The notes under the pieces: model-generated
The model's database searches: none
Told to the model about the DNA's origin: nothing
The model's input: the letters and a program-made list of their open reading frames with translations, nothing else
Assembly (NCBI GenBank): GCA_903929755.1
Contig: CAIYVZ010000154.1
Location: 1 to 46,793, forward strand
Reading direction: 5' to 3'
DNA from: an uncultured Acidobacteriia bacterium
GTDB taxonomy: Bacteria; Acidobacteriota; Terriglobia; Bryobacterales; Bryobacteraceae
DNA: 46,793 nt
Position numbers and translations under genes: made by a program
Shown here: piece after piece, positions 1 through 46,793 of the stretch
Position numbering within the stretch: position 1 is the stretch's first letter
Layout: the number at the start of each line of letters is the position of its first letter

Positions 1-133
1 GGAACGCTTCGTTCGCAAACCACCACAACCGCTGCCAGCCCCTCAGGAGGTCTGGATCAATAAACCACTACAAGTACCCTCAGAGATTAAAACTCAGTAA
101 TCTATGCTTCCTGGTGTCTCAAAAGTGTTGACA
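1..133 (+). mobile_element. Right end of an IS3-family insertion sequence (partial)
   Basis: The first 100 bases encode the last residues of an IS3-type transposase. They are followed by about 30 non-coding bases ending in TGTCTCAAAAGTGTTGACA (115-133), which resembles an IS3-family terminal inverted repeat closing in CA. Immediately after it the reading frame of a TonB-dependent receptor starts in mid-protein. The rest of the element lies outside the window, so the left inverted repeat and the target duplication cannot be seen. Family assignment rests on the transposase tail and the form of the end. Confidence 0.65.
2..100 (+). CDS. IS3-family transposase, C-terminal end only (integrase ORFB)
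   Basis: The frame runs open from the window edge to a TAA at 98-100 and reads ERFVRKPPQPLPAPQEVWIN followed by about a dozen more residues. The pattern 'ERFV..PP.P..P..VWIN' is the familiar C-terminal tail of IS3-family ORFB transposases, just after the DDE integrase core. The catalytic residues are outside the window. The gene is cut by the window edge and is not necessarily broken in the genome. It would belong to the copy that inserted into the TonB receptor beginning at about 134. Confidence 0.6.
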   Translation, partial: ERFVRKPPQPLPAPQEVWINKPLQVPSEIKTQ

Positions 134-134
134 T

Positions 135-2729
135 GCACCGTTCCGCCAGAATCAATACGGCTACACACTGGGTGGACCAATCCAGATCCCAAAAATCTTC
201 AACGGCAAGAACCGGCTGTTCTTCATGTCGAATTATGAAGGCTACAAATCCCGCACCACGGCCTACAATACCGCAACAACCATGAACGCCAGAATGCGGG
301 CCGGTGACTTCTCCATTGACCCCTCCACCGGTATCGGCGTCCCCACCTCGCTGCAGGACGCCACCACCCGCGTGCAGCAGGCCAGCGGCCAGGTTACCTC
401 CACGCCCTTCCCGGGAAACGTGATTCCCTCCAGCCGTTTTGATAAGAACTCCGTGTTCCTGCTGGGCAAGTTCAATCCGCTGCCCAACATCGCCCAGACC
501 ACCAAAGGTCTGCCCCTGAACAACTACCAGTACGCGACTTCAACGCCGGTGGATAAAGATCAGGTAACCGAACGCATCGACTTCAACGAACGGGCCAATT
601 CACAGTGGTTTGGCCGCTATAGCTGGACCGATGAATCGCAGATTTCTCCCGGCCTGACCACGGATGGAAGTACGCTCTACACCCGCGCCAGCCAGTGGGT
701 AGTTGCCAACACCCGTATTCTCTCGGCCACCAAAGTCAACGAAGCTCGCTTTGGTTATAACTCACTCTTCAACGTGATCGGCCAGCAACTGGCTAACGTG
801 GAAGACGTGGATGCCGAGATCGGTGTCCCCTTTAAGATCACCGACAAGAGTTCCTGGGGCATACCGAACATTTCGCTGAACAATAACCTCAGCTCGTTCG
901 GCAATGCGACCAGCAGCCCGTTCACCATCAACAACAAGACCTATCAGGGCGTGGATAACTTCTCCTGGATCATGGGTAAGCACTCACTCCGCATGGGCGG
1001 CGAATACCGCTACAACAAGTTCCCCCAGCAAGGTAACGAGTTCCCCCGCGGCCAGTTCTTTTTCCAGGGTAACTACACCGCCACAAACTCCCTCACCAAC
1101 GCGCAGAGCGGCGGTTACGCCGGAGCCGATTTGATGCTCGGCTACTCCAACCGTGTCGATCTCGCCGTAGCCCTCGCTCAGGGCGATTTCCGCAACCACG
1201 AATGGGCTGGTTACCTCGATGACACATGGAAGATCCTGCCTCATGTCACCGTCAGCGCCGGTATCCGCTGGGAAGTCGCGCTGCCCATGGAAGATGTCTC
1301 GGGCCATGCCATCAACGTGCAGCTCAATCAGACCCTTCCGGGCAATGGCTTCGAATCCAATCTCGCGAAGCACCCCGTACTGGTTCGCACCGGCTCCGGC
1401 AATTTCTATGACGGCGTCGACTTCCGCTACACGCCCAATCAGGCAGGGGCTCCGGCCATTCAGGTCGCCCGCGACGGCCGCATGGGCAGTCGCCTCATCA
1501 AGTCCGACTACAACAACTTCGCACCCCGCCTCGGCATCGCGTGGAGCCCGAACGATAAGTGGTCCATTCGCACAGGTTTCGGTATCTTCTTCTCGCAGGA
1601 GAGCAAGAACTCCATCTTCGATATGAACCGCGGCCTCGGTGGGCGAGCCTCCGTGCTGGCCCCCGACACTATCCACCAGCCAACTTTTAGCTACACCAAC
1701 TTCCTCAGCGCAAGTTCCCTTCCCGTCAACGTGACGGCTGGCCTCGTCTGGGGGACCAACTACGACCTGCCCACCACCTACACGATGAACTACCTGATGA
1801 ATGTGCAGCGGGTTCTGGGCAAGTCGTCTACCCTCGAAATGGGCTACAACGGTTCGCAGAGCCGCAAGCTGGCGTTGCTCACCAATCAGGACGCTCCCCT
1901 CCCCGGCAACGCCGCCATCATCAAGCGTTCGCCGTACCCGGAATTTTCCGGGATCCAGTTCCTTTCGGCTGACGGCGTTGGGAACTACAACAACTTCACC
2001 ACCAAGTTGAGCCAGCACTTCAGTTCCGGCCTCACTACGCTGGTGAGCTACACGTTCTCAAAGGCGCTTGACGACATGAGCGCCATTCGCGGCCCCGGCA
2101 ATGAATTCGCTCCGCAGAACTCTCTCTGCCGTTCCTGCGAAAAGGGACCATCCACTTTCAACACTCCCCACCGGTTTGTCACGTCGGCCGTCTACTCCCT
2201 GCCGTTTGGCAAGGGCCAGAGGTTTGCGAATCACGGTGGCATCGTGGACCGCATTGTTGGTGGCTGGCAGCTCAGCACCATCTTTACCGCCCAGAGCGGT
2301 CAGCCCATCGACACCACTGGCTGGGACGCGGCCGGCACGAACTTTAACCCGTCCAGCAATCGGATCGATTGCGTAGCGGGTGCCGCCCAGGTCTTCGCCA
2401 CTCCCACCGTAAATGCCTACCTCAACCCGGCTGCATTTGCCAACCCTCAGGTTGGTACTTATGGCAATTGCGGTCGGAACAACCTCCTGGCACCGCGTCA
2501 GGTGAATTGGGATTTCTCCACCATTAAGGACTTCCACGTCACCGAAAAGCAGGCCCTCCAGTTGCGCATGGAAATGTTCAATGCCCCGAACCATGTGGAA
2601 TGGGGTTCTCCCAACGCGAGCTGGGGTAATTCCAATCCCGGCGGTGTGGCATCATCCAGCTTCGGCCAGATCCGCTCTACCGCGGCAAGGATGAGGCAAA
2701 TCCAGTTCGCTATGAAGTACAACTTCTAA
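135..2729 (+). pseudogene. TonB-dependent receptor (Oar-like), N-terminus lost to an IS insertion
   Basis: Outer-membrane TonB-dependent receptor of the large Oar/carboxypeptidase-regulatory-like type expanded in Acidobacteriota; the substrate is unknown, and sugars or peptides are only guesses. An ATG at 225 would give 834 residues, but the frame is open back to 132. The residues upstream of that ATG (PFRQNQYGYTLGGPI, then NGKNRLFFM) are themselves conserved receptor sequence, so 225 is not the natural start. Family members are roughly 1,100 residues, so the signal peptide, the N-terminal Ig-like domain and the start of the plug are missing. The remaining part is plug end plus beta barrel, rich in alternating aromatic strands, ending MKYNF with the terminal Phe typical of outer-membrane proteins. 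In frame with it, a TGA at 129-131 lies in the IS3-type end. The gene is probably dead. Confidence 0.75.
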
Positions 2730-2747
2730 CGAACAGGCGATAGAAAA

Positions 2748-2783
2748 GCAAAAGGGCCGCGACGCAAGTCGCGGCCCTTTTGC
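2748..2783. terminator. Bidirectional intrinsic terminator
   Basis: A perfect 16-bp stem with a GCAA loop (2748-2763 pairs with 2768-2783; core GGGCCGCGAC/GTCGCGGCCC) is flanked by A4 on one side and T4 on the other. It lies between the convergent receptor fragment and DUF1501 gene and can end transcription from both. Confidence 0.9.
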
Positions 2784-2795
2784 ATTCTCCGGTGT

Positions 2796-4217
2796 CTATG
2801 CCAACAGCTTCGCGCTGAACTCCCCGAACCCCTTCACATCCGTCAGCCGCATATCGCGCCCCTGGTAGAGATAGGTCAGCTTCAGGTGATCGATCCCCAT
2901 GAGCCGCAGGATGGTGGCATTCAGGTCATGCGCATCCACCTTCATATCCTCGGCCTGAACGCCAAACTCGTCGGTTGAGCCGAGCGCCCGGCCACCCTGA
3001 ATTCCGCCGCCGGCCAGCCAGGACGTGTAGCCGTACGGGTGATGGTCGCGCCCGTTATCGCCCTGGGATAAGGGCGTCCGCCCAAATTCCCCGCCCCACA
3101 CAATCAGTGTGGAATCCAGCATTCCCCGGCTCTTCAAGTCTTTCAGGAGCCCCGCGATGGGTTTGTCGGTCTTCTTGGTCATCCGCGCGTGGGAGCCGGT
3201 CAGATCCGTGTGCGCATCATCCCAGTCCTGCCCGACATTGGTACCGGAGATCAGTTCAATGAACCGTACGCCGCGTTCCACCAGGCGACGGGCCAGCAGA
3301 CACTTCCGGCCAAAATCGTCGGTATGTTCTTCCCCAATGCCATAGAGCTTCTTCGTCGCTTCGGTCTCTTTTGCAATATCGACGGCTTCCGGAGCAGAAC
3401 TCTGCATCCGCCACGCCAGTTCGTACGAAGCAATGCGGGCGTCCAGTGTGGAGTCTTCAGGTCTGGTCCGCTGCTGTATCCGGTCGATCTTATTGATGAA
3501 GTCGAGGGTCGCCCGTTGCGTCTCATCGTTCACTCCCTGCGGGTTCTTCAGATACAGGATCGGGCTCTCTCCGCTGCGGAAAATCGTCCCCTGATAAACG
3601 GCAGGCAGGAACCCCGCGCTGTAAGCCGGCGGTCCGGATTTGGTAGAACCATCGGACATTACTACGAACGCCGGAAGATTCTGGTTCTCTGTCCCCAGAC
3701 CGTACGTGATCCACGATCCCAGGCACGGGCGCCCCGGCAACTGATGCCCCGTATGCCGCAGATAGATGGCCGGCGCGTGGTCGAACTGATCGGAATAGCA
3801 GCCCCGCAGAACCACCAGGTCGTCAGCAACTTCGCGCACATTCGGATACAGGTCCGAAACCGGCAGCCCGCTCTTCCCGCCCGGCTTGAACTCCCACGGA
3901 CTGCCCCTCAAAATTGCCTTCGACGGGTCATGAATAAAGCTCGTCTTAATCGTCTTCGCCAGTTCCGCCGAGAGCGTCTTGCCGTTATACTTCGTCAGCG
4001 CGGGCTTCGGATCGAAGGTGTCCACATGGCTTACCCCGCCGTGCATATGCAGGTAGATAACCGCCTTCGCCTTCGCGGGCAAAGGGGCCTGTTTCGCCGC
4101 CAGAGGATTCGATTCCGCGCCTTCCAGCATTCCGGCCAGGGCCGCCATCCCAAAGCCGCAGCCGGTTCGAGCCAGCACTTCCCGACGGGAGAGTTTAGTC
4201 AACATAAAGGAACTCAT
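2796..4217 (-). CDS. DUF1501 domain-containing protein, Tat-exported
   Basis: 473 residues. DUF1501 proteins are related to sulfatases/alkaline phosphatases, but their reaction is unknown. The N-terminus carries a twin-arginine signal (SRREVL at residues 10-15, followed by a hydrophobic stretch), so the protein is probably exported folded. Typical DUF1501 features include HMHGGVSHVDTFDPKP, a GGEFGRTP motif and DNGRDHHPYG near the C-terminus. The gene follows the cytochrome/DUF1549/DUF1553 gene on the same strand, and its start overlaps that gene's end by about 23 bases (11 if Met5 is used). This two-gene pairing recurs in Planctomycetes and Acidobacteria, so the products probably work together outside the cytoplasmic membrane. 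Confidence 0.9.
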   Translation of the reverse strand: MSSFMLTKLSRREVLARTGCGFGMAALAGMLEGAESNPLAAKQAPLPAKAKAVIYLHMHGGVSHVDTFDPKPALTKYNGKTLSAELAKTIKTSFIHDPSKAILRGSPWEFKPGGKSGLPVSDLYPNVREVADDLVVLRGCYSDQFDHAPAIYLRHTGHQLPGRPCLGSWITYGLGTENQNLPAFVVMSDGSTKSGPPAYSAGFLPAVYQGTIFRSGESPILYLKNPQGVNDETQRATLDFINKIDRIQQRTRPEDSTLDARIASYELAWRMQSSAPEAVDIAKETEATKKLYGIGEEHTDDFGRKCLLARRLVERGVRFIELISGTNVGQDWDDAHTDLTGSHARMTKKTDKPIAGLLKDLKSRGMLDSTLIVWGGEFGRTPLSQGDNGRDHHPYGYTSWLAGGGIQGGRALGSTDEFGVQAEDMKVDAHDLNATILRLMGIDHLKLTYLYQGRDMRLTDVKGFGEFSAKLLA

Positions 4218-6603
4218 TCGTATTCAGCAAGCCGCGCACCATTTCCATGAAGGCCGTCGTTTTTGACCCCGTCAGAGTCATCTGTCTATCCACGAAAGTC
4301 TGCGCCGCCGCAAGCTCTTCCGCCGAGGGAGCACGCCCATAGATGCGCTCCCAGGCCTCTGCCGGACTCGAAATCTTCCCGGCCAAAGTCTTCGCACGCT
4401 CCATCGTAAACCCGCCGTTCAACAGTGCCAGAGACTGCGGCGCGGTAGTACTTTCGTTGCGCCGCGGACACGGTAACACGCCATCCGGCCCGTCGAACGC
4501 CTGGGCCATCGGTTGCTGGAACGTGCGCCGCTGCAGCGTGTAAATCGTCCGCCGATTGTGCTCGGCAGCGTCCGGCGACACGCTCCAGTTGCTGGCCGGA
4601 CTGCCAATCATCCCGAACATCTCTTCCTTCGTGAGCGGGGGCACAGCAGGCACGCCACCCATTTTTAAATTGAGTTCGCCGGTTACTTCCAAAGAGGCAT
4701 CCCGGATCTCCTCCGCTTCGAGCCGCCGACGATTGAAGTGCGAGAGCAGATCGTTGCCGGGGTCTTTCGCGTGGGCGGTATCCGTGCCGTTCGCGCTGCG
4801 TTTATAGGCCGCCGACGTCATGATCAGCTTGTGCATCTGCTTGACTGACCACTTCTTCGCCGCGAACTCTGTCGCCAGCCAGTCCAGCATTTCGGGATGG
4901 CTCGGCAGCCCGGCGCGTGTTCCAAAATCGCTCGAAGTCTTCACCAGCCCGGAGCCGAAGTGAAACTGCCAGATCCGGTTCACCATCACGCGCGCAAACA
5001 GAGGATTGTCCTCGCTGGCGACCCACTCCGCCAGAGCTTTGCGCCGGTATGTGGTCTGAGCGTGCAACGGAGCTTCCGGCGCGTCGCCGCCCCCCAGCGC
5101 CGTCAAAAAGCCCGGCTGGACCTCTTCGCCAAACGCTTCCGGGTTACCACGAATCGCCACGAAAGTCTTCGGCGCATCGCGGCCGATGTCCGTAATCGAT
5201 GGCGACATCGGCGGAGGCCCGTAGCCAGTGAAAATCTGCAGCAGACGTTTTGAGATGGACGCAATTGTCGCCTTGTCTTCTGCCGACATCAGCGCATCGA
5301 TCTCATCCTGCGAAACCCGCGTCTTGCCGACGTTATCCAGCGCCAGCCGGGCCTGATCCAGCGTCCGCTTCTCTTCCGCCGTATGGATGGCGGCAACCAC
5401 CTCAGGTGGTAACGCAGCGAGTTTCTTTGCCTTCAGCGGGTCGGCATACTTCGCGTTGATGCGCGCCGCCTGCTCCCCCATCTGGTAAAGCCTGAAAGAG
5501 CGGGAATTCTCGGCCAGATCATACTGCCGAGCCGGGTTGTAATCGAGGAAGACCCGATCGCTGACGGCGGGCTGAAAAATCGCCTGCATCCGGTAATAAT
5601 CCTTCTGTGGAATCGGGTCGAACTTGTGATCGTGGCAGCGCGCGCAGCCCACTGTCAGGCCCAGGAACACGGACCCGGTGGTGTCCACCATGTCGATGCG
5701 CTTTTCCACCAGGTTGACGTCTTCCACCTTGAACAGCAGGTCGCGGTTGGTGCCAACGCGATAGAAACCGGTCCCGGACCTGGCTTCGGCGTCCGTCGGG
5801 TACAGTTCATCCCCGGCTATCTGTTCTTTCGTGAACCGGTCGTACGGCTTGTCGTCGTTGAACGACTTGATCACATAGTCCCGATACCGCCAGGCAATCA
5901 GGAGGTAGGGATCCTGCTCAAAACCCGCCGTATCGCCATAACGGGCCAGATCCAGCCAGTGGCGACCCCACTTCTCTCCATAACGGGGTGACGCCAGCAG
6001 TTGATCCACAACCTTCTCCCACGCATTTGGAGACTTGTCGTTCACAAACTGATCGATCTGGGCCTTCGTCGGCGGCAAGCCCAGCAAGTCATAGGAGGCC
6101 CGCTTCAACAGTGTCAGCCTGTCAGCTTCCGGACTGGCGGCAACTCCGGCAGACTTCAGTTTCTGGTCGATGAAAGCGTCAATCGAACTGGCTGCGCCCA
6201 CCGGCCGGACAGCTCGCTTAAAAGCCCACCACTGATTACTGCCAACAGAAGTCGTATTCGACCAGTTGGCCCCCGCGTCGATCCATTCTTTAATGATCGC
6301 GATCTCATTGGCGGGCAGACCGCCTCCCGTGGGGGGCATGCGCAGTACTTCGCCCGAACCAGCGACAGCCTTAAACAGCAAGCTCTCCGCCGCCTTGCCT
6401 GCGACGACAGCGGGACCACGAGAGCCGCCCTTCAACAGATTCTCCCGGGTGGTGACCTTCAGCCCGGACATCCCGCTGGCATCGCCATGGCAGGCAGTAC
6501 ATTTCTGCTGCAGGATGCCAACCGCCGCGCCGTTATCGGCCGCCAAAGCGCCCTGGTTCACAGCCAGCAGGCACCAAAAACCGAGCAAAATATTTTGTTT
6601 CAT
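4195..6603 (-). CDS. Planctomycete-type cytochrome c / DUF1549 / DUF1553 (PSD1) protein
   Basis: 802 residues with an N-terminal Sec signal peptide (about residues 1-21). A c-type haem site CTACH follows (Cys35, Cys38, His39) in a PSCyt1-like domain ending near residue 110. DUF1549 comes next and contains the conserved CARCHDHKFDPIPQKDYY block, a second CxxCH. The C-terminal half is DUF1553, with VNRIWQFHFGSGLVKTSSDF and an NRRRLEAEEIRDASL block. The reaction is not known; the family is usually described as a predicted secreted or periplasmic redox/hydrolytic protein. It is the first gene of a pair with the DUF1501 gene, and the two frames overlap, suggesting translational coupling. Length and domain order are normal for the family. 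Confidence 0.9.
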   Translation of the reverse strand: MKQNILLGFWCLLAVNQGALAADNGAAVGILQQKCTACHGDASGMSGLKVTTRENLLKGGSRGPAVVAGKAAESLLFKAVAGSGEVLRMPPTGGGLPANEIAIIKEWIDAGANWSNTTSVGSNQWWAFKRAVRPVGAASSIDAFIDQKLKSAGVAASPEADRLTLLKRASYDLLGLPPTKAQIDQFVNDKSPNAWEKVVDQLLASPRYGEKWGRHWLDLARYGDTAGFEQDPYLLIAWRYRDYVIKSFNDDKPYDRFTKEQIAGDELYPTDAEARSGTGFYRVGTNRDLLFKVEDVNLVEKRIDMVDTTGSVFLGLTVGCARCHDHKFDPIPQKDYYRMQAIFQPAVSDRVFLDYNPARQYDLAENSRSFRLYQMGEQAARINAKYADPLKAKKLAALPPEVVAAIHTAEEKRTLDQARLALDNVGKTRVSQDEIDALMSAEDKATIASISKRLLQIFTGYGPPPMSPSITDIGRDAPKTFVAIRGNPEAFGEEVQPGFLTALGGGDAPEAPLHAQTTYRRKALAEWVASEDNPLFARVMVNRIWQFHFGSGLVKTSSDFGTRAGLPSHPEMLDWLATEFAAKKWSVKQMHKLIMTSAAYKRSANGTDTAHAKDPGNDLLSHFNRRRLEAEEIRDASLEVTGELNLKMGGVPAVPPLTKEEMFGMIGSPASNWSVSPDAAEHNRRTIYTLQRRTFQQPMAQAFDGPDGVLPCPRRNESTTAPQSLALLNGGFTMERAKTLAGKISSPAEAWERIYGRAPSAEELAAAQTFVDRQMTLTGSKTTAFMEMVRGLLNTNEFLYVD

Positions 6604-6662
6604 CAGACTCTTCCCCTGTAAGGTATCAAACCTCGGGTTCGTTCTATTGTTCGAGTCGCATC

Positions 6663-9302
6663 TTATCCCGAAGTGAGGTCTTGATAGACAGCACTCTGGA
6701 GTTCAGCTATGGTGGCCCAGTCGAAGGTCTCGGCGGTGGCTCGGGCGGCGCTGGCAATGCGGTGGCGCAGGTCGGAATCGGCGGAGGCCCGGTTGATGGC
6801 GGCAGCCATTTCGGCTCCGGTATTCGCGAGGAGGCAATCTGCTTCCGGGCGAAGAGGCAGACCGTGGAACCCTGCGTCGGTTCCAATAATGACGCGACTC
6901 ATGGCCATGGCTTCCAGAACCTTGATGTTGGTTCCGGCGGAAGCGACCAGTGGCGCCAGCACGAGCGCGGCCTGCTCATAGGCCGGACGGACGTCCGGCA
7001 CAAACGCTTCCAGTTCGAAGCCCGGGCCTGACAGGTCGAGTTTCGTGTAGAGGTGCGGATCCCGCCCGGAGATGATGTGGAGTTTGTAACCCGAAAGCAG
7101 AGGCCAGACTTCGGTGAGGAACCATTCGAGGCCAAGGACATTCGGACGGTGGGCGAAAGAACCGATAAACAGGAGACGTTTGGGGTCCGGCCTGGTGTTG
7201 TGCGAGCGGAAGCGTTCACAATCCACGCCGTTGGGGAGGGTGACTACGCGACTGGAGCCCGAGACAACTGCCTGGTCCTTTTCCGACATGGTGACCACGC
7301 AATCCACCTGAGACCAGGCAGCCGTTTCGAAGGCCTGCCACTTCTGGTACTGCTTTTCCAACTCCCAGTCAGTGGGATTGGCAGCAAGGAGCTGACGTTG
7401 CAGATGGAAGGTGATGTCGTGCTCGACCAGAATGGTCTTCGCTTTGCCGTAGCGGCCCGCATATTGGGCAAGCCAGGTAAATTCCAGCTGGACGATAGCG
7501 GCATTCCAGCGCCAGGCAGCCTGCTTGAGCGCGGCACGGAAGGTCTCGGATTCGAACTCCTCCACAACATCGGGGCGCTCGGTCTGGACCCGGTAATGGG
7601 AGCCGTGGCGGCGGACCAGGACAACCTCACAGCAAAGGTTGAGGAGTTCCGGTGGCGGCGGGGCGAGCACGTCAACGAAAGCGACCAGGATCACGTCATT
7701 TTGAGCAGCAGCCTGCCGCATCAGGTTGAAGACACGAACGGCTCCGCCGTGCGACAAGGGATACGGGATGTAGGGGCTGGCGACGATGATGCGGCGCGAA
7801 CCGGGTCTGGTTTCTCTGCCGGGAAACGAGGCAGCGTCCCCATTGCCCAGAGCCAGGATCTGGACTTCCGTAAGGAGGCCGGTGGGTTCGGGTGGCCTTG
7901 CGCCGATCCGGGGGGCCCCGCGAAGAGCCCGCAGGTCCTGCCGAAGCTGGAGGCGGCGGATGGCCTGGCTCCAGAGGTTGGCGAAGAGTGCCGGCCCAGA
8001 GATAGCGGTCTCCAGAAACCGGAGGTAATTGCGCTCGACAAAGAAGTCGAGGTCGTGGGCGGAATAGAAGCGGGACGTGGTCGCGCGGTGGCGGTGCAGC
8101 ACCTTCGCTCCGGCGACGAAGACGGTGGGCCAGCCACGTTTCCAGGCGCGATAGCCGAAGTCCATGTCCTCCACGTAGGCCGGGTCGTAAAGGGTAGAGA
8201 CTCCGCCCAGCTCGCAGAGCCTTGCCGTATCGAACAGGGAACAGCCACCACTGCCATAGAGAACCCAGGTGAGGTCTTCACCCGGGAGAGCGTCGTCGCA
8301 ACGGACAGGGAAATCGAGAGGGTCCTGCTTGCGCCAGACCGCTTTGCCGGTCTCCTCGCGGCGGACGCCCGCGGGGAAGAAAATCTGGGCGGTGGCACAG
8401 TAGAGGCCCGGGACGCTGACAAAGGCGGCTTCGAGAGCGGCGATGAAGCCCGGCTCCGGAACCATATCGTTGTTGAGCATGAGGAGGTGCGAGAAGCGCA
8501 CCTCGGCGATGCCCGCGTTTACCGCCCTGGCGAAGGAGAGGGGTTTGGCGCTCTCAAGCACCCGGATGGAGGGGTACGTTTGCGCGAGCCATTCGCGAGT
8601 GCCATCAGTGGAGCCGTTATCGACGACGATGACCTCGCCCGAAACCAACTGGGGGAGGAGGGCGGGGAGAAGTGCGGCGAGAAGGTCACGACCGTCGCGG
8701 GTGGGAATGACGACGGAAATGCCTGGGGTGAGGTCCCCGTGGGGCACAGGGCCTGGGCTATCGGGGCGGCGGGCAGTGCGTTTTGCGGCGAGGCGACCCC
8801 GAAATTGCGCCAGGCGTGCCCGAATGGGAATTTCGGCGTCTGACGGGTGGATCAGGCGGTGGAGCCACTTGCGGGCCCTCCCGTTTTCAGCCAACTGGCC
8901 GAGTATCGCGGCACCTGCCTGCCTTGCAAGCCAGAGCGGCCACCCGTACCAGCGGATGGGCCTGAGATCCGTATCGTACAAAACAAGCCGTCTCCAGGTG
9001 AGGCGAACGGCGAGCCAGCGGAGCGGCCCCATAGCGGTGCCAGGGGCGACGAAGAGAGCGGCCGCGACGATCTTGTGCTGTATGAGTGCGGCTTCCAGAT
9101 AAGCGAAATTCTCGGCCAAACTGCGCTGGACGTGAAAGGGAATCCATTGGCAGGGGACGCCGACGGGCTCAAACTCGGAGACGACGAGGAGGGGGAAATT
9201 GGGGGAGTCGGCCGCGAACCGGGCCAGGGCAGCGCGGTTCACCTGCGCAGAAGCGGCCGCAAAGGCGATCCGGACGGGACTGCGCGGAGGGGGCGCGGCC
9301 AT
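6663..9302 (-). CDS. Bifunctional glycosyltransferase, GT2-GT4 fusion
   Basis: About 879 residues. After a poorly conserved N-terminal part (about 1-190) comes a GT2 fold: ISVVIPTRDGRD, VIVVDNGSTDGTREW, an acidic metal site in LLMLNNDMVPEPGF and VEDMDFGYRAWKRGW. A GT4-like half follows (about 500-870), with IVASPYIPYPLSHGGAVRVF, LLFIGSFAHRPNVLGLEWF and a C-terminal nucleotide-sugar region IKVLEAMAMSRVIIGTDAG. It probably adds two sugars, or one sugar by either domain, to a cell-surface glycan. A GTG at 9323 is possible, but ATG 9302 overlaps the upstream stop as TAATG, which favours coupled initiation there. Acceptor and donors cannot be told from sequence. Confidence 0.88.
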   Translation of the reverse strand: MAAPPPRSPVRIAFAAASAQVNRAALARFAADSPNFPLLVVSEFEPVGVPCQWIPFHVQRSLAENFAYLEAALIQHKIVAAALFVAPGTAMGPLRWLAVRLTWRRLVLYDTDLRPIRWYGWPLWLARQAGAAILGQLAENGRARKWLHRLIHPSDAEIPIRARLAQFRGRLAAKRTARRPDSPGPVPHGDLTPGISVVIPTRDGRDLLAALLPALLPQLVSGEVIVVDNGSTDGTREWLAQTYPSIRVLESAKPLSFARAVNAGIAEVRFSHLLMLNNDMVPEPGFIAALEAAFVSVPGLYCATAQIFFPAGVRREETGKAVWRKQDPLDFPVRCDDALPGEDLTWVLYGSGGCSLFDTARLCELGGVSTLYDPAYVEDMDFGYRAWKRGWPTVFVAGAKVLHRHRATTSRFYSAHDLDFFVERNYLRFLETAISGPALFANLWSQAIRRLQLRQDLRALRGAPRIGARPPEPTGLLTEVQILALGNGDAASFPGRETRPGSRRIIVASPYIPYPLSHGGAVRVFNLMRQAAAQNDVILVAFVDVLAPPPPELLNLCCEVVLVRRHGSHYRVQTERPDVVEEFESETFRAALKQAAWRWNAAIVQLEFTWLAQYAGRYGKAKTILVEHDITFHLQRQLLAANPTDWELEKQYQKWQAFETAAWSQVDCVVTMSEKDQAVVSGSSRVVTLPNGVDCERFRSHNTRPDPKRLLFIGSFAHRPNVLGLEWFLTEVWPLLSGYKLHIISGRDPHLYTKLDLSGPGFELEAFVPDVRPAYEQAALVLAPLVASAGTNIKVLEAMAMSRVIIGTDAGFHGLPLRPEADCLLANTGAEMAAAINRASADSDLRHRIASAARATAETFDWATIAELQSAVYQDLTSG

Positions 9303-10408
9303 TACACGGGAGGCAGGTGGCACGGGTTTTCTTCTCCGGCCTGCCAGGCGCGCCAGACTTCCAGGGCCTGGACCGCGAAGGCCGCTGACACAGGGGTAAC
9401 GTGAGGTTCCATGTTGCCCGCTCGGCGGCTGAAATAGAAGCCACCGTCAATGCGGGGGTCGGAATCGTGAGCCTGGAAGCGCGCGAGCGAGGCGGCTTCA
9501 TCGGCAGCTTCGAGCATGTTGACGGGAATAACTTTCGCACCGTAGACGCGAGCCCGCAGGAGTTGGGCGTTCACGTCGGACCGTTCGAAATCGGGCCGAA
9601 TATCGCGGAGGAAGTGCGAGATTCGAGCCATCGTAAACCGGTAGGCCTCCACTGCATCCGGTCGATGCAGGAGCGGGGAAAGAGCTTCGAGGAGATAGCT
9701 GTTGGCGTGGAGACGATCCATCACCTTCATGCGCTCGGGCGTGCCGGGGAGGAATTCACGGTAGTCGGTGAGAACGTGATCCATGAAATCCACGAAGGCG
9801 TTCGAAAGAACAGAATCGCCGGCGGCCTGGCCAGCTTCCCACCAGGCAAGAGCAGATTTCGACTGGTAGCAACCGGTGGAGCGAGACCACTGGGGGGTCC
9901 GTTCCAGGGGGGTCTTACCGGGCAACTGGAGGATGGGGTGGAAGCCGTCTGCTGCGCGGAAATCGCGCAGCATGGCGTGGGAGGCCTGAACGGCCCTGTC
10001 CAAAAGAACTTGTTCGCGGGTAACGCGCCACACGGAAATCAAGCCGCGGATGATGATGCCGCAATCGAAGAAATAAGCGAGATGATCGCTGACCGGAGAT
10101 GGGGAGGGGTGCTCGTAGGGAAAGGTTTCCAGCTCCGCGTTCCACGTATCCGTGGCCAGAAAAGCCGCAGTGGCGCGGGCCCGGTCCAGGAACTGCTGGT
10201 CCCCCGTGATGTCAAACAAAACCATGAGCGCACTGGCCGTATAGCCAGTGATCTCCGTGGAAACGGGTTTATTTTCTTGTATTTCGGTGCGGTAGTAGCG
10301 GGCCACTCCACCGTTGGGGTACTGAATGCCGGAGTGGAGGAACCACTGTCCGGCGCACGCCGAAGAGTAAGCTTCAAGCAACGCCCAGTTTAACATCCAG
10401 GTTGCCAT
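9302..10408 (-). CDS. Alpha/alpha-toroid (six-hairpin glycosidase-like) protein
   Basis: The chosen start is the ATG at 10408, giving 368 residues. The frame stays open far upstream, but that part is antisense to the isomerase gene and not protein-like. The protein shows repeated helical pairs with aromatic-rich loops (QWFLHSGIQYPNGGVARYY, EITGYTASALMVLFDITGD, DHLAYFFDCGIIIRGLISVW, STGCYQSKSALAWWEAGQA), typical of (alpha/alpha)6 toroid carbohydrate-active proteins such as uronate lyases or six-hairpin glycosidases. No signal peptide is evident. It is the first gene of a pair with the GT2-GT4 fusion, linked by a TAATG overlap, so a role in trimming or modifying the same glycan is likely. The catalytic residues are not certain. 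No good Shine-Dalgarno precedes the chosen ATG. Confidence 0.7.
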   Translation of the reverse strand: MATWMLNWALLEAYSSACAGQWFLHSGIQYPNGGVARYYRTEIQENKPVSTEITGYTASALMVLFDITGDQQFLDRARATAAFLATDTWNAELETFPYEHPSPSPVSDHLAYFFDCGIIIRGLISVWRVTREQVLLDRAVQASHAMLRDFRAADGFHPILQLPGKTPLERTPQWSRSTGCYQSKSALAWWEAGQAAGDSVLSNAFVDFMDHVLTDYREFLPGTPERMKVMDRLHANSYLLEALSPLLHRPDAVEAYRFTMARISHFLRDIRPDFERSDVNAQLLRARVYGAKVIPVNMLEAADEAASLARFQAHDSDPRIDGGFYFSRRAGNMEPHVTPVSAAFAVQALEVWRAWQAGEENPCHLPPV

Positions 10409-10433
10409 TTTTATGGAAGATTTATCTATTCCA

Positions 10434-10474
10434 GTACCAGTGTTCCCACTACGGTTCGCGGCTGCGACTGGTAC
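10434..10474. promoter_or_regulatory. Inverted repeat in divergent intergenic region
   Basis: GTACCAGT (10434-10441) and ACTGGTAC (10467-10474) form a perfect 8-bp inverted repeat with a 25-base spacer. It lies in the 150-base gap between the divergent toroid gene and the xylose-isomerase-like gene. It could be an operator for a dimeric regulator of sugar genes, but an 8-bp match of this kind can arise by chance. Confidence 0.25.
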
Positions 10475-10558
10475 CAGGCCCTGAGGCGTAGGCGTCGAAA
10501 GCAAACAGCGGCCAGACCGAAGGAGAGCGTTCACGGCGGAGAGCGGGCAGGATAGATA

Positions 10559-11836
10559 ATGGAAGCGATGATCCCGACTCGATCTGAAGAAGTGTCGCGC
10601 GCCATTGGGCACGCGGCTGAAAAACAACAGGCCCTCGTCGCCCGCCTCACAGATGCGTGCGGTGGAGCGTATTCGCCTGAGACGCGACGCAAGTACTACA
10701 TTTCCGGACCGCAGTGGGCCGCCGCTTACGAGGGCCACGCTCTGTTCCATGCTCCGACGCGGGAGCCGATTGGCTTTGAGCAGGTGATTGAGGAGTACGG
10801 CAAGATCGGCATCGGCCACTGGACGACGCATGATACGGACGTGATTCCTACCGACGCGCTGGGCACGGCGAAGCAGGACGAGATTGTGGCCCGGATCGGA
10901 AAGTCGCTGGCGGATAACGGCGTGAAGTGCTCCATGGTGACTGCGGAGACGTTCCACCATGCCGTATTTGCAACGGGTCCGGCATCGGAATCGCCGGAGA
11001 TCCGGAAGTACGCGGCGTGGCGGATGCGCAATATTGTGGACGTTGGCCACACGCTGGGCGCGGAGTTTGCGGTGTACTGGCCGGGAACGCTGGGCTACCA
11101 GGTGCAGGGCGCGGTGGAAGAGACGGAGACGCTGAAGTGGTACGCAGAGGGTCTGAACGCCGCCTGCGAGCACGACATTGCAGGGGCCGCGAAGCTGGGC
11201 CGGCCGACGCTGAAGCATTGTATGGAAGCGAAGCCGTTTGAACCACAGGCGGAGATTTTGCTGCCGACGAGCGACGCGATGCTGGGCTTCATTAATTCCG
11301 GCTTGCTGACGCATCCGGAAATGGTGGGTTTGAACCCGGAGTATCTGCACGAACTGATGTGGGGCGGCGCGCCGCGAGCGGCCCTGGCACGGGCGCTGAC
11401 GGCGGGCAAGCTGTGGCACTTCGACATTAATGACGGGTACCGGCTGAAGCATGACGTGGATATCGCCGTAGGTCTGGTGAATCCGCTGGACTGGCTGAAT
11501 GTACTGGTGTTGCTGCGGAGCCATGGGTACAACGGACCTTTCAATTTGGATTACAAGCCCCCACGTACGACGAGTTCGTTTGGCGTATTTAAGGTGAGCT
11601 TACCGACTGCCGTTGACCGTTTCATTAGCCTGTGGGAAATGGCGGGCGAGGTGATGGAAGACCCGATTATCAAGGAAGCCGGGCTGGCGCTGCGGGCCGG
11701 GTCGGGCGTGGACAGCGGGGATCCGCGGGTTCTGTTCGAGGCCAATAAGGAGTTGCTGAGCCTGCATGAACTGATTGGGCATCGTTTGTTCCAGATTCTA
11801 ATTGGAGCGAATCGGGGCCGGGTGTATTCGGTTTAA
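10559..11836 (+). CDS. Xylose isomerase-type TIM-barrel protein (class I XylA-like)
   Basis: 425 residues; likely a metal-dependent aldose-ketose isomerase in the cytoplasm. The order of motifs follows class I (actinobacterial-type) xylose isomerase: HDTDVIP (His91, Asp94), VTAETFHHAVF, MEAKPFEP (Glu223, Lys225), GLNPEYLHELM (Glu261, His264), LWHFDIND (Asp289), HDVDIAVG (Asp299, Asp301) and LDYKPPRT (Asp331). Each corresponds to a known active-site or metal-binding residue, so the enzyme should be active. It is longer at the N-terminus than typical XylA by about 40 residues, and overall divergence leaves the true sugar open; no xylulokinase gene is nearby. An AGGA sequence precedes the ATG. 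A strong terminator follows. Confidence 0.8.
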   Translation: MEAMIPTRSEEVSRAIGHAAEKQQALVARLTDACGGAYSPETRRKYYISGPQWAAAYEGHALFHAPTREPIGFEQVIEEYGKIGIGHWTTHDTDVIPTDALGTAKQDEIVARIGKSLADNGVKCSMVTAETFHHAVFATGPASESPEIRKYAAWRMRNIVDVGHTLGAEFAVYWPGTLGYQVQGAVEETETLKWYAEGLNAACEHDIAGAAKLGRPTLKHCMEAKPFEPQAEILLPTSDAMLGFINSGLLTHPEMVGLNPEYLHELMWGGAPRAALARALTAGKLWHFDINDGYRLKHDVDIAVGLVNPLDWLNVLVLLRSHGYNGPFNLDYKPPRTTSSFGVFKVSLPTAVDRFISLWEMAGEVMEDPIIKEAGLALRAGSGVDSGDPRVLFEANKELLSLHELIGHRLFQILIGANRGRVYSV

Positions 11837-11867
11837 GTAACGGCTGGCGCTTCGGCGCATGGGCATG

Positions 11868-11905
11868 AAAAAAGGCGTGGCTCCGGTTGGGGTCACGCCT
11901 TTTTT
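11868..11905. terminator. Intrinsic terminator after the isomerase gene
   Basis: AAAAAAGGCGTG (11868-11879) pairs perfectly with CACGCCTTTTTT (11894-11905), giving a GC-rich stem with a T tract on the plus strand. It sits 31 bases after the isomerase stop codon. The matching A tract makes it potentially active in both directions. Confidence 0.9.
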
Positions 11906-11959
11906 ACTTTTGGCGACCGGCAATGGTCAGAGTGGTCAGATTTGATAGAATAAGGCACG

Positions 11960-12202
11960 ATGACTATTGACCATCAGATGGCGGCGACGGAGTTCAAAGC
12001 GAAGTGCCTGAAGCTCCTGGATGACGTCGCCTCGACGCGAGAAAGTCTGACGATTACCAAACACGGCCACCCGGTCGCGCGCGTGGTGCCTATAGAGCCA
12101 CCCCAGGCGGCGTCCCTTTTTGGGGGATGGGAAGCGCTTCTTCATGTCTCGGGAGACATCGTGAATATGGATTCTTCGGAAGAATGGGAAGCCCTCCGGT
12201 GA
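11960..12202 (+). CDS. Type II antitoxin, Phd/YefM (VapB-like) family
   Basis: 80 residues. The N-terminal part (AATEFKAKCLKLLDDVASTR, then LTITKHGHPVARVVPIE) is a typical Phd/YefM DNA-binding fold, which represses its own promoter. The C-terminal tail (GDIVNMDSSEEWEALR) would wrap around the toxin. The gene overlaps the following PIN-domain gene, so the pair is an operon with coupled translation. Autoregulation by the antitoxin or the complex is expected from the family. No operator was identified with confidence in the 50 bases between the terminator and the start. Confidence 0.9.
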   Translation: MTIDHQMAATEFKAKCLKLLDDVASTRESLTITKHGHPVARVVPIEPPQAASLFGGWEALLHVSGDIVNMDSSEEWEALR

Positions 12203-12609
12203 GGTCGGGGCCGGCGGCAATACTGGACACACATTGCCTGATCTGGCTGAAGAACCAGCCGGACAAGCTCACGGCGGCGCAAACCACAGTGCTGCGCGGC
12301 ATACAGGGGCGTGGTAGATGCGTTGGCATCAGCGCGATCACACTGTGGGAAATCGCCATGCTGGTTTCCAAAGGCCGCGTCCAGACGGCAGTGCCCCTGA
12401 GTGATTTGCTGGAGCGAATTGAGAAAGATCCGACACTGGTTGTCCTGCCACTGAGCGGGCTGGTTGCCGCTGCGAGCGTAGACTTGGGAGAGGCATTCCA
12501 TGGCGATCCGGCGGACCGGCTGATTACGGCTACGGCGAAGGTTTACGGACTGCCGCTGTTGACGGCCGACCAACGGATTCGCGAATCGGGCGTTGTAACG
12601 GTTATTTGA
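12199..12609 (+). CDS. vapC: PIN-domain toxin (VapC-like ribonuclease)
   Basis: PIN domain starting at AAILDTHCLIWL, with the first catalytic Asp in LDTH. It continues with GISAITLWEIAMLVSKGR (second acidic residue), GDPADRLITATAKVYGLPLLTADQRI (third and fourth acidic residues) and the C-terminal VVTVI strand. VapC toxins are Mg-dependent RNases cutting tRNA or rRNA; the target here is unknown. The GTG at 12199 overlaps the antitoxin TGA (GTGA) and has GGGAAG about 8 bases upstream. An ATG at 12184 is an alternative, but its purine-rich stretch lies too close. The product would be about 136 residues, normal for the family. Confidence 0.88.
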   Translation: MRSGPAAILDTHCLIWLKNQPDKLTAAQTTVLRGIQGRGRCVGISAITLWEIAMLVSKGRVQTAVPLSDLLERIEKDPTLVVLPLSGLVAAASVDLGEAFHGDPADRLITATAKVYGLPLLTADQRIRESGVVTVI

Positions 12610-12621
12610 GAGCGCATGGGG

Positions 12622-13275
12622 TCAGGCGGCCTTCGGGAGAGGGGCTTTGGACCAGTGGCCGCAGCAGTTTTTGTATTTCTTGCCGGAGGTGCAGGGGCAC
12701 GGGGCGTTTCTGGGGGTGGCAGGTTTCGGTGAGGGCTGCGCGGGGGCCAGGGATTCGGGTTCCGGGAGCGGGTCGGGGTTGTTTTTGCGGAATTCGGCCA
12801 GTTGGCGGCGCTCTTCGTCCTGAATTTGGGCGTGGAGGATGGCTTCGCTTCGGCTGATGTCGGCGGCGGTCGGATTTTCGGGCTGCATTTTTGTTTCCTC
12901 GTGTTGTTTGGGTAGTTTGAGAGCGGGGAGGACGAGTTTCAGGCTGGCGACGCCGGGTAAAAGGATGCCGAGGTGGGCCTGAAGGTAGCGGTCGGACTGG
13001 ATTCGGCGGAGTTCTTCGAGATTGCGGCGAATTCCGGCGTTGGTTTGATTCCGGTAGTGAAGCCAGGCGGCGCGGGTCTGCTCGGGCATGTCCGGAGTGT
13101 CGAAAATGGCGTAGCTTTGGATGCGCCATGTGGCGCGGACGATTTCGGCGGCGAAGTAGCATTCCAGAGCTCCATTGGGATGGAGTTCGGTTTGCCATTG
13201 TTCGACGTGTTTGGAGTAGGCCTGAGTGGCTTCGATGGCTACGTCGTTGGCTGTGTAGTCGGCGAGGGTTCGCAT
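12622..13275 (-). CDS. Hypothetical protein with C-terminal SEC-C motif
   Basis: 217 residues. The last 30 residues carry a SEC-C zinc-binding motif (PRNAPCPCTSGKKYKNCCG), like that at the tail of SecA. The N-terminal half is helical (AAEIVRATWRIQSY, NQTNAGIRRNLEELRRIQSD) and looks like a family of uncharacterised proteins common in Solibacter-type acidobacteria. The middle is low-complexity and rich in Pro and Glu. Its start overlaps the 3' end of the upstream gene by 37 bases, and the two proteins share the same helical pattern (acidic/His block, then 'LxxLxRxxSDR'), so they may be split or duplicated relatives. The function is unknown. Zinc binding via the CPC...CC cluster is the only firm prediction. 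Confidence 0.7.
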   Translation of the reverse strand: MRTLADYTANDVAIEATQAYSKHVEQWQTELHPNGALECYFAAEIVRATWRIQSYAIFDTPDMPEQTRAAWLHYRNQTNAGIRRNLEELRRIQSDRYLQAHLGILLPGVASLKLVLPALKLPKQHEETKMQPENPTAADISRSEAILHAQIQDEERRQLAEFRKNNPDPLPEPESLAPAQPSPKPATPRNAPCPCTSGKKYKNCCGHWSKAPLPKAA

Positions 13276-13775
13276 GGGGTGGTTTCCTTTCTGTCTGTTT
13301 GGTTCGGGTCGACGGGTACTTTCGGTTCAACTGGCTGGGAATCTGGCACGGGCGGCGGATCTCCTCTGCGGAGCGCAAGCAGGAGGCGCAGGACGGTGCA
13401 GAACTGACGGTGGTAACGACTGTCGAGGCGGTTGAGGGCGGTAAGAACGGTCGAGTGGGCCTCGGGCGCGTGGGCCATGGCGAGGTGGTAGATGTCTTCG
13501 TGGGGCATGAGCATGTTGCCTTCGGAGTCTCTGGGGACGCGAGGGCGGAAGGTTGTGCTCTGGTGTTCGAAGACCGCCTTTTCCATGAGAGCGACGCGGA
13601 GGCTACGCCATCTGCAGATGGCGAGATCATCGACGAGGTGACGCTCGCCGAAGTTGCGAGGTTTGTAGTCTGCCCGGGCGGAGGCGACGAGGTCACCGAG
13701 CAAGTTGACGCGTTCGACACCGATGGTGAAGAGTTTAATCTCGTGTTCGAGGCGGGGGGCGCTACGTTTTGCCAT
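13239..13775 (-). CDS. Hypothetical acidobacterial protein, partner of the SEC-C gene
   Basis: 178 residues, no named domain. The core (ERHLVDDLAICRWRSLRVAL, then HSTVLTALNRLDSRYHRQF and CTVLRLLLALRR) recalls a lineage-expanded family of unknown function in Acidobacteria, in which a histidine/acidic helix is followed by an 'R-hD-R' helix. The C-terminal 40 residues are Pro/Asp/Lys-rich and probably disordered; this tail overlaps the start of the SEC-C gene in another frame. The two genes are probably co-transcribed. They lie directly beside the IS110 element, and the region may be a genomic-plasticity site. The function is not predictable. Confidence 0.6.
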   Translation of the reverse strand: MAKRSAPRLEHEIKLFTIGVERVNLLGDLVASARADYKPRNFGERHLVDDLAICRWRSLRVALMEKAVFEHQSTTFRPRVPRDSEGNMLMPHEDIYHLAMAHAPEAHSTVLTALNRLDSRYHRQFCTVLRLLLALRRGDPPPVPDSQPVEPKVPVDPNQTDRKETTPCEPSPTTQPTT

Positions 13776-13869
13776 GTTGGGCTCCTTCTGGTATGGAGTT
13801 TTTCATGCGGGGCTTGCGGGATGACGTTGGGGATTTGGGGAATTGCCTGCAGGTGATTGAAAACAGGGG

Positions 13870-14139
13870 AATAAAATTATTTTCGCCAGGCGTGAATGGC
13901 TCACCGGGGCTCCCCGGCAACGGTGGATGAAACGTTGCCCGAACTGGAATAGAGTGGGAGAGCCGGAGCCTGATCAGAGGCCGTAGCGGTCTGGGCTCAA
14001 TGCCCGTTTGTGAATGTGGCCCGGACACCCCGGATTGTTGTGCGTGGCACAACAGATTGTCGCCTTCTTCCTTGAAGAAGAGCACGTGAAGGAAAGTCAT
14101 CGATTGTTTTTCGGGTGTCCCTGGCTCGCGGCAGAATGA
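13870..14139 (+). repeat. Long direct repeat copy 1: IS110 left end, candidate bridge-RNA region
   Basis: This non-coding stretch upstream of the transposase matches 15637-15881 downstream of it. Shared landmarks are TAAAAT at 13872, GGCTCACCGG at 13898 (same 26-base spacing in both copies), GGCAACG.GGATGAAACG, an identical 19-base block at 13965-13983, CCGGACACCC at 14021 and CGGCAGAATGA at 14129. It also contains a 7-bp hairpin GTTGTGC-GTG-GCACAAC (14037-14053) that is absent from copy 2. Position and size suit a bridge RNA as known for IS110 elements, with TAAAAT as a possible -10 box. No -35 box is clear. Confidence 0.6.
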
Positions 14140-14148
14140 GGAAAACTT

Positions 14149-15585
14149 ATGACTGTTATCTGCCGCCGCTGCGCCGGACTCGACGTACATCGTGACAAAA
14201 TCGCGGTGTGCGTCCGCATTCGGAGCAACGGCAAATACGAAGAGCATCATGAAGTATTTGGAAGTTTCAACTGCGACCTGAAGAAGCTGGCCCGGTGGCT
14301 GAAAGAGCACAAGGTCCGGCGTGTGGCAATGGAATCAACCGGAGTCTACTGGATGCCGGTCTGGAACGTATTAGAGCAGTACCGCTTTGGCTTTGATCTT
14401 CTGCTGGTGAACCCCGCACAAGTCCGGGCTCTGAATGGTCACAAGACCGACCGGATCGACTGTGCCCGCATTGCCGAGTTCCTGCAGCACGGGCGGCTGG
14501 CGGGCAGCTTCATCCCTCCGGTTGCGGTTCGCCAGGCGAGGGCGCTTGAACGCCGGCGCGTAAACCTGCAGCAGGATCGCAACCGGGTTACCAACCGGAT
14601 CGGCAAGCTGCTGCAGACCGCCAACGTCAAACTGTCGAGCGTGCTGAGCAATATCGTCGGGGTGAGCGGCGAGAAGATCCTGCGTGCCCTTGCGGCGGGA
14701 GAACGCGACGGCGAGAAGCTGGCCGGCCTGGTGCATTACAGTCTGGCAGGTAAAAGGGAAGCTATCGTTCGTTCGCTGGAAGGACGTTTCGACGGACACT
14801 TCCGCTATTTGCTGACCGAACTGCTCTCCGAGCTCGATCACCTCGACCGGAAGCTGGAAAGCACCACGGCACGGCTTGCCCTGTACATGGCCCCACATCA
14901 GGATCTGTTTCTGCGCCTTTGTACAGTTCCCGGGATCGACAAGATCGTGGCCTGGACCATCCTCGCCGAGATCGGGGCCGACGTCAGCGCCTTTCCCGAT
15001 GCAAAGCACCTCGCCAGCTGGGCGGCGCTTTGTCCCGGCAACAACGAGAGCGCGGGCAAGCGAAAGTCAGGCCGAACGAACAAGGGCAACAAGTATCTGC
15101 GTCGGGCGCTGATTCAGGCCGCGTGGGCGGCGGGGCGCAGCAAGAATACCTTCCTCTCCGCTCTGTTCCTCCGCATCACGCGGCGGCATGGGATGAAGAA
15201 GGCCGCAGTCGCGGTGGCGCACCGGATGCTGGTCTACATCTTCCACATCATTCGCGATGGCGGCTCGTATGTAGAGAAAGGCGGAGATTACTTCGACCGC
15301 CGGAATCCGGAACGGGCCGCAAGCCGTCTTCTGGCGCGGCTCGATGCGCTCGACTACGACACGTCCGGCATTATCCGGAAAGTCCACAAACCGGAGCAAC
15401 CCGCCGAACTCCGTTCGGGCAGAGGCAGGCCTTGCAAGTGTGCCGAACGCGGCTTCCCGTGTCCTCATCCTCCCCGGCTATTCCGTACCCTGCCGGGGCC
15501 GAAACAACCCCCTCCGGAAGGCCAGCTGTGCCGGAAATGCAACCGATGGGGCATTGCCTGCATACACCTCGTCCCGAAAAAATAA
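14149..15585 (+). CDS. IS110-family transposase (DEDD recombinase) with Cys-rich tail
   Basis: 478 residues. The N-terminal RuvC-like DEDD domain has GLDVHRDK (Asp12), AMESTGVYW (Glu62) and GHKTDRIDCARIAEF (Asp101, Asp104). The C-terminal Transposase_20 domain has VPGIDKIVAWTILAEIG, then SWAALCPGNNESAGKRKSGR with the conserved serine block, and KGNKYLRRALIQAAWAA. Such enzymes move DNA through a circular intermediate, guided by an element-encoded RNA. After the normal end of the family (about residue 400) comes an 80-residue extension with two cysteine clusters (CKCAERGFPCPHP and CRKCNRWGIACIH) that could bind zinc. No frameshift or missing catalytic residue is visible, so the gene looks active. 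Confidence 0.95.
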   Translation: MTVICRRCAGLDVHRDKIAVCVRIRSNGKYEEHHEVFGSFNCDLKKLARWLKEHKVRRVAMESTGVYWMPVWNVLEQYRFGFDLLLVNPAQVRALNGHKTDRIDCARIAEFLQHGRLAGSFIPPVAVRQARALERRRVNLQQDRNRVTNRIGKLLQTANVKLSSVLSNIVGVSGEKILRALAAGERDGEKLAGLVHYSLAGKREAIVRSLEGRFDGHFRYLLTELLSELDHLDRKLESTTARLALYMAPHQDLFLRLCTVPGIDKIVAWTILAEIGADVSAFPDAKHLASWAALCPGNNESAGKRKSGRTNKGNKYLRRALIQAAWAAGRSKNTFLSALFLRITRRHGMKKAAVAVAHRMLVYIFHIIRDGGSYVEKGGDYFDRRNPERAASRLLARLDALDYDTSGIIRKVHKPEQPAELRSGRGRPCKCAERGFPCPHPPRLFRTLPGPKQPPPEGQLCRKCNRWGIACIHLVPKK

Positions 15586-15636
15586 CTGGCCACTTTCAAA
15601 ACCCGGCGATCCGCTATCACCCTGTTTTTTCAACGG

Positions 15637-15881
15637 GTTAAAATTTGGTGGGTTTCGAAGGACCGGCTCACCGGGGGGGGCGGCAACGGGGGATGAAACG
15701 ATTCCCGGGGGGAAGTGAAGAGGGATGGAAGGAGCCTGATCAGAGGCCGATTCCGGTCTGGAGCTTCATGCCCGAGCGTGAACGTGCCCCGGACACCCTT
15801 GGTTGTCGCCGAGTATTTTGGGGAGAGCAGCTATCGCACCGACGATGATGACCATTTCACTGAGCGCTGGCGGCAGAATGA
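15637..15881 (+). repeat. Long direct repeat copy 2: second, decayed IS110 left end
   Basis: Imperfect copy of the sequence upstream of the transposase, starting about 50 bases after its stop codon. Landmarks keep their spacing: TAAAAT at 15639, GGCTCACCGG at 15665, the identical block GGAGCCTGATCAGAGGCCG at 15731-15749, CCGGACACCC at 15789 and CGGCAGAATGA at 15871. It is 25 bases shorter than copy 1 between the first and last landmark, mostly because the 14037-14053 hairpin is missing; the break lies between two TTGT words. No transposase gene follows. It may be the start of a tandem IS copy whose body was lost. Confidence 0.55.
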
Positions 15882-15927
15882 AGTTAACAGTGACGCACAG
15901 CTGTAGTCATGCAGCTTTGCCGAAAAC

Positions 15928-17103
15928 TCACAGTATTTGCGATGAAAAGATGCGTGAGAACATGCTGCAAAGTTGCTCGTCCAGAGTGTTCGCCCTGGCA
16001 ACTTCGATAGCATTTAACCGTATCGAACTTCGAAGAGACGTGTCGTCAATCAGCCGCGACAGACAGGCGGAAAGGGCGTCAGCGTCACCGGCAGGAAACA
16101 GGAGTCCGGTTATTTCATCGCGAACCAGCTCAGGGATACCTCCCACTCGGGTAGCGATGACGGGCAAACCCTGCGCCATCGCTTCCAGAAGAACAAGTGG
16201 CAGCCCTTCTGTGAAGGAGGGAAGGACCAGGATATCGGAATCTCGCATCAGCTCAAAAAGAGGATTCCCCCAATCCACATTGCCCAAAAAGTGGACTCGT
16301 TCCCTAACGCCGGATTCCACAGCAAGCGCTTCCAATTCGGCGAGCTGAGAACCTCCTCCGGCAAGACGCAGGTGCGAGGGTGATTTCAGTGCTGCAAAGG
16401 CTCGCAGAAGAGTGGGAATACCCTTTTCCGGGGACAGGCGCCCGACATACAGGAGTCTTGTGGGCGTGTGACGACCTTGGCGCAGGGAGGCCGCATCGAC
16501 GATCTGGCCGGGACGAAGACGGCTTTCGTTATAGATCCAAGGTTGGGGAGATTTGCTGCCGTAGCATTCGGCGAGTTGTTTCGATACGAACACGTTGACA
16601 TCCGAGACGCGGTGAACAAGCCGCGTCATGCTGCTTGCCACGAGGCGGATAGCGGGCAGCAGTAAGGGGGGGCCTACTGCGATCCAAGCCGGATCGCCGA
16701 CCTGATGGCTAATTCGAAGGGCACTGGAAACCAACAGGAAAGGGACCGCCAACCATGCCGCGACGAAATTTGCTTTGACCCAAACCACATCGTGATGGCG
16801 GATACAGTCCCGAAGGAGAGCCAGGTACTGAGGCAGGCTACCGAGATAGCCGAGCATTCCCCGTCGCTTCAGCGTGGGGCCGACGAATGACAACATGAGA
16901 CCAGGGGGAGCAACTATGCGCAAGGCTCCTTTCGGGGGATGTTCAACAGACTGCAGGCGGCCAAAGAATGTCCACTGCTGCATTCGGCCACCGGACGCGT
17001 GAAACAACTCAGGGAGCGGGAAGCCGTTCGAGGTATACCAAGCCGCCCCATCACTGTAGAACACCTGGTCGGAGATGTAGGCAACCCGGCGGGACTGGCT
17101 CAC
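15928..17103 (-). CDS. Glycosyltransferase family 4
   Basis: 391 residues with a GT-B fold. The N-terminal acceptor half has a WVKANFVAAWLAVPFLL stretch that may touch the membrane. The C-terminal nucleotide-sugar half has LLYVGRLSPEKGIPTLLRAF, RVHFLGNVDWG and the E-x7-E motif in FTEGLPLVLLEAMAQGLPVI. It transfers a sugar, with retention, onto a surface-polysaccharide intermediate at the cytoplasmic face; donor and acceptor are unknown. It is the last gene of the minus-strand polysaccharide block and overlaps the preceding gene by 4 bases (ATGA), so translation is coupled. The end of the gene is only about 45 bases from the second IS110 repeat. Confidence 0.9.
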   Translation of the reverse strand: MSQSRRVAYISDQVFYSDGAAWYTSNGFPLPELFHASGGRMQQWTFFGRLQSVEHPPKGALRIVAPPGLMLSFVGPTLKRRGMLGYLGSLPQYLALLRDCIRHHDVVWVKANFVAAWLAVPFLLVSSALRISHQVGDPAWIAVGPPLLLPAIRLVASSMTRLVHRVSDVNVFVSKQLAECYGSKSPQPWIYNESRLRPGQIVDAASLRQGRHTPTRLLYVGRLSPEKGIPTLLRAFAALKSPSHLRLAGGGSQLAELEALAVESGVRERVHFLGNVDWGNPLFELMRDSDILVLPSFTEGLPLVLLEAMAQGLPVIATRVGGIPELVRDEITGLLFPAGDADALSACLSRLIDDTSLRSSIRLNAIEVARANTLDEQLCSMFSRIFSSQIL

Positions 17104-18305
17104 GAGCCTCTAACGCTCGCGGCAAAAGGCGCCGCGAGACTCTCCATTGTCAATTCGTTCAGCGCTATTGCCCTGGAGCGCGCCAGGAATTCCGGCCTGG
17201 CTCCGGAGTGCTGCCAGGCTCCGACGACAGATTGCGCGCGGTGGGAAGACAATCCGGTGCGAACTTCATCGGGATCGATCAGGAATCCCAACTTGTGTCG
17301 CAGCACTAATTCAGAAGGGTCATGCAAGCCAGGACTGGTAATGATGAAGAGGCCAGCCGCCACGTACTCGGCGAACTTATTGGGAAACGCATTTTGGTTC
17401 GTGATGTTGTCATCCCGAAGCATCAGTCCGATATCGCAGGCGAGGAGCGCACTGCCAACGTCGGCTGGAGGGACGGAGCGAGAAATGATCCCGCTCCGGT
17501 CGAGACCGCCCAGAACTGCATCCAGAGCTTCTGGCAGAGGCGTCAGAATGAGCATTCTGCAGTCATCCGGCCATAGGGGTCGGAGACGCTGAAACAATAA
17601 GGCAGCCTCTCTAATGCACTGCCATTTCGAGAGCCCGCCACTGTAGACAAATACCGTGGCGGATTCAGGGATCGACAAGCGTTCTCGCCACGCATCACGG
17701 CTGCTGGCGGGTTCTGCACCGATATTTTGGCGAAGCAGGCCGCACGGTATTTTCCACGTTTGCACGGCACCGCAGGACAGCGCGTAGGCAGCAAGATCGG
17801 CGGACACAACCAGCGCCCCGGCGGCATTCGCCAGGGCCTCTCTTTCGGCGAGGGCGGCGAACGGATGAAAGAACCGGAGGAATCGGTCCTTTGGCGTGGT
17901 GCCCTCGCCTTCAACCCACTCCCGCAAAGTACCGTGCAGATCGATTATCGTTCGCGCTTTCGGAACAGCGAGGGGGGCGAAGTAGAGTTGAGCCCCGGAG
18001 ATAATGACGTACCCTCGCGGGTTGGACCGGAGCCACGCGGATATGAATCTTCTTACGCCCTGAAGGGCGGCAATTGCTGAAAAACCAATTTGGTTAGCCA
18101 AGGGAACCCTGACCACCTTCCCCGCTGCAGGTGAGTCAGAGAACGATGGCGGCGGACCTTGGGGACGAAGGTAAAGTATGTCCGTGATGATTCCGTGAGC
18201 CGTCTGGAGGGCGACGGCTCTATTCATGACGAGACGCCCTTCGCCTGCAGACTCACTCAGATTGCGCGTAGTTACAAAAAGTAGCCGGTTCTGGACTTTA
18301 TCCAT
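17100..18305 (-). CDS. Glycosyltransferase, GT4-like (divergent)
   Basis: 401 residues. The pattern is GT-B-like: LLFVTTRNLSES at the N-terminus, TIIDLHGTLREW and LANAAGALVVSADLAAY in the first half, VFVYSGGLSKWQ at the start of the second domain, and NKFAEYVAAGLFIITSPGL as the nucleotide-sugar region near the C-terminus. The E-x7-E motif is degenerate. Similar enzymes act in capsule and exopolysaccharide assembly. The upstream gene ends about 70 bases before this start, and the downstream gene overlaps by ATGA. Cytoplasmic; substrate unknown. Identification rests on fold pattern and neighbours. Confidence 0.75.
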   Translation of the reverse strand: MDKVQNRLLFVTTRNLSESAGEGRLVMNRAVALQTAHGIITDILYLRPQGPPPSFSDSPAAGKVVRVPLANQIGFSAIAALQGVRRFISAWLRSNPRGYVIISGAQLYFAPLAVPKARTIIDLHGTLREWVEGEGTTPKDRFLRFFHPFAALAEREALANAAGALVVSADLAAYALSCGAVQTWKIPCGLLRQNIGAEPASSRDAWRERLSIPESATVFVYSGGLSKWQCIREAALLFQRLRPLWPDDCRMLILTPLPEALDAVLGGLDRSGIISRSVPPADVGSALLACDIGLMLRDDNITNQNAFPNKFAEYVAAGLFIITSPGLHDPSELVLRHKLGFLIDPDEVRTGLSSHRAQSVVGAWQHSGARPEFLARSRAIALNELTMESLAAPFAASVRGS

Positions 18306-18376
18306 GGGTCACCAAACTCCGAAATACTAAAAAAGCTACAACCACGTCAACAAGGTTCTCCACGCGTTTGCCCGCC

Positions 18377-19522
18377 TTAGATCTCACGTTGCGGGGTGTC
18401 CCTCAACACCTGTCCAACAGATTCAGCCCAGCGAGCATATGAGAATCGCTGCCGCGCGGCGAGTGCAGCGTTTTCACCGAGTTTCCTGGCGTACTGCGGG
18501 TCTGCAATGAGATTTTGGAGAGCGAGAGTAAGTTGCTCCGGCTTATCCGGGTCAATCACGATTCCTGTCTCTCCATCCTGCACGACTTCGGGAAGTGCGC
18601 CCCTGTTTGAGACAACTACGGGCTTACCAAGGGCCATGGCTTCGGCAGCAGCGAGGCCGAACCCCTCGCGGTAAACGGAAGGAATACAGACGATGTCGGC
18701 GACCCGCATGAGGCTGTAAATATCAGCACGAAAGCCCATGAAGTGCACGCGCCCCCTCAGTTCCAGCGAACGCGACAGATCGAACAAATGCTGCAGATAG
18801 ACGTTAGCCGCCGCGTCCTGCAAGTCACCAGCGATCCAGACTTCAATATTCGGCAGATCCTGTACGGCCTGAAGAACCACGTGAATGCCCTTGGCGGACC
18901 GAATAGAAGCCGTTGGCACGAGGACCACGGGTCGTGCGCCCGGGGTCGGACAAGGATGAACGGGGGCTTGCGAGGCGGCAGTAAGAACGCGGTCCACATC
19001 AATGGCATTAAGCACGGTGACGATACGATCGCCGGAAACGCCAATTTCCCGAAGTGTCACCGCAACTGCTTCCGAGATTGCGATTACCCGATGGCACCGG
19101 GCCGCCAGACGCGCGAGAAAAGGGGGAATGAAGTCTAGTCCATGGCAGTGCCACACAACCGGAACGCCGGAAACGGCGGCCAGCACCAACTCCTTGTAAG
19201 TATGTACGTAGAGAACGTCGAATCGTCTTGCGGCGCGCCTCAGCCGGTATGCAATCCTGCAATACCCCGGAATCGAGCGGAACTTGTCGAACTGGCGGGC
19301 AAGCCCCTCACGCAATGACGTGTACGGCGGGCACTGCATTCCCACTTCGGCAACCTGCAGACCTGCGAGCCGAAAGACATCTTTTACTTCATCCCTCTCA
19401 TACAAATCTCCGAACGCCAACTGCAAACCAGGACATAGATTGAGGTGGGGCAGGCCGTCAGTCAAGACTCGCAGGGTGCCACCGTTATAAGTGGCCCCAA
19501 AAGTACAAAGGACCCTGTGCAT
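18377..19522 (-). CDS. Glycosyltransferase family 4
   Basis: 381 residues from the ATG at 19522, which overlaps the upstream TAA as TAATG; the frame is open 81 bases further upstream, but the extra residues look non-native. A GT-B enzyme: MHRVLCTFGATYNGGTLRVL with a glycine-rich loop at the start, VVWHCHGLDFIPPFLARLA, HRVIAISEAVAVTLREIGVS, IVTVLNAIDVDR, VHFMGFRADIYSLMRVAD and the E-x7-E motif EGFGLAAAEAMALGKPVVVS. It probably transfers a sugar to a lipid-linked repeat unit in the cytoplasm. It is the middle gene of the coupled glycosyltransferase block, and the sugar is unknown. Confidence 0.9.
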   Translation of the reverse strand: MHRVLCTFGATYNGGTLRVLTDGLPHLNLCPGLQLAFGDLYERDEVKDVFRLAGLQVAEVGMQCPPYTSLREGLARQFDKFRSIPGYCRIAYRLRRAARRFDVLYVHTYKELVLAAVSGVPVVWHCHGLDFIPPFLARLAARCHRVIAISEAVAVTLREIGVSGDRIVTVLNAIDVDRVLTAASQAPVHPCPTPGARPVVLVPTASIRSAKGIHVVLQAVQDLPNIEVWIAGDLQDAAANVYLQHLFDLSRSLELRGRVHFMGFRADIYSLMRVADIVCIPSVYREGFGLAAAEAMALGKPVVVSNRGALPEVVQDGETGIVIDPDKPEQLTLALQNLIADPQYARKLGENAALAARQRFSYARWAESVGQVLRDTPQREI

Positions 19523-20724
19523 TATTGACGATATTCTTTCCCGACAGATGCTTGAACAGGAGAGAGTACTTTTTCGTAGGCTTGGAGGGTAAACCGTAAC
19601 CATGGCTTAACATCCAGCTTTGCGAGGACTCCACTGAGAGCTTCGTCACAGATTCGTTTTCTTTCCGATATGGGCATCTCCAACAGGAGTGACATATTGG
19701 CGGCGAGCAGGGCCGCATCACCCGCGGGAAACGACAACCCGTTCCGCCCATGGCGGATAAGCTCGGCGAGCCCCCCGATGTTCGACGCGATGACAGGGAC
19801 CCCGCAGGCGAAGGATTCAATAACCGAAAGGGAAGTAGCTTCGATTACACCTTCACACGGTACGGAGGGAACGACGACACCGACGCTCCCCGCCATCAAA
19901 GGCATCAACTGCTCCCGCGAGAGGTTACCGAGAAAATGGACGCGCGACTGGAGGCCGTGCGCTACTGCACGGTTTCGCAGGTCGTCCGAGAGTGGGCCAT
20001 CACCCGCGATGATGAGGTGAAGCCCGGGATTAGCCATGCATTTCAGAGCCTCAATCGCAACGTGGACACCATTCTTAGGGACCAGGCGGCGAGGAACAAT
20101 GAAATAAGGCCCCGGGACGTGTCTGTCAGCCGGTTGTTTCGAAAGATATGAGATCTCCGCGCAATCCACGGCATTGTGAACGACTGAGATCCGCTCCCAT
20201 GGGACGCCAAAGTCTGTGGCCAGAATGTCGGCCTGCCCTTGGTCCACGGCAATAAATCCAGAACACTTCGCGAAGGCGGACTCTTCGATCTGGCGTAACT
20301 TTTGGAAGAAAAGGGAGTCTTGACCTGCCCCGGAAGTCAAGGCCTCCCGAGACCACGGGCCATGAACCGTTTGGATGACCGGAATGGCTCTTTCCCTCAT
20401 GGAGGGAGCATTCACGGCCGCGTAAGTTGCCAGTGCGTCGTGTGAATGAATCAAGCTTGGAGAGCACGAGGCTACAAGCTTGTCGATTGCTTTGGTCAAC
20501 AGACTAGTGGTCTCATGAAGAAGTGCCAGTCGTCGCTGGTCTTTGTCTCCAAAAGCCCAGAGAGCAAGGATAACGCGCCTAGCCCTTGACGGCAGACAGT
20601 CCTGACCGACAATTCGGCCCGCAAATATGCTGGCAGTGTCCAGAGATCGGCACAGAAGTTCGAAGTGCGTGCTGGCACCACCCGCATGCGGTATGCTCAT
20701 GCAGGTCGAGAGGACTATTCTCAT
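19522..20724 (-). CDS. Glycosyltransferase family 4
   Basis: 400 residues from the ATG at 20724, which overlaps the TGA of the Wzy-like gene (ATGA). An ATG at 20766 would lie inside that gene and adds 14 residues of no family character. Motifs: MRIVLSTCMSIPHAGGASTH, VIQTVHGPWSREAL, CSGFIAVDQGQADILATDFG, ISVVHNAVD, PYFIVPRRLVPKNGVHVAIE, RVHFLGNLSREQLMPLM and EGVIEATSLSVIESFACGVP, followed by IASNIGGLAELIRHG. It is a retaining GT-B enzyme acting on a surface glycan. It lies between the polymerase gene and another GT4 gene in the same operon, supporting a role in the same repeat unit. Confidence 0.9.
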   Translation of the reverse strand: MRIVLSTCMSIPHAGGASTHFELLCRSLDTASIFAGRIVGQDCLPSRARRVILALWAFGDKDQRRLALLHETTSLLTKAIDKLVASCSPSLIHSHDALATYAAVNAPSMRERAIPVIQTVHGPWSREALTSGAGQDSLFFQKLRQIEESAFAKCSGFIAVDQGQADILATDFGVPWERISVVHNAVDCAEISYLSKQPADRHVPGPYFIVPRRLVPKNGVHVAIEALKCMANPGLHLIIAGDGPLSDDLRNRAVAHGLQSRVHFLGNLSREQLMPLMAGSVGVVVPSVPCEGVIEATSLSVIESFACGVPVIASNIGGLAELIRHGRNGLSFPAGDAALLAANMSLLLEMPISERKRICDEALSGVLAKLDVKPWLRFTLQAYEKVLSPVQASVGKEYRQ

Positions 20725-22070
20725 GCCCGGCGTACCAACCGCAGTGAACCGTCGCGTTGCTGGCATGCCGCAAGGCCGACCAAAGCGAAGAAAAACGGAG
20801 AGACGAAAACAGACGCAGGCGAAATGGTCGACATGCCAAAAACGAATGAGGACAGGACGCCCGCTCTCAAATACATTGTGGATGCCTGTGTATTCTCAAA
20901 ACTGACCAACCGCCAGCATTGCGAGAAACACATGATGATGGAGAGTAAGCCGAATATTCCCGCTGCGGCGAGATAGTCGATATAGATACTGTCAGACCCG
21001 CCAACCTGGTCAAAATACTGTGATCGGGAATATTCTGCGGTTGCCGTTGGCATGTTGGCAAAACCCACTCCGAGCGGATGGTTGATCCACGTCCGGACAG
21101 CCACAACCTGCGCGTCAATACGCGCCAGGAAACTGGCGTCCGTAACTTCGCCGTCGAGTGCCTGAGCCATGCGGCCCTGGTAAATAGCCGAGGCCTGCCA
21201 ACCGATGAGCATTGTGGATATTACGACGGTAACGGCGAGCAGCCTCTTTGCATGACTGAGTGATGTTTGTGTCAGGACGTAGATGACGGCCACGACGGAC
21301 GCCACCATACCAGCGCGGGAGGCAGATGTGACAAGACCTGCGAGTCCAGCTCCGACAGCACAAAAGGCCCAGGCCCTTCGCTTAAACTCGGTGCCAGACG
21401 CGCCGGCGGCATGGCTTAAACCGATCAACGTCGTCAATAATGCTACGTAGGCGAAGTCATTTGGATTGGACAGCGAACCGGTACTACGAGACTCCATGGC
21501 GACGTCGCTACCTCCCCGGGAGTCGTTCACCGGCAGAAGGTCAACCAAAGGAGTGAGCGGGATAAACACCATGATGAGCAGCGCAACGACGGCCGCAATT
21601 CGAATGCGGGGGATGAACCTTCGGGGAACTGTCAACATGGCGAGAGGGATGATAGCCGCGGCGCCAAACCGTTTGAGGTGTTGTAAGGCCGGGTATAGTA
21701 AGCTGGACTCCGAATTGTACACCAGCGCGCCCAGGCACTCGAACAGAGCAGGTAATAGTGCCCAAATTACAAGGCGGAGGGCACGGTCCTGGAGGCCCGA
21801 CGTGCGAATCTGCGATGCCAGGTTGAGCAGCGTCAAGCCGTACAAGAGCCACAACACGGTGTCAAGAGCAGTCAGCGTACCAAATCCGGGGCTTCGTACG
21901 AGCGGGACCCACAAGACGGCGAACGGCAGTACAAGAATCATTAACCAACCGCTCAGCGGACCCATAAGAGTCTCTTGGACAATTGGCACAGAAGATCGCG
22001 CTGGGACGTTTATCGGGGGACGATGTAGAAACTGGAGCTGTGATTGCGGCATTACGGCAGGTACTTTCAA
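20721..22070 (-). CDS. O-antigen polymerase/ligase-like membrane protein (Wzy-type)
   Basis: 449 residues, with about ten to twelve hydrophobic segments beginning near residue 37 and a large extracytoplasmic loop in the second half (SAIYQGRMAQALDGEVTDAS, VRTWINHPLGVGFANMPTAT, DSIYIDYLAAAGIFG). The motif 'hPlGvGf' and the following loop are typical of the Wzy_C/O-antigen ligase family. These proteins join lipid-linked repeat units into long chains, or link them to a final acceptor, at the outer face of the inner membrane. It is the first gene of the coupled minus-strand block. Polymerase is favoured over ligase because four glycosyltransferases and a flippase lie close by, but sequence cannot settle this. 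Confidence 0.82.
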   Translation of the reverse strand: MKVPAVMPQSQLQFLHRPPINVPARSSVPIVQETLMGPLSGWLMILVLPFAVLWVPLVRSPGFGTLTALDTVLWLLYGLTLLNLASQIRTSGLQDRALRLVIWALLPALFECLGALVYNSESSLLYPALQHLKRFGAAAIIPLAMLTVPRRFIPRIRIAAVVALLIMVFIPLTPLVDLLPVNDSRGGSDVAMESRSTGSLSNPNDFAYVALLTTLIGLSHAAGASGTEFKRRAWAFCAVGAGLAGLVTSASRAGMVASVVAVIYVLTQTSLSHAKRLLAVTVVISTMLIGWQASAIYQGRMAQALDGEVTDASFLARIDAQVVAVRTWINHPLGVGFANMPTATAEYSRSQYFDQVGGSDSIYIDYLAAAGIFGLLSIIMCFSQCWRLVSFENTQASTMYLRAGVLSSFVFGMSTISPASVFVSPFFFALVGLAACQQRDGSLRLVRRA

Positions 22071-22408
22071 GATATGAAGCCAGAGCGCACAGCCCCGAAT
22101 CCAAACCTTGAGTATAGCGCCGCGAGAGGGTCAGGATTTCCTGGGCAAGGGACACCGACATGCTTTCAAAACTATGTGACGCGGATCTTGTAGCTGTGCG
22201 TCCCGAAAGGAAGACTACGAAAGTGGGACATCAGGAAACAGTCACCTCACGTATTTCACAGGGTGGCAGCGGCGACCGCAAACGCTGAGGAGGATGCGTG
22301 GCTTATCATTTTAACGATAACAAAATCCATGTCCGTCACCCCTGAAGATCTTTTCGTGTCGACACGGCTTGGCTCCCCGACTCGAGAGGCCCGGCCACAG
22401 GTCGATAG
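22071..22408. other. 338-base divergent intergenic region
   Basis: Gap between the Wzy-led operon (minus) and the acyltransferase gene (plus), so it should hold both promoters. The only structure seen is a short A/T-rich inverted repeat, TTATC at 22303-22307 and GATAA at 22316-22320, in otherwise GC-rich DNA; it could be an operator or part of a promoter. No RNA gene or convincing sigma-70, sigma-28 or sigma-54 promoter was recognised. Confidence 0.3.
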
Positions 22409-23506
22409 ATGAGGGACAGATCAATTCCCACACTCGACGGATGGCGAGCGCTCGCTGTAATCTGGGTTTGTTGCTACCACGGCAACACAATCCTGTTTTT
22501 GCCAGGCGGAATCCTCCCTAATCGGTTTATCCGAGGGGTGTCTACCCAGGGAGAGCTGGGTGTGGAAATGTTTTTCGGTCTGAGTGGCTTCCTGATCACC
22601 ACGCGGCTAATCCGGGAACGGAAGCGCTCCGGGGAAGTGAGCCTTGGATCTTTTTATCTGCGTCGCGCATTTAGGATTCTGCCCGCCGCCCTGGCCTATC
22701 TGGCAGTCGTCGCAGCGCTTGCGGCCGAAGGCTTGATTCCGCGCCTAAGTCACCATGAGATGACCAGCGCGCTGTTCTTCTGGCGCAACTACGGCCCGCG
22801 AGGGCAGGCCACCGGCCATTACTGGTCGCTCGCACTGGAAGAACACTTCTACTTCCTTTGGCCGGCTGCATTCTGTTTTATCTCCAACGAGCGCCGGCTG
22901 AGGAAGTTGGCGATCGGAGTGGCGCTCGGGATTGCGGTTTGGCGCACGATAGACACACACTTTCAGATAGCCCACTCAATCTTTCCTTTGATTCCCGCTT
23001 GGGAATTCAGGACCGACTTGCGGCTTGACTCGATCCTCTGGGGTTGTATAGTAGCACTGTCAATGCCATCGGTGGAGATTGCGATAGCCCGAGTTGGCGG
23101 CCTGCGCGCGCAGATATGCGCTGCATTTGCCTTCATCGTATTTGCAGGTCTTCGGTTATTTAAAGTTCCGTTTGCAGCCGCCGGGCTTGCCGCGACCATC
23201 CCACTGATGATTGCCGCAACCGTGGCAGCCCCGACGGTCATCTCCAGGGTATTGGATCGGAGCCCGCTTCGCTTTATCGGCAGGATGTCGTACAGCCTTT
23301 ACCTCTGGCAGCAGTTGTTTTTTTTCGTCCTGCCTCCGTTGCATAAGGGCGCCCTCTACACATGGGCAATGGTAGCCGGGACGATCACATGCGCACTCGC
23401 GAGTTATTTTCTGCTCGAAGGTCCTTGGATTGCCCTCGGACGCCGATTTACCTCAGTGGTACAGCCCCAGGTAATCGAAGAGGCTAACGTAGCTCGACGC
23501 GGTTAG
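22409..23506 (+). CDS. Acyltransferase family 3 membrane protein (OafA/YrhL-like)
   Basis: 365 residues. It starts with the family signature LDGWRALAVIWVCCYHG, in which the His is the likely catalytic residue, followed by GELGVEMFFGLSGFLITTRL and FYLRRAFRILPA. About ten membrane segments follow, with a conserved HYWSLALEEHFYFLWP block. The C-terminus has SPLRFIGRMSYSLYLWQQLF. These proteins transfer acetyl or other acyl groups to sugars of O-antigen, peptidoglycan or exopolysaccharide across the inner membrane. It is transcribed away from the Wzy-led operon and towards the flippase gene, whose end is about 110 bases away. It probably decorates the polysaccharide made by this cluster; the acyl group is unknown. 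Confidence 0.92.
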   Translation: MRDRSIPTLDGWRALAVIWVCCYHGNTILFLPGGILPNRFIRGVSTQGELGVEMFFGLSGFLITTRLIRERKRSGEVSLGSFYLRRAFRILPAALAYLAVVAALAAEGLIPRLSHHEMTSALFFWRNYGPRGQATGHYWSLALEEHFYFLWPAAFCFISNERRLRKLAIGVALGIAVWRTIDTHFQIAHSIFPLIPAWEFRTDLRLDSILWGCIVALSMPSVEIAIARVGGLRAQICAAFAFIVFAGLRLFKVPFAAAGLAATIPLMIAATVAAPTVISRVLDRSPLRFIGRMSYSLYLWQQLFFFVLPPLHKGALYTWAMVAGTITCALASYFLLEGPWIALGRRFTSVVQPQVIEEANVARRG

Positions 23507-23619
23507 TTCGGCTCCGTTTCGCGGTTCCGGGGTGCCTCCTCCACCAACAGGAAGTTCCTCCCGCATGGCCAGAATTTCCGTGGTGCCTCCGTTTAGAGCG
23601 GGCTTGGCCTGGCGGTTTA

Positions 23620-25143
23620 TCACGATTGCACACTGCCTGGCGCGAGCGAGCGATTTCCAGGCAGGTGCCGAAACACCTGATCACGTACCTGAGGAGCGGT
23701 TAGTGCGGCGGCCCCGAGGACACATGCGGAAGCACCTGAGAGAACGCAGAACTCGACTGGCTTTGTCAAGCCGACCGGCACCACCCATCTGAGAAGAAAA
23801 GCAGCGGTCGCAGCCGAAAGGAGGGGAAGCGCCACGTCGTCCCGATACCACCTCCATTTGCTTTCCGGAAGCAGTCGCCGGTGCATCAAGGGGATTTCAA
23901 ACAATAAATAGCCGACGTTCAGGAGAACCCAAATGCGGGCGGCACCAAGCGCTCCGTAAACCGGCACAATCAGCAGGATCGCGGGAACCAGCAGGCAGAC
24001 AGCAACGACATTCACCTTTATGATCAGTGAGGTCCAGCCGGACGCGATCTGCAGGTAGTTCGGCACAATCATCAGGGTATTGAGCAGAGTCCCCAGCACC
24101 AGGGTGGCGAGCAACGGAGCGACTTTATGGGCCAAATCGGGATCCCCCGTCCACAGCCGCAGAACTCTTTCTCCGAATACGATCAGAACAAGACCTGCCG
24201 AACCCGACAGTACCGTGACCAACTGAGCACACTGGTGGTATCGGGCACGCAGCGCCGTTTCGTTGCTGCTTGCCAACAGCTGAACGAAACTGGGATAAAA
24301 AGCTACTGTAATCGGAGTCATCAGGGTGTACAGCCCCGTGGCCACGACACCCGCGAGGGCATAGTGAGCAAACGACTCCAGGGTGAGGAGCCGCGAAAGG
24401 AGGATCTTGTCTATTTGGGCCAGCAGCAGGTCCAGAACGGTCCTGGTGGCTATCCCTCCGGCGAAACGGCGGATGCCAACCAGTTCCGCCCACGAAAAAG
24501 CAGCACCGACAGGAGAGGGTGGAAGCGCCCCATATACGACGCTGGCAAACAACCCCACAGTCAAAACAGACATCAGACCTTGCCAGATGAAGAAGGCTTT
24601 AATCGTTGGAGAAACCCAGGCCAGAATGCCTATCGCGCCCAAACCGCGCAACACCGCCATAACACTGATCACGGTGTTCTGCAAAACCTGACGTTGCAGG
24701 CCGACAATGCTGCTGGCATAAATGTCTTCCACGAAGCGCAGGCTCGTCACGGCCCCCATCACGGCGAAGGCCTGAGCAATCACATCGACAGGTAAGGTTT
24801 TGGCCGTTACCCAGTTAGAAGCAAGCCACCCTGAAGCGGCCCAAATTCCCAGTGCAATCGTACCTGCCACCGAAATCCCGACGACCTCAATACTCCGCAA
24901 CAGATTGCGAATCGATTGGGCGTCGTGAGCCCCACCCGAGAAACGCGCCATTTCGCGGCCTAATGCGGGCTTCATGCCCATGTCGATCAGAGAAAGCCAC
25001 GACTGGACGAGCGCAAACATGCCGATCAGGCCATAGGATTCAATCCCGATATACCTGATGTAGACCGGCACAAAGACAATACCCATGAGCGCCTGCGTGC
25101 CCTGCCCGACATAGTTGGCGAGCACGTTCTTCTTTAACGACAA
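23620..25143 (-). CDS. Lipid-linked oligosaccharide flippase (Wzx-like)
   Basis: 507 residues with about 12-14 membrane segments. The N-terminus (LANYVGQGTQALMGIVFVPV, YIRYIGIESYGLIGMF, SLIDMGMKPALGREMARFSG) is typical of the MATE/MVF-related polysaccharide transporter family. It would flip undecaprenyl-pyrophosphate-linked repeat units from the cytoplasmic to the outer face of the inner membrane for the Wzy-like polymerase. It stands alone on the minus strand, convergent with the acyltransferase gene and divergent from the wecB operon 620 bases away. Length is normal and no frame damage is seen. Confidence 0.88.
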   Translation of the reverse strand: MSLKKNVLANYVGQGTQALMGIVFVPVYIRYIGIESYGLIGMFALVQSWLSLIDMGMKPALGREMARFSGGAHDAQSIRNLLRSIEVVGISVAGTIALGIWAASGWLASNWVTAKTLPVDVIAQAFAVMGAVTSLRFVEDIYASSIVGLQRQVLQNTVISVMAVLRGLGAIGILAWVSPTIKAFFIWQGLMSVLTVGLFASVVYGALPPSPVGAAFSWAELVGIRRFAGGIATRTVLDLLLAQIDKILLSRLLTLESFAHYALAGVVATGLYTLMTPITVAFYPSFVQLLASSNETALRARYHQCAQLVTVLSGSAGLVLIVFGERVLRLWTGDPDLAHKVAPLLATLVLGTLLNTLMIVPNYLQIASGWTSLIIKVNVVAVCLLVPAILLIVPVYGALGAARIWVLLNVGYLLFEIPLMHRRLLPESKWRWYRDDVALPLLSAATAAFLLRWVVPVGLTKPVEFCVLSGASACVLGAAALTAPQVRDQVFRHLPGNRSLAPGSVQS

Positions 25144-25764
25144 GGCACACTCAAATCTGTTGAGATCATTAAGCTGCGCAAATCAGGCCACTCAAGCGTG
25201 GTCCCGGTGGAATTACTACGCGATTCTGGATTCAACGGAATACGCAGGTGTGTCGCCATTCTTTTCGCGAGGGCTTCGAACCGGAACGGAGCAACACTGT
25301 CGGTTTCAGGTCGAGTCAGCTCACCCACCACTGAACTGACCCGCGAGAGCGCCTTATGGCCGCACTGAACGACATTATTGAACTGGCCTCCAGTCGACGA
25401 GCCAACCTGCACCCTTGGGATCAATGATCTTACGCCCGCATGGGAGGTGTCAAGCGCAAGCCGCGACGAGCCAGGCTGTCCGTCAGGAATCAACCAACCT
25501 GCAAGGGACGCCCCCCGCAGGTTGGACTTTCAACCACGCTGCCGGGCATTGACTCCAAACAACAACGCGGAAACCCGCGTGGGCCCGAGCGTAGCCGCCG
25601 CAATTGACGCGCGCAGCCACGTTACACCGAAGCTTGCGTCACGAACAGTTCCCCGGCGGGGCGGCTAACACGTTCCGCAGCTTTCAGCGGTTAGTCGTTA
25701 AATCGATCGGACAATACTCCCTCGGCTATCTTGCTAGAATTGGCCTGTAGCATTGGGATAAATC
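25144..25764. other. 620-base divergent intergenic region
   Basis: Between the flippase and wecB genes. No convincing gene is present; the short frames here show no recognisable protein. A perfect 9-bp hairpin (CCAACCTGC at 25494-25502, GCAGGTTGG at 25517-25525) lies in the middle and could be an RNA hairpin or operator. A TAGAAT (25735-25740) just before wecB is a possible -10 box without a good -35. The stretch is large for this otherwise compact window and may be the remains of a lost gene. Confidence 0.4.
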
Positions 25765-26865
25765 ATGAAACAGCGGGTCGCAATCGTGGCTGGCGCACGA
25801 CCGAATTTCGTCAAAGTGGCCCCGGTATTGCGGGCGATTCAGGACTTGAACCCTGGCTTTGAGGCCGTCCTGGTTCACACCGGGCAGCATTACAGTCCGG
25901 AGCTTTCCGATGTCTTTTTCGAGCAACTGGGGATCCGGAAGCCGGATCTGCACCTGGGCGCCGGCGGGAGCACGCATGGCCAGCAAACGGCTCGGATTCT
26001 GGAAGCGTTTGAGGGGTGGTTAACGTCAACGGACGTTCCGCCGGTGGCGGTGATCGTTGTCGGGGATGTGAATTCCACCATCGCGGCGGCTTTGGCGGCG
26101 GCGAAGCTCGGGATTAAGGTCATCCATTTGGAAGCGGGGCTGCGGTCGTTTGACCGCGGGATGCCGGAAGAGATCAATCGGCTGGCGACGGACGCGATCT
26201 CGGACCTTTTGCTGGTGAGCGAACCCGACGGCGAGGGCAATCTGGCGCGGGAGGGTGTGCCTGCTTCCCGGATCCGGTACGTAGGAAACGTCATGATTGA
26301 CACGCTGGTGCGGCATGTGGGGGAGGCGGCGAAACTGGCCCCTGCGCTTCGCGGGAGTGATCGGCCCTATGCGCTGGTGACCCTGCACCGGCCGTCGAAT
26401 GTGGACGAAGAAGGGTCACTGACGGCGATTGTGGATTTCCTGCTGGACATTGGAACGAAGCTGGATGTTCTGTTCCCCGTGCATCCGCGGACCAAGGGAA
26501 AACTGGACGCCTTCGGGCTGAGTGGGCGCCTGGAAGCAGCGCCGGGCCTGACTGTGCTGCCTCCGCTGGGGTATCTGGAAAACCTGGCGCTGATGCAGGG
26601 GGCGCGCGTGGTGATGACGGATTCGGGTGGGATTCAGGAAGAAACGTCCTTTATGGGGGTGCCTTGCCTGACGTTGCGGGAGAATACGGAACGCCCTTGC
26701 ACTGTCACGTTGGGAACAAATACGCTGGTAGGCCGGGATTTTGAACTGGCACGGCAACTGGTGGGTGAGATCCTGGCCGGCACTTATAAAACGGGGGGGC
26801 CTATCCCGGGATGGGACGGGGCAGCCGCGGTGCGCGTAGTCCGCGAAGTGGAAGCGTTCCTGTGA
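25765..26865 (+). CDS. wecB: UDP-N-acetylglucosamine 2-epimerase, non-hydrolysing
   Basis: 366 residues. It interconverts UDP-GlcNAc and UDP-ManNAc in the cytoplasm and so supplies ManNAc-type sugars for surface polysaccharides. Family motifs are clear: IVAGARPNFVKVAPVLRAI, HTGQHYSPELSDVFFEQLGI, VGDVNSTIAAALAAAKLGI, VIHLEAGLRSFDRGMPEEIN, VTLHRPSNVDEEGSL, PVHPRTKGKL and VMTDSGGIQEETSFMGVPCL. The acidic and histidine residues that act in catalysis lie in these blocks. It is the first gene of a plus-strand operon with a phosphoglycosyl transferase 22 bases downstream. No wecC (ManNAc dehydrogenase) is in the window. Confidence 0.95.
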   Translation: MKQRVAIVAGARPNFVKVAPVLRAIQDLNPGFEAVLVHTGQHYSPELSDVFFEQLGIRKPDLHLGAGGSTHGQQTARILEAFEGWLTSTDVPPVAVIVVGDVNSTIAAALAAAKLGIKVIHLEAGLRSFDRGMPEEINRLATDAISDLLLVSEPDGEGNLAREGVPASRIRYVGNVMIDTLVRHVGEAAKLAPALRGSDRPYALVTLHRPSNVDEEGSLTAIVDFLLDIGTKLDVLFPVHPRTKGKLDAFGLSGRLEAAPGLTVLPPLGYLENLALMQGARVVMTDSGGIQEETSFMGVPCLTLRENTERPCTVTLGTNTLVGRDFELARQLVGEILAGTYKTGGPIPGWDGAAAVRVVREVEAFL

Positions 26866-26887
26866 GCTTGGCGTTTCAGTTTGGAAT

Positions 26888-27529
26888 ATGATTTACCGCC
26901 GCATCGTGAAACCACTGACGGACCGGATACTGGCGCTGCTTGGTCTGGTGGCGCTGGCTCCGTTTCTGGTGTTGCTTTGGATCGCAATCGCGGTGCGGAT
27001 GGGGACGCCGGTGCTGTTCCGGCAGACCAGAATCGGCCTGATGGACCGTCCGTTTGAGTTTGTGAAGTTCCGGACGATGACGGACGCGCGGAACGGGCGG
27101 GGGGAATTGCTGCCGGATGCGGAGCGACTTACAGCGCTGGGACAGTTTCTGCGATCCACGAGCCTGGACGAGTTTCCGCAACTCTGGAATGTGGTGAAAG
27201 GGGATATGAGCCTGGTTGGACCTCGTCCGCTACTGCCGGAGTACCTGCCCCGGTATTCGGCGGAGCAGCGACGGCGACATCACGCGATGCCGGGAATCAC
27301 GGGCTGGGCGCAGGTGAACGGGCGAAATGGTTTGCCGTGGGAAGATAAGTTCCGGCACGACGTTTGGTATGTAGACAATTGCACGGCGGGCCTGGATCTG
27401 CGGATTCTGATGATGACGGTGCTGGCGGTTTTCAGGAGGCGGGGTATCAGCCAGCAGGGCCAGGCAACGGCGCTCCCCTTTATGGGATCTCCGGCGGGGA
27501 AGGATTCGTCTCAGGAAGGCGGGACATGA
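26888..27529 (+). CDS. Undecaprenyl-phosphate sugar phosphotransferase (PglC/WcaJ C-terminal type)
   Basis: 213 residues. A small monotopic phosphoglycosyl transferase: one re-entrant hydrophobic segment (about 13-37), then FRQTRIG, VKFRTM and the catalytic Asp-Glu pair in SLDEFPQLWNVVKGDMSLVG (Asp94-Glu95). PRPLLPEYLPRY and MPGITGWAQVNGRN follow. It moves a phospho-sugar from a UDP-sugar to undecaprenyl phosphate, the first membrane step of repeat-unit synthesis. It has the short PglC form without the extra membrane domain of WcaJ. Its stop overlaps the next start as ATGA. Co-transcription with a PglD-like gene suggests an N-acetylated amino sugar donor, but this is inference. Confidence 0.92.
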   Translation: MIYRRIVKPLTDRILALLGLVALAPFLVLLWIAIAVRMGTPVLFRQTRIGLMDRPFEFVKFRTMTDARNGRGELLPDAERLTALGQFLRSTSLDEFPQLWNVVKGDMSLVGPRPLLPEYLPRYSAEQRRRHHAMPGITGWAQVNGRNGLPWEDKFRHDVWYVDNCTAGLDLRILMMTVLAVFRRRGISQQGQATALPFMGSPAGKDSSQEGGT

Positions 27530-28158
27530 AGAATCTGCTGATTTGGGGCGCGGGGGGCCACGGAAGAGTGATTTTGGACATCGCGCGGGCGATGGGGACT
27601 TTCGGCAGAATCGCGTTCTATGACGACAGCGAGGATATAGGGGGAAAGCTGCGGGAGGAAGTGCTTTCGGGCGGATTCCGCGAGGCGAGTCGCCTGGGCT
27701 TTGATGCCTTTGTAGTGGCGATTGGGCCGAATTTCCTTCGCTCTCAGCGTTTTGAAGAGGCTTTGGCGACTGGTATGGAGGCCGCTGTGTGCGTTCACCC
27801 GACCGCGTGGATTTCGCCTGGCGCGTCGATTGGAAGAGGCACGGTGGTGATGCCGCGCGTGGTGGTGCAGACCGACGCCCGTGTGGGGGTGAACTGCATT
27901 TTGAATACGGGCACCATTGTGGAACACGACTGTGTGATTGGCGACCATGTTCACCTATCCCCGGGAGTGACGCTCTGTGGGAACGTGACCGTTGGACCGC
28001 TGGCGCATCTGGGCGCTGGGGTTACGGTGATTCCGGGCGGGAGAATTGGCAGCGGTGCGGTGGTGGGTGCGGGGGCCGTGGTTCTGAGGGAAATTCCCGG
28101 GGGCGTGACGGCTGTGGGGGTTCCGGCGCGTGTTATCAGGGAACTGGCTGACAATTAG
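27526..28158 (+). CDS. Sugar O/N-acetyltransferase, PglD/NeuD family
   Basis: 210 residues from the ATG at 27526 (ATGA overlap with the phosphoglycosyl transferase). An N-terminal Rossmann-like part (LLIWGAGGHGRVILDIARAM) binds the nucleotide-sugar. The C-terminal left-handed beta helix has hexapeptide repeats (for example ISPGASIGRGTVVMPRVVVQ and DARVGVNCILNTG) and the likely catalytic His134 in IVEHDCVIGDHVHLSPG. It acetylates a 4-amino sugar nucleotide (PglD) or sialic acid (NeuD). The PglC-like neighbour favours the first, but no aminotransferase or dehydratase of that pathway is in the window. Last gene of the wecB operon. Confidence 0.9.
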   Translation: MKNLLIWGAGGHGRVILDIARAMGTFGRIAFYDDSEDIGGKLREEVLSGGFREASRLGFDAFVVAIGPNFLRSQRFEEALATGMEAAVCVHPTAWISPGASIGRGTVVMPRVVVQTDARVGVNCILNTGTIVEHDCVIGDHVHLSPGVTLCGNVTVGPLAHLGAGVTVIPGGRIGSGAVVGAGAVVLREIPGGVTAVGVPARVIRELADN

Positions 28159-28185
28159 GGCAGGTGCGCAGGATGCGGCCTGCCC
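28158..28185 (+). terminator. Possible hairpin at the end of the wecB operon
   Basis: GGGCAGG (28158-28164) and CCTGCCC (28179-28185) form a perfect 7-bp stem with a 14-base loop, overlapping the last base of the acetyltransferase stop codon. No T tract follows, so it may be a weak or Rho-assisted terminator. Confidence 0.4.
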
Positions 28186-28193
28186 CACATTGA

Positions 28194-28229
28194 GGATTAC
28201 AAACCGGGGACTACAAACCGGGGATTACA
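28194..28229. repeat. 14-base tandem repeat, about 2.5 units
   Basis: GGATTACAAACCGG (28194-28207) is followed by GGACTACAAACCGG (28208-28221) and a partial GGATTACA (28222-28229). It lies in the gap between the convergent wecB operon and the tRNA gene. No function is evident. Confidence 0.75.
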
Positions 28230-28284
28230 GAAAGTACTTGAACGGTCTTCATGGGCGACCGAAGCGTTGGAGGCCGGGAGAAAT

Positions 28285-28361
28285 TGGTAGGCGCGGCAGG
28301 ACTCGAACCTGCTACCCCCGACTTAGAAGGTCGGTGCTCTATCCGGATGAGCTACGCGCCC
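28285..28361 (-). tRNA. tRNA-Arg (anticodon TCT)
   Basis: 77 bases on the minus strand with a full cloverleaf: acceptor GGGCGCG with CGCGCCT (first pair G-U), D arm AGCTCATCCGGATAGAGC, anticodon stem CCGAC/GTCGG around loop CTTCTAA (anticodon TCT at 28325-28327), T arm GCAGGTTCGAGTCCTGC, discriminator A and an encoded CCA (28285-28287). It reads AGA codons. Its first 23 bases overlap the 3' end of fliJ, including the fliJ stop codon. Confidence 0.96.
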
Positions 28362-28794
28362 GGGCCTTCTCTAATTGTAGCTTGGAGAGGAACGATTCGG
28401 CTGCGAAAGCTTCCAGTTCACGATTCCAGTCGAGAAGCCAGCGGGCGTGGCGGGTCTGGTTGAGATTCTGGAGGAGCCGCAAGCGGCGGTCGGCTTCCAA
28501 CAGAGACTGGCGGCAGGCATTGAGCTCGACCAAGGCGGTTTTCTCCTTTTCGTGGAGGTCGGCGATCTGCTTTCGGGTCCTGGCGTGAAACGCGGCCCAG
28601 AGGTTTAGTTCGGAGCCAGTGGTGCCTTGCAGGTAGCGGGCGGCTTCTTCGGCGAGAAGTTTTTCGAAGATGACAACGTCTCGCCGAAGGTCGGCAATTC
28701 GGGCGGCGGCGGTGGCCAGTTTCCCTTTTTCGACGTCTACCTGGCTGGCGCGCCATTTCAGAACCTGGTCGAGGCGAAAATGAAAGGCTTTCAT
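28339..28794 (-). CDS. fliJ: Flagellar export protein FliJ
   Basis: 151 residues, almost wholly charged and helical: FRLDQVLKWRASQVDVEKGK at the start, then a long coiled coil with heptads. FliJ is a general chaperone and stalk of the flagellar type III export ATPase, linking FliI to FlhA. FliJ proteins are poorly conserved; the short 'F.Ld.vL..R' start, coiled coil and position after fliI identify it. It begins 18 bases after the fliI stop and is the last gene of the flgB-to-fliJ operon. Its TAG stop (28339-28341) and last codons lie inside the tRNA-Arg gene on the same strand. Confidence 0.82.
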   Translation of the reverse strand: MKAFHFRLDQVLKWRASQVDVEKGKLATAAARIADLRRDVVIFEKLLAEEAARYLQGTTGSELNLWAAFHARTRKQIADLHEKEKTALVELNACRQSLLEADRRLRLLQNLNQTRHARWLLDWNRELEAFAAESFLSKLQLEKARARSSSG

Positions 28795-28812
28795 GGCGCG
28801 AGGCGTACCCGG

Positions 28813-30140
28813 CTAGGAGACCAGACCTGCCAGACTTTCCATTTGCGCCATGGTGTCGGAGAGCGGCGAGACCTCGCGGGGGCCCTGGCAAAGGAAGTGG
28901 ATGACGTCGGTCCGCGCTTTGATGGCGGAATCGATGCGTGGATTTGAACCGGAGACATAAGCGCCCAGGTTGATGAGGTCCTCGGATTGCCGGTAGATGG
29001 AGAGCGTCTCGCGGATGCGCCGGGCGTACTCGGCCTCCTGCTGCGTGGCCAGTTTGGATTGCAGCCGGCTGACAGAATCGAGGACCTGGATGGCGGGATA
29101 GTGGCCGGCGGCTCCTAATTCGCGGGCGAGCGTGATGTGACCGTCGAGGATGGAGCGGACGGCATCGCAGATGGGCTCATTGAAATCGTCACCCTCGACG
29201 AGAACGGTAAAGAAGCCGGTGATGGACCCGTGCTCGAAGTTCCCAGCCCTTTCGCAGACCTTGGGCAGGAGACTAAAGACCGAGGGGGTGTAACCTTTCT
29301 GGCTGGGAGGTTCGCCGGCAGCGAGACCGATTTCGCGTTGGGCCATGGCGAGACGGGTGATGGAGTCCATGACGAGCAGAACATCCTCACCCTGATCTCT
29401 GAAGAATTCGGCGACTGCGAGCGCGACGAAACAGGCTCGGACGCGGAGGGGTGCTGGTTGGTCGGAGGTGGCAACGATGACGACGGAGTGGGCCATGCCT
29501 TCGGGTCCGAGATCATGCTCCAGAAATTCACGAACTTCGCGATTTCGTTCGCCGATGAGGGCGATGACGTTGACACCGGCGGAACTGGACCGTGCCATGG
29601 AACCGAGGAGCGTGCTTTTGCCGACGCCGCTGCCTCCAAATATCCCGATGCGCTGGCCTTTACCGCAGGGCAAGAGGCCGTCGATAACCCGGATGCCGGT
29701 GGGGAGACGCTGATTGATATGAGCTCTGGAGAGAGCGCTGGGGGGGGGGCATAGAGGGGCTGGGGAATGGTGTTGCGGAGACGGGGCCCATGGTCCATCG
29801 GATTGCCGAAGCCGTCGAGAACCCGGCCAAGAAGGTCGACTGAGGCCTTCATTGAGGACTCTCCGCCCCGGGCGACGGTATGGTCTCCGAGACAGAGACC
29901 CCCTGTTTCTTCGAGGGGCATGGAGAGGACTTTGCCCGCACGGAAGCCGACGACCTGAGTGCGGATTCGGTGTCCGGAGCGGGTGGTGATTTCGCAAAAG
30001 TCGCCGATGGCGGCAACGGGGCCGCGGGATTCGACGACGAGGCCAACCAACTCCACAACTTCGCCTTCCATTCGGACCGGGTCCATGTGCTCCACAATTT
30101 GAAAGTAGTGGGAAAAATCGATTGGTCGTCCAATGGGCAT
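28813..30140 (-). CDS. fliI: Flagellum-specific export ATPase FliI, frameshifted
   Basis: FliI powers and gates flagellar protein export at the base of the basal body. The N-terminal part (MPIGRPIDF... to YAPPP, about residue 134) is in one frame. The rest (ALSRAHINQRLPTG, Walker A GGSGVGKST, LLVMDSITRLAMAQREIGLA, CERAGNFEHGSITGFFTVLV, to the stop at 28813) is in another. The frames meet at a run of ten G (29740-29749; C on the coding strand); one more base restores a normal protein of about 442 residues. It is therefore one gene with a one-base deletion: a sequencing error, slippage-based switching, or real loss. AAAGGTAG precedes the ATG. It lies between fliH and fliJ. Confidence 0.88.
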
Positions 30141-30168
30141 TTGCTACCTTTCACTTTCTGTAAGGGGA

Positions 30169-30876
30169 TTAACCATCGGCCAGGCGATCTGCGAGGCCAC
30201 GGGCGATTTCTTCGAGTTGGGTATCGATGGACGCATCGATGGTGCCCTCGTCTGAACGGACGACAAAGGTTCCCGGCGCGCAACCGGGATCGGGCTCGAT
30301 GCGAACCCGGGAAGCGGAATGACCCGAGAGCGAGGCCTGCACGGCTTCGAGAAACCGGGGATGGACGACCAAGGTGTACGATTCGGCGCGGGCCATGCGG
30401 TCGAAGACAACCTTCGCGAGCGCGGAGAGGGCACTGGTATCGGTGGCGAGTTCGCGGTGAAGAATTCGCCTGGCGATCTGGACCGCAAGTTGGACCACGT
30501 CCTTTTCCGCTTTGATGCGGAGGAGACTTCGGGTGCCGAGGGTATCGGAAATGGACTGTTTCATCTTCTCGACAACCGGGGCCAGTTCCTGGTGAGCCCT
30601 TTGTTCCCCCTGGCTGAGACCAGCGTCGAAGGCCTGTTTGCGCACGGCTTTGACTTCCTGCTCGAGGGTGGTGGCTCGGGCTGACAGGGCGCTATTCTCG
30701 GCGGAGATTCGAGCGCACTCGGCAGCGAGTTCCTGTAAGCGCGACGAGTCTTCGGTTGCCTCCTTCGGGCTTCCCTGCCACCCGGGCGGGGAAGTTGCGC
30801 GAGTTAATGGCAGCGCGATGAACGGGTAGGCGTCCACTTTCAGGCTCTCGCGCAAGGCTATGACCCTAGACAACAT
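30169..30876 (-). CDS. fliH: Flagellar assembly protein FliH
   Basis: 235 residues. The middle is a coiled coil (LQELAAECARISAENSALSA, then LEQEVKAVRKQAFDAG). It is followed by the typical FliH/YscL/V-ATPase subunit E-like domain (EKDVVQLAVQIARRILHREL, LVVHPRFLEAVQASL, GTFVVRSDEGTIDASI and DTQLEEIA). FliH holds FliI inactive and docks it to FliN at the C ring. The start overlaps the fliG end by 11 bases and the stop is 28 bases before fliI, fitting one operon. The first 40 residues vary in this family, so the exact start is not certain. Confidence 0.88.
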   Translation of the reverse strand: MLSRVIALRESLKVDAYPFIALPLTRATSPPGWQGSPKEATEDSSRLQELAAECARISAENSALSARATTLEQEVKAVRKQAFDAGLSQGEQRAHQELAPVVEKMKQSISDTLGTRSLLRIKAEKDVVQLAVQIARRILHRELATDTSALSALAKVVFDRMARAESYTLVVHPRFLEAVQASLSGHSASRVRIEPDPGCAPGTFVVRSDEGTIDASIDTQLEEIARGLADRLADG

Positions 30877-31900
30877 ACTGGTCGCCGCCAGCGCCCTTCA
30901 GGCTGATGACACCTTCGGCTTCGAGTTGCCGAATAGTCGCGATGATCTGGTGTTGCGCGGTCTCTACATCCCGGATCCGCACGGGGCCGAGGGCGTCGAT
31001 ATCATCTTTGAGCATTTCTATGGCACGAGCAGACATGGTGCCGAAGAAGTGCTCTTTGAGGCTATCGCTGGTGCCCTTCAAGGCGAGGGTGAGAGACTTG
31101 CGGTCAACTCTGGCGAGGACTTCTTTCAGCTGATTGACATCGATGGCCTGAAGATCTTCAAACACAAACATCAGTTGGCGGATGGTCTCCACCAGATTCG
31201 GGTTGTGATTTTCGATGACGTCCAGAATTTCTTTGCTGGTCCCGGAGTCCAGACGGTTGAAGACTTCGGAAACGGCGCGGACGCCGCCGTAGGACTCGCG
31301 GCTGAATTCTCCGAGGGCCTGTAGCTTCTGGCCGATGACGCTGGCGATTTTGTTCACGATCTCGGGGGAGATTTGATCCAGATTTGCCATGCGGAGTGCC
31401 ACGTCGGCGCGCATCTCGTGGGGGAGGGAAACAAGGAGCGCGGCAGCCTGAGAAGCATTGAGGTGCGAGAGTACCAGGGCGATGGTTTGAGGATGCTCAT
31501 TGTGGATGAACTTCGCCAGTTGTTGTGGATCGGCTTTTTGCAGCAAATCGAGACTGGCGAAATCAGTACCGAGAGCCTTGGTAAGACGGTCGATGAGTTT
31601 TTTGGCGGTATCGGGGCCAAAAGCCGTCATCAGCATTTTCTTCGCAAAATCGAGCCCGCCGCGCAGGACAAAGTCGTGGGCGATGGTCATCTGGTGAAAC
31701 TCTTCGAGAAGTGCCTCAGCTTGTTCGGAAGTGATGGATTCGATGCGGGCAACCTCGCGGCCGACCAGATGAACTTCATCCTCGCTGAGCTGCTTCACCA
31801 GCTCACCGCCGGGTTGCTCCCCAAGCAAGATGAGAAGCATTGCGGCCTTGCGCATCCCGCTATCGGGTTCGAGGGCAACCGAGGAAATAGTTGAACTCAT
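30866..31900 (-). CDS. fliG: Flagellar motor switch protein FliG
   Basis: 344 residues, full length. The N-terminal domain binds FliF, the middle domain has the EHPQTIALVLSHL motif (from residue 135), the FliM-contacting GGVRAVSEVFNRLD region follows, and the C-terminal charged-helix domain (KSLTLALKGTSDSLKEHFF, then MSARAIEMLKDDIDALGPVR) contacts the stator. FliG forms the switch/torque ring at the cytoplasmic face of the MS ring. The start overlaps the fliF stop by 4 bases. All domain hallmarks are intact. Confidence 0.97.
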   Translation of the reverse strand: MSSTISSVALEPDSGMRKAAMLLILLGEQPGGELVKQLSEDEVHLVGREVARIESITSEQAEALLEEFHQMTIAHDFVLRGGLDFAKKMLMTAFGPDTAKKLIDRLTKALGTDFASLDLLQKADPQQLAKFIHNEHPQTIALVLSHLNASQAAALLVSLPHEMRADVALRMANLDQISPEIVNKIASVIGQKLQALGEFSRESYGGVRAVSEVFNRLDSGTSKEILDVIENHNPNLVETIRQLMFVFEDLQAIDVNQLKEVLARVDRKSLTLALKGTSDSLKEHFFGTMSARAIEMLKDDIDALGPVRIRDVETAQHQIIATIRQLEAEGVISLKGAGGDQYVV

Positions 31901-33609
31901 GTCTTGCGGACCTCCTTTTCATCCAGCCACGCACGGAGAATACTGGCCGAGCCCTGGGGATCCTTGCTTACTGTTTCACGAATATGCTTCAGCAGGACCT
32001 CGGTACGACCTGTCGCTGCAGGAAGTACGATACGGGAGAGGGCTTCGGCTTCGGCTTCGGCTCTGTCATGTTCGGCGGCGGCGCGCGCCAACTGTGTCTC
32101 GCGTTTCTCCTCCGCGGCGAGCTGCCCGGGTGCGGGAGCGGCGGCGGTACCCGGAGCCGCAATTGCACCGGGAGCGGTATCGGCTGCGCTGGCCCCCTTG
32201 CTCGCCTTCGCTGACCTGCCCTTCCGGAAGAGCAGGAACCCTCCGGCAAGAAGGAGCAGGACGAGGGCGGCAGCACCCCCCAGGAACAGGGGCTGTTTGG
32301 CCAGGTTCTTCATGTCGAGGGGGGGGGACGGTAACGGTGCTGTGAGAGCCGCGGAGGGCGGGGGGGCGGCGACGGTATTTTCGAAGGGAAGTGACTCCAC
32401 CGTGATCTGGTCGCCCCGCTGTTCGGTGTACCCGACGATTCCGGCAACGATATCGCGGACGACCTTCAGGACTTCAGCAGAAGGAGGAACAAAGGTGCGC
32501 CGGGCCTTGGGTCCGGTGCCGTCAAAATTGACCGATTGATCAATCACGATGGCGGTCGAGATCCGTTTTACCGAGCCGCGCGGTGAGATGACATGCTTCA
32601 CGATCCGGCTGGGCTGGAAAGTCATGTTCTCAGTCCGCCGACTGAGGCCGGAAGCCCCGGAAGCTGGCCGGGACGGGGGGCGCGGGAGGTTGGAAGCCGT
32701 CCCGGGAGTACCGGCAGCCTGAAGGGTTGAGTTGGACTCCTCCGAGCTCTGGGATGAGAGCACCGCGCTCGCTCCGGAATCGAAGGTCTCGTTATTCTCC
32801 TCGGTCGATGTAAAATCCAGATCAACATTTACGCCGGCACGGAACTTCTCGGAACCGAGAACCGGTTCGAGGGCAGTACTGATGCGCGCCATGAGGCCGG
32901 ACTCGACTTGCCTGCGATATTCGAGGTCGGCCTCGGCCAACCGGGTCCCGGTGTCTTCGGCGGCGCTCGGCCGATTCAGGAGACGTCCACTGGAGTCGAT
33001 GATCGCGACGGCTTCAGGGACAAGGCCATCCACGGAACTGGCGATCAGGTTCGCGATTGCCTGAATGTTCTGCTGCGCGATACGCGAGGAGCGACGAAGC
33101 TGAAGAACGACAGTTGCTTTGGCAGGCTGCCGGGAATCGAGAAAGACGGAGTCCTTAGGGAATGTGAGGTGGATGCGGGCTTGTGCCACTTCTGACAGAG
33201 TGCCCACAGTCCGCTCCAATTCGCCTTCGAGAGCACGACGGTAGTTGACCTGCTCAGTGAAATCGCTGGCACCCAGATTGGCGCGATCAAACAATTCGAA
33301 GCCGATTCGACCGGTATGTGGAAGGCCAGCCCCGGCAAGGGCCATGCGGGCCTCGGCAATTTGGGTTGAAGGAACAGAGACGGTGGCCCCTGTCTCATCC
33401 AGACGGTATTCAACCCCGGCTTCACGAATCTTCTGCGTTACGGCCGAAGCATCTTCAGGCGCAAGGCCGGTGTAGAGCGGCTTAAAGCTACTATCGTGCC
33501 GGTATTTGGTCAACCCCCAGAAGGCGAGACCCATCACAATCGGGACAACGAGTAGGGAGATTCGTTGAACGATTGTGAGCGAGTTCCAGAGCTTGAGGAG
33601 TTGCTGCAT
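31897..33609 (-). CDS. fliF: Flagellar MS-ring protein FliF
   Basis: 570 residues. Two membrane segments (about 16-34, ISLLVVPIVMGLAFWGL, and about 437-458, PLFLGGAAALVLLLLAGGFL) enclose the periplasmic YscJ-like ring-building domains (YTGLAPEDASAVTQKIREAG, GRIGFELFDRANLGASDF, RALEGELERTVGTL, ARIHLTFPKDSVF). A Ser/Pro/Gly-rich stretch lies around residues 270-330. The cytoplasmic tail, ending ILRAWLDEKE, binds FliG. FliF forms the MS ring, the foundation of the basal body. The gene follows fliE and overlaps fliG by 4 bases. Confidence 0.97.
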   Translation of the reverse strand: MQQLLKLWNSLTIVQRISLLVVPIVMGLAFWGLTKYRHDSSFKPLYTGLAPEDASAVTQKIREAGVEYRLDETGATVSVPSTQIAEARMALAGAGLPHTGRIGFELFDRANLGASDFTEQVNYRRALEGELERTVGTLSEVAQARIHLTFPKDSVFLDSRQPAKATVVLQLRRSSRIAQQNIQAIANLIASSVDGLVPEAVAIIDSSGRLLNRPSAAEDTGTRLAEADLEYRRQVESGLMARISTALEPVLGSEKFRAGVNVDLDFTSTEENNETFDSGASAVLSSQSSEESNSTLQAAGTPGTASNLPRPPSRPASGASGLSRRTENMTFQPSRIVKHVISPRGSVKRISTAIVIDQSVNFDGTGPKARRTFVPPSAEVLKVVRDIVAGIVGYTEQRGDQITVESLPFENTVAAPPPSAALTAPLPSPPLDMKNLAKQPLFLGGAAALVLLLLAGGFLLFRKGRSAKASKGASAADTAPGAIAAPGTAAAPAPGQLAAEEKRETQLARAAAEHDRAEAEAEALSRIVLPAATGRTEVLLKHIRETVSKDPQGSASILRAWLDEKEVRKT

Positions 33610-33627
33610 GAGAGTTTGGGGGGACGC

Positions 33628-33936
33628 CTACATCGGCATCCGCATGATTTCCTGGTAGGACTGCACGAGCTTGTTGCGAACCTGCTGGAAGAGTTGCATG
33701 GAGAGCTCCGCGCGTTGGGAGATCAACGCGACCTCGTGAATGTCGCCCTTCCCGTTGATGAGCAGGTCCTCGGAAGCTTTATGCGCGGAGTTTTGAGAAT
33801 TTTCCACGGTGGAGATGGCAGAGCTCAGGATGTCTGCGAAGCCTGACCCGCCGGCAGGGCTGGTGGCAGGGGGCTTAAGAGCATCGAGCGACAGTGACGG
33901 CCGGGGAACGGCGGGAGCGATTATGGGTATCACCAT
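33628..33936 (-). CDS. fliE: Flagellar hook-basal body complex protein FliE
   Basis: 102 residues. The conserved C-terminal half (GSGFADILSSAISTVENSQN, KASEDLLINGKGDIHEVALI, SQRAELSMQLFQQVRNKLV, QSYQEIMRMPM) is that of FliE, the adaptor joining the MS ring to the rod and an early export substrate. The N-terminal 30 residues are Pro/Ala-rich and variable, as usual. It lies between flgC and fliF, the standard order flgB-flgC-fliE-fliF. The gap to flgC is 28 bases and to fliF 18 bases. Confidence 0.95.
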   Translation of the reverse strand: MVIPIIAPAVPRPSLSLDALKPPATSPAGGSGFADILSSAISTVENSQNSAHKASEDLLINGKGDIHEVALISQRAELSMQLFQQVRNKLVQSYQEIMRMPM

Positions 33937-33964
33937 GATTAGGAGCGCCTATTTGAATAAGTCA

Positions 33965-34402
33965 TTACTTGAACAAGTCAATGGAACGGGCGATCATCTC
34001 TTTCACAGATGTGATGGCCGTCACGTTTGCCTGATAGCCACGTGAAGCGCTCATCAGATCGACCATCTCCTCGGCGGGATTGATGTGGGGGAACGCTACA
34101 TACCCTTGAGGGTCTGCATCGGGATGCCCAGGCAGGTAACGGCGCTCCGGTTCGGAATCATCGATGGTGATTTCAGAGACTGAAACCCCTGAGGGAGGGT
34201 CACCGGAAGCGTTCATCAGCATGGAGGCGAAGGAGCCCGACATGGTTTGTGTGGCGAACACAGCGTCTTTTCTTTTATAAGGGCCACCATCCGGGGTTCG
34301 GGTGGTATCGGCGTTCGCCAAATTTTCGGTGATCAGCTCAGCGCGCGTCCGCTGTGCATCGAGGCCCGATGCGCTCACCGCAATTGCACTAAAGAGGCTC
34401 AT
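33965..34402 (-). CDS. flgC: Flagellar basal-body rod protein FlgC
   Basis: 145 residues. The N-terminus MSLFSAIAVSASGLDAQRTR and ELITENLANADTTRTPDGGP, and the C-terminus EEMVDLMSASRGYQANVTAI with VKEMIARSIDLFK, are the rod/hook family helices that pack into the filament axis. GYVAFPHINPAEEM is the FlgC-specific block. FlgC is a proximal rod protein in the periplasm, exported by the flagellar apparatus. The gene overlaps the flgB stop by 4 bases, so the two rod proteins are made together. Confidence 0.97.
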   Translation of the reverse strand: MSLFSAIAVSASGLDAQRTRAELITENLANADTTRTPDGGPYKRKDAVFATQTMSGSFASMLMNASGDPPSGVSVSEITIDDSEPERRYLPGHPDADPQGYVAFPHINPAEEMVDLMSASRGYQANVTAITSVKEMIARSIDLFK

Positions 34403-34737
34403 GATGTTTTACCCTCGTCGATAGCGGACCGGATGTTCTTCAACTGACTGCGAAGCATCTGAGTCACCAGGTTAAAGCGAAGAGTGTTCTCCGCCAGAAG
34501 GCGAGCTTCCCGATCAATACTCACGTTATTCCCATCATTGCGCTGGGCGAGATCGGAACTTTCCATGACGGTCCCGAGAGAACCCTGCATTAATTCCTGG
34601 AAACTGCCGGGGGCTGCGACATCGCGGGCCCGAAAGCCAGGGGTGTCCGCGTTAGCGATGTTTGAGGCAATCACTTCCTGCCGCCTGACAAGGTGCGTGA
34701 GGAAATTGCCGAGGTCAAGTCCGGTACGTTCGAACAT
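34399..34737 (-). CDS. flgB: Flagellar basal-body rod protein FlgB
   Basis: 112 residues from the ATG at 34737 (MFERTGLDLGNFLTHLVRRQ), matching the usual FlgB start. The frame extends 90 bases further upstream, but those residues are not FlgB-like. Signature EVIASNIANADTPGFRARDV, then an ENTLRFNLVTQMLRSQLKNI C-terminal helix. FlgB is the most proximal rod protein. The start has no Shine-Dalgarno, and a sigma-54-type promoter ends about 13 bases upstream, so transcription should begin at or next to the start codon. It heads the flgB-flgC-fliE-fliF-fliG-fliH-fliI-fliJ operon. Confidence 0.95.
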   Translation of the reverse strand: MFERTGLDLGNFLTHLVRRQEVIASNIANADTPGFRARDVAAPGSFQELMQGSLGTVMESSDLAQRNDGNNVSIDREARLLAENTLRFNLVTQMLRSQLKNIRSAIDEGKTS

Positions 34738-34748
34738 GACAACTGAGG

Positions 34749-34765
34749 TGCACGAACAGGGCCAG
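34749..34765 (-). promoter_or_regulatory. Sigma-54 (RpoN)-type promoter of flgB
   Basis: On the minus strand: CTGGCCCTGTTCGTGCA, with GG and GC exactly 10 bases apart. The consensus is YTGGCACG-N4-TTGCW, and most key positions match. The expected transcription start falls at about 34738, one base before the flgB ATG. A sigma-54 activator gene is present in the window. This is the best GG-N10-GC match seen in the 120 bases upstream of flgB. Confidence 0.65.
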
Positions 34766-34857
34766 AGTTGGGGGCATGAAAACACTACCTTTGCGGGAAG
34801 GACAGCGGCACGTAACGCCAGGATCATGCCGTACTCGCCAAAATTCTGGCGGTGATT

Positions 34858-35091
34858 TCAGCCACATTGATTGAAGCCGGATGCCGCGGTTAAGCGGTGA
34901 AGGGACTTCACGATGTCGGCGCGTGCGGTACGGGCAGCAATAACGGAGGCCTGCAATGCAAAAAGGTAGTCGGTCATCCCCGGCTCGGTTGTGGGCGGAG
35001 GTTGAGTGGGAAGGAGTGACGACAGTTTGTCCAACTGATCCCAGTCACCGATTCGGGCGGCTTCTATTAGTTCAACCAGCAGAGGTGACAT
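34858..35091 (-). CDS. Small FliT-position protein after fliD
   Basis: 77 residues from the ATG at 35091, eight bases after the fliD stop. Helical and acidic at the start (MSPLLVELIEAARIGDWDQL, DKLSSLL), with a Pro-rich linker and a second helical part (LFALQASVIAARTARADIVK). Small helical proteins at this place are commonly FliS or FliT type chaperones for flagellin or FliD, and the size fits FliT. No clear motif confirms it. The stop lies 120 bases before flgB. Called by position and fold pattern only. Confidence 0.55.
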   Translation of the reverse strand: MSPLLVELIEAARIGDWDQLDKLSSLLPTQPPPTTEPGMTDYLFALQASVIAARTARADIVKSLHRLTAASGFNQCG

Positions 35092-35098
35092 GGGTTCA

Positions 35099-36487
35099 TT
35101 AGAGGGTATTGGATGTTTTCGTGCCGTTGTACGAGGCAAACAAACCAGTCACATAGCTAACCTGGTTCTCCAGTTGCGCGATGGCAGCATCGGCCTTTGC
35201 CAACCGTGCCGTAAGATTCGTTTGCAGTGCGGCTACGTTCGTCTGCTGATCTGCCATCTTCTTTTTTTGACTGGTAATCGCGGTCGACACAGTTGATTCC
35301 TCGTTCTTGATAAGACCGTTCGTGGGATCTTCCAGCGCGCCTAAGAGATCGGTCGCCGTCTTCAGGAAACCGCCCGTGGTGGAAGTGCCCAGGGTTGTGA
35401 GCAGGCTTGAAAAATGGGTAGTGGCGGCTGCCGTAAGCGTCGCGCTGTCAAGTGAAAGATGTCCAGCCTTGTCGAGACTTAGACCGAACGCGGCGAGTGA
35501 ACTTTGCGGGCTCCCGTTGTTGTAAGAGCTCAGGCGGTGCAGTATTCCCGAGAGCGACAGCAAAAGGCTCTCGCCCCGCAGCGCGCCGCCCGACTCGCCA
35601 TGATGCTGCGCCAGAGCATCAATTGCGCTGTTGTAGGCGCGCGCAAGCGAGTTCAGCCCAGACGCAATTCCGGTTGTGTTGTTAGCGACCGTGATTGTGG
35701 TCGCAATACCTGCGGCGCTCTGGCTGAGCAGGTTGACAGTCAACCCAGGCGCCAGGGTCACGGTCCTGGAGTCACTGGTAATTGAGGTCGCGAGACCACT
35801 AACCTTGTAGCTGGCAAAGGCCCCGGCGGTTGCATTTCCGATCAGGCTTCCCGAGTTGTCTTTCAGATCGATAGAACCAGCTCCGAGTTTTATTGCACGC
35901 AGGGAAAGACGGTAATCCGGAGACGAGGTTGAGCCAACATTAACGAGCGTAGCCTGAACCTGGTCAGAGGCCTGGGAGTTGATGGCATCAACCAGACTGG
36001 AAAGAGAAGTTGACGCGGGCGTGATAGTGGTGGAGGTAGAACCGATTTGGAGGGTAAGACTGAGCCCGGAAGTTATACCTGTGGCCGAGGGGTCCTTCAC
36101 AGCTGTCGCTCCGGCAACGCTTACGGCAGAGGAGAAGGAGCCCAGATTCTCCACCTCAATACTGTAGGTGCCGGCCAGTGCACCGGTGGCAACAGTAGCA
36201 GAGACAATCGAGCCATCAGAGACAGAAGAACTGAGGGTGTTCGACTTAACGACATTCTGAAGGGATGTCACGCTTTGCTGGAGCGACAAGAAACTGGCTT
36301 CGAGACTCTGGAGGGCGCTTTGCCTCTCATTCAGTGTGGTGAGCCCGGCATTCAAGGACTGAAGAGGCAGGGCCGCAATGCCAACAGCACGGTTCAGAAC
36401 AGACTGTAAGCTGGTGGAAAACTTACTGACCCCGGCAAAACTGCTCGAGATTGACGATGAGAGGGACGGAATTACTGTACTGGACAT
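35099..36487 (-). CDS. fliD: Flagellar filament cap protein FliD (HAP2)
   Basis: 462 residues. The N-terminal coiled region (LPLQSLNAGLTTLNERQSAL, SLEASFLSLQQSVTSLQNVV) and C-terminal coiled region (KKKMADQQTNVAALQTNLTA, RLAKADAAIAQLENQVSYVT) are typical of HAP2. The middle contains Ser/Thr/Gly-rich beta domains (FliD_N and FliD_C). FliD caps the growing filament and folds flagellin into place; it is exported through the flagellar channel. The gene follows fliC by about 55 bases with a hairpin between, so its level may be set by read-through from the fliC promoter. Confidence 0.95.
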   Translation of the reverse strand: MSSTVIPSLSSSISSSFAGVSKFSTSLQSVLNRAVGIAALPLQSLNAGLTTLNERQSALQSLEASFLSLQQSVTSLQNVVKSNTLSSSVSDGSIVSATVATGALAGTYSIEVENLGSFSSAVSVAGATAVKDPSATGITSGLSLTLQIGSTSTTITPASTSLSSLVDAINSQASDQVQATLVNVGSTSSPDYRLSLRAIKLGAGSIDLKDNSGSLIGNATAGAFASYKVSGLATSITSDSRTVTLAPGLTVNLLSQSAAGIATTITVANNTTGIASGLNSLARAYNSAIDALAQHHGESGGALRGESLLLSLSGILHRLSSYNNGSPQSSLAAFGLSLDKAGHLSLDSATLTAAATTHFSSLLTTLGTSTTGGFLKTATDLLGALEDPTNGLIKNEESTVSTAITSQKKKMADQQTNVAALQTNLTARLAKADAAIAQLENQVSYVTGLFASYNGTKTSNTL

Positions 36488-36501
36488 TTAGTTCCCTTTG
36501 A

Positions 36502-36525
36502 CGCGCCCGGCTGAAACCAGGCGCG
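36502..36525 (-). terminator. Hairpin between fliC and fliD (possible attenuator)
   Basis: CGCGCC (36502-36507) pairs with GGCGCG (36520-36525), extended by GG/CC after one mismatch, with a loop of about six bases. No U tract follows on the minus strand, so it is more likely a partial stop or RNA-stabilising stem than a full terminator. It would help make far more fliC than fliD mRNA. Confidence 0.4.
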
Positions 36526-36542
36526 CCCCTTTAAGATGCGGG

Positions 36543-38048
36543 TTAGCCTTTCAGCAGAGCCAAGACAGCCTGCGGTGCCGAGTTTGCCTGCGCCAGCGCA
36601 GCCAGTGACGCTTGTTGAAGGACCTGAGCTTTCGTAAGATTGGCCGCCTCGGCCGCGACGTCGGCGTCGCGAATACCTGCCTGAGCGGCTGCATAGTTGG
36701 TGATCTGGGATTGCGCGAGGTTCACAGCGTACTGCAGTTTATTTTCGCCAGCGCCGATTTTTCCCTGCACGAGGCCAAGATTCGTCACCGCGGTCTGGAG
36801 CGCGGTCAGAGCGGCGATGGCGTTTCCCGAGTTGGAGGCCGAATTCTGGGCTGCAGTGACTGCCTGCGCCCCAACAGCACCAAACGCGCTGCCGGTACCG
36901 CCGCCGGAGCTGGCCGTGAACGCCGTTTCATTCACGCTGAACGAAGAGGTGCTCTGAAGAGAGAAATCTGTCCCGTTTGCGGCTTTGACCGCCGAGATTC
37001 CTGAGCCCGACAAAGCCGTATTGATGGTTGTCAGGGCAGCGGCGAGAGTTGAGGAGTTGGCAGCGGTCAAGTTGATCGAGTAGGAGCCAGATCCATTTTG
37101 AACCACAAACGTCTCATCGGCAGCGGCGCCACCACCAGCGGCGAAAGCGGCAAATGTACCGCTTCCGATGTTATAGTCTGAGGCATTTACCGCCGTCCCC
37201 GTGTCCGCGATGGGCCCTGTACCAGCAGCTGTAGTTGAGACCGTAAAAGCAGTGGAGCCCCCGAATTCCAACTTGCCGTCGCTTCCGATGGCCGCGGTCA
37301 GGCCGTACGCCTGCAAAGAACTATTGAGATTCGAGATCACCTGAGTGCCGGATAAGCCACCACTGCCACCGGCCACCGATACAGTAACGTCCTGATTTCC
37401 TGTCCCGGTATTGAGGTGAAAGGTGAAGCTCTGACTGGTTCCAGTCAGGAAGCTGACAGCACTGTCGTCGAGCCGGACGGTATTTCCCGCCAGATGTGTT
37501 CCGCCGCCCGCCACACTCGTGGTGGATATACCAAGGGCGGCACCATCCACGGCGTTGTTTGTTCCGCTGAGATCGACCGAAATCTGGGCGTTGGCTGAAT
37601 TTGTCCCGCCACCGACGTAGGTCACGAGGTTCGTGTTGTAGACGCCGCCCGTATTTAGTTTGACGTTGGACGCCTGCCGATCAATTTCCTGAAGAAGACC
37701 TTGATATTCGGTGTTCAGTGTCGCCCGGTCGCCCGTAAAAGTTGCTGAGGCGGACTCGGTAGCGAGGGTTCTGAGGCGATCCAGAATGTTGGAGATATTA
37801 TTGAGACCGCCATCGATAATCTGGAGAGAACTAATCCCGCTTTGCGCATTGAGGACACCCTGGGTGAGTTCTGCGGTATCCCCGCGGTACTTGTTCGCGA
37901 CAGCCAGGCCGGCAGCGTCGTCAGCCGAAGAGTTGATACGAAACCCGGAGGACAGCTGGTTGATCGTATTCGCCTGAAAATTGGTATTGATGCGGATGTT
38001 GTTTTGTGCGGTAAGAGATGCAACGTTGGTCTGAATGGAAAGTGGCAT
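36543..38048 (-). CDS. fliC: Flagellin FliC
   Basis: 501 residues. The D0/D1 ends are strongly conserved: N-terminal SIQTNVASLTAQNNIRINTN, QLSSGFRINSSADDAAGLAV and GGLNNISNILDRLRTLATES; C-terminal NKLQYAVNLAQSQITNYAAA, ADVAAEAANLTKAQVLQQAS and NSAPQAVLALLKG. The central part (about 150-400) is Gly/Ser/Thr-rich and variable, as expected for surface-exposed D2/D3. The product is the filament subunit, exported unfolded. A sigma-28 promoter lies about 95 bases upstream. The leader has a good Shine-Dalgarno AAAAGGA 8 bases before the ATG; this also contains a GGA core that CsrA could bind. fliW and csrA lie directly upstream. Confidence 0.97.
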   Translation of the reverse strand: MPLSIQTNVASLTAQNNIRINTNFQANTINQLSSGFRINSSADDAAGLAVANKYRGDTAELTQGVLNAQSGISSLQIIDGGLNNISNILDRLRTLATESASATFTGDRATLNTEYQGLLQEIDRQASNVKLNTGGVYNTNLVTYVGGGTNSANAQISVDLSGTNNAVDGAALGISTTSVAGGGTHLAGNTVRLDDSAVSFLTGTSQSFTFHLNTGTGNQDVTVSVAGGSGGLSGTQVISNLNSSLQAYGLTAAIGSDGKLEFGGSTAFTVSTTAAGTGPIADTGTAVNASDYNIGSGTFAAFAAGGGAAADETFVVQNGSGSYSINLTAANSSTLAAALTTINTALSGSGISAVKAANGTDFSLQSTSSFSVNETAFTASSGGGTGSAFGAVGAQAVTAAQNSASNSGNAIAALTALQTAVTNLGLVQGKIGAGENKLQYAVNLAQSQITNYAAAQAGIRDADVAAEAANLTKAQVLQQASLAALAQANSAPQAVLALLKG

Positions 38049-38143
38049 TGCTGGCGTCCTTTTGCCGAATACATACCCGTCATCATGCCGGGTGCGGGTT
38101 CTCGCGGATCAACGCGATGCCTGCTGTATCGCTTCATAGTTAC

Positions 38144-38171
38144 TTATCGGCTAAACCAGGCTGGTGCTTTA
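38144..38171 (-). promoter_or_regulatory. Sigma-28 (FliA) promoter of fliC
   Basis: On the minus strand: TAAA (-35 core, 38171-38168), then 16 bases, then GCCGATAA (38151-38144), a perfect match to the sigma-28 -10 element. The usual spacing is 15. Transcription should start near 38137, giving a leader of about 90 bases before fliC. The -35 part overlaps the csrA stop codon (38169-38171). fliA is in the same cluster. Confidence 0.9.
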
Positions 38172-38414
38172 GACCGGCACGGTAGTATTCCTCAGCAGGC
38201 GAACAATATTCTCCAGACTGCCGCCTGCGACGGCCAGTCCGGTTGCCTCTTTGTTTTCGCCGGCGACGACCGATGCTTCGCGTCGGGTTACCGAAATGCT
38301 CCGGGGCGCACGGACCCCCAGTTTTACGCGGCTCTTCGAGATTTCAACGACTTCGATCTCGATATCTGGTCCGAGAAGAATGACTTCACCTGCCCGGCGG
38401 CGAAGGACTAGCAT
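38169..38414 (-). CDS. csrA: Carbon storage regulator CsrA
   Basis: 81 residues from the ATG at 38414. The frame is open further upstream, but the CsrA fold starts at MLVLRRRAGEVILLGPDIEI. Then VVEISKSRVKLGVRAPRSIS, VTRRE and a variable tail; the RNA-binding edges (Leu4/Arg6 and the VRAP-to-REA region) are present. A dimeric RNA-binding protein that blocks translation of target mRNAs with GGA motifs. Overlaps fliW by 7 bases and lies just upstream of fliC, the classic FliW-CsrA-flagellin set. The tail after residue 50 is longer than in E. coli CsrA. Confidence 0.95.
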   Translation of the reverse strand: MLVLRRRAGEVILLGPDIEIEVVEISKSRVKLGVRAPRSISVTRREASVVAGENKEATGLAVAGGSLENIVRLLRNTTVPV

Positions 38415-38899
38415 AGTGGCTGCCAGTTTCCTTCGGCCGTCAGTAAGCGCGAGCCATTGCGGGAATCCAGCAGGATCTGGCCGCATCTGTAGTTGCGGAG
38501 ATTGATCACGATAGGGGCATCGAGGTTTGTTCTGACGCTTTCACCGGCCGGCAACAAGAGGGCGAGGCACAGTATGTCCTCGCCCATCACCAGACTTCGG
38601 TCCAGATCAAGGCCGAGACCGAGACGATCGTCTTCGGCTATATGAATCTGAAACTTCTCCGTGATGCACGAGACAGGCAGGCAAACGAGACATACATCCG
38701 GCGACCGTGTGCTCTGCAGAAAGACAAGTGGCCGGTGAGCCGGAATCTCAATTGGAAGCAGGATGTGTTCGTCTTCAAAGCCAGGCAAACCTGTGGGAAG
38801 AAACAGCTCACTGGCTGGGTCCTTGATAACCTCACCCAGAAAACGGGAGGTGATTACGTTTCCCGCTACAGGCTCATGCTCCGCCGTGAATGCAGTCAT
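38408..38899 (-). CDS. fliW: Flagellar assembly factor FliW
   Basis: 163 residues. FliW motifs are present: FLPTGLPGFEDEHILLPIEI, LVFLQSTRSPDVCLVCLPVS, LVMGEDILCLALLLPAGES and TNLDAPIVINLRNYRCGQIL, followed by LLDSR. FliW binds either flagellin or CsrA; when flagellin is exported, FliW frees itself and removes CsrA from the flagellin mRNA. It is cytoplasmic. The gene is followed by csrA with a 7-base overlap, which supports joint control. The N-terminal 20 residues are not conserved; the start could be a few codons later. Confidence 0.95.
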   Translation of the reverse strand: MTAFTAEHEPVAGNVITSRFLGEVIKDPASELFLPTGLPGFEDEHILLPIEIPAHRPLVFLQSTRSPDVCLVCLPVSCITEKFQIHIAEDDRLGLGLDLDRSLVMGEDILCLALLLPAGESVRTNLDAPIVINLRNYRCGQILLDSRNGSRLLTAEGNWQPLC

Positions 38900-38910
38900 T
38901 CATGTTCTCC

Positions 38911-39873
38911 TCATAACCCGCCCTGCAGCAACTGCGTCACACGAAATGCAGCTCGTCGGCCGGACCCCACCATTTCGCCACAATACTTCTCTTTACCGTT
39001 CAGGGTCATACTGAGTGGACGCCCAGCGGGATATTCGAAACTGACGATGTCACCGCACTCCAGACTTACGAGGTCTCGCAGAAGGAGTTGTGGGCCCTTC
39101 AAGAGCACTTCGGAATTCAGGAGCGAAGGACGGATCAACTCAAGTACCCGCACCTGCTCATTGTCCGTCGAAGCACTCTTGCGGAGCGACCACTGCTGGT
39201 CAAACTTCTGCCGCATCATCTTGATGATGATCGACGGCATGGCGATGTTCATCATGCCGATGGCATCGCCAATACGGATTTCGATGGCGACAGCTACGAC
39301 GGCTTCAGTGGGGGCAAGAATCTGGAGAAACTGAGGCTCCGTCTCAATTGTATCGATGGCGAAGTCGATCATGGTCACGAAACGCCATGCCTCGCCAAGA
39401 TCGCGGAGGATGATGCGGAACAGGCCATCCAGGAGGACTTGCTCGATTTCGGTTATTTCGCGCTGGGAACTGAACTGGAGCTTGCCGTCCCCCCCCAGGA
39501 GGATCTCCAGGATGGGGAAGATCAGGGAGGAGTTCAGCTCGAGGACAGCATTTCCATCATAAGGTTTCAGGCCAATGGAAGCGATGCAGGTGGGCGAGGG
39601 CAGGCACTCCAGAAATTCTGCGTATGACAACTGCTCGACACTAACAAGGTTGACAATCAGGTAAGTTCGCAAATAGGCAGAGAGGCTGGATACAAGGCTG
39701 CGTACAAAACTATCGTGCAGCTGGTGGATGGCCCTGAGTTGCGATTTGGCGATCCGGTCCGGACGCCTGAAATCGAATGGAACGGCCCTGCGGGAGCCGG
39801 GCGCATCTGTCCGCCGGCCCTGGGTGTTCTGAAATACCGCATCGATTTCCTGTTGAGTTAGTTGGCGGCTCAT
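38911..39873 (-). CDS. fliM: Flagellar motor switch protein FliM
   Basis: 320 residues. The N-terminal CheY-P binding peptide is LTQQEIDAVF. The CheC-like middle domain follows (IAKSQLRAIHQLHDSFVRSL, LSAYLRTYLIVNLVSVEQLS, YAEFLECLPSPTCIASIGLK), with the SpoA/FliN-like C-terminus (LRDLVSLECGDIVSFEYPAG, then LTLNGK-like MTLNGKEKYCGEM). FliM forms the C-ring wall that responds to CheY-P. It starts one base after the flgL stop and is followed by fliW 11 bases later. fliN is not in the window. Confidence 0.96.
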   Translation of the reverse strand: MSRQLTQQEIDAVFQNTQGRRTDAPGSRRAVPFDFRRPDRIAKSQLRAIHQLHDSFVRSLVSSLSAYLRTYLIVNLVSVEQLSYAEFLECLPSPTCIASIGLKPYDGNAVLELNSSLIFPILEILLGGDGKLQFSSQREITEIEQVLLDGLFRIILRDLGEAWRFVTMIDFAIDTIETEPQFLQILAPTEAVVAVAIEIRIGDAIGMMNIAMPSIIIKMMRQKFDQQWSLRKSASTDNEQVRVLELIRPSLLNSEVLLKGPQLLLRDLVSLECGDIVSFEYPAGRPLSMTLNGKEKYCGEMVGSGRRAAFRVTQLLQGGL

Positions 39874-39874
39874 A

Positions 39875-40795
39875 TTACCCCAGATAGTCGAACAAGCTCT
39901 TGCGCGGTACGGAGGCCTGAGCCGAGAAGGCGGCGGACTGCGCGGTAGTTTCCAGGCTCAGGTCGGTCGCTGCCTGCACTACATCGGTATCCCGGATCTC
40001 CGATAGCCTGGTCCTTAAACTGGTAAGCACGTTGTTCGACAGGTTTGTCTCATCCGTAAGCCGACTGGCGGCGGCTCCGTACCCAGCTTGTTGCTGATTG
40101 AGCCAGTCGGCACCTGCCTGCAACTGCGTCAGGGCCGTGGCCGTGCCTGCCTGGTCGTTTGCGTTCAGCGAGTTGACCAACGATTGCAATGCCACAAATA
40201 CGTTGCCTGCCGTGGGCGCGCCCAAAGTGTCTTGGGTATCGAAGATGACAGCTGCGGTTTGGGCTGAAAAGACCGTGAGTCCGGAGGTGTCCTGAATCAC
40301 TCTGGAGGCGGTTTGAGTGGTCAGCTTATCCACACCGCGAGCGCTTGCGGCGTCATACTGATAGGGCGGGGACTGGTCCTGGTCACCGCCGAAGATATAG
40401 CGGCCCTCAACTGAGGTGTTCGAAAGCCCGACGATTTGTTGCTGGATGTTTTTCACTTCGACGGCGATGGCCTGCCGCTCGGACGCAGTGGTTGTTGAGT
40501 TGGCCGCCTGGACCGCAAGTTGGCGTGCGCGGTTAATCAACGTGATGGCGGTGGACAGGGCAGTATCCGCACTGGTGGTTTCCGCAGTTACCCGGCCAAG
40601 ATTCGTCAGGTAGTGTTCCAGGGATGACACTGCCGTTCCGAGGCCGACCACGTCGGCCGCCTGGCTGGGTGAATCGGAGGCGTCCTGAATCCGGAAGCCA
40701 GAAGAAATTTGCTTTTGTGTCGTTGTGATACGCGCCTGGAGGTTCTGGACGCCGGCAAGGAACCACAAACCGCTGGTGAGATTATTAGAGATCAT
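39875..40795 (-). CDS. flgL: Flagellar hook-associated protein FlgL (HAP3)
   Basis: 306 residues. Flagellin-like ends: N-terminal LQARITTTQKQISSGFRIQD, ASDSPSQAADVVGLG and DTALSTAITLINRARQLAVQ; YIFGGDQDQSPPYQYD is the HAP3 'GG..' block. The C-terminus has LRTRLSEIRDTDVVQAATDL and SAAFSAQASVPRKSLFDYLG. FlgL joins the hook (via FlgK) to the filament. The gene overlaps the flgK stop by 4 bases. Shorter than flagellin as expected, with no central variable domain of note. Confidence 0.95.
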   Translation of the reverse strand: MISNNLTSGLWFLAGVQNLQARITTTQKQISSGFRIQDASDSPSQAADVVGLGTAVSSLEHYLTNLGRVTAETTSADTALSTAITLINRARQLAVQAANSTTTASERQAIAVEVKNIQQQIVGLSNTSVEGRYIFGGDQDQSPPYQYDAASARGVDKLTTQTASRVIQDTSGLTVFSAQTAAVIFDTQDTLGAPTAGNVFVALQSLVNSLNANDQAGTATALTQLQAGADWLNQQQAGYGAAASRLTDETNLSNNVLTSLRTRLSEIRDTDVVQAATDLSLETTAQSAAFSAQASVPRKSLFDYLG

Positions 40796-42174
40796 TTGAT
40801 CAGGCCGATCTCCGCTTGAGTGAGAGTATCCAGGATGCCGACGAGCTTGGCGTTCGCCTCAAAATACCTCTGCAGCGAAGTGATATTGACAGCTTCCTTG
40901 TCGAGCGATATGCCGGAGATTTGCTGGCGTTCCGCGACCGCCGACGTAAGAGTACCCTGGGACGAAGATGCCGCGTTTGTGGCATCCGAGAACTGCTGGC
41001 CGACTCCGGACGCAATGCCGGAGAAAGCCTTTTGTAAAGTGGCGCCGTTCACCCAGTCCGCCGGGTTGGATGAGTTGAAGAGCCCGGAAAGAGCGTTTGC
41101 GGTGCCGTTACTCTGAGCCGAGGGGCCGGTGCTGCCCAGCGCCAGTTGGGAAGGCGTTACCGCAGGGTCCAGCGCGAGCGTTCTTGCGACATTCTGGTCG
41201 TTTCCGATGTCGAAGGTATAGATAGGTACGCCGGCGGCCCCGGATGGTAGAACACTGGAGGAAAAGAGACTGTTCACCCGCGTTGCAAAGCCTTTGGCGA
41301 GTGTATTGAGCGAGCCGGCAGAACTGCCACCACCGAGAAGCGATGCCAGGGTATTGTTCCGCACGTCGAGCAGGGCGCCTAGCTTTCCCGAATAGGTGCC
41401 GGGCGAGTTCCCCCCGCCGGAAGAACTGACCTGCGCGCCGGGAGCGGCGGATGGATTTACGGTGAGTCTGTAGGCCTGATCGCCAAGCACCAGAGGTTGT
41501 TGCGCTCCGGTAAGGACCGCAACGGAGCCGTCGGGGTTGACGGTGGTGGTGATGTCAGTCAGCGAGGCGAGATCTTCGAGAGCGGCACGGCGATTCGCCT
41601 CCACACCCGGATCTGGCGGATCCGTGCCACGCAACTGGACGTTATATTGACGAATCTGGTCGGCCAGACCGTTAATCTGGGTTGCTACGCCCTGTAGCGT
41701 CGAGTCAACCTGTGTGGTGTGAGCATCAATACCGGCGGCAGTTCGTCTAAACTCGGTGGCGACTGCCCCGGCCGCAGAGAGGGCCGTGCTTCTCAAGGCC
41801 TGGTCGTTGGGGTTAACGGCCAGACCCGCGAAAGCAGCGCTGAATTGCTGGAAAGCGGCCAGGAGGCCCGAGCCGCCCGTTATATCGAAGAGCTGGTTCA
41901 CTGGTGACAGCGAAGAAGCTTTGTTCTGACTCCAGGCTGCATCCGATGTTGCAGCCTGCACGCGCGCATCCGCGTGGAAGTTGCCGGCGGAGCTCAGGAT
42001 AATGTAATCGGAGCCAATCACTGTTGCACCGGTGCCGATGGGCTGGATACTGGAACGGACAGCCGCGTATCCGGGTGTCGCCGCATTCGCGACGTTACTA
42101 CCCTCGATGTCGATCGCCCGGCTAAACACGCCCAGCGAGGCCGCCGCATTATGAAGAGACGAAATCAGAGACAC
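40792..42174 (-). CDS. flgK: Flagellar hook-associated protein FlgK (HAP1)
   Basis: 460 residues. The N-terminus has LHNAAASLGVFSRAIDIEGS with NVANAATPGYAAVRS, the axial-family motif. VATQINGLADQIRQYNVQLR, PGVEANRRAALEDLASLTDI and GKLGALLDVRNNTL are HAP1-specific. The C-terminus is ISLDKEAVNITSLQRYFEAN and AKLVGILDTLTQAEIGLIK. FlgK is the first hook-filament junction protein. It begins 3 bases after the flgM stop and overlaps flgL by 4. Confidence 0.95.
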   Translation of the reverse strand: MSLISSLHNAAASLGVFSRAIDIEGSNVANAATPGYAAVRSSIQPIGTGATVIGSDYIILSSAGNFHADARVQAATSDAAWSQNKASSLSPVNQLFDITGGSGLLAAFQQFSAAFAGLAVNPNDQALRSTALSAAGAVATEFRRTAAGIDAHTTQVDSTLQGVATQINGLADQIRQYNVQLRGTDPPDPGVEANRRAALEDLASLTDITTTVNPDGSVAVLTGAQQPLVLGDQAYRLTVNPSAAPGAQVSSSGGGNSPGTYSGKLGALLDVRNNTLASLLGGGSSAGSLNTLAKGFATRVNSLFSSSVLPSGAAGVPIYTFDIGNDQNVARTLALDPAVTPSQLALGSTGPSAQSNGTANALSGLFNSSNPADWVNGATLQKAFSGIASGVGQQFSDATNAASSSQGTLTSAVAERQQISGISLDKEAVNITSLQRYFEANAKLVGILDTLTQAEIGLIK

Positions 42175-42177
42175 GTA

Positions 42178-42447
42178 TTAGCCCCCGGCATGGCGAATGA
42201 TCGCTTTCCCGATATCATCTGCCGACACCTTATAGCCACCGTCCGCCACGGCGCGAGAGAGGGCATCGATTCGTGCGGCGCGGTCGGCCGAGTAGCGAGT
42301 CAGAAGACTGGAGGCACCGGACACACGAACGCTGTCGCCGCCCAAGGCAACTTCCGCCGATTTTGATCCGGGGGAAAGACGAAGCGCGGGCGCGGCAGCT
42401 CCTGAAGCGGGGGCCTTAAGCAGCGAGTTGTCGAGATTGAGCTTCAT
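42178..42447 (-). CDS. flgM: Anti-sigma-28 factor FlgM
   Basis: 89 residues, low-complexity and probably unfolded in the first half. The C-terminal sigma-binding helices are seen in GDSVRVSGASSLLTRYSADR, RIDALSRAVADGGYKVSADD and IGKAIIRHA, the typical 'r.a.I..Lk..v..G.Y.vda..iA..ll' FlgM pattern. It binds FliA until it is exported through the finished hook. It lies between fliA (15 bases upstream) and flgK; fliA-flgM coupling keeps the two in balance. Confidence 0.92.
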   Translation of the reverse strand: MKLNLDNSLLKAPASGAAAPALRLSPGSKSAEVALGGDSVRVSGASSLLTRYSADRAARIDALSRAVADGGYKVSADDIGKAIIRHAGG

Positions 42448-42462
42448 ACGCGGCGTGTTTGT

Positions 42463-43155
42463 CTAGAGTTGCGAGAACCCCGAGACCCCCCGGCTGTGGA
42501 GAGCTTTCTTCAGCCGAATCAGGACCTTCCGATGCAGTTGGCTGACGCGACTTTCATTCACATGCAATTGCAGTCCAATCTCCCGAAGCGTCAACTCGCC
42601 CACATAGCGCAGGCGGACGAGAGCACGGTACCTGGCGGGAAGGCGCTCCAGCTCCTCGTGAATGATCTCGGACCTTTGACGAGTAAACAGGGGCGATTGC
42701 GGAGAACTGTCCGCAGATGCGGGAACATCGACATCGGCAGTACCCGCAGTGAGAGCTCCTGGCGCGGGAGCATCCCGCCCCAGCTGCCTGCGGACTAAAT
42801 CGAGCATCTCACCGCGAACCCGAAACTTCGCATAGCTTAGAATCGGCGCGCCCACCTCGCTTTCAAACGTCCGGACGGCCTTGAGTAAGCCAACGTTGCC
42901 CGCCTGCACAAGATCTCCCACCTCAATCCCACAGCCATGAGGGAGTCGGGCGTGCAGGCGGCCAGCGAGTGCCCGAACCATGCGATTGAAATCGTACTCC
43001 AGCTCCGGGGGGAATCTTTCCCCCTCCGCATGTCCTTCCGGACCAACGGGAGCGGGGTCCAGTTTAATGGACCTGATCGCGACGAACTGGCTTCTAACAT
43101 CTTCCGGCATAAGGGCAACTAAAGATAAAGTGTCGGTCCTGCGGATTTTTCTCAT
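42463..43155 (-). CDS. fliA: RNA polymerase sigma factor FliA (sigma-28)
   Basis: 230 residues. Region 2 has LAGRLHARLPHGCGIEVGDL, VQAGNVGLLKAVRTFE and ILSYAKFRVRGEMLDLVRRQ. Region 4 has ELERLPARYRALVRLRYVGE and LTLREIGLQLHVNESRVSQL. The short linker between them and the absence of region 1 fit the FliA/WhiG type. It directs RNA polymerase to late flagellar genes, probably including fliC and its own operon. AAGG lies 8 bases before the ATG; MPEDV at residue 16 is an alternative start. Three 13-base repeats with GGA cores lie in the 60-base leader. Confidence 0.95.
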   Translation of the reverse strand: MRKIRRTDTLSLVALMPEDVRSQFVAIRSIKLDPAPVGPEGHAEGERFPPELEYDFNRMVRALAGRLHARLPHGCGIEVGDLVQAGNVGLLKAVRTFESEVGAPILSYAKFRVRGEMLDLVRRQLGRDAPAPGALTAGTADVDVPASADSSPQSPLFTRQRSEIIHEELERLPARYRALVRLRYVGELTLREIGLQLHVNESRVSQLHRKVLIRLKKALHSRGVSGFSQL

Positions 43156-43163
43156 CTTGCCTT

Positions 43164-43202
43164 GAATAAATCCCGCGAATAAATCCAGGGAATAAAGTCC
43201 GG
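43164..43202 (-). repeat. Three 13-base tandem repeats before fliA
   Basis: On the plus strand GAATAAATCCCGC, GAATAAATCCAGG and GAATAAAGTCCGG follow each other without a gap. On the transcribed (minus) strand each unit gives a GGA followed by U-rich sequence, just upstream of the fliA start. Their even spacing and the presence of csrA in the cluster make them candidate CsrA sites. A chance repeat is also possible. Confidence 0.85.
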
Positions 43203-43215
43203 CAAAAAGACGCCA

Positions 43216-43746
43216 TCAAATGTGGGCAAGGCCAAGCACGGGAATTCTGTTGCGGGCCCCGACCGAGTCCGAGGTGGGTGCCAGCCCTATTCTCACCTCA
43301 AAGATGTGCCCCTCGCCGGAGAACCCCATGGCAACACCTCGCAGACCTGACGCGTTCCGGAATTGGAAGTTGCGCCCATGGATGACTGTCGGCACGCTGA
43401 TGGCGAGCGGTCCGGTCACTACTTCGAGAGCGTTTTTGATATTGCCGATCATCATATTTGTTACCTCGGCGACAACATCGAGAACATCGTCATCAATGCC
43501 GCGAGTCTCGGTGACATCAACGCCCAACATCCTGGAGTAAAGGAGCGTTGCCAGAGCGGGAGTGCAACAGAAACTGCCGGAGCCGCCCCAGTCACCGGTT
43601 ATTCCGATTAGGGAAATGAGCCCCGATTCGGATGAACTGAGGTCGCTGATCAGGCCAGTGTACTCCACTTCCATGTCCAGCATCATGGAGAAAACCTCAG
43701 CGGTGGATGAGGTTACACTTGCCACAAGAAGTTCGTGATCTATCAC
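43216..43746 (-). CDS. cheX: CheX-like chemotaxis phosphatase
   Basis: 176 residues from a GTG at 43746, which has AAAGGA about 6 bases before it and fits the usual CheX start; an ATG at 43794 lies only about 7 bases after the predicted transcript start and has a weaker site. Motifs: VASVTSSTAEVFSMMLDMEV, GVDVTETRGIDDDVLDVVAE and VTNMMIGNIKNALEVV, containing the E-x2-N phosphatase signature (AEVTN). CheX removes phosphate from CheY-P to end the motor signal. First gene of the operon leading to fliA. Another CheX-like gene lies at 45070. Confidence 0.8.
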   Translation of the reverse strand: MIDHELLVASVTSSTAEVFSMMLDMEVEYTGLISDLSSSESGLISLIGITGDWGGSGSFCCTPALATLLYSRMLGVDVTETRGIDDDVLDVVAEVTNMMIGNIKNALEVVTGPLAISVPTVIHGRNFQFRNASGLRGVAMGFSGEGHIFEVRIGLAPTSDSVGARNRIPVLGLAHI

Positions 43747-43807
43747 CAAAAGTCCTTTCGGCGACCTGAGGGCCCCTGAATGCAAGGCCGACATCCGCTC
43801 AATATGC

Positions 43808-43835
43808 TAATCGGCCAGAAGCGGGGGCAAGTTTA
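43808..43835 (-). promoter_or_regulatory. Sigma-28 promoter of the cheX-fliA-flgM operon
   Basis: Minus strand: TAAA (43835-43832), 16 bases, GCCGATTA (43815-43808), 7 of 8 positions of the -10 element. It has the same 16-base spacing as the fliC promoter. It implies that FliA controls its own operon. Confidence 0.8.
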
Positions 43836-43868
43836 GACACGAAGACGACTATTTTCAAAAAAAAATGC

Positions 43869-43895
43869 TAAAGCTTTAGCCGCATTCGCCGATAG
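43869..43895 (+). promoter_or_regulatory. Sigma-28 promoter of the sigma-54 activator gene
   Basis: Plus strand: TAAAGCTT (43869-43876), 11 bases, GCCGATAG (43888-43895), close to consensus with standard spacing. It lies back to back with the minus-strand sigma-28 promoter 33 bases away. Transcription should start around 43902. Confidence 0.85.
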
Positions 43896-43917
43896 AGAGG
43901 TGGACACCGAAAGCCTC

Positions 43918-45066
43918 ATGATCTATCCGCTGCCAACACCTTCATTCCCTCAGAGAGATTTCGCCTCGAATGCACAGAGCAGACCGATGCCTGGCGCGCG
44001 GCCTCAGTTGATCCCTTCTCCGGCAAGCCTGCAGGGGGAGGCATCCCCCGTACGCAGTCGCTGGGCGGAGGCCCCGAATGGAGCGCCCTCGCTGATTGGC
44101 CGCAGCCCGGGGATCGACAACGTCGTGTCTGACATCGAACTGGTGGTCAATCGAACCTGCAACGTCCTTATAGAAGGAGAGACTGGAACAGGAAAAGAGG
44201 TTGTTGCCCGGTCGATACATGAGCGGGGAGGGCGGAGCCGAGGTCCGTGGGTGGCTGTAAACTGCGGGGCGATTCCGGAGAGTCTCCTGGAAGCCGAGCT
44301 GTTTGGGCATGTCCGAGGTGCCTTCACTGGAGCAATCCAGTCGCGGGCCGGGAAATTCGAGCTTGCCAACCGCGGGACAATTTTTCTGGACGAGATTGCC
44401 GAGATGCCCTACGGGCTGCAGGCAAAACTGCTTCGGGTGCTACAGGAGCGGGAAGTGGAGAGACTGGGCGGAAATGAAAAACTTCATCTGGATATTCGTG
44501 TGATTGCAGCGACAAATGCGGGGCTGGCCGATCGGGTCCGCAGAGGGCTATTTCGCGAGGATCTCTTCTATCGCCTGAATGTATTCCCGATCACGGTACC
44601 TCCGTTACGAGAACGCAGCGAGGATATTCCGCTGCTGGCGCAGTATTTTCTGGACAAAGTGTGCCGGATAGAGGGATGCGCCCCAAAGACCCTCGATACG
44701 GACGCAGTGCACAAGCTCGGGGCTCACAACTGGCCAGGAAATGTGCGAGAGCTTGAGAATGTAATTGAATCGGGGGCAATCATCAGTGGTTCCCGAACCG
44801 TGGTTACGTCCGGTGACCTGCGGTTGCAGGTTCAACCTTCGCTGTCGTCGCAGAGCGGTTCGACGACACTGGCTCTGCATTTGCCGACAGAGGGTCTGGA
44901 TTTCCAAGCCGCCGTGGAAGAGTTTGAGCACAGGCTGCTCACTCACGCGCTTACCCGGGTGCGTGGCAACAAGACCGCCGCTGCGGAACTGTTGGGCCTT
45001 AAACGAACGACTCTGGCGGCGAAGATGAGAGTGCTCGGCTCGCGCATGCCCCAACTGGTTGCGTAA
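43918..45066 (+). CDS. Sigma-54-dependent transcriptional activator (AAA+ and Fis-type HTH, no receiver)
   Basis: 382 residues from ATG 43918. A GTG at 43900 is open too, but lies at the expected transcript start. A short variable N-terminus (about 60 residues) has no receiver domain. The AAA+ domain follows, with Walker A GETGTGKE, the sigma-54 contact motif GAFTGA, Walker B IFLDE, ATNAGLADRVRRGLFREDLF with YRLNVFPI, and HNWPGNVRELENV. The C-terminal Fis-type helix-turn-helix has RVRGNKTAAAELLGLKRTTL. It needs ATP to open sigma-54 promoters. It resembles flagellar activators of the FleQ/FlrC/FlbD kind and probably acts on the flgB promoter; activity is likely set by level or by partners rather than phosphorylation. 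Confidence 0.9.
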   Translation: MIYPLPTPSFPQRDFASNAQSRPMPGARPQLIPSPASLQGEASPVRSRWAEAPNGAPSLIGRSPGIDNVVSDIELVVNRTCNVLIEGETGTGKEVVARSIHERGGRSRGPWVAVNCGAIPESLLEAELFGHVRGAFTGAIQSRAGKFELANRGTIFLDEIAEMPYGLQAKLLRVLQEREVERLGGNEKLHLDIRVIAATNAGLADRVRRGLFREDLFYRLNVFPITVPPLRERSEDIPLLAQYFLDKVCRIEGCAPKTLDTDAVHKLGAHNWPGNVRELENVIESGAIISGSRTVVTSGDLRLQVQPSLSSQSGSTTLALHLPTEGLDFQAAVEEFEHRLLTHALTRVRGNKTAAAELLGLKRTTLAAKMRVLGSRMPQLVA

Positions 45067-45069
45067 CGT

Positions 45070-45510
45070 TCAGGCCTGATTTTCCAGCGCCACGGCGAAG
45101 AAGATTTCCGGCTGGTCCGACAAAACAGAAAAAGAATGCATTACAGGGGTTAGCGGGCCGGGCGGAGAGGGCATTGGACAGGGCACGCGATATTCGAAAT
45201 TTACTTCCGGCATCCACGCAGACATGGAACTGCCGCACGCCACATTGGCCAGTTCCTTTACGGTTGCATCGACCTGGCCGGAGTGGGGTGACGGAGAGTC
45301 GCAGGCCAGAAAATCAGCCGTCATGCGGCAGGCGAGAGTGCGGGTGACGTAGAGGCAGAAGCGCCCGCGCACCGGGCCGGTGAACTCGACGGCCACGCCC
45401 AGCGACTCGACACCAGGCAAGGCTGATCCAAGGTATGTGGGCGACATGAAATACATGGTTTCGAGAACGTCATTTATCGAAGCCTGAAGAACGGACTGTG
45501 GAATGTTCAA
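45070..45510 (-). CDS. CheX-like chemotaxis protein (second copy)
   Basis: 146 residues from a TTG at 45510, which has GAGG 8 bases upstream; an ATG at 45576 would overlap cheY by 32 bases. Motifs: SVLQASINDVLETMYFM, LGVAVEFTGPVRGRFCLYVT and DATVKELANVACGSSMSAW, with the E-x2-N phosphatase signature (KELAN). It probably dephosphorylates CheY-P, like the copy at 43216, but has diverged in sequence. It follows cheY at the end of the cheR-cheD-cheY-cheX operon and ends 3 bases after the sigma-54 activator, convergent to it. Confidence 0.75.
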   Translation of the reverse strand: MNIPQSVLQASINDVLETMYFMSPTYLGSALPGVESLGVAVEFTGPVRGRFCLYVTRTLACRMTADFLACDSPSPHSGQVDATVKELANVACGSSMSAWMPEVNFEYRVPCPMPSPPGPLTPVMHSFSVLSDQPEIFFAVALENQA

Positions 45511-45544
45511 TGGTGAGACCTCACTCAAGTGCGACACGTCTTTA

Positions 45545-45916
45545 CTACTGGAGCTGCAGCAGCGATATGAGTTCACGCCGCAGGGACTGTGGCGTAACGG
45601 GTTTCGTCAGGTAGCCGGCAGCTCCGCCTCCCAATAACTCTCCCGGGCGATTCGGACTGTGGTCTGCCGTCAGGACCAGAACCGGAATATTGCGAAGGAG
45701 ATGGGAGGCATGCATGCCGGCAATCAACTCCGTACCGCTCATCTCGGGCATGTTCAGATCGGTAATGACAAGATCAGGGAGCAGCATGAGAGCCTTTTCC
45801 ATGCCTTCCCGTCCGTTCTCCGCCTCATAGATGGTGGTGGCGAAACCTGTCATCTCCAACGTCCGGGCAACATACCGCCGCATTACCGGCGAATCGTCTA
45901 CAAGCAAAACCGTCAT
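45545..45916 (-). CDS. Chemotaxis response regulator CheY-like
   Basis: 123 residues, a receiver domain only. Acidic pocket Asp7-Asp8 (LLVDDSP), phospho-acceptor Asp53 (LVITDLNMPEMSG), Thr83 (LVLTADHSP) and Lys105 (GYLTKPVTP) are all present, so it should be phosphorylated by a CheA-type kinase. It would switch the motor by binding FliM. It overlaps cheD by 4 bases and is followed by the CheX-like gene, so regulator and phosphatase are made together. No kinase gene is in the window. Confidence 0.92.
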   Translation of the reverse strand: MTVLLVDDSPVMRRYVARTLEMTGFATTIYEAENGREGMEKALMLLPDLVITDLNMPEMSGTELIAGMHASHLLRNIPVLVLTADHSPNRPGELLGGGAAGYLTKPVTPQSLRRELISLLQLQ

Positions 45917-46479
45917 CCTCCGCCCTCCTGTGTAAGTACCTGTATGCGGCCCGGAACCAGAACAAGGCCGGTGCCGACACCCTTTCGGAGATCGACGCGA
46001 CCGGTCCCCAGGTCGAGCCGAACCGACCGCGAGAGGTTACCTCCGATGTCTTCGCTGTCCACAAAAATCCCCGCTTTCCAGCACGCTTTCTTCAGAGCAA
46101 GATGATTGCGTCGGCCAATCTCAAAGGAGGTAGAGTCGGCCATCATGTTGGCCCCTCCCGCCATACAGCACCGGAGACGGGATTTCGCAGCACCGTGGGC
46201 TTCCAGACGACGCAGGAGTTCGGGGAGACCGGTGTCCACATAGAGGAAGGGATTGCCCGCCAGCCCCGGTGCCGTTCTGTCGATGGATGAATCGGGCAAC
46301 ATGACGTGCAATAGTCCGCCTATCCGAAGTTTCCAGTCCCAGGCAATTACCGCGATACAGGAACCGAGCGCATAAGTCGCAAGAGCGCGAACCGGCCAGC
46401 CGGCGGTACGGCAATCCCCCACGCCGACAACGACCTCCTGCTGGACCGGGGCTGAAAGGCCAATGGCCGGGATTACCAT
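45913..46479 (-). CDS. cheD: Chemoreceptor glutamine deamidase CheD
   Basis: 188 residues. The catalytic set known from CheD is spaced as expected: Thr35, Cys41 in YALGSCIAVIAWD and His58 in GGLLHVMLPD. Further family blocks are NPFLYVDTGLPELLRRLEAH, AGGANMMADSTSFEIGRRNH and VDSEDIGGNLSRSVRLDLGT. It converts Gln to Glu in chemoreceptors and helps adaptation; in some bacteria CheC-type phosphatases stimulate it. It directly follows the cheR fragment and overlaps cheY by 4 bases. Confidence 0.96.
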   Translation of the reverse strand: MVIPAIGLSAPVQQEVVVGVGDCRTAGWPVRALATYALGSCIAVIAWDWKLRIGGLLHVMLPDSSIDRTAPGLAGNPFLYVDTGLPELLRRLEAHGAAKSRLRCCMAGGANMMADSTSFEIGRRNHLALKKACWKAGIFVDSEDIGGNLSRSVRLDLGTGRVDLRKGVGTGLVLVPGRIQVLTQEGGG

Positions 46480-46668
46480 TTAACTCTTCCTGTAGGTGGC
46501 CGGCTGAACATATTCGAGGCCGGGTGGCAGGTGCAGCAGGGTCTCGGCATGCCCGCAGAAGAGGTACCCGCCGGGGACGAGCTGGTGTACCAGGCGGGCG
46601 ACGAGAAGATCCCGTGTCGGCTGTTCAAAATAGATCATTACGTTTCGACAGAAGTGGGGATTCCGAGG
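46480..46668 (-). pseudogene. cheR: CheR methyltransferase, C-terminal fragment
   Basis: The last 60 or so residues read FCRNVMIYFEQPTRDLLVAR and LVPGGYLFCGHAETLLHLPP, the SAM-dependent end of CheR, which methylates chemoreceptors. Upstream of 'FCRNV' the homology stops, and the DNA turns into short repeats of an IS21-like end. The N-terminal domain and SAM-binding start are thus lost in this sequence. The ATG at 46683 lies in repeat DNA and is probably not a true start. Without a complete copy elsewhere, adaptation would be affected. The exact break is near 46665. Confidence 0.8.
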
Positions 46669-46793
46669 CATGTCGATCAGCATTCCGAAGTGATGTCGAT
46701 CACGATTCCGAGATGAAGCCGATCAGCATTCCGATCTGATGCCGATCACTTTACGAATGTAGTATCGGAATGGTGATCGGCATCAGATCGGAA
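46660..46793. mobile_element. IS21-like terminal repeats at window end
   Basis: Four direct copies of a 22-24 base unit (ATTCCGA..TGATG.CGATCA) run from about 46660 to 46750. After 23 bases comes an inverted copy, and 46729-46749 pairs perfectly with 46773-46793 (21 bp). Multiple short terminal repeats of this sequence type are known from IS21-family elements. No transposase is visible, because the window ends inside the repeats. It cuts off the cheR gene. Confidence 0.6.

What the first reader, a model, noticed from the sequence alone, without database searches (positions are those of the whole stretch)
13857..15881. IS110 element whose non-coding, candidate bridge-RNA end occurs on both sides of the transposase
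About 170-250 bases before the transposase are repeated after it with preserved landmark order and spacing (TAAAAT 26 bases before GGCTCACCGG in both; an identical 19-base block at 13965 and 15731; CGGCAGAATGA at 14129 and 15871). IS110 elements carry a guide (bridge/seek) RNA in one non-coding end. Two diverged copies could mean a tandem insertion that lost one body, or an element with two guide RNAs of different target specificity. The most diverged stretches lie between conserved blocks, as expected if target-binding loops differ.
Basis: partly seen in the sequence, partly recalled or inferred. Interest (0 to 1): 0.72.

Follow-up and report, generated by a model that had tools for sequence, protein, structure and literature searches.

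The report
Jumping gene inserted against older relative's end
A bacterial jumping gene that appears to choose its landing sites with a guide RNA has landed exactly on the left edge of an older, decayed relative, so its guide-RNA region appears twice; the second copy looks like a relic, not a second working guide.

Summary
The repeat is real. Element A is an IS110 element: core GA 13894-13895, RE end 15660, second core GA 15661-15662, transposase with intact catalytic residues, candidate bridge RNA in its left end (LE). The right-hand copy B (15661 to about 15881) starts exactly at A's right core and belongs to an older element. A's closest relative (87% protein identity) lacks it. In a two-contig relative genome, 3 of 4 near-identical copies of a related element lack one; the fourth carries a different, diverged LE there. 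B keeps its 5' 145 nt or so (76% identity) but has lost the 3' hairpins and folds no better than shuffled sequence (z +0.75). No transposase or RE was found after it.

The RNA's target loop was identified by covariation with insertion junctions in relatives. A's loop spells TTGT-GA-CCGCTA; B's left junction reads GCGT-GA-CCGGCT, a 7-nt match. So "tandem insertion" is supported and "two guide RNAs in one element" is not. In passing: transposase-free miniature IS110 elements, including three 122-bp copies in one genome, and guide-RNA ends without a detected transposase (33 of 66 testable hits). Expression and movement were not tested.

The parts
13872..13893 (+). left flank (left target, ...GGCGT) of A; on the reading given here it was the left flank of B before A arrived
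   Evidence: diverges from L008 and L023 upstream of CGTGA; counterparts at paralogous sites without the element in L003 and L021 (by eye)
13894..13895 (+). left core dinucleotide GA of element A
   Evidence: core defined by the flanks of four near-identical copies in G026: TGT-GA-ATC on the left, AAG-GA on the right
13896..14140 (+). left end (LE) of A with candidate bridge RNA; the predicted long-range pair GGACACC/GGTGTCC and two 3' hairpins are present
   Evidence: 192.1 bits with model R1, in whose alignment it is one of 17 rows; fold z -2.0, 7 of 200 shuffles fold as well
13984..13991 (+). 5' arm of the target loop (TAGCGGTC), predicts core plus right target GA-CCGCTA
   Evidence: 5' arm against right-target permutation test, p about 0.01-0.025 over 18 junctions
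14003..14016 (+). 3' arm of the target loop: CCCG-TTTGT-GA-ATG = left-target guide, core, handshake-like 3 nt
   Evidence: covaries with insertion junctions across 49 left ends
14149..15585 (+). IS110 transposase, 478 aa; D12, E62, D101, D104 and S301 line up with the IS621 catalytic residues; extra Cys-rich C-terminal tail
   Evidence: Pfam DEDD_Tnp_IS110 and Transposase_20; alignment to IS621 8wt6, catalytic residues as named in PMC11208158 (passage), chain numbered two higher
15586..15660 (+). right end (RE) of A, ending TTTCGAAG
   Evidence: the same RE end in L008 (TTTCGAAG-GA); TTTC[GT]AAG-GA in most relatives listed, not in L074, L079, L081 and L199, which vary
15661..15662 (+). right core GA of A, shared with the left core of B
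   Evidence: boundary logic from G026 and L008
15663..15881 (+). B: relic left end of an older, related IS110 element; 5' part conserved, 3' part decayed; no transposase found downstream
   Evidence: 61.8 bits with R1; fold z +0.75, 154 of 200 shuffles fold as well; tblastn finds no transposase in 2,600 nt downstream
15771..15784 (+). remains of B's guide: CCCG-AGCGT-GA-ACG, fits the shared left flank GGCGT-GA
   Evidence: alignment A3

Best explanation
Two IS110 elements of one lineage used the same site one after the other. Element B inserted first at ...GGCGT-GA. Later A inserted at B's left junction, which still offered a left target plus core (GCGT-GA) and, to the right of the core, B's own end CCGG. 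A's candidate bridge RNA fits this as a target: its 3' loop arm spells TTGT-GA and its 5' arm predicts GA-CCGCTA, so GT-GA-CCG matches the site. Insertion gave flank - GA - A - GA - B, so B's LE now begins at the last base of A's RE. B has since lost its transposase, its RE and the 3' part of its guide RNA, or it arrived as a transposase-free derivative. Shown by sequence: the boundaries, the shared core, the absence of the second copy in relatives, the decay of B, and the covariation of the loop with junctions. Inferred: that the RNA is made and works as a bridge RNA, the order of the two insertions, and that the loop match caused the choice of site.
For: Closest relative L008/L070 (87% protein identity by tblastn, 88%): LE, transposase and RE are there, the RE ends at GAAGGA and is followed by an unrelated gene. 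G026: of four near-identical elements with different flanks, one (L020/L212) has a diverged LE starting right at its right core and three do not. Of 30 RE ends examined in 32 loci that I chose (37 motif hits less 7 that I set aside as chance), 4 are followed at once by an LE by HMM at E < 0.01 (window, L212, L080, L199); a fifth (L211) I judged by eye and the HMM did not find it. Loop against junction: 4 left-target positions match at 135 of 196 (shuffle mean 100, 0 of 20,000 reach it), the 3 positions after the core at 117 of 147 (mean 82, 0 of 20,000), n = 49; with one row for each of the 22 distinct guides, 57 of 88 (1 of 20,000) and 52 of 66 (0 of 20,000). Of the 11 guides that do not read GT before the core, 6 match their site at all four left-target positions (L076 and L166 AAAG, L178 TTGG, L176 CCGC, L179 GTAC, L090 GAAG). 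Fold z: A -2.0, B +0.75. Catalytic residues of A intact.
Against: The exact empty site, this flank followed by the right flank without A and B, was not looked for by a dedicated search and did not turn up, so the order rests on decay and on guide fit. B has no recognisable RE, so its right boundary is unknown. A's left-target guide fits the site at only two of four positions (GT); upstream the guide has TT where the site has GC, one of them possibly a G-U wobble. Of the 11 unusual guides 5 do not match at the junction the model gives (L073, L181, L182, L183, L185); for L073 and L185 a match lies a few bases away by eye. The fold of A's nearest relative is itself only weakly better than shuffled (z -0.98), and RNAalifold finds only 18 consensus pairs in 17 left ends. 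Rows in the loop test are related to each other, which the shuffles do not correct. In L199 the upstream partner looks like a miniature element, so that case is of another kind, and L080's second LE is weak with the full model (9.3 bits, E 0.09).
Confidence: 0.88

Rival explanations
1. One element with two guide RNAs of different target specificity, one at each end.
For: The two copies carry different loop sequences, and landmark order is kept in the 5' part.
Against: The second copy is absent from the closest relative and from 3 of 4 copies of a related element. B lost both 3' hairpins and the long-range pair and folds no better than shuffled sequence. It lies outside A's core-bounded ends.
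Confidence: 0.04
2. Reverse order: A was there first and B inserted at A's right junction, reading TCGAAG-GA as its left target.
For: Some relatives have guides that read AAAG-GA or GAAG-GA (L076, L166, L090), so such targeting is possible in this lineage.
Against: B's remaining guide reads GCGT-GA, which fits A's left flank and not A's right end. B is decayed while A looks intact.
Confidence: 0.06
3. A variant of the best explanation, not exclusive of it: B is not the rest of a full element but a transposase-free derivative (guide RNA end only or miniature) that moved with help in trans before A arrived.
For: LE-like hits without a transposase trace are common in relatives: 33 of 66 with at least 1,400 nt downstream. 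L009 is a full-length, well-folded example (z -3.4) and, like B, stops just before where the transposase would start (by eye).
Against: No RE motif found after B or L009, so neither is a complete miniature element as in G007.
Confidence: 0.35

Closest known systems
IS621 (IS110 group) and its bridge RNA (Durrant et al. 2024, PMC11208160: three sections and passages read; PMC11208158: passages read)
   Same: DEDD RuvC plus Tnp_20 transposase with the same five catalytic residues; long LE upstream of the gene holding a structured RNA; dinucleotide core at both ends; loop with two arms that match the two halves of the target, with core and handshake-like bases.
   Different: Core GA, not CT; 478 aa against a 328-residue IS621 chain; RNA region about 245 nt against 177; the arms are swapped relative to IS621 (3' arm reads the left target plus core, 5' arm the right target; my inference); Cys-rich C-terminal tail. 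The donor loop was not identified here.
seekRNA of ISEc21 (IS110) and ISEc11 (IS1111) (PMC11187229, passages read)
   Same: Upstream non-coding RNA in ISEc21; non-coding RNA supplied in trans supports movement, and for ISEc11 ends with cargo move when transposase and RNA come in trans, which is what the miniature elements noticed here would need.
   Different: Those trans experiments are artificial; here transposase-free elements occur in genomes.
Bacterial MITEs (MITEPsy1 PMC3189936, MITECca01 PMC9769881, MITEPye1 PMC11578231; passages read)
   Same: Short, transposase-free, repeated at different sites.
   Different: Those are linked by their authors to IS5 (queried), IS982 and IS1182 type parents and have terminal inverted repeats; the ones here have IS110-type LE and RE.

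Membership tests
IS110 family transposase | DEDD RuvC-like domain plus C-terminal Tnp_20 domain with catalytic serine | tested here: met
   Pfam PF01548 E 2.4e-22 and PF02371 E 8.7e-25; D12, E62, D101, D104, S301 aligned with IS621
IS110 family element | core dinucleotide at both ends, long LE and short RE | tested here: met
   core GA from G026 copies; LE about 250 nt, RE 75 nt
IS110 bridge RNA | structured RNA in the LE with a loop whose two arms match the two target halves | tested here: met
   5' arm evidence modest (p about 0.01-0.025), consensus fold small (18 pairs)
IS110 bridge RNA | second loop that matches the element's own donor ends | not tested
   no donor loop was looked for systematically
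IS110 bridge RNA | RNA is made and binds the transposase; circular intermediate | not testable with these tools
   needs RNA-seq, binding and PCR for the circle
IS110 bridge RNA (copy B) | folds like its relatives and keeps the 3' domain | tested here: not met
   z +0.75; 3' hairpins and long-range pair missing; 61.8 against 192.1 bits for copy A, which is in the model
miniature (non-autonomous) IS110 element (copy B) | both LE and RE present, no transposase | tested here: not met
   no RE motif after B in 2,300 nt

The most novel reading that the evidence does not exclude
In this lineage the bases that follow the core in the guide arm spell the element's own first LE bases. By the IS621 finding that handshake bases paired to the target before exchange lock the complex (PMC11208158, passages), an element would be barred from its own left junction but free to enter left junctions of relatives whose first LE bases differ. 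That would make old left ends a standing target and the handshake bases a self-avoidance code. Elements stripped of transposase and guide (122 bp in G007) would ride the same machinery in trans. In 4 of 4 stacked pairs with a known upstream guide the older end's three bases differ from the newcomer's handshake (ATG/CCG, ATC/ACG, ATG/CCG, ATG/CTC); this is compatible but no significance was tested, and only 25 of 50 ends have ATG or ATC.
Probability: 0.25. Interest if true: 0.75.

Novelty: new member of a known kind. Interest (0 to 1): 0.42.

Why it matters
The window feature is an ordinary stack of two mobile elements, but it can be read base by base because the target loop was worked out: one sees which bases of the older element the newcomer's guide matches. 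The lineage gives a natural data set of guide-target pairs for a bridge-RNA group other than IS621. The transposase-free miniature IS110 elements suggest that guide-directed insertion also moves small DNA in trans in nature.

Tried and rejected
Rfam gave nothing for the LE at gathering scores, and I take the two weak hits at E 3-4 for chance. The protein scan of viral contigs found no relative. The genome-contig scan, which uses six short peptides and reaches close relatives only, found L070, L071 and L072. The idea that the right copy is a general host repeat was rejected: in the own genome the LE-like hits at E <= 0.01 are A, B, C206 and C121 (111 of 1,230 first-look candidates scored). RNAalifold on 17 left ends gave only 18 consensus pairs, 10 with a two-sided change, so the long-range pair in A is a single-sequence prediction. 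Right-target guide: significant only at the 0.01-0.025 level, 18 rows of which four (the G026 copies) share one guide. A pattern meant to spot guides in miniature elements missed L175, which has one, so its 'no guide' answers were checked by eye only. A motif hit in L087 at 124 nt lies in coding sequence and was dropped. In one search the row L212:4092 shows L012's junction by a look-up fault and was left out. Five rows whose junction the model seems to place wrongly (L073, L104, L185, L202, L210) were kept. Rows never classified for a transposase: 7 of 83 and 6 of 34. Literature: searches on IS110 or IS1111 with tandem, MITE, non-autonomous, miniature, seekRNA and bridge RNA (in one search, 15 of 39 papers and, 20 of 31 were listed) listed no paper that I could recognise as describing miniature IS110 elements or this kind of stack. 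I read three sections and passages of PMC11208160 and passages of seven others. No bioRxiv is held and ISfinder could not be consulted.

Full report
WHAT IS THERE. The closest relative found to carry the element is a Bryobacterales MAG, CANIHR010000129.1. At 14149-15585 lies a 478-residue IS110 transposase whose catalytic residues line up with IS621. The 250 nt before it are repeated after it at 15661-15881. The repeat is real (E 2e-20), but only the first 145 nt or so are well conserved; then the right copy loses about 23 nt and becomes almost unalignable until the last 12 nt or so.

ENDS OF THE ELEMENT. G026 (two contigs) holds four near-identical copies of a related element (48% protein identity) with different flanks. 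Left ends read TGT-GA-ATC and right ends TTTTCTAAG-GA, so the core is GA. In the window this puts A from the core at 13894-13895 to 15660 with the second core at 15661-15662. The right copy B starts at that core. L008, the closest relative, ends its RE at the same GAAG-GA and continues into an unrelated gene. B is therefore outside A.

NOT ALONE. In G026 one of the four copies (L020/L212) has, right at its right core, a different diverged LE; three have none. In 32 loci that I chose I listed 37 RE-like motif hits and set 7 aside as chance (inside genes, other strand or second hits), leaving 30, of which eight are from short transposase-poor elements. A profile of LE starts, built without the copies that follow an RE in the window, L212 and L199, finds an LE right after 4 of 30 (window, L212, L080, L199) at E < 0.01. 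A fifth, L211, has the GGATGAAAA box at the right place by eye and a further LE 140 nt on. In L199 the upstream partner has no transposase in 820 nt and looks like a miniature element (read by eye). The loci were not a random sample, so 4 or 5 of 30 is not a rate.

THE GUIDE. I aligned 17 left ends, built a covariance model and aligned 50 matches to it. The predicted loop between the helices AGGCC/GGCC(T) and TGG/CC(G) has a 3' arm TTTGT-GA-AT[GC] or close to it in most. Taken from fixed alignment columns, this arm matches the insertion junction: four left-target positions 135 of 196 against a shuffle mean of 100, three positions after the core 117 of 147 against 82, in neither case reached by 20,000 shuffles (n = 49 of 50 rows, one duplicate dropped). 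With one row for each of 22 distinct guides the result holds (57 of 88, 1 of 20,000; 52 of 66, 0 of 20,000). Core matches alone are not significant, since GA is nearly constant (1,230 of 20,000 reach the observed 92 of 98). Of 11 guides without GT before the core, 6 match their own site at all four left-target positions (L076, L166, L176, L178, L179, L090) and 5 do not (L073, L181, L182, L183, L185). The 5' arm predicts the bases right of the core (first three: 30 of 54 against 23.4, p 0.013; first six p 0.013). This is the IS621 target-loop layout described in PMC11208160 and PMC11208158 (sections and passages read), with the arms exchanged relative to the reading direction; the exchange is my inference.

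READING THE WINDOW. A's arms spell TTGT-GA and GA-CCGCTA. The site A entered reads AGGCGT-GA-CCGGCTCACC, which is the left junction of B; GT-GA-CCG matches (7 nt), the two bases before GT do not. Solo ends of the same type read the same: L009 GTGCGT-GA-CCGG, L002 CCCGT-GA-CCGG. B's guide remnant, AGCGT-GA-ACG, fits the shared left flank better than A's own. So I infer that B used the site first and A entered at B's left junction. B folds no better than shuffled sequence (z +0.75), against -2.0 for A, -3.4 for the solo L009 and only -1.0 for L008.

ENDS WITHOUT A TRANSPOSASE. The model found 88 LE-like hits in 87 sources at E <= 0.01. 66 have at least 1,400 nt downstream; 33 of these show a transposase trace and 33 do not. 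The sources include near-identical copies (four from G026, three from G007), 7 of 83 rows and 6 of 34 were not included, and the absence test is tblastn at E 1e-4 with eight queries, so heavily decayed genes can be missed. G007 has three copies of a 122-bp element (core to core), 99-100% identical over the 129-134 bp aligned, each with different flanks: an LE start (clear for about 45 nt) and an RE, with no guide loop that I could see and no gene. G007 shows no IS110 transposase (MAG, 95% complete, 6% contamination). L136, L195 and L194 are further short LE-RE units (182, 176 and 372 nt); L205 and L175 keep a guide, and L175 also a transposase fragment.

VERDICT. The finding is a stack of two IS110 elements, the younger inserted at the left core of the older. 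The tandem reading is supported; the two-guide reading is not. The kind is known; the guide-level reading of the site and the miniature relatives give it moderate interest.

Noticed in passing
L131, L135, L138 (G007), L136 (G012), L195 (G105), L194 (G065), L205 (G228), L175 (G090): Short elements with IS110-type LE and RE and no whole transposase; three 122-bp copies (99-100% identical) in G007, a genome with no IS110 transposase found.
   Followed up: partly
L211:4492-4653 (- strand) and the 140 nt before it, G241:C92: After A's RE comes an LE piece that seems cut near its own guide loop by the start of a further LE (by eye; 140 nt core to core against 97-129 in the 20 ends measured). Guide-coding DNA matches the target and may itself be hit.
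   Followed up: partly
flanks of 63 LE-like hits, positions -20 to -11 before GTGA: A+T is 72-73% there against 41-49% at -60 to -41 (near-identical copies not removed); several sites read TTTTC nine bases before the core by eye. Unexplained.
   Followed up: no
window 13239-13775 (- strand): Gene with no Pfam match; its upstream region recurs in the own genome (L003, L005) and in G008 (L021), and the solo LE L009 also lies beside a paralog (by eye).
   Followed up: partly
window 15400-15585: C-terminal tail of the transposase is Cys-rich (CKC...C..H, CRKC...C.H), not part of the IS621 alignment.
   Followed up: no
window 11960-12609: Phd/YefM antitoxin and PIN-domain protein pair.
   Followed up: no
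window 12622-13275 (- strand): Protein with a C-terminal SEC-C motif.
   Followed up: no
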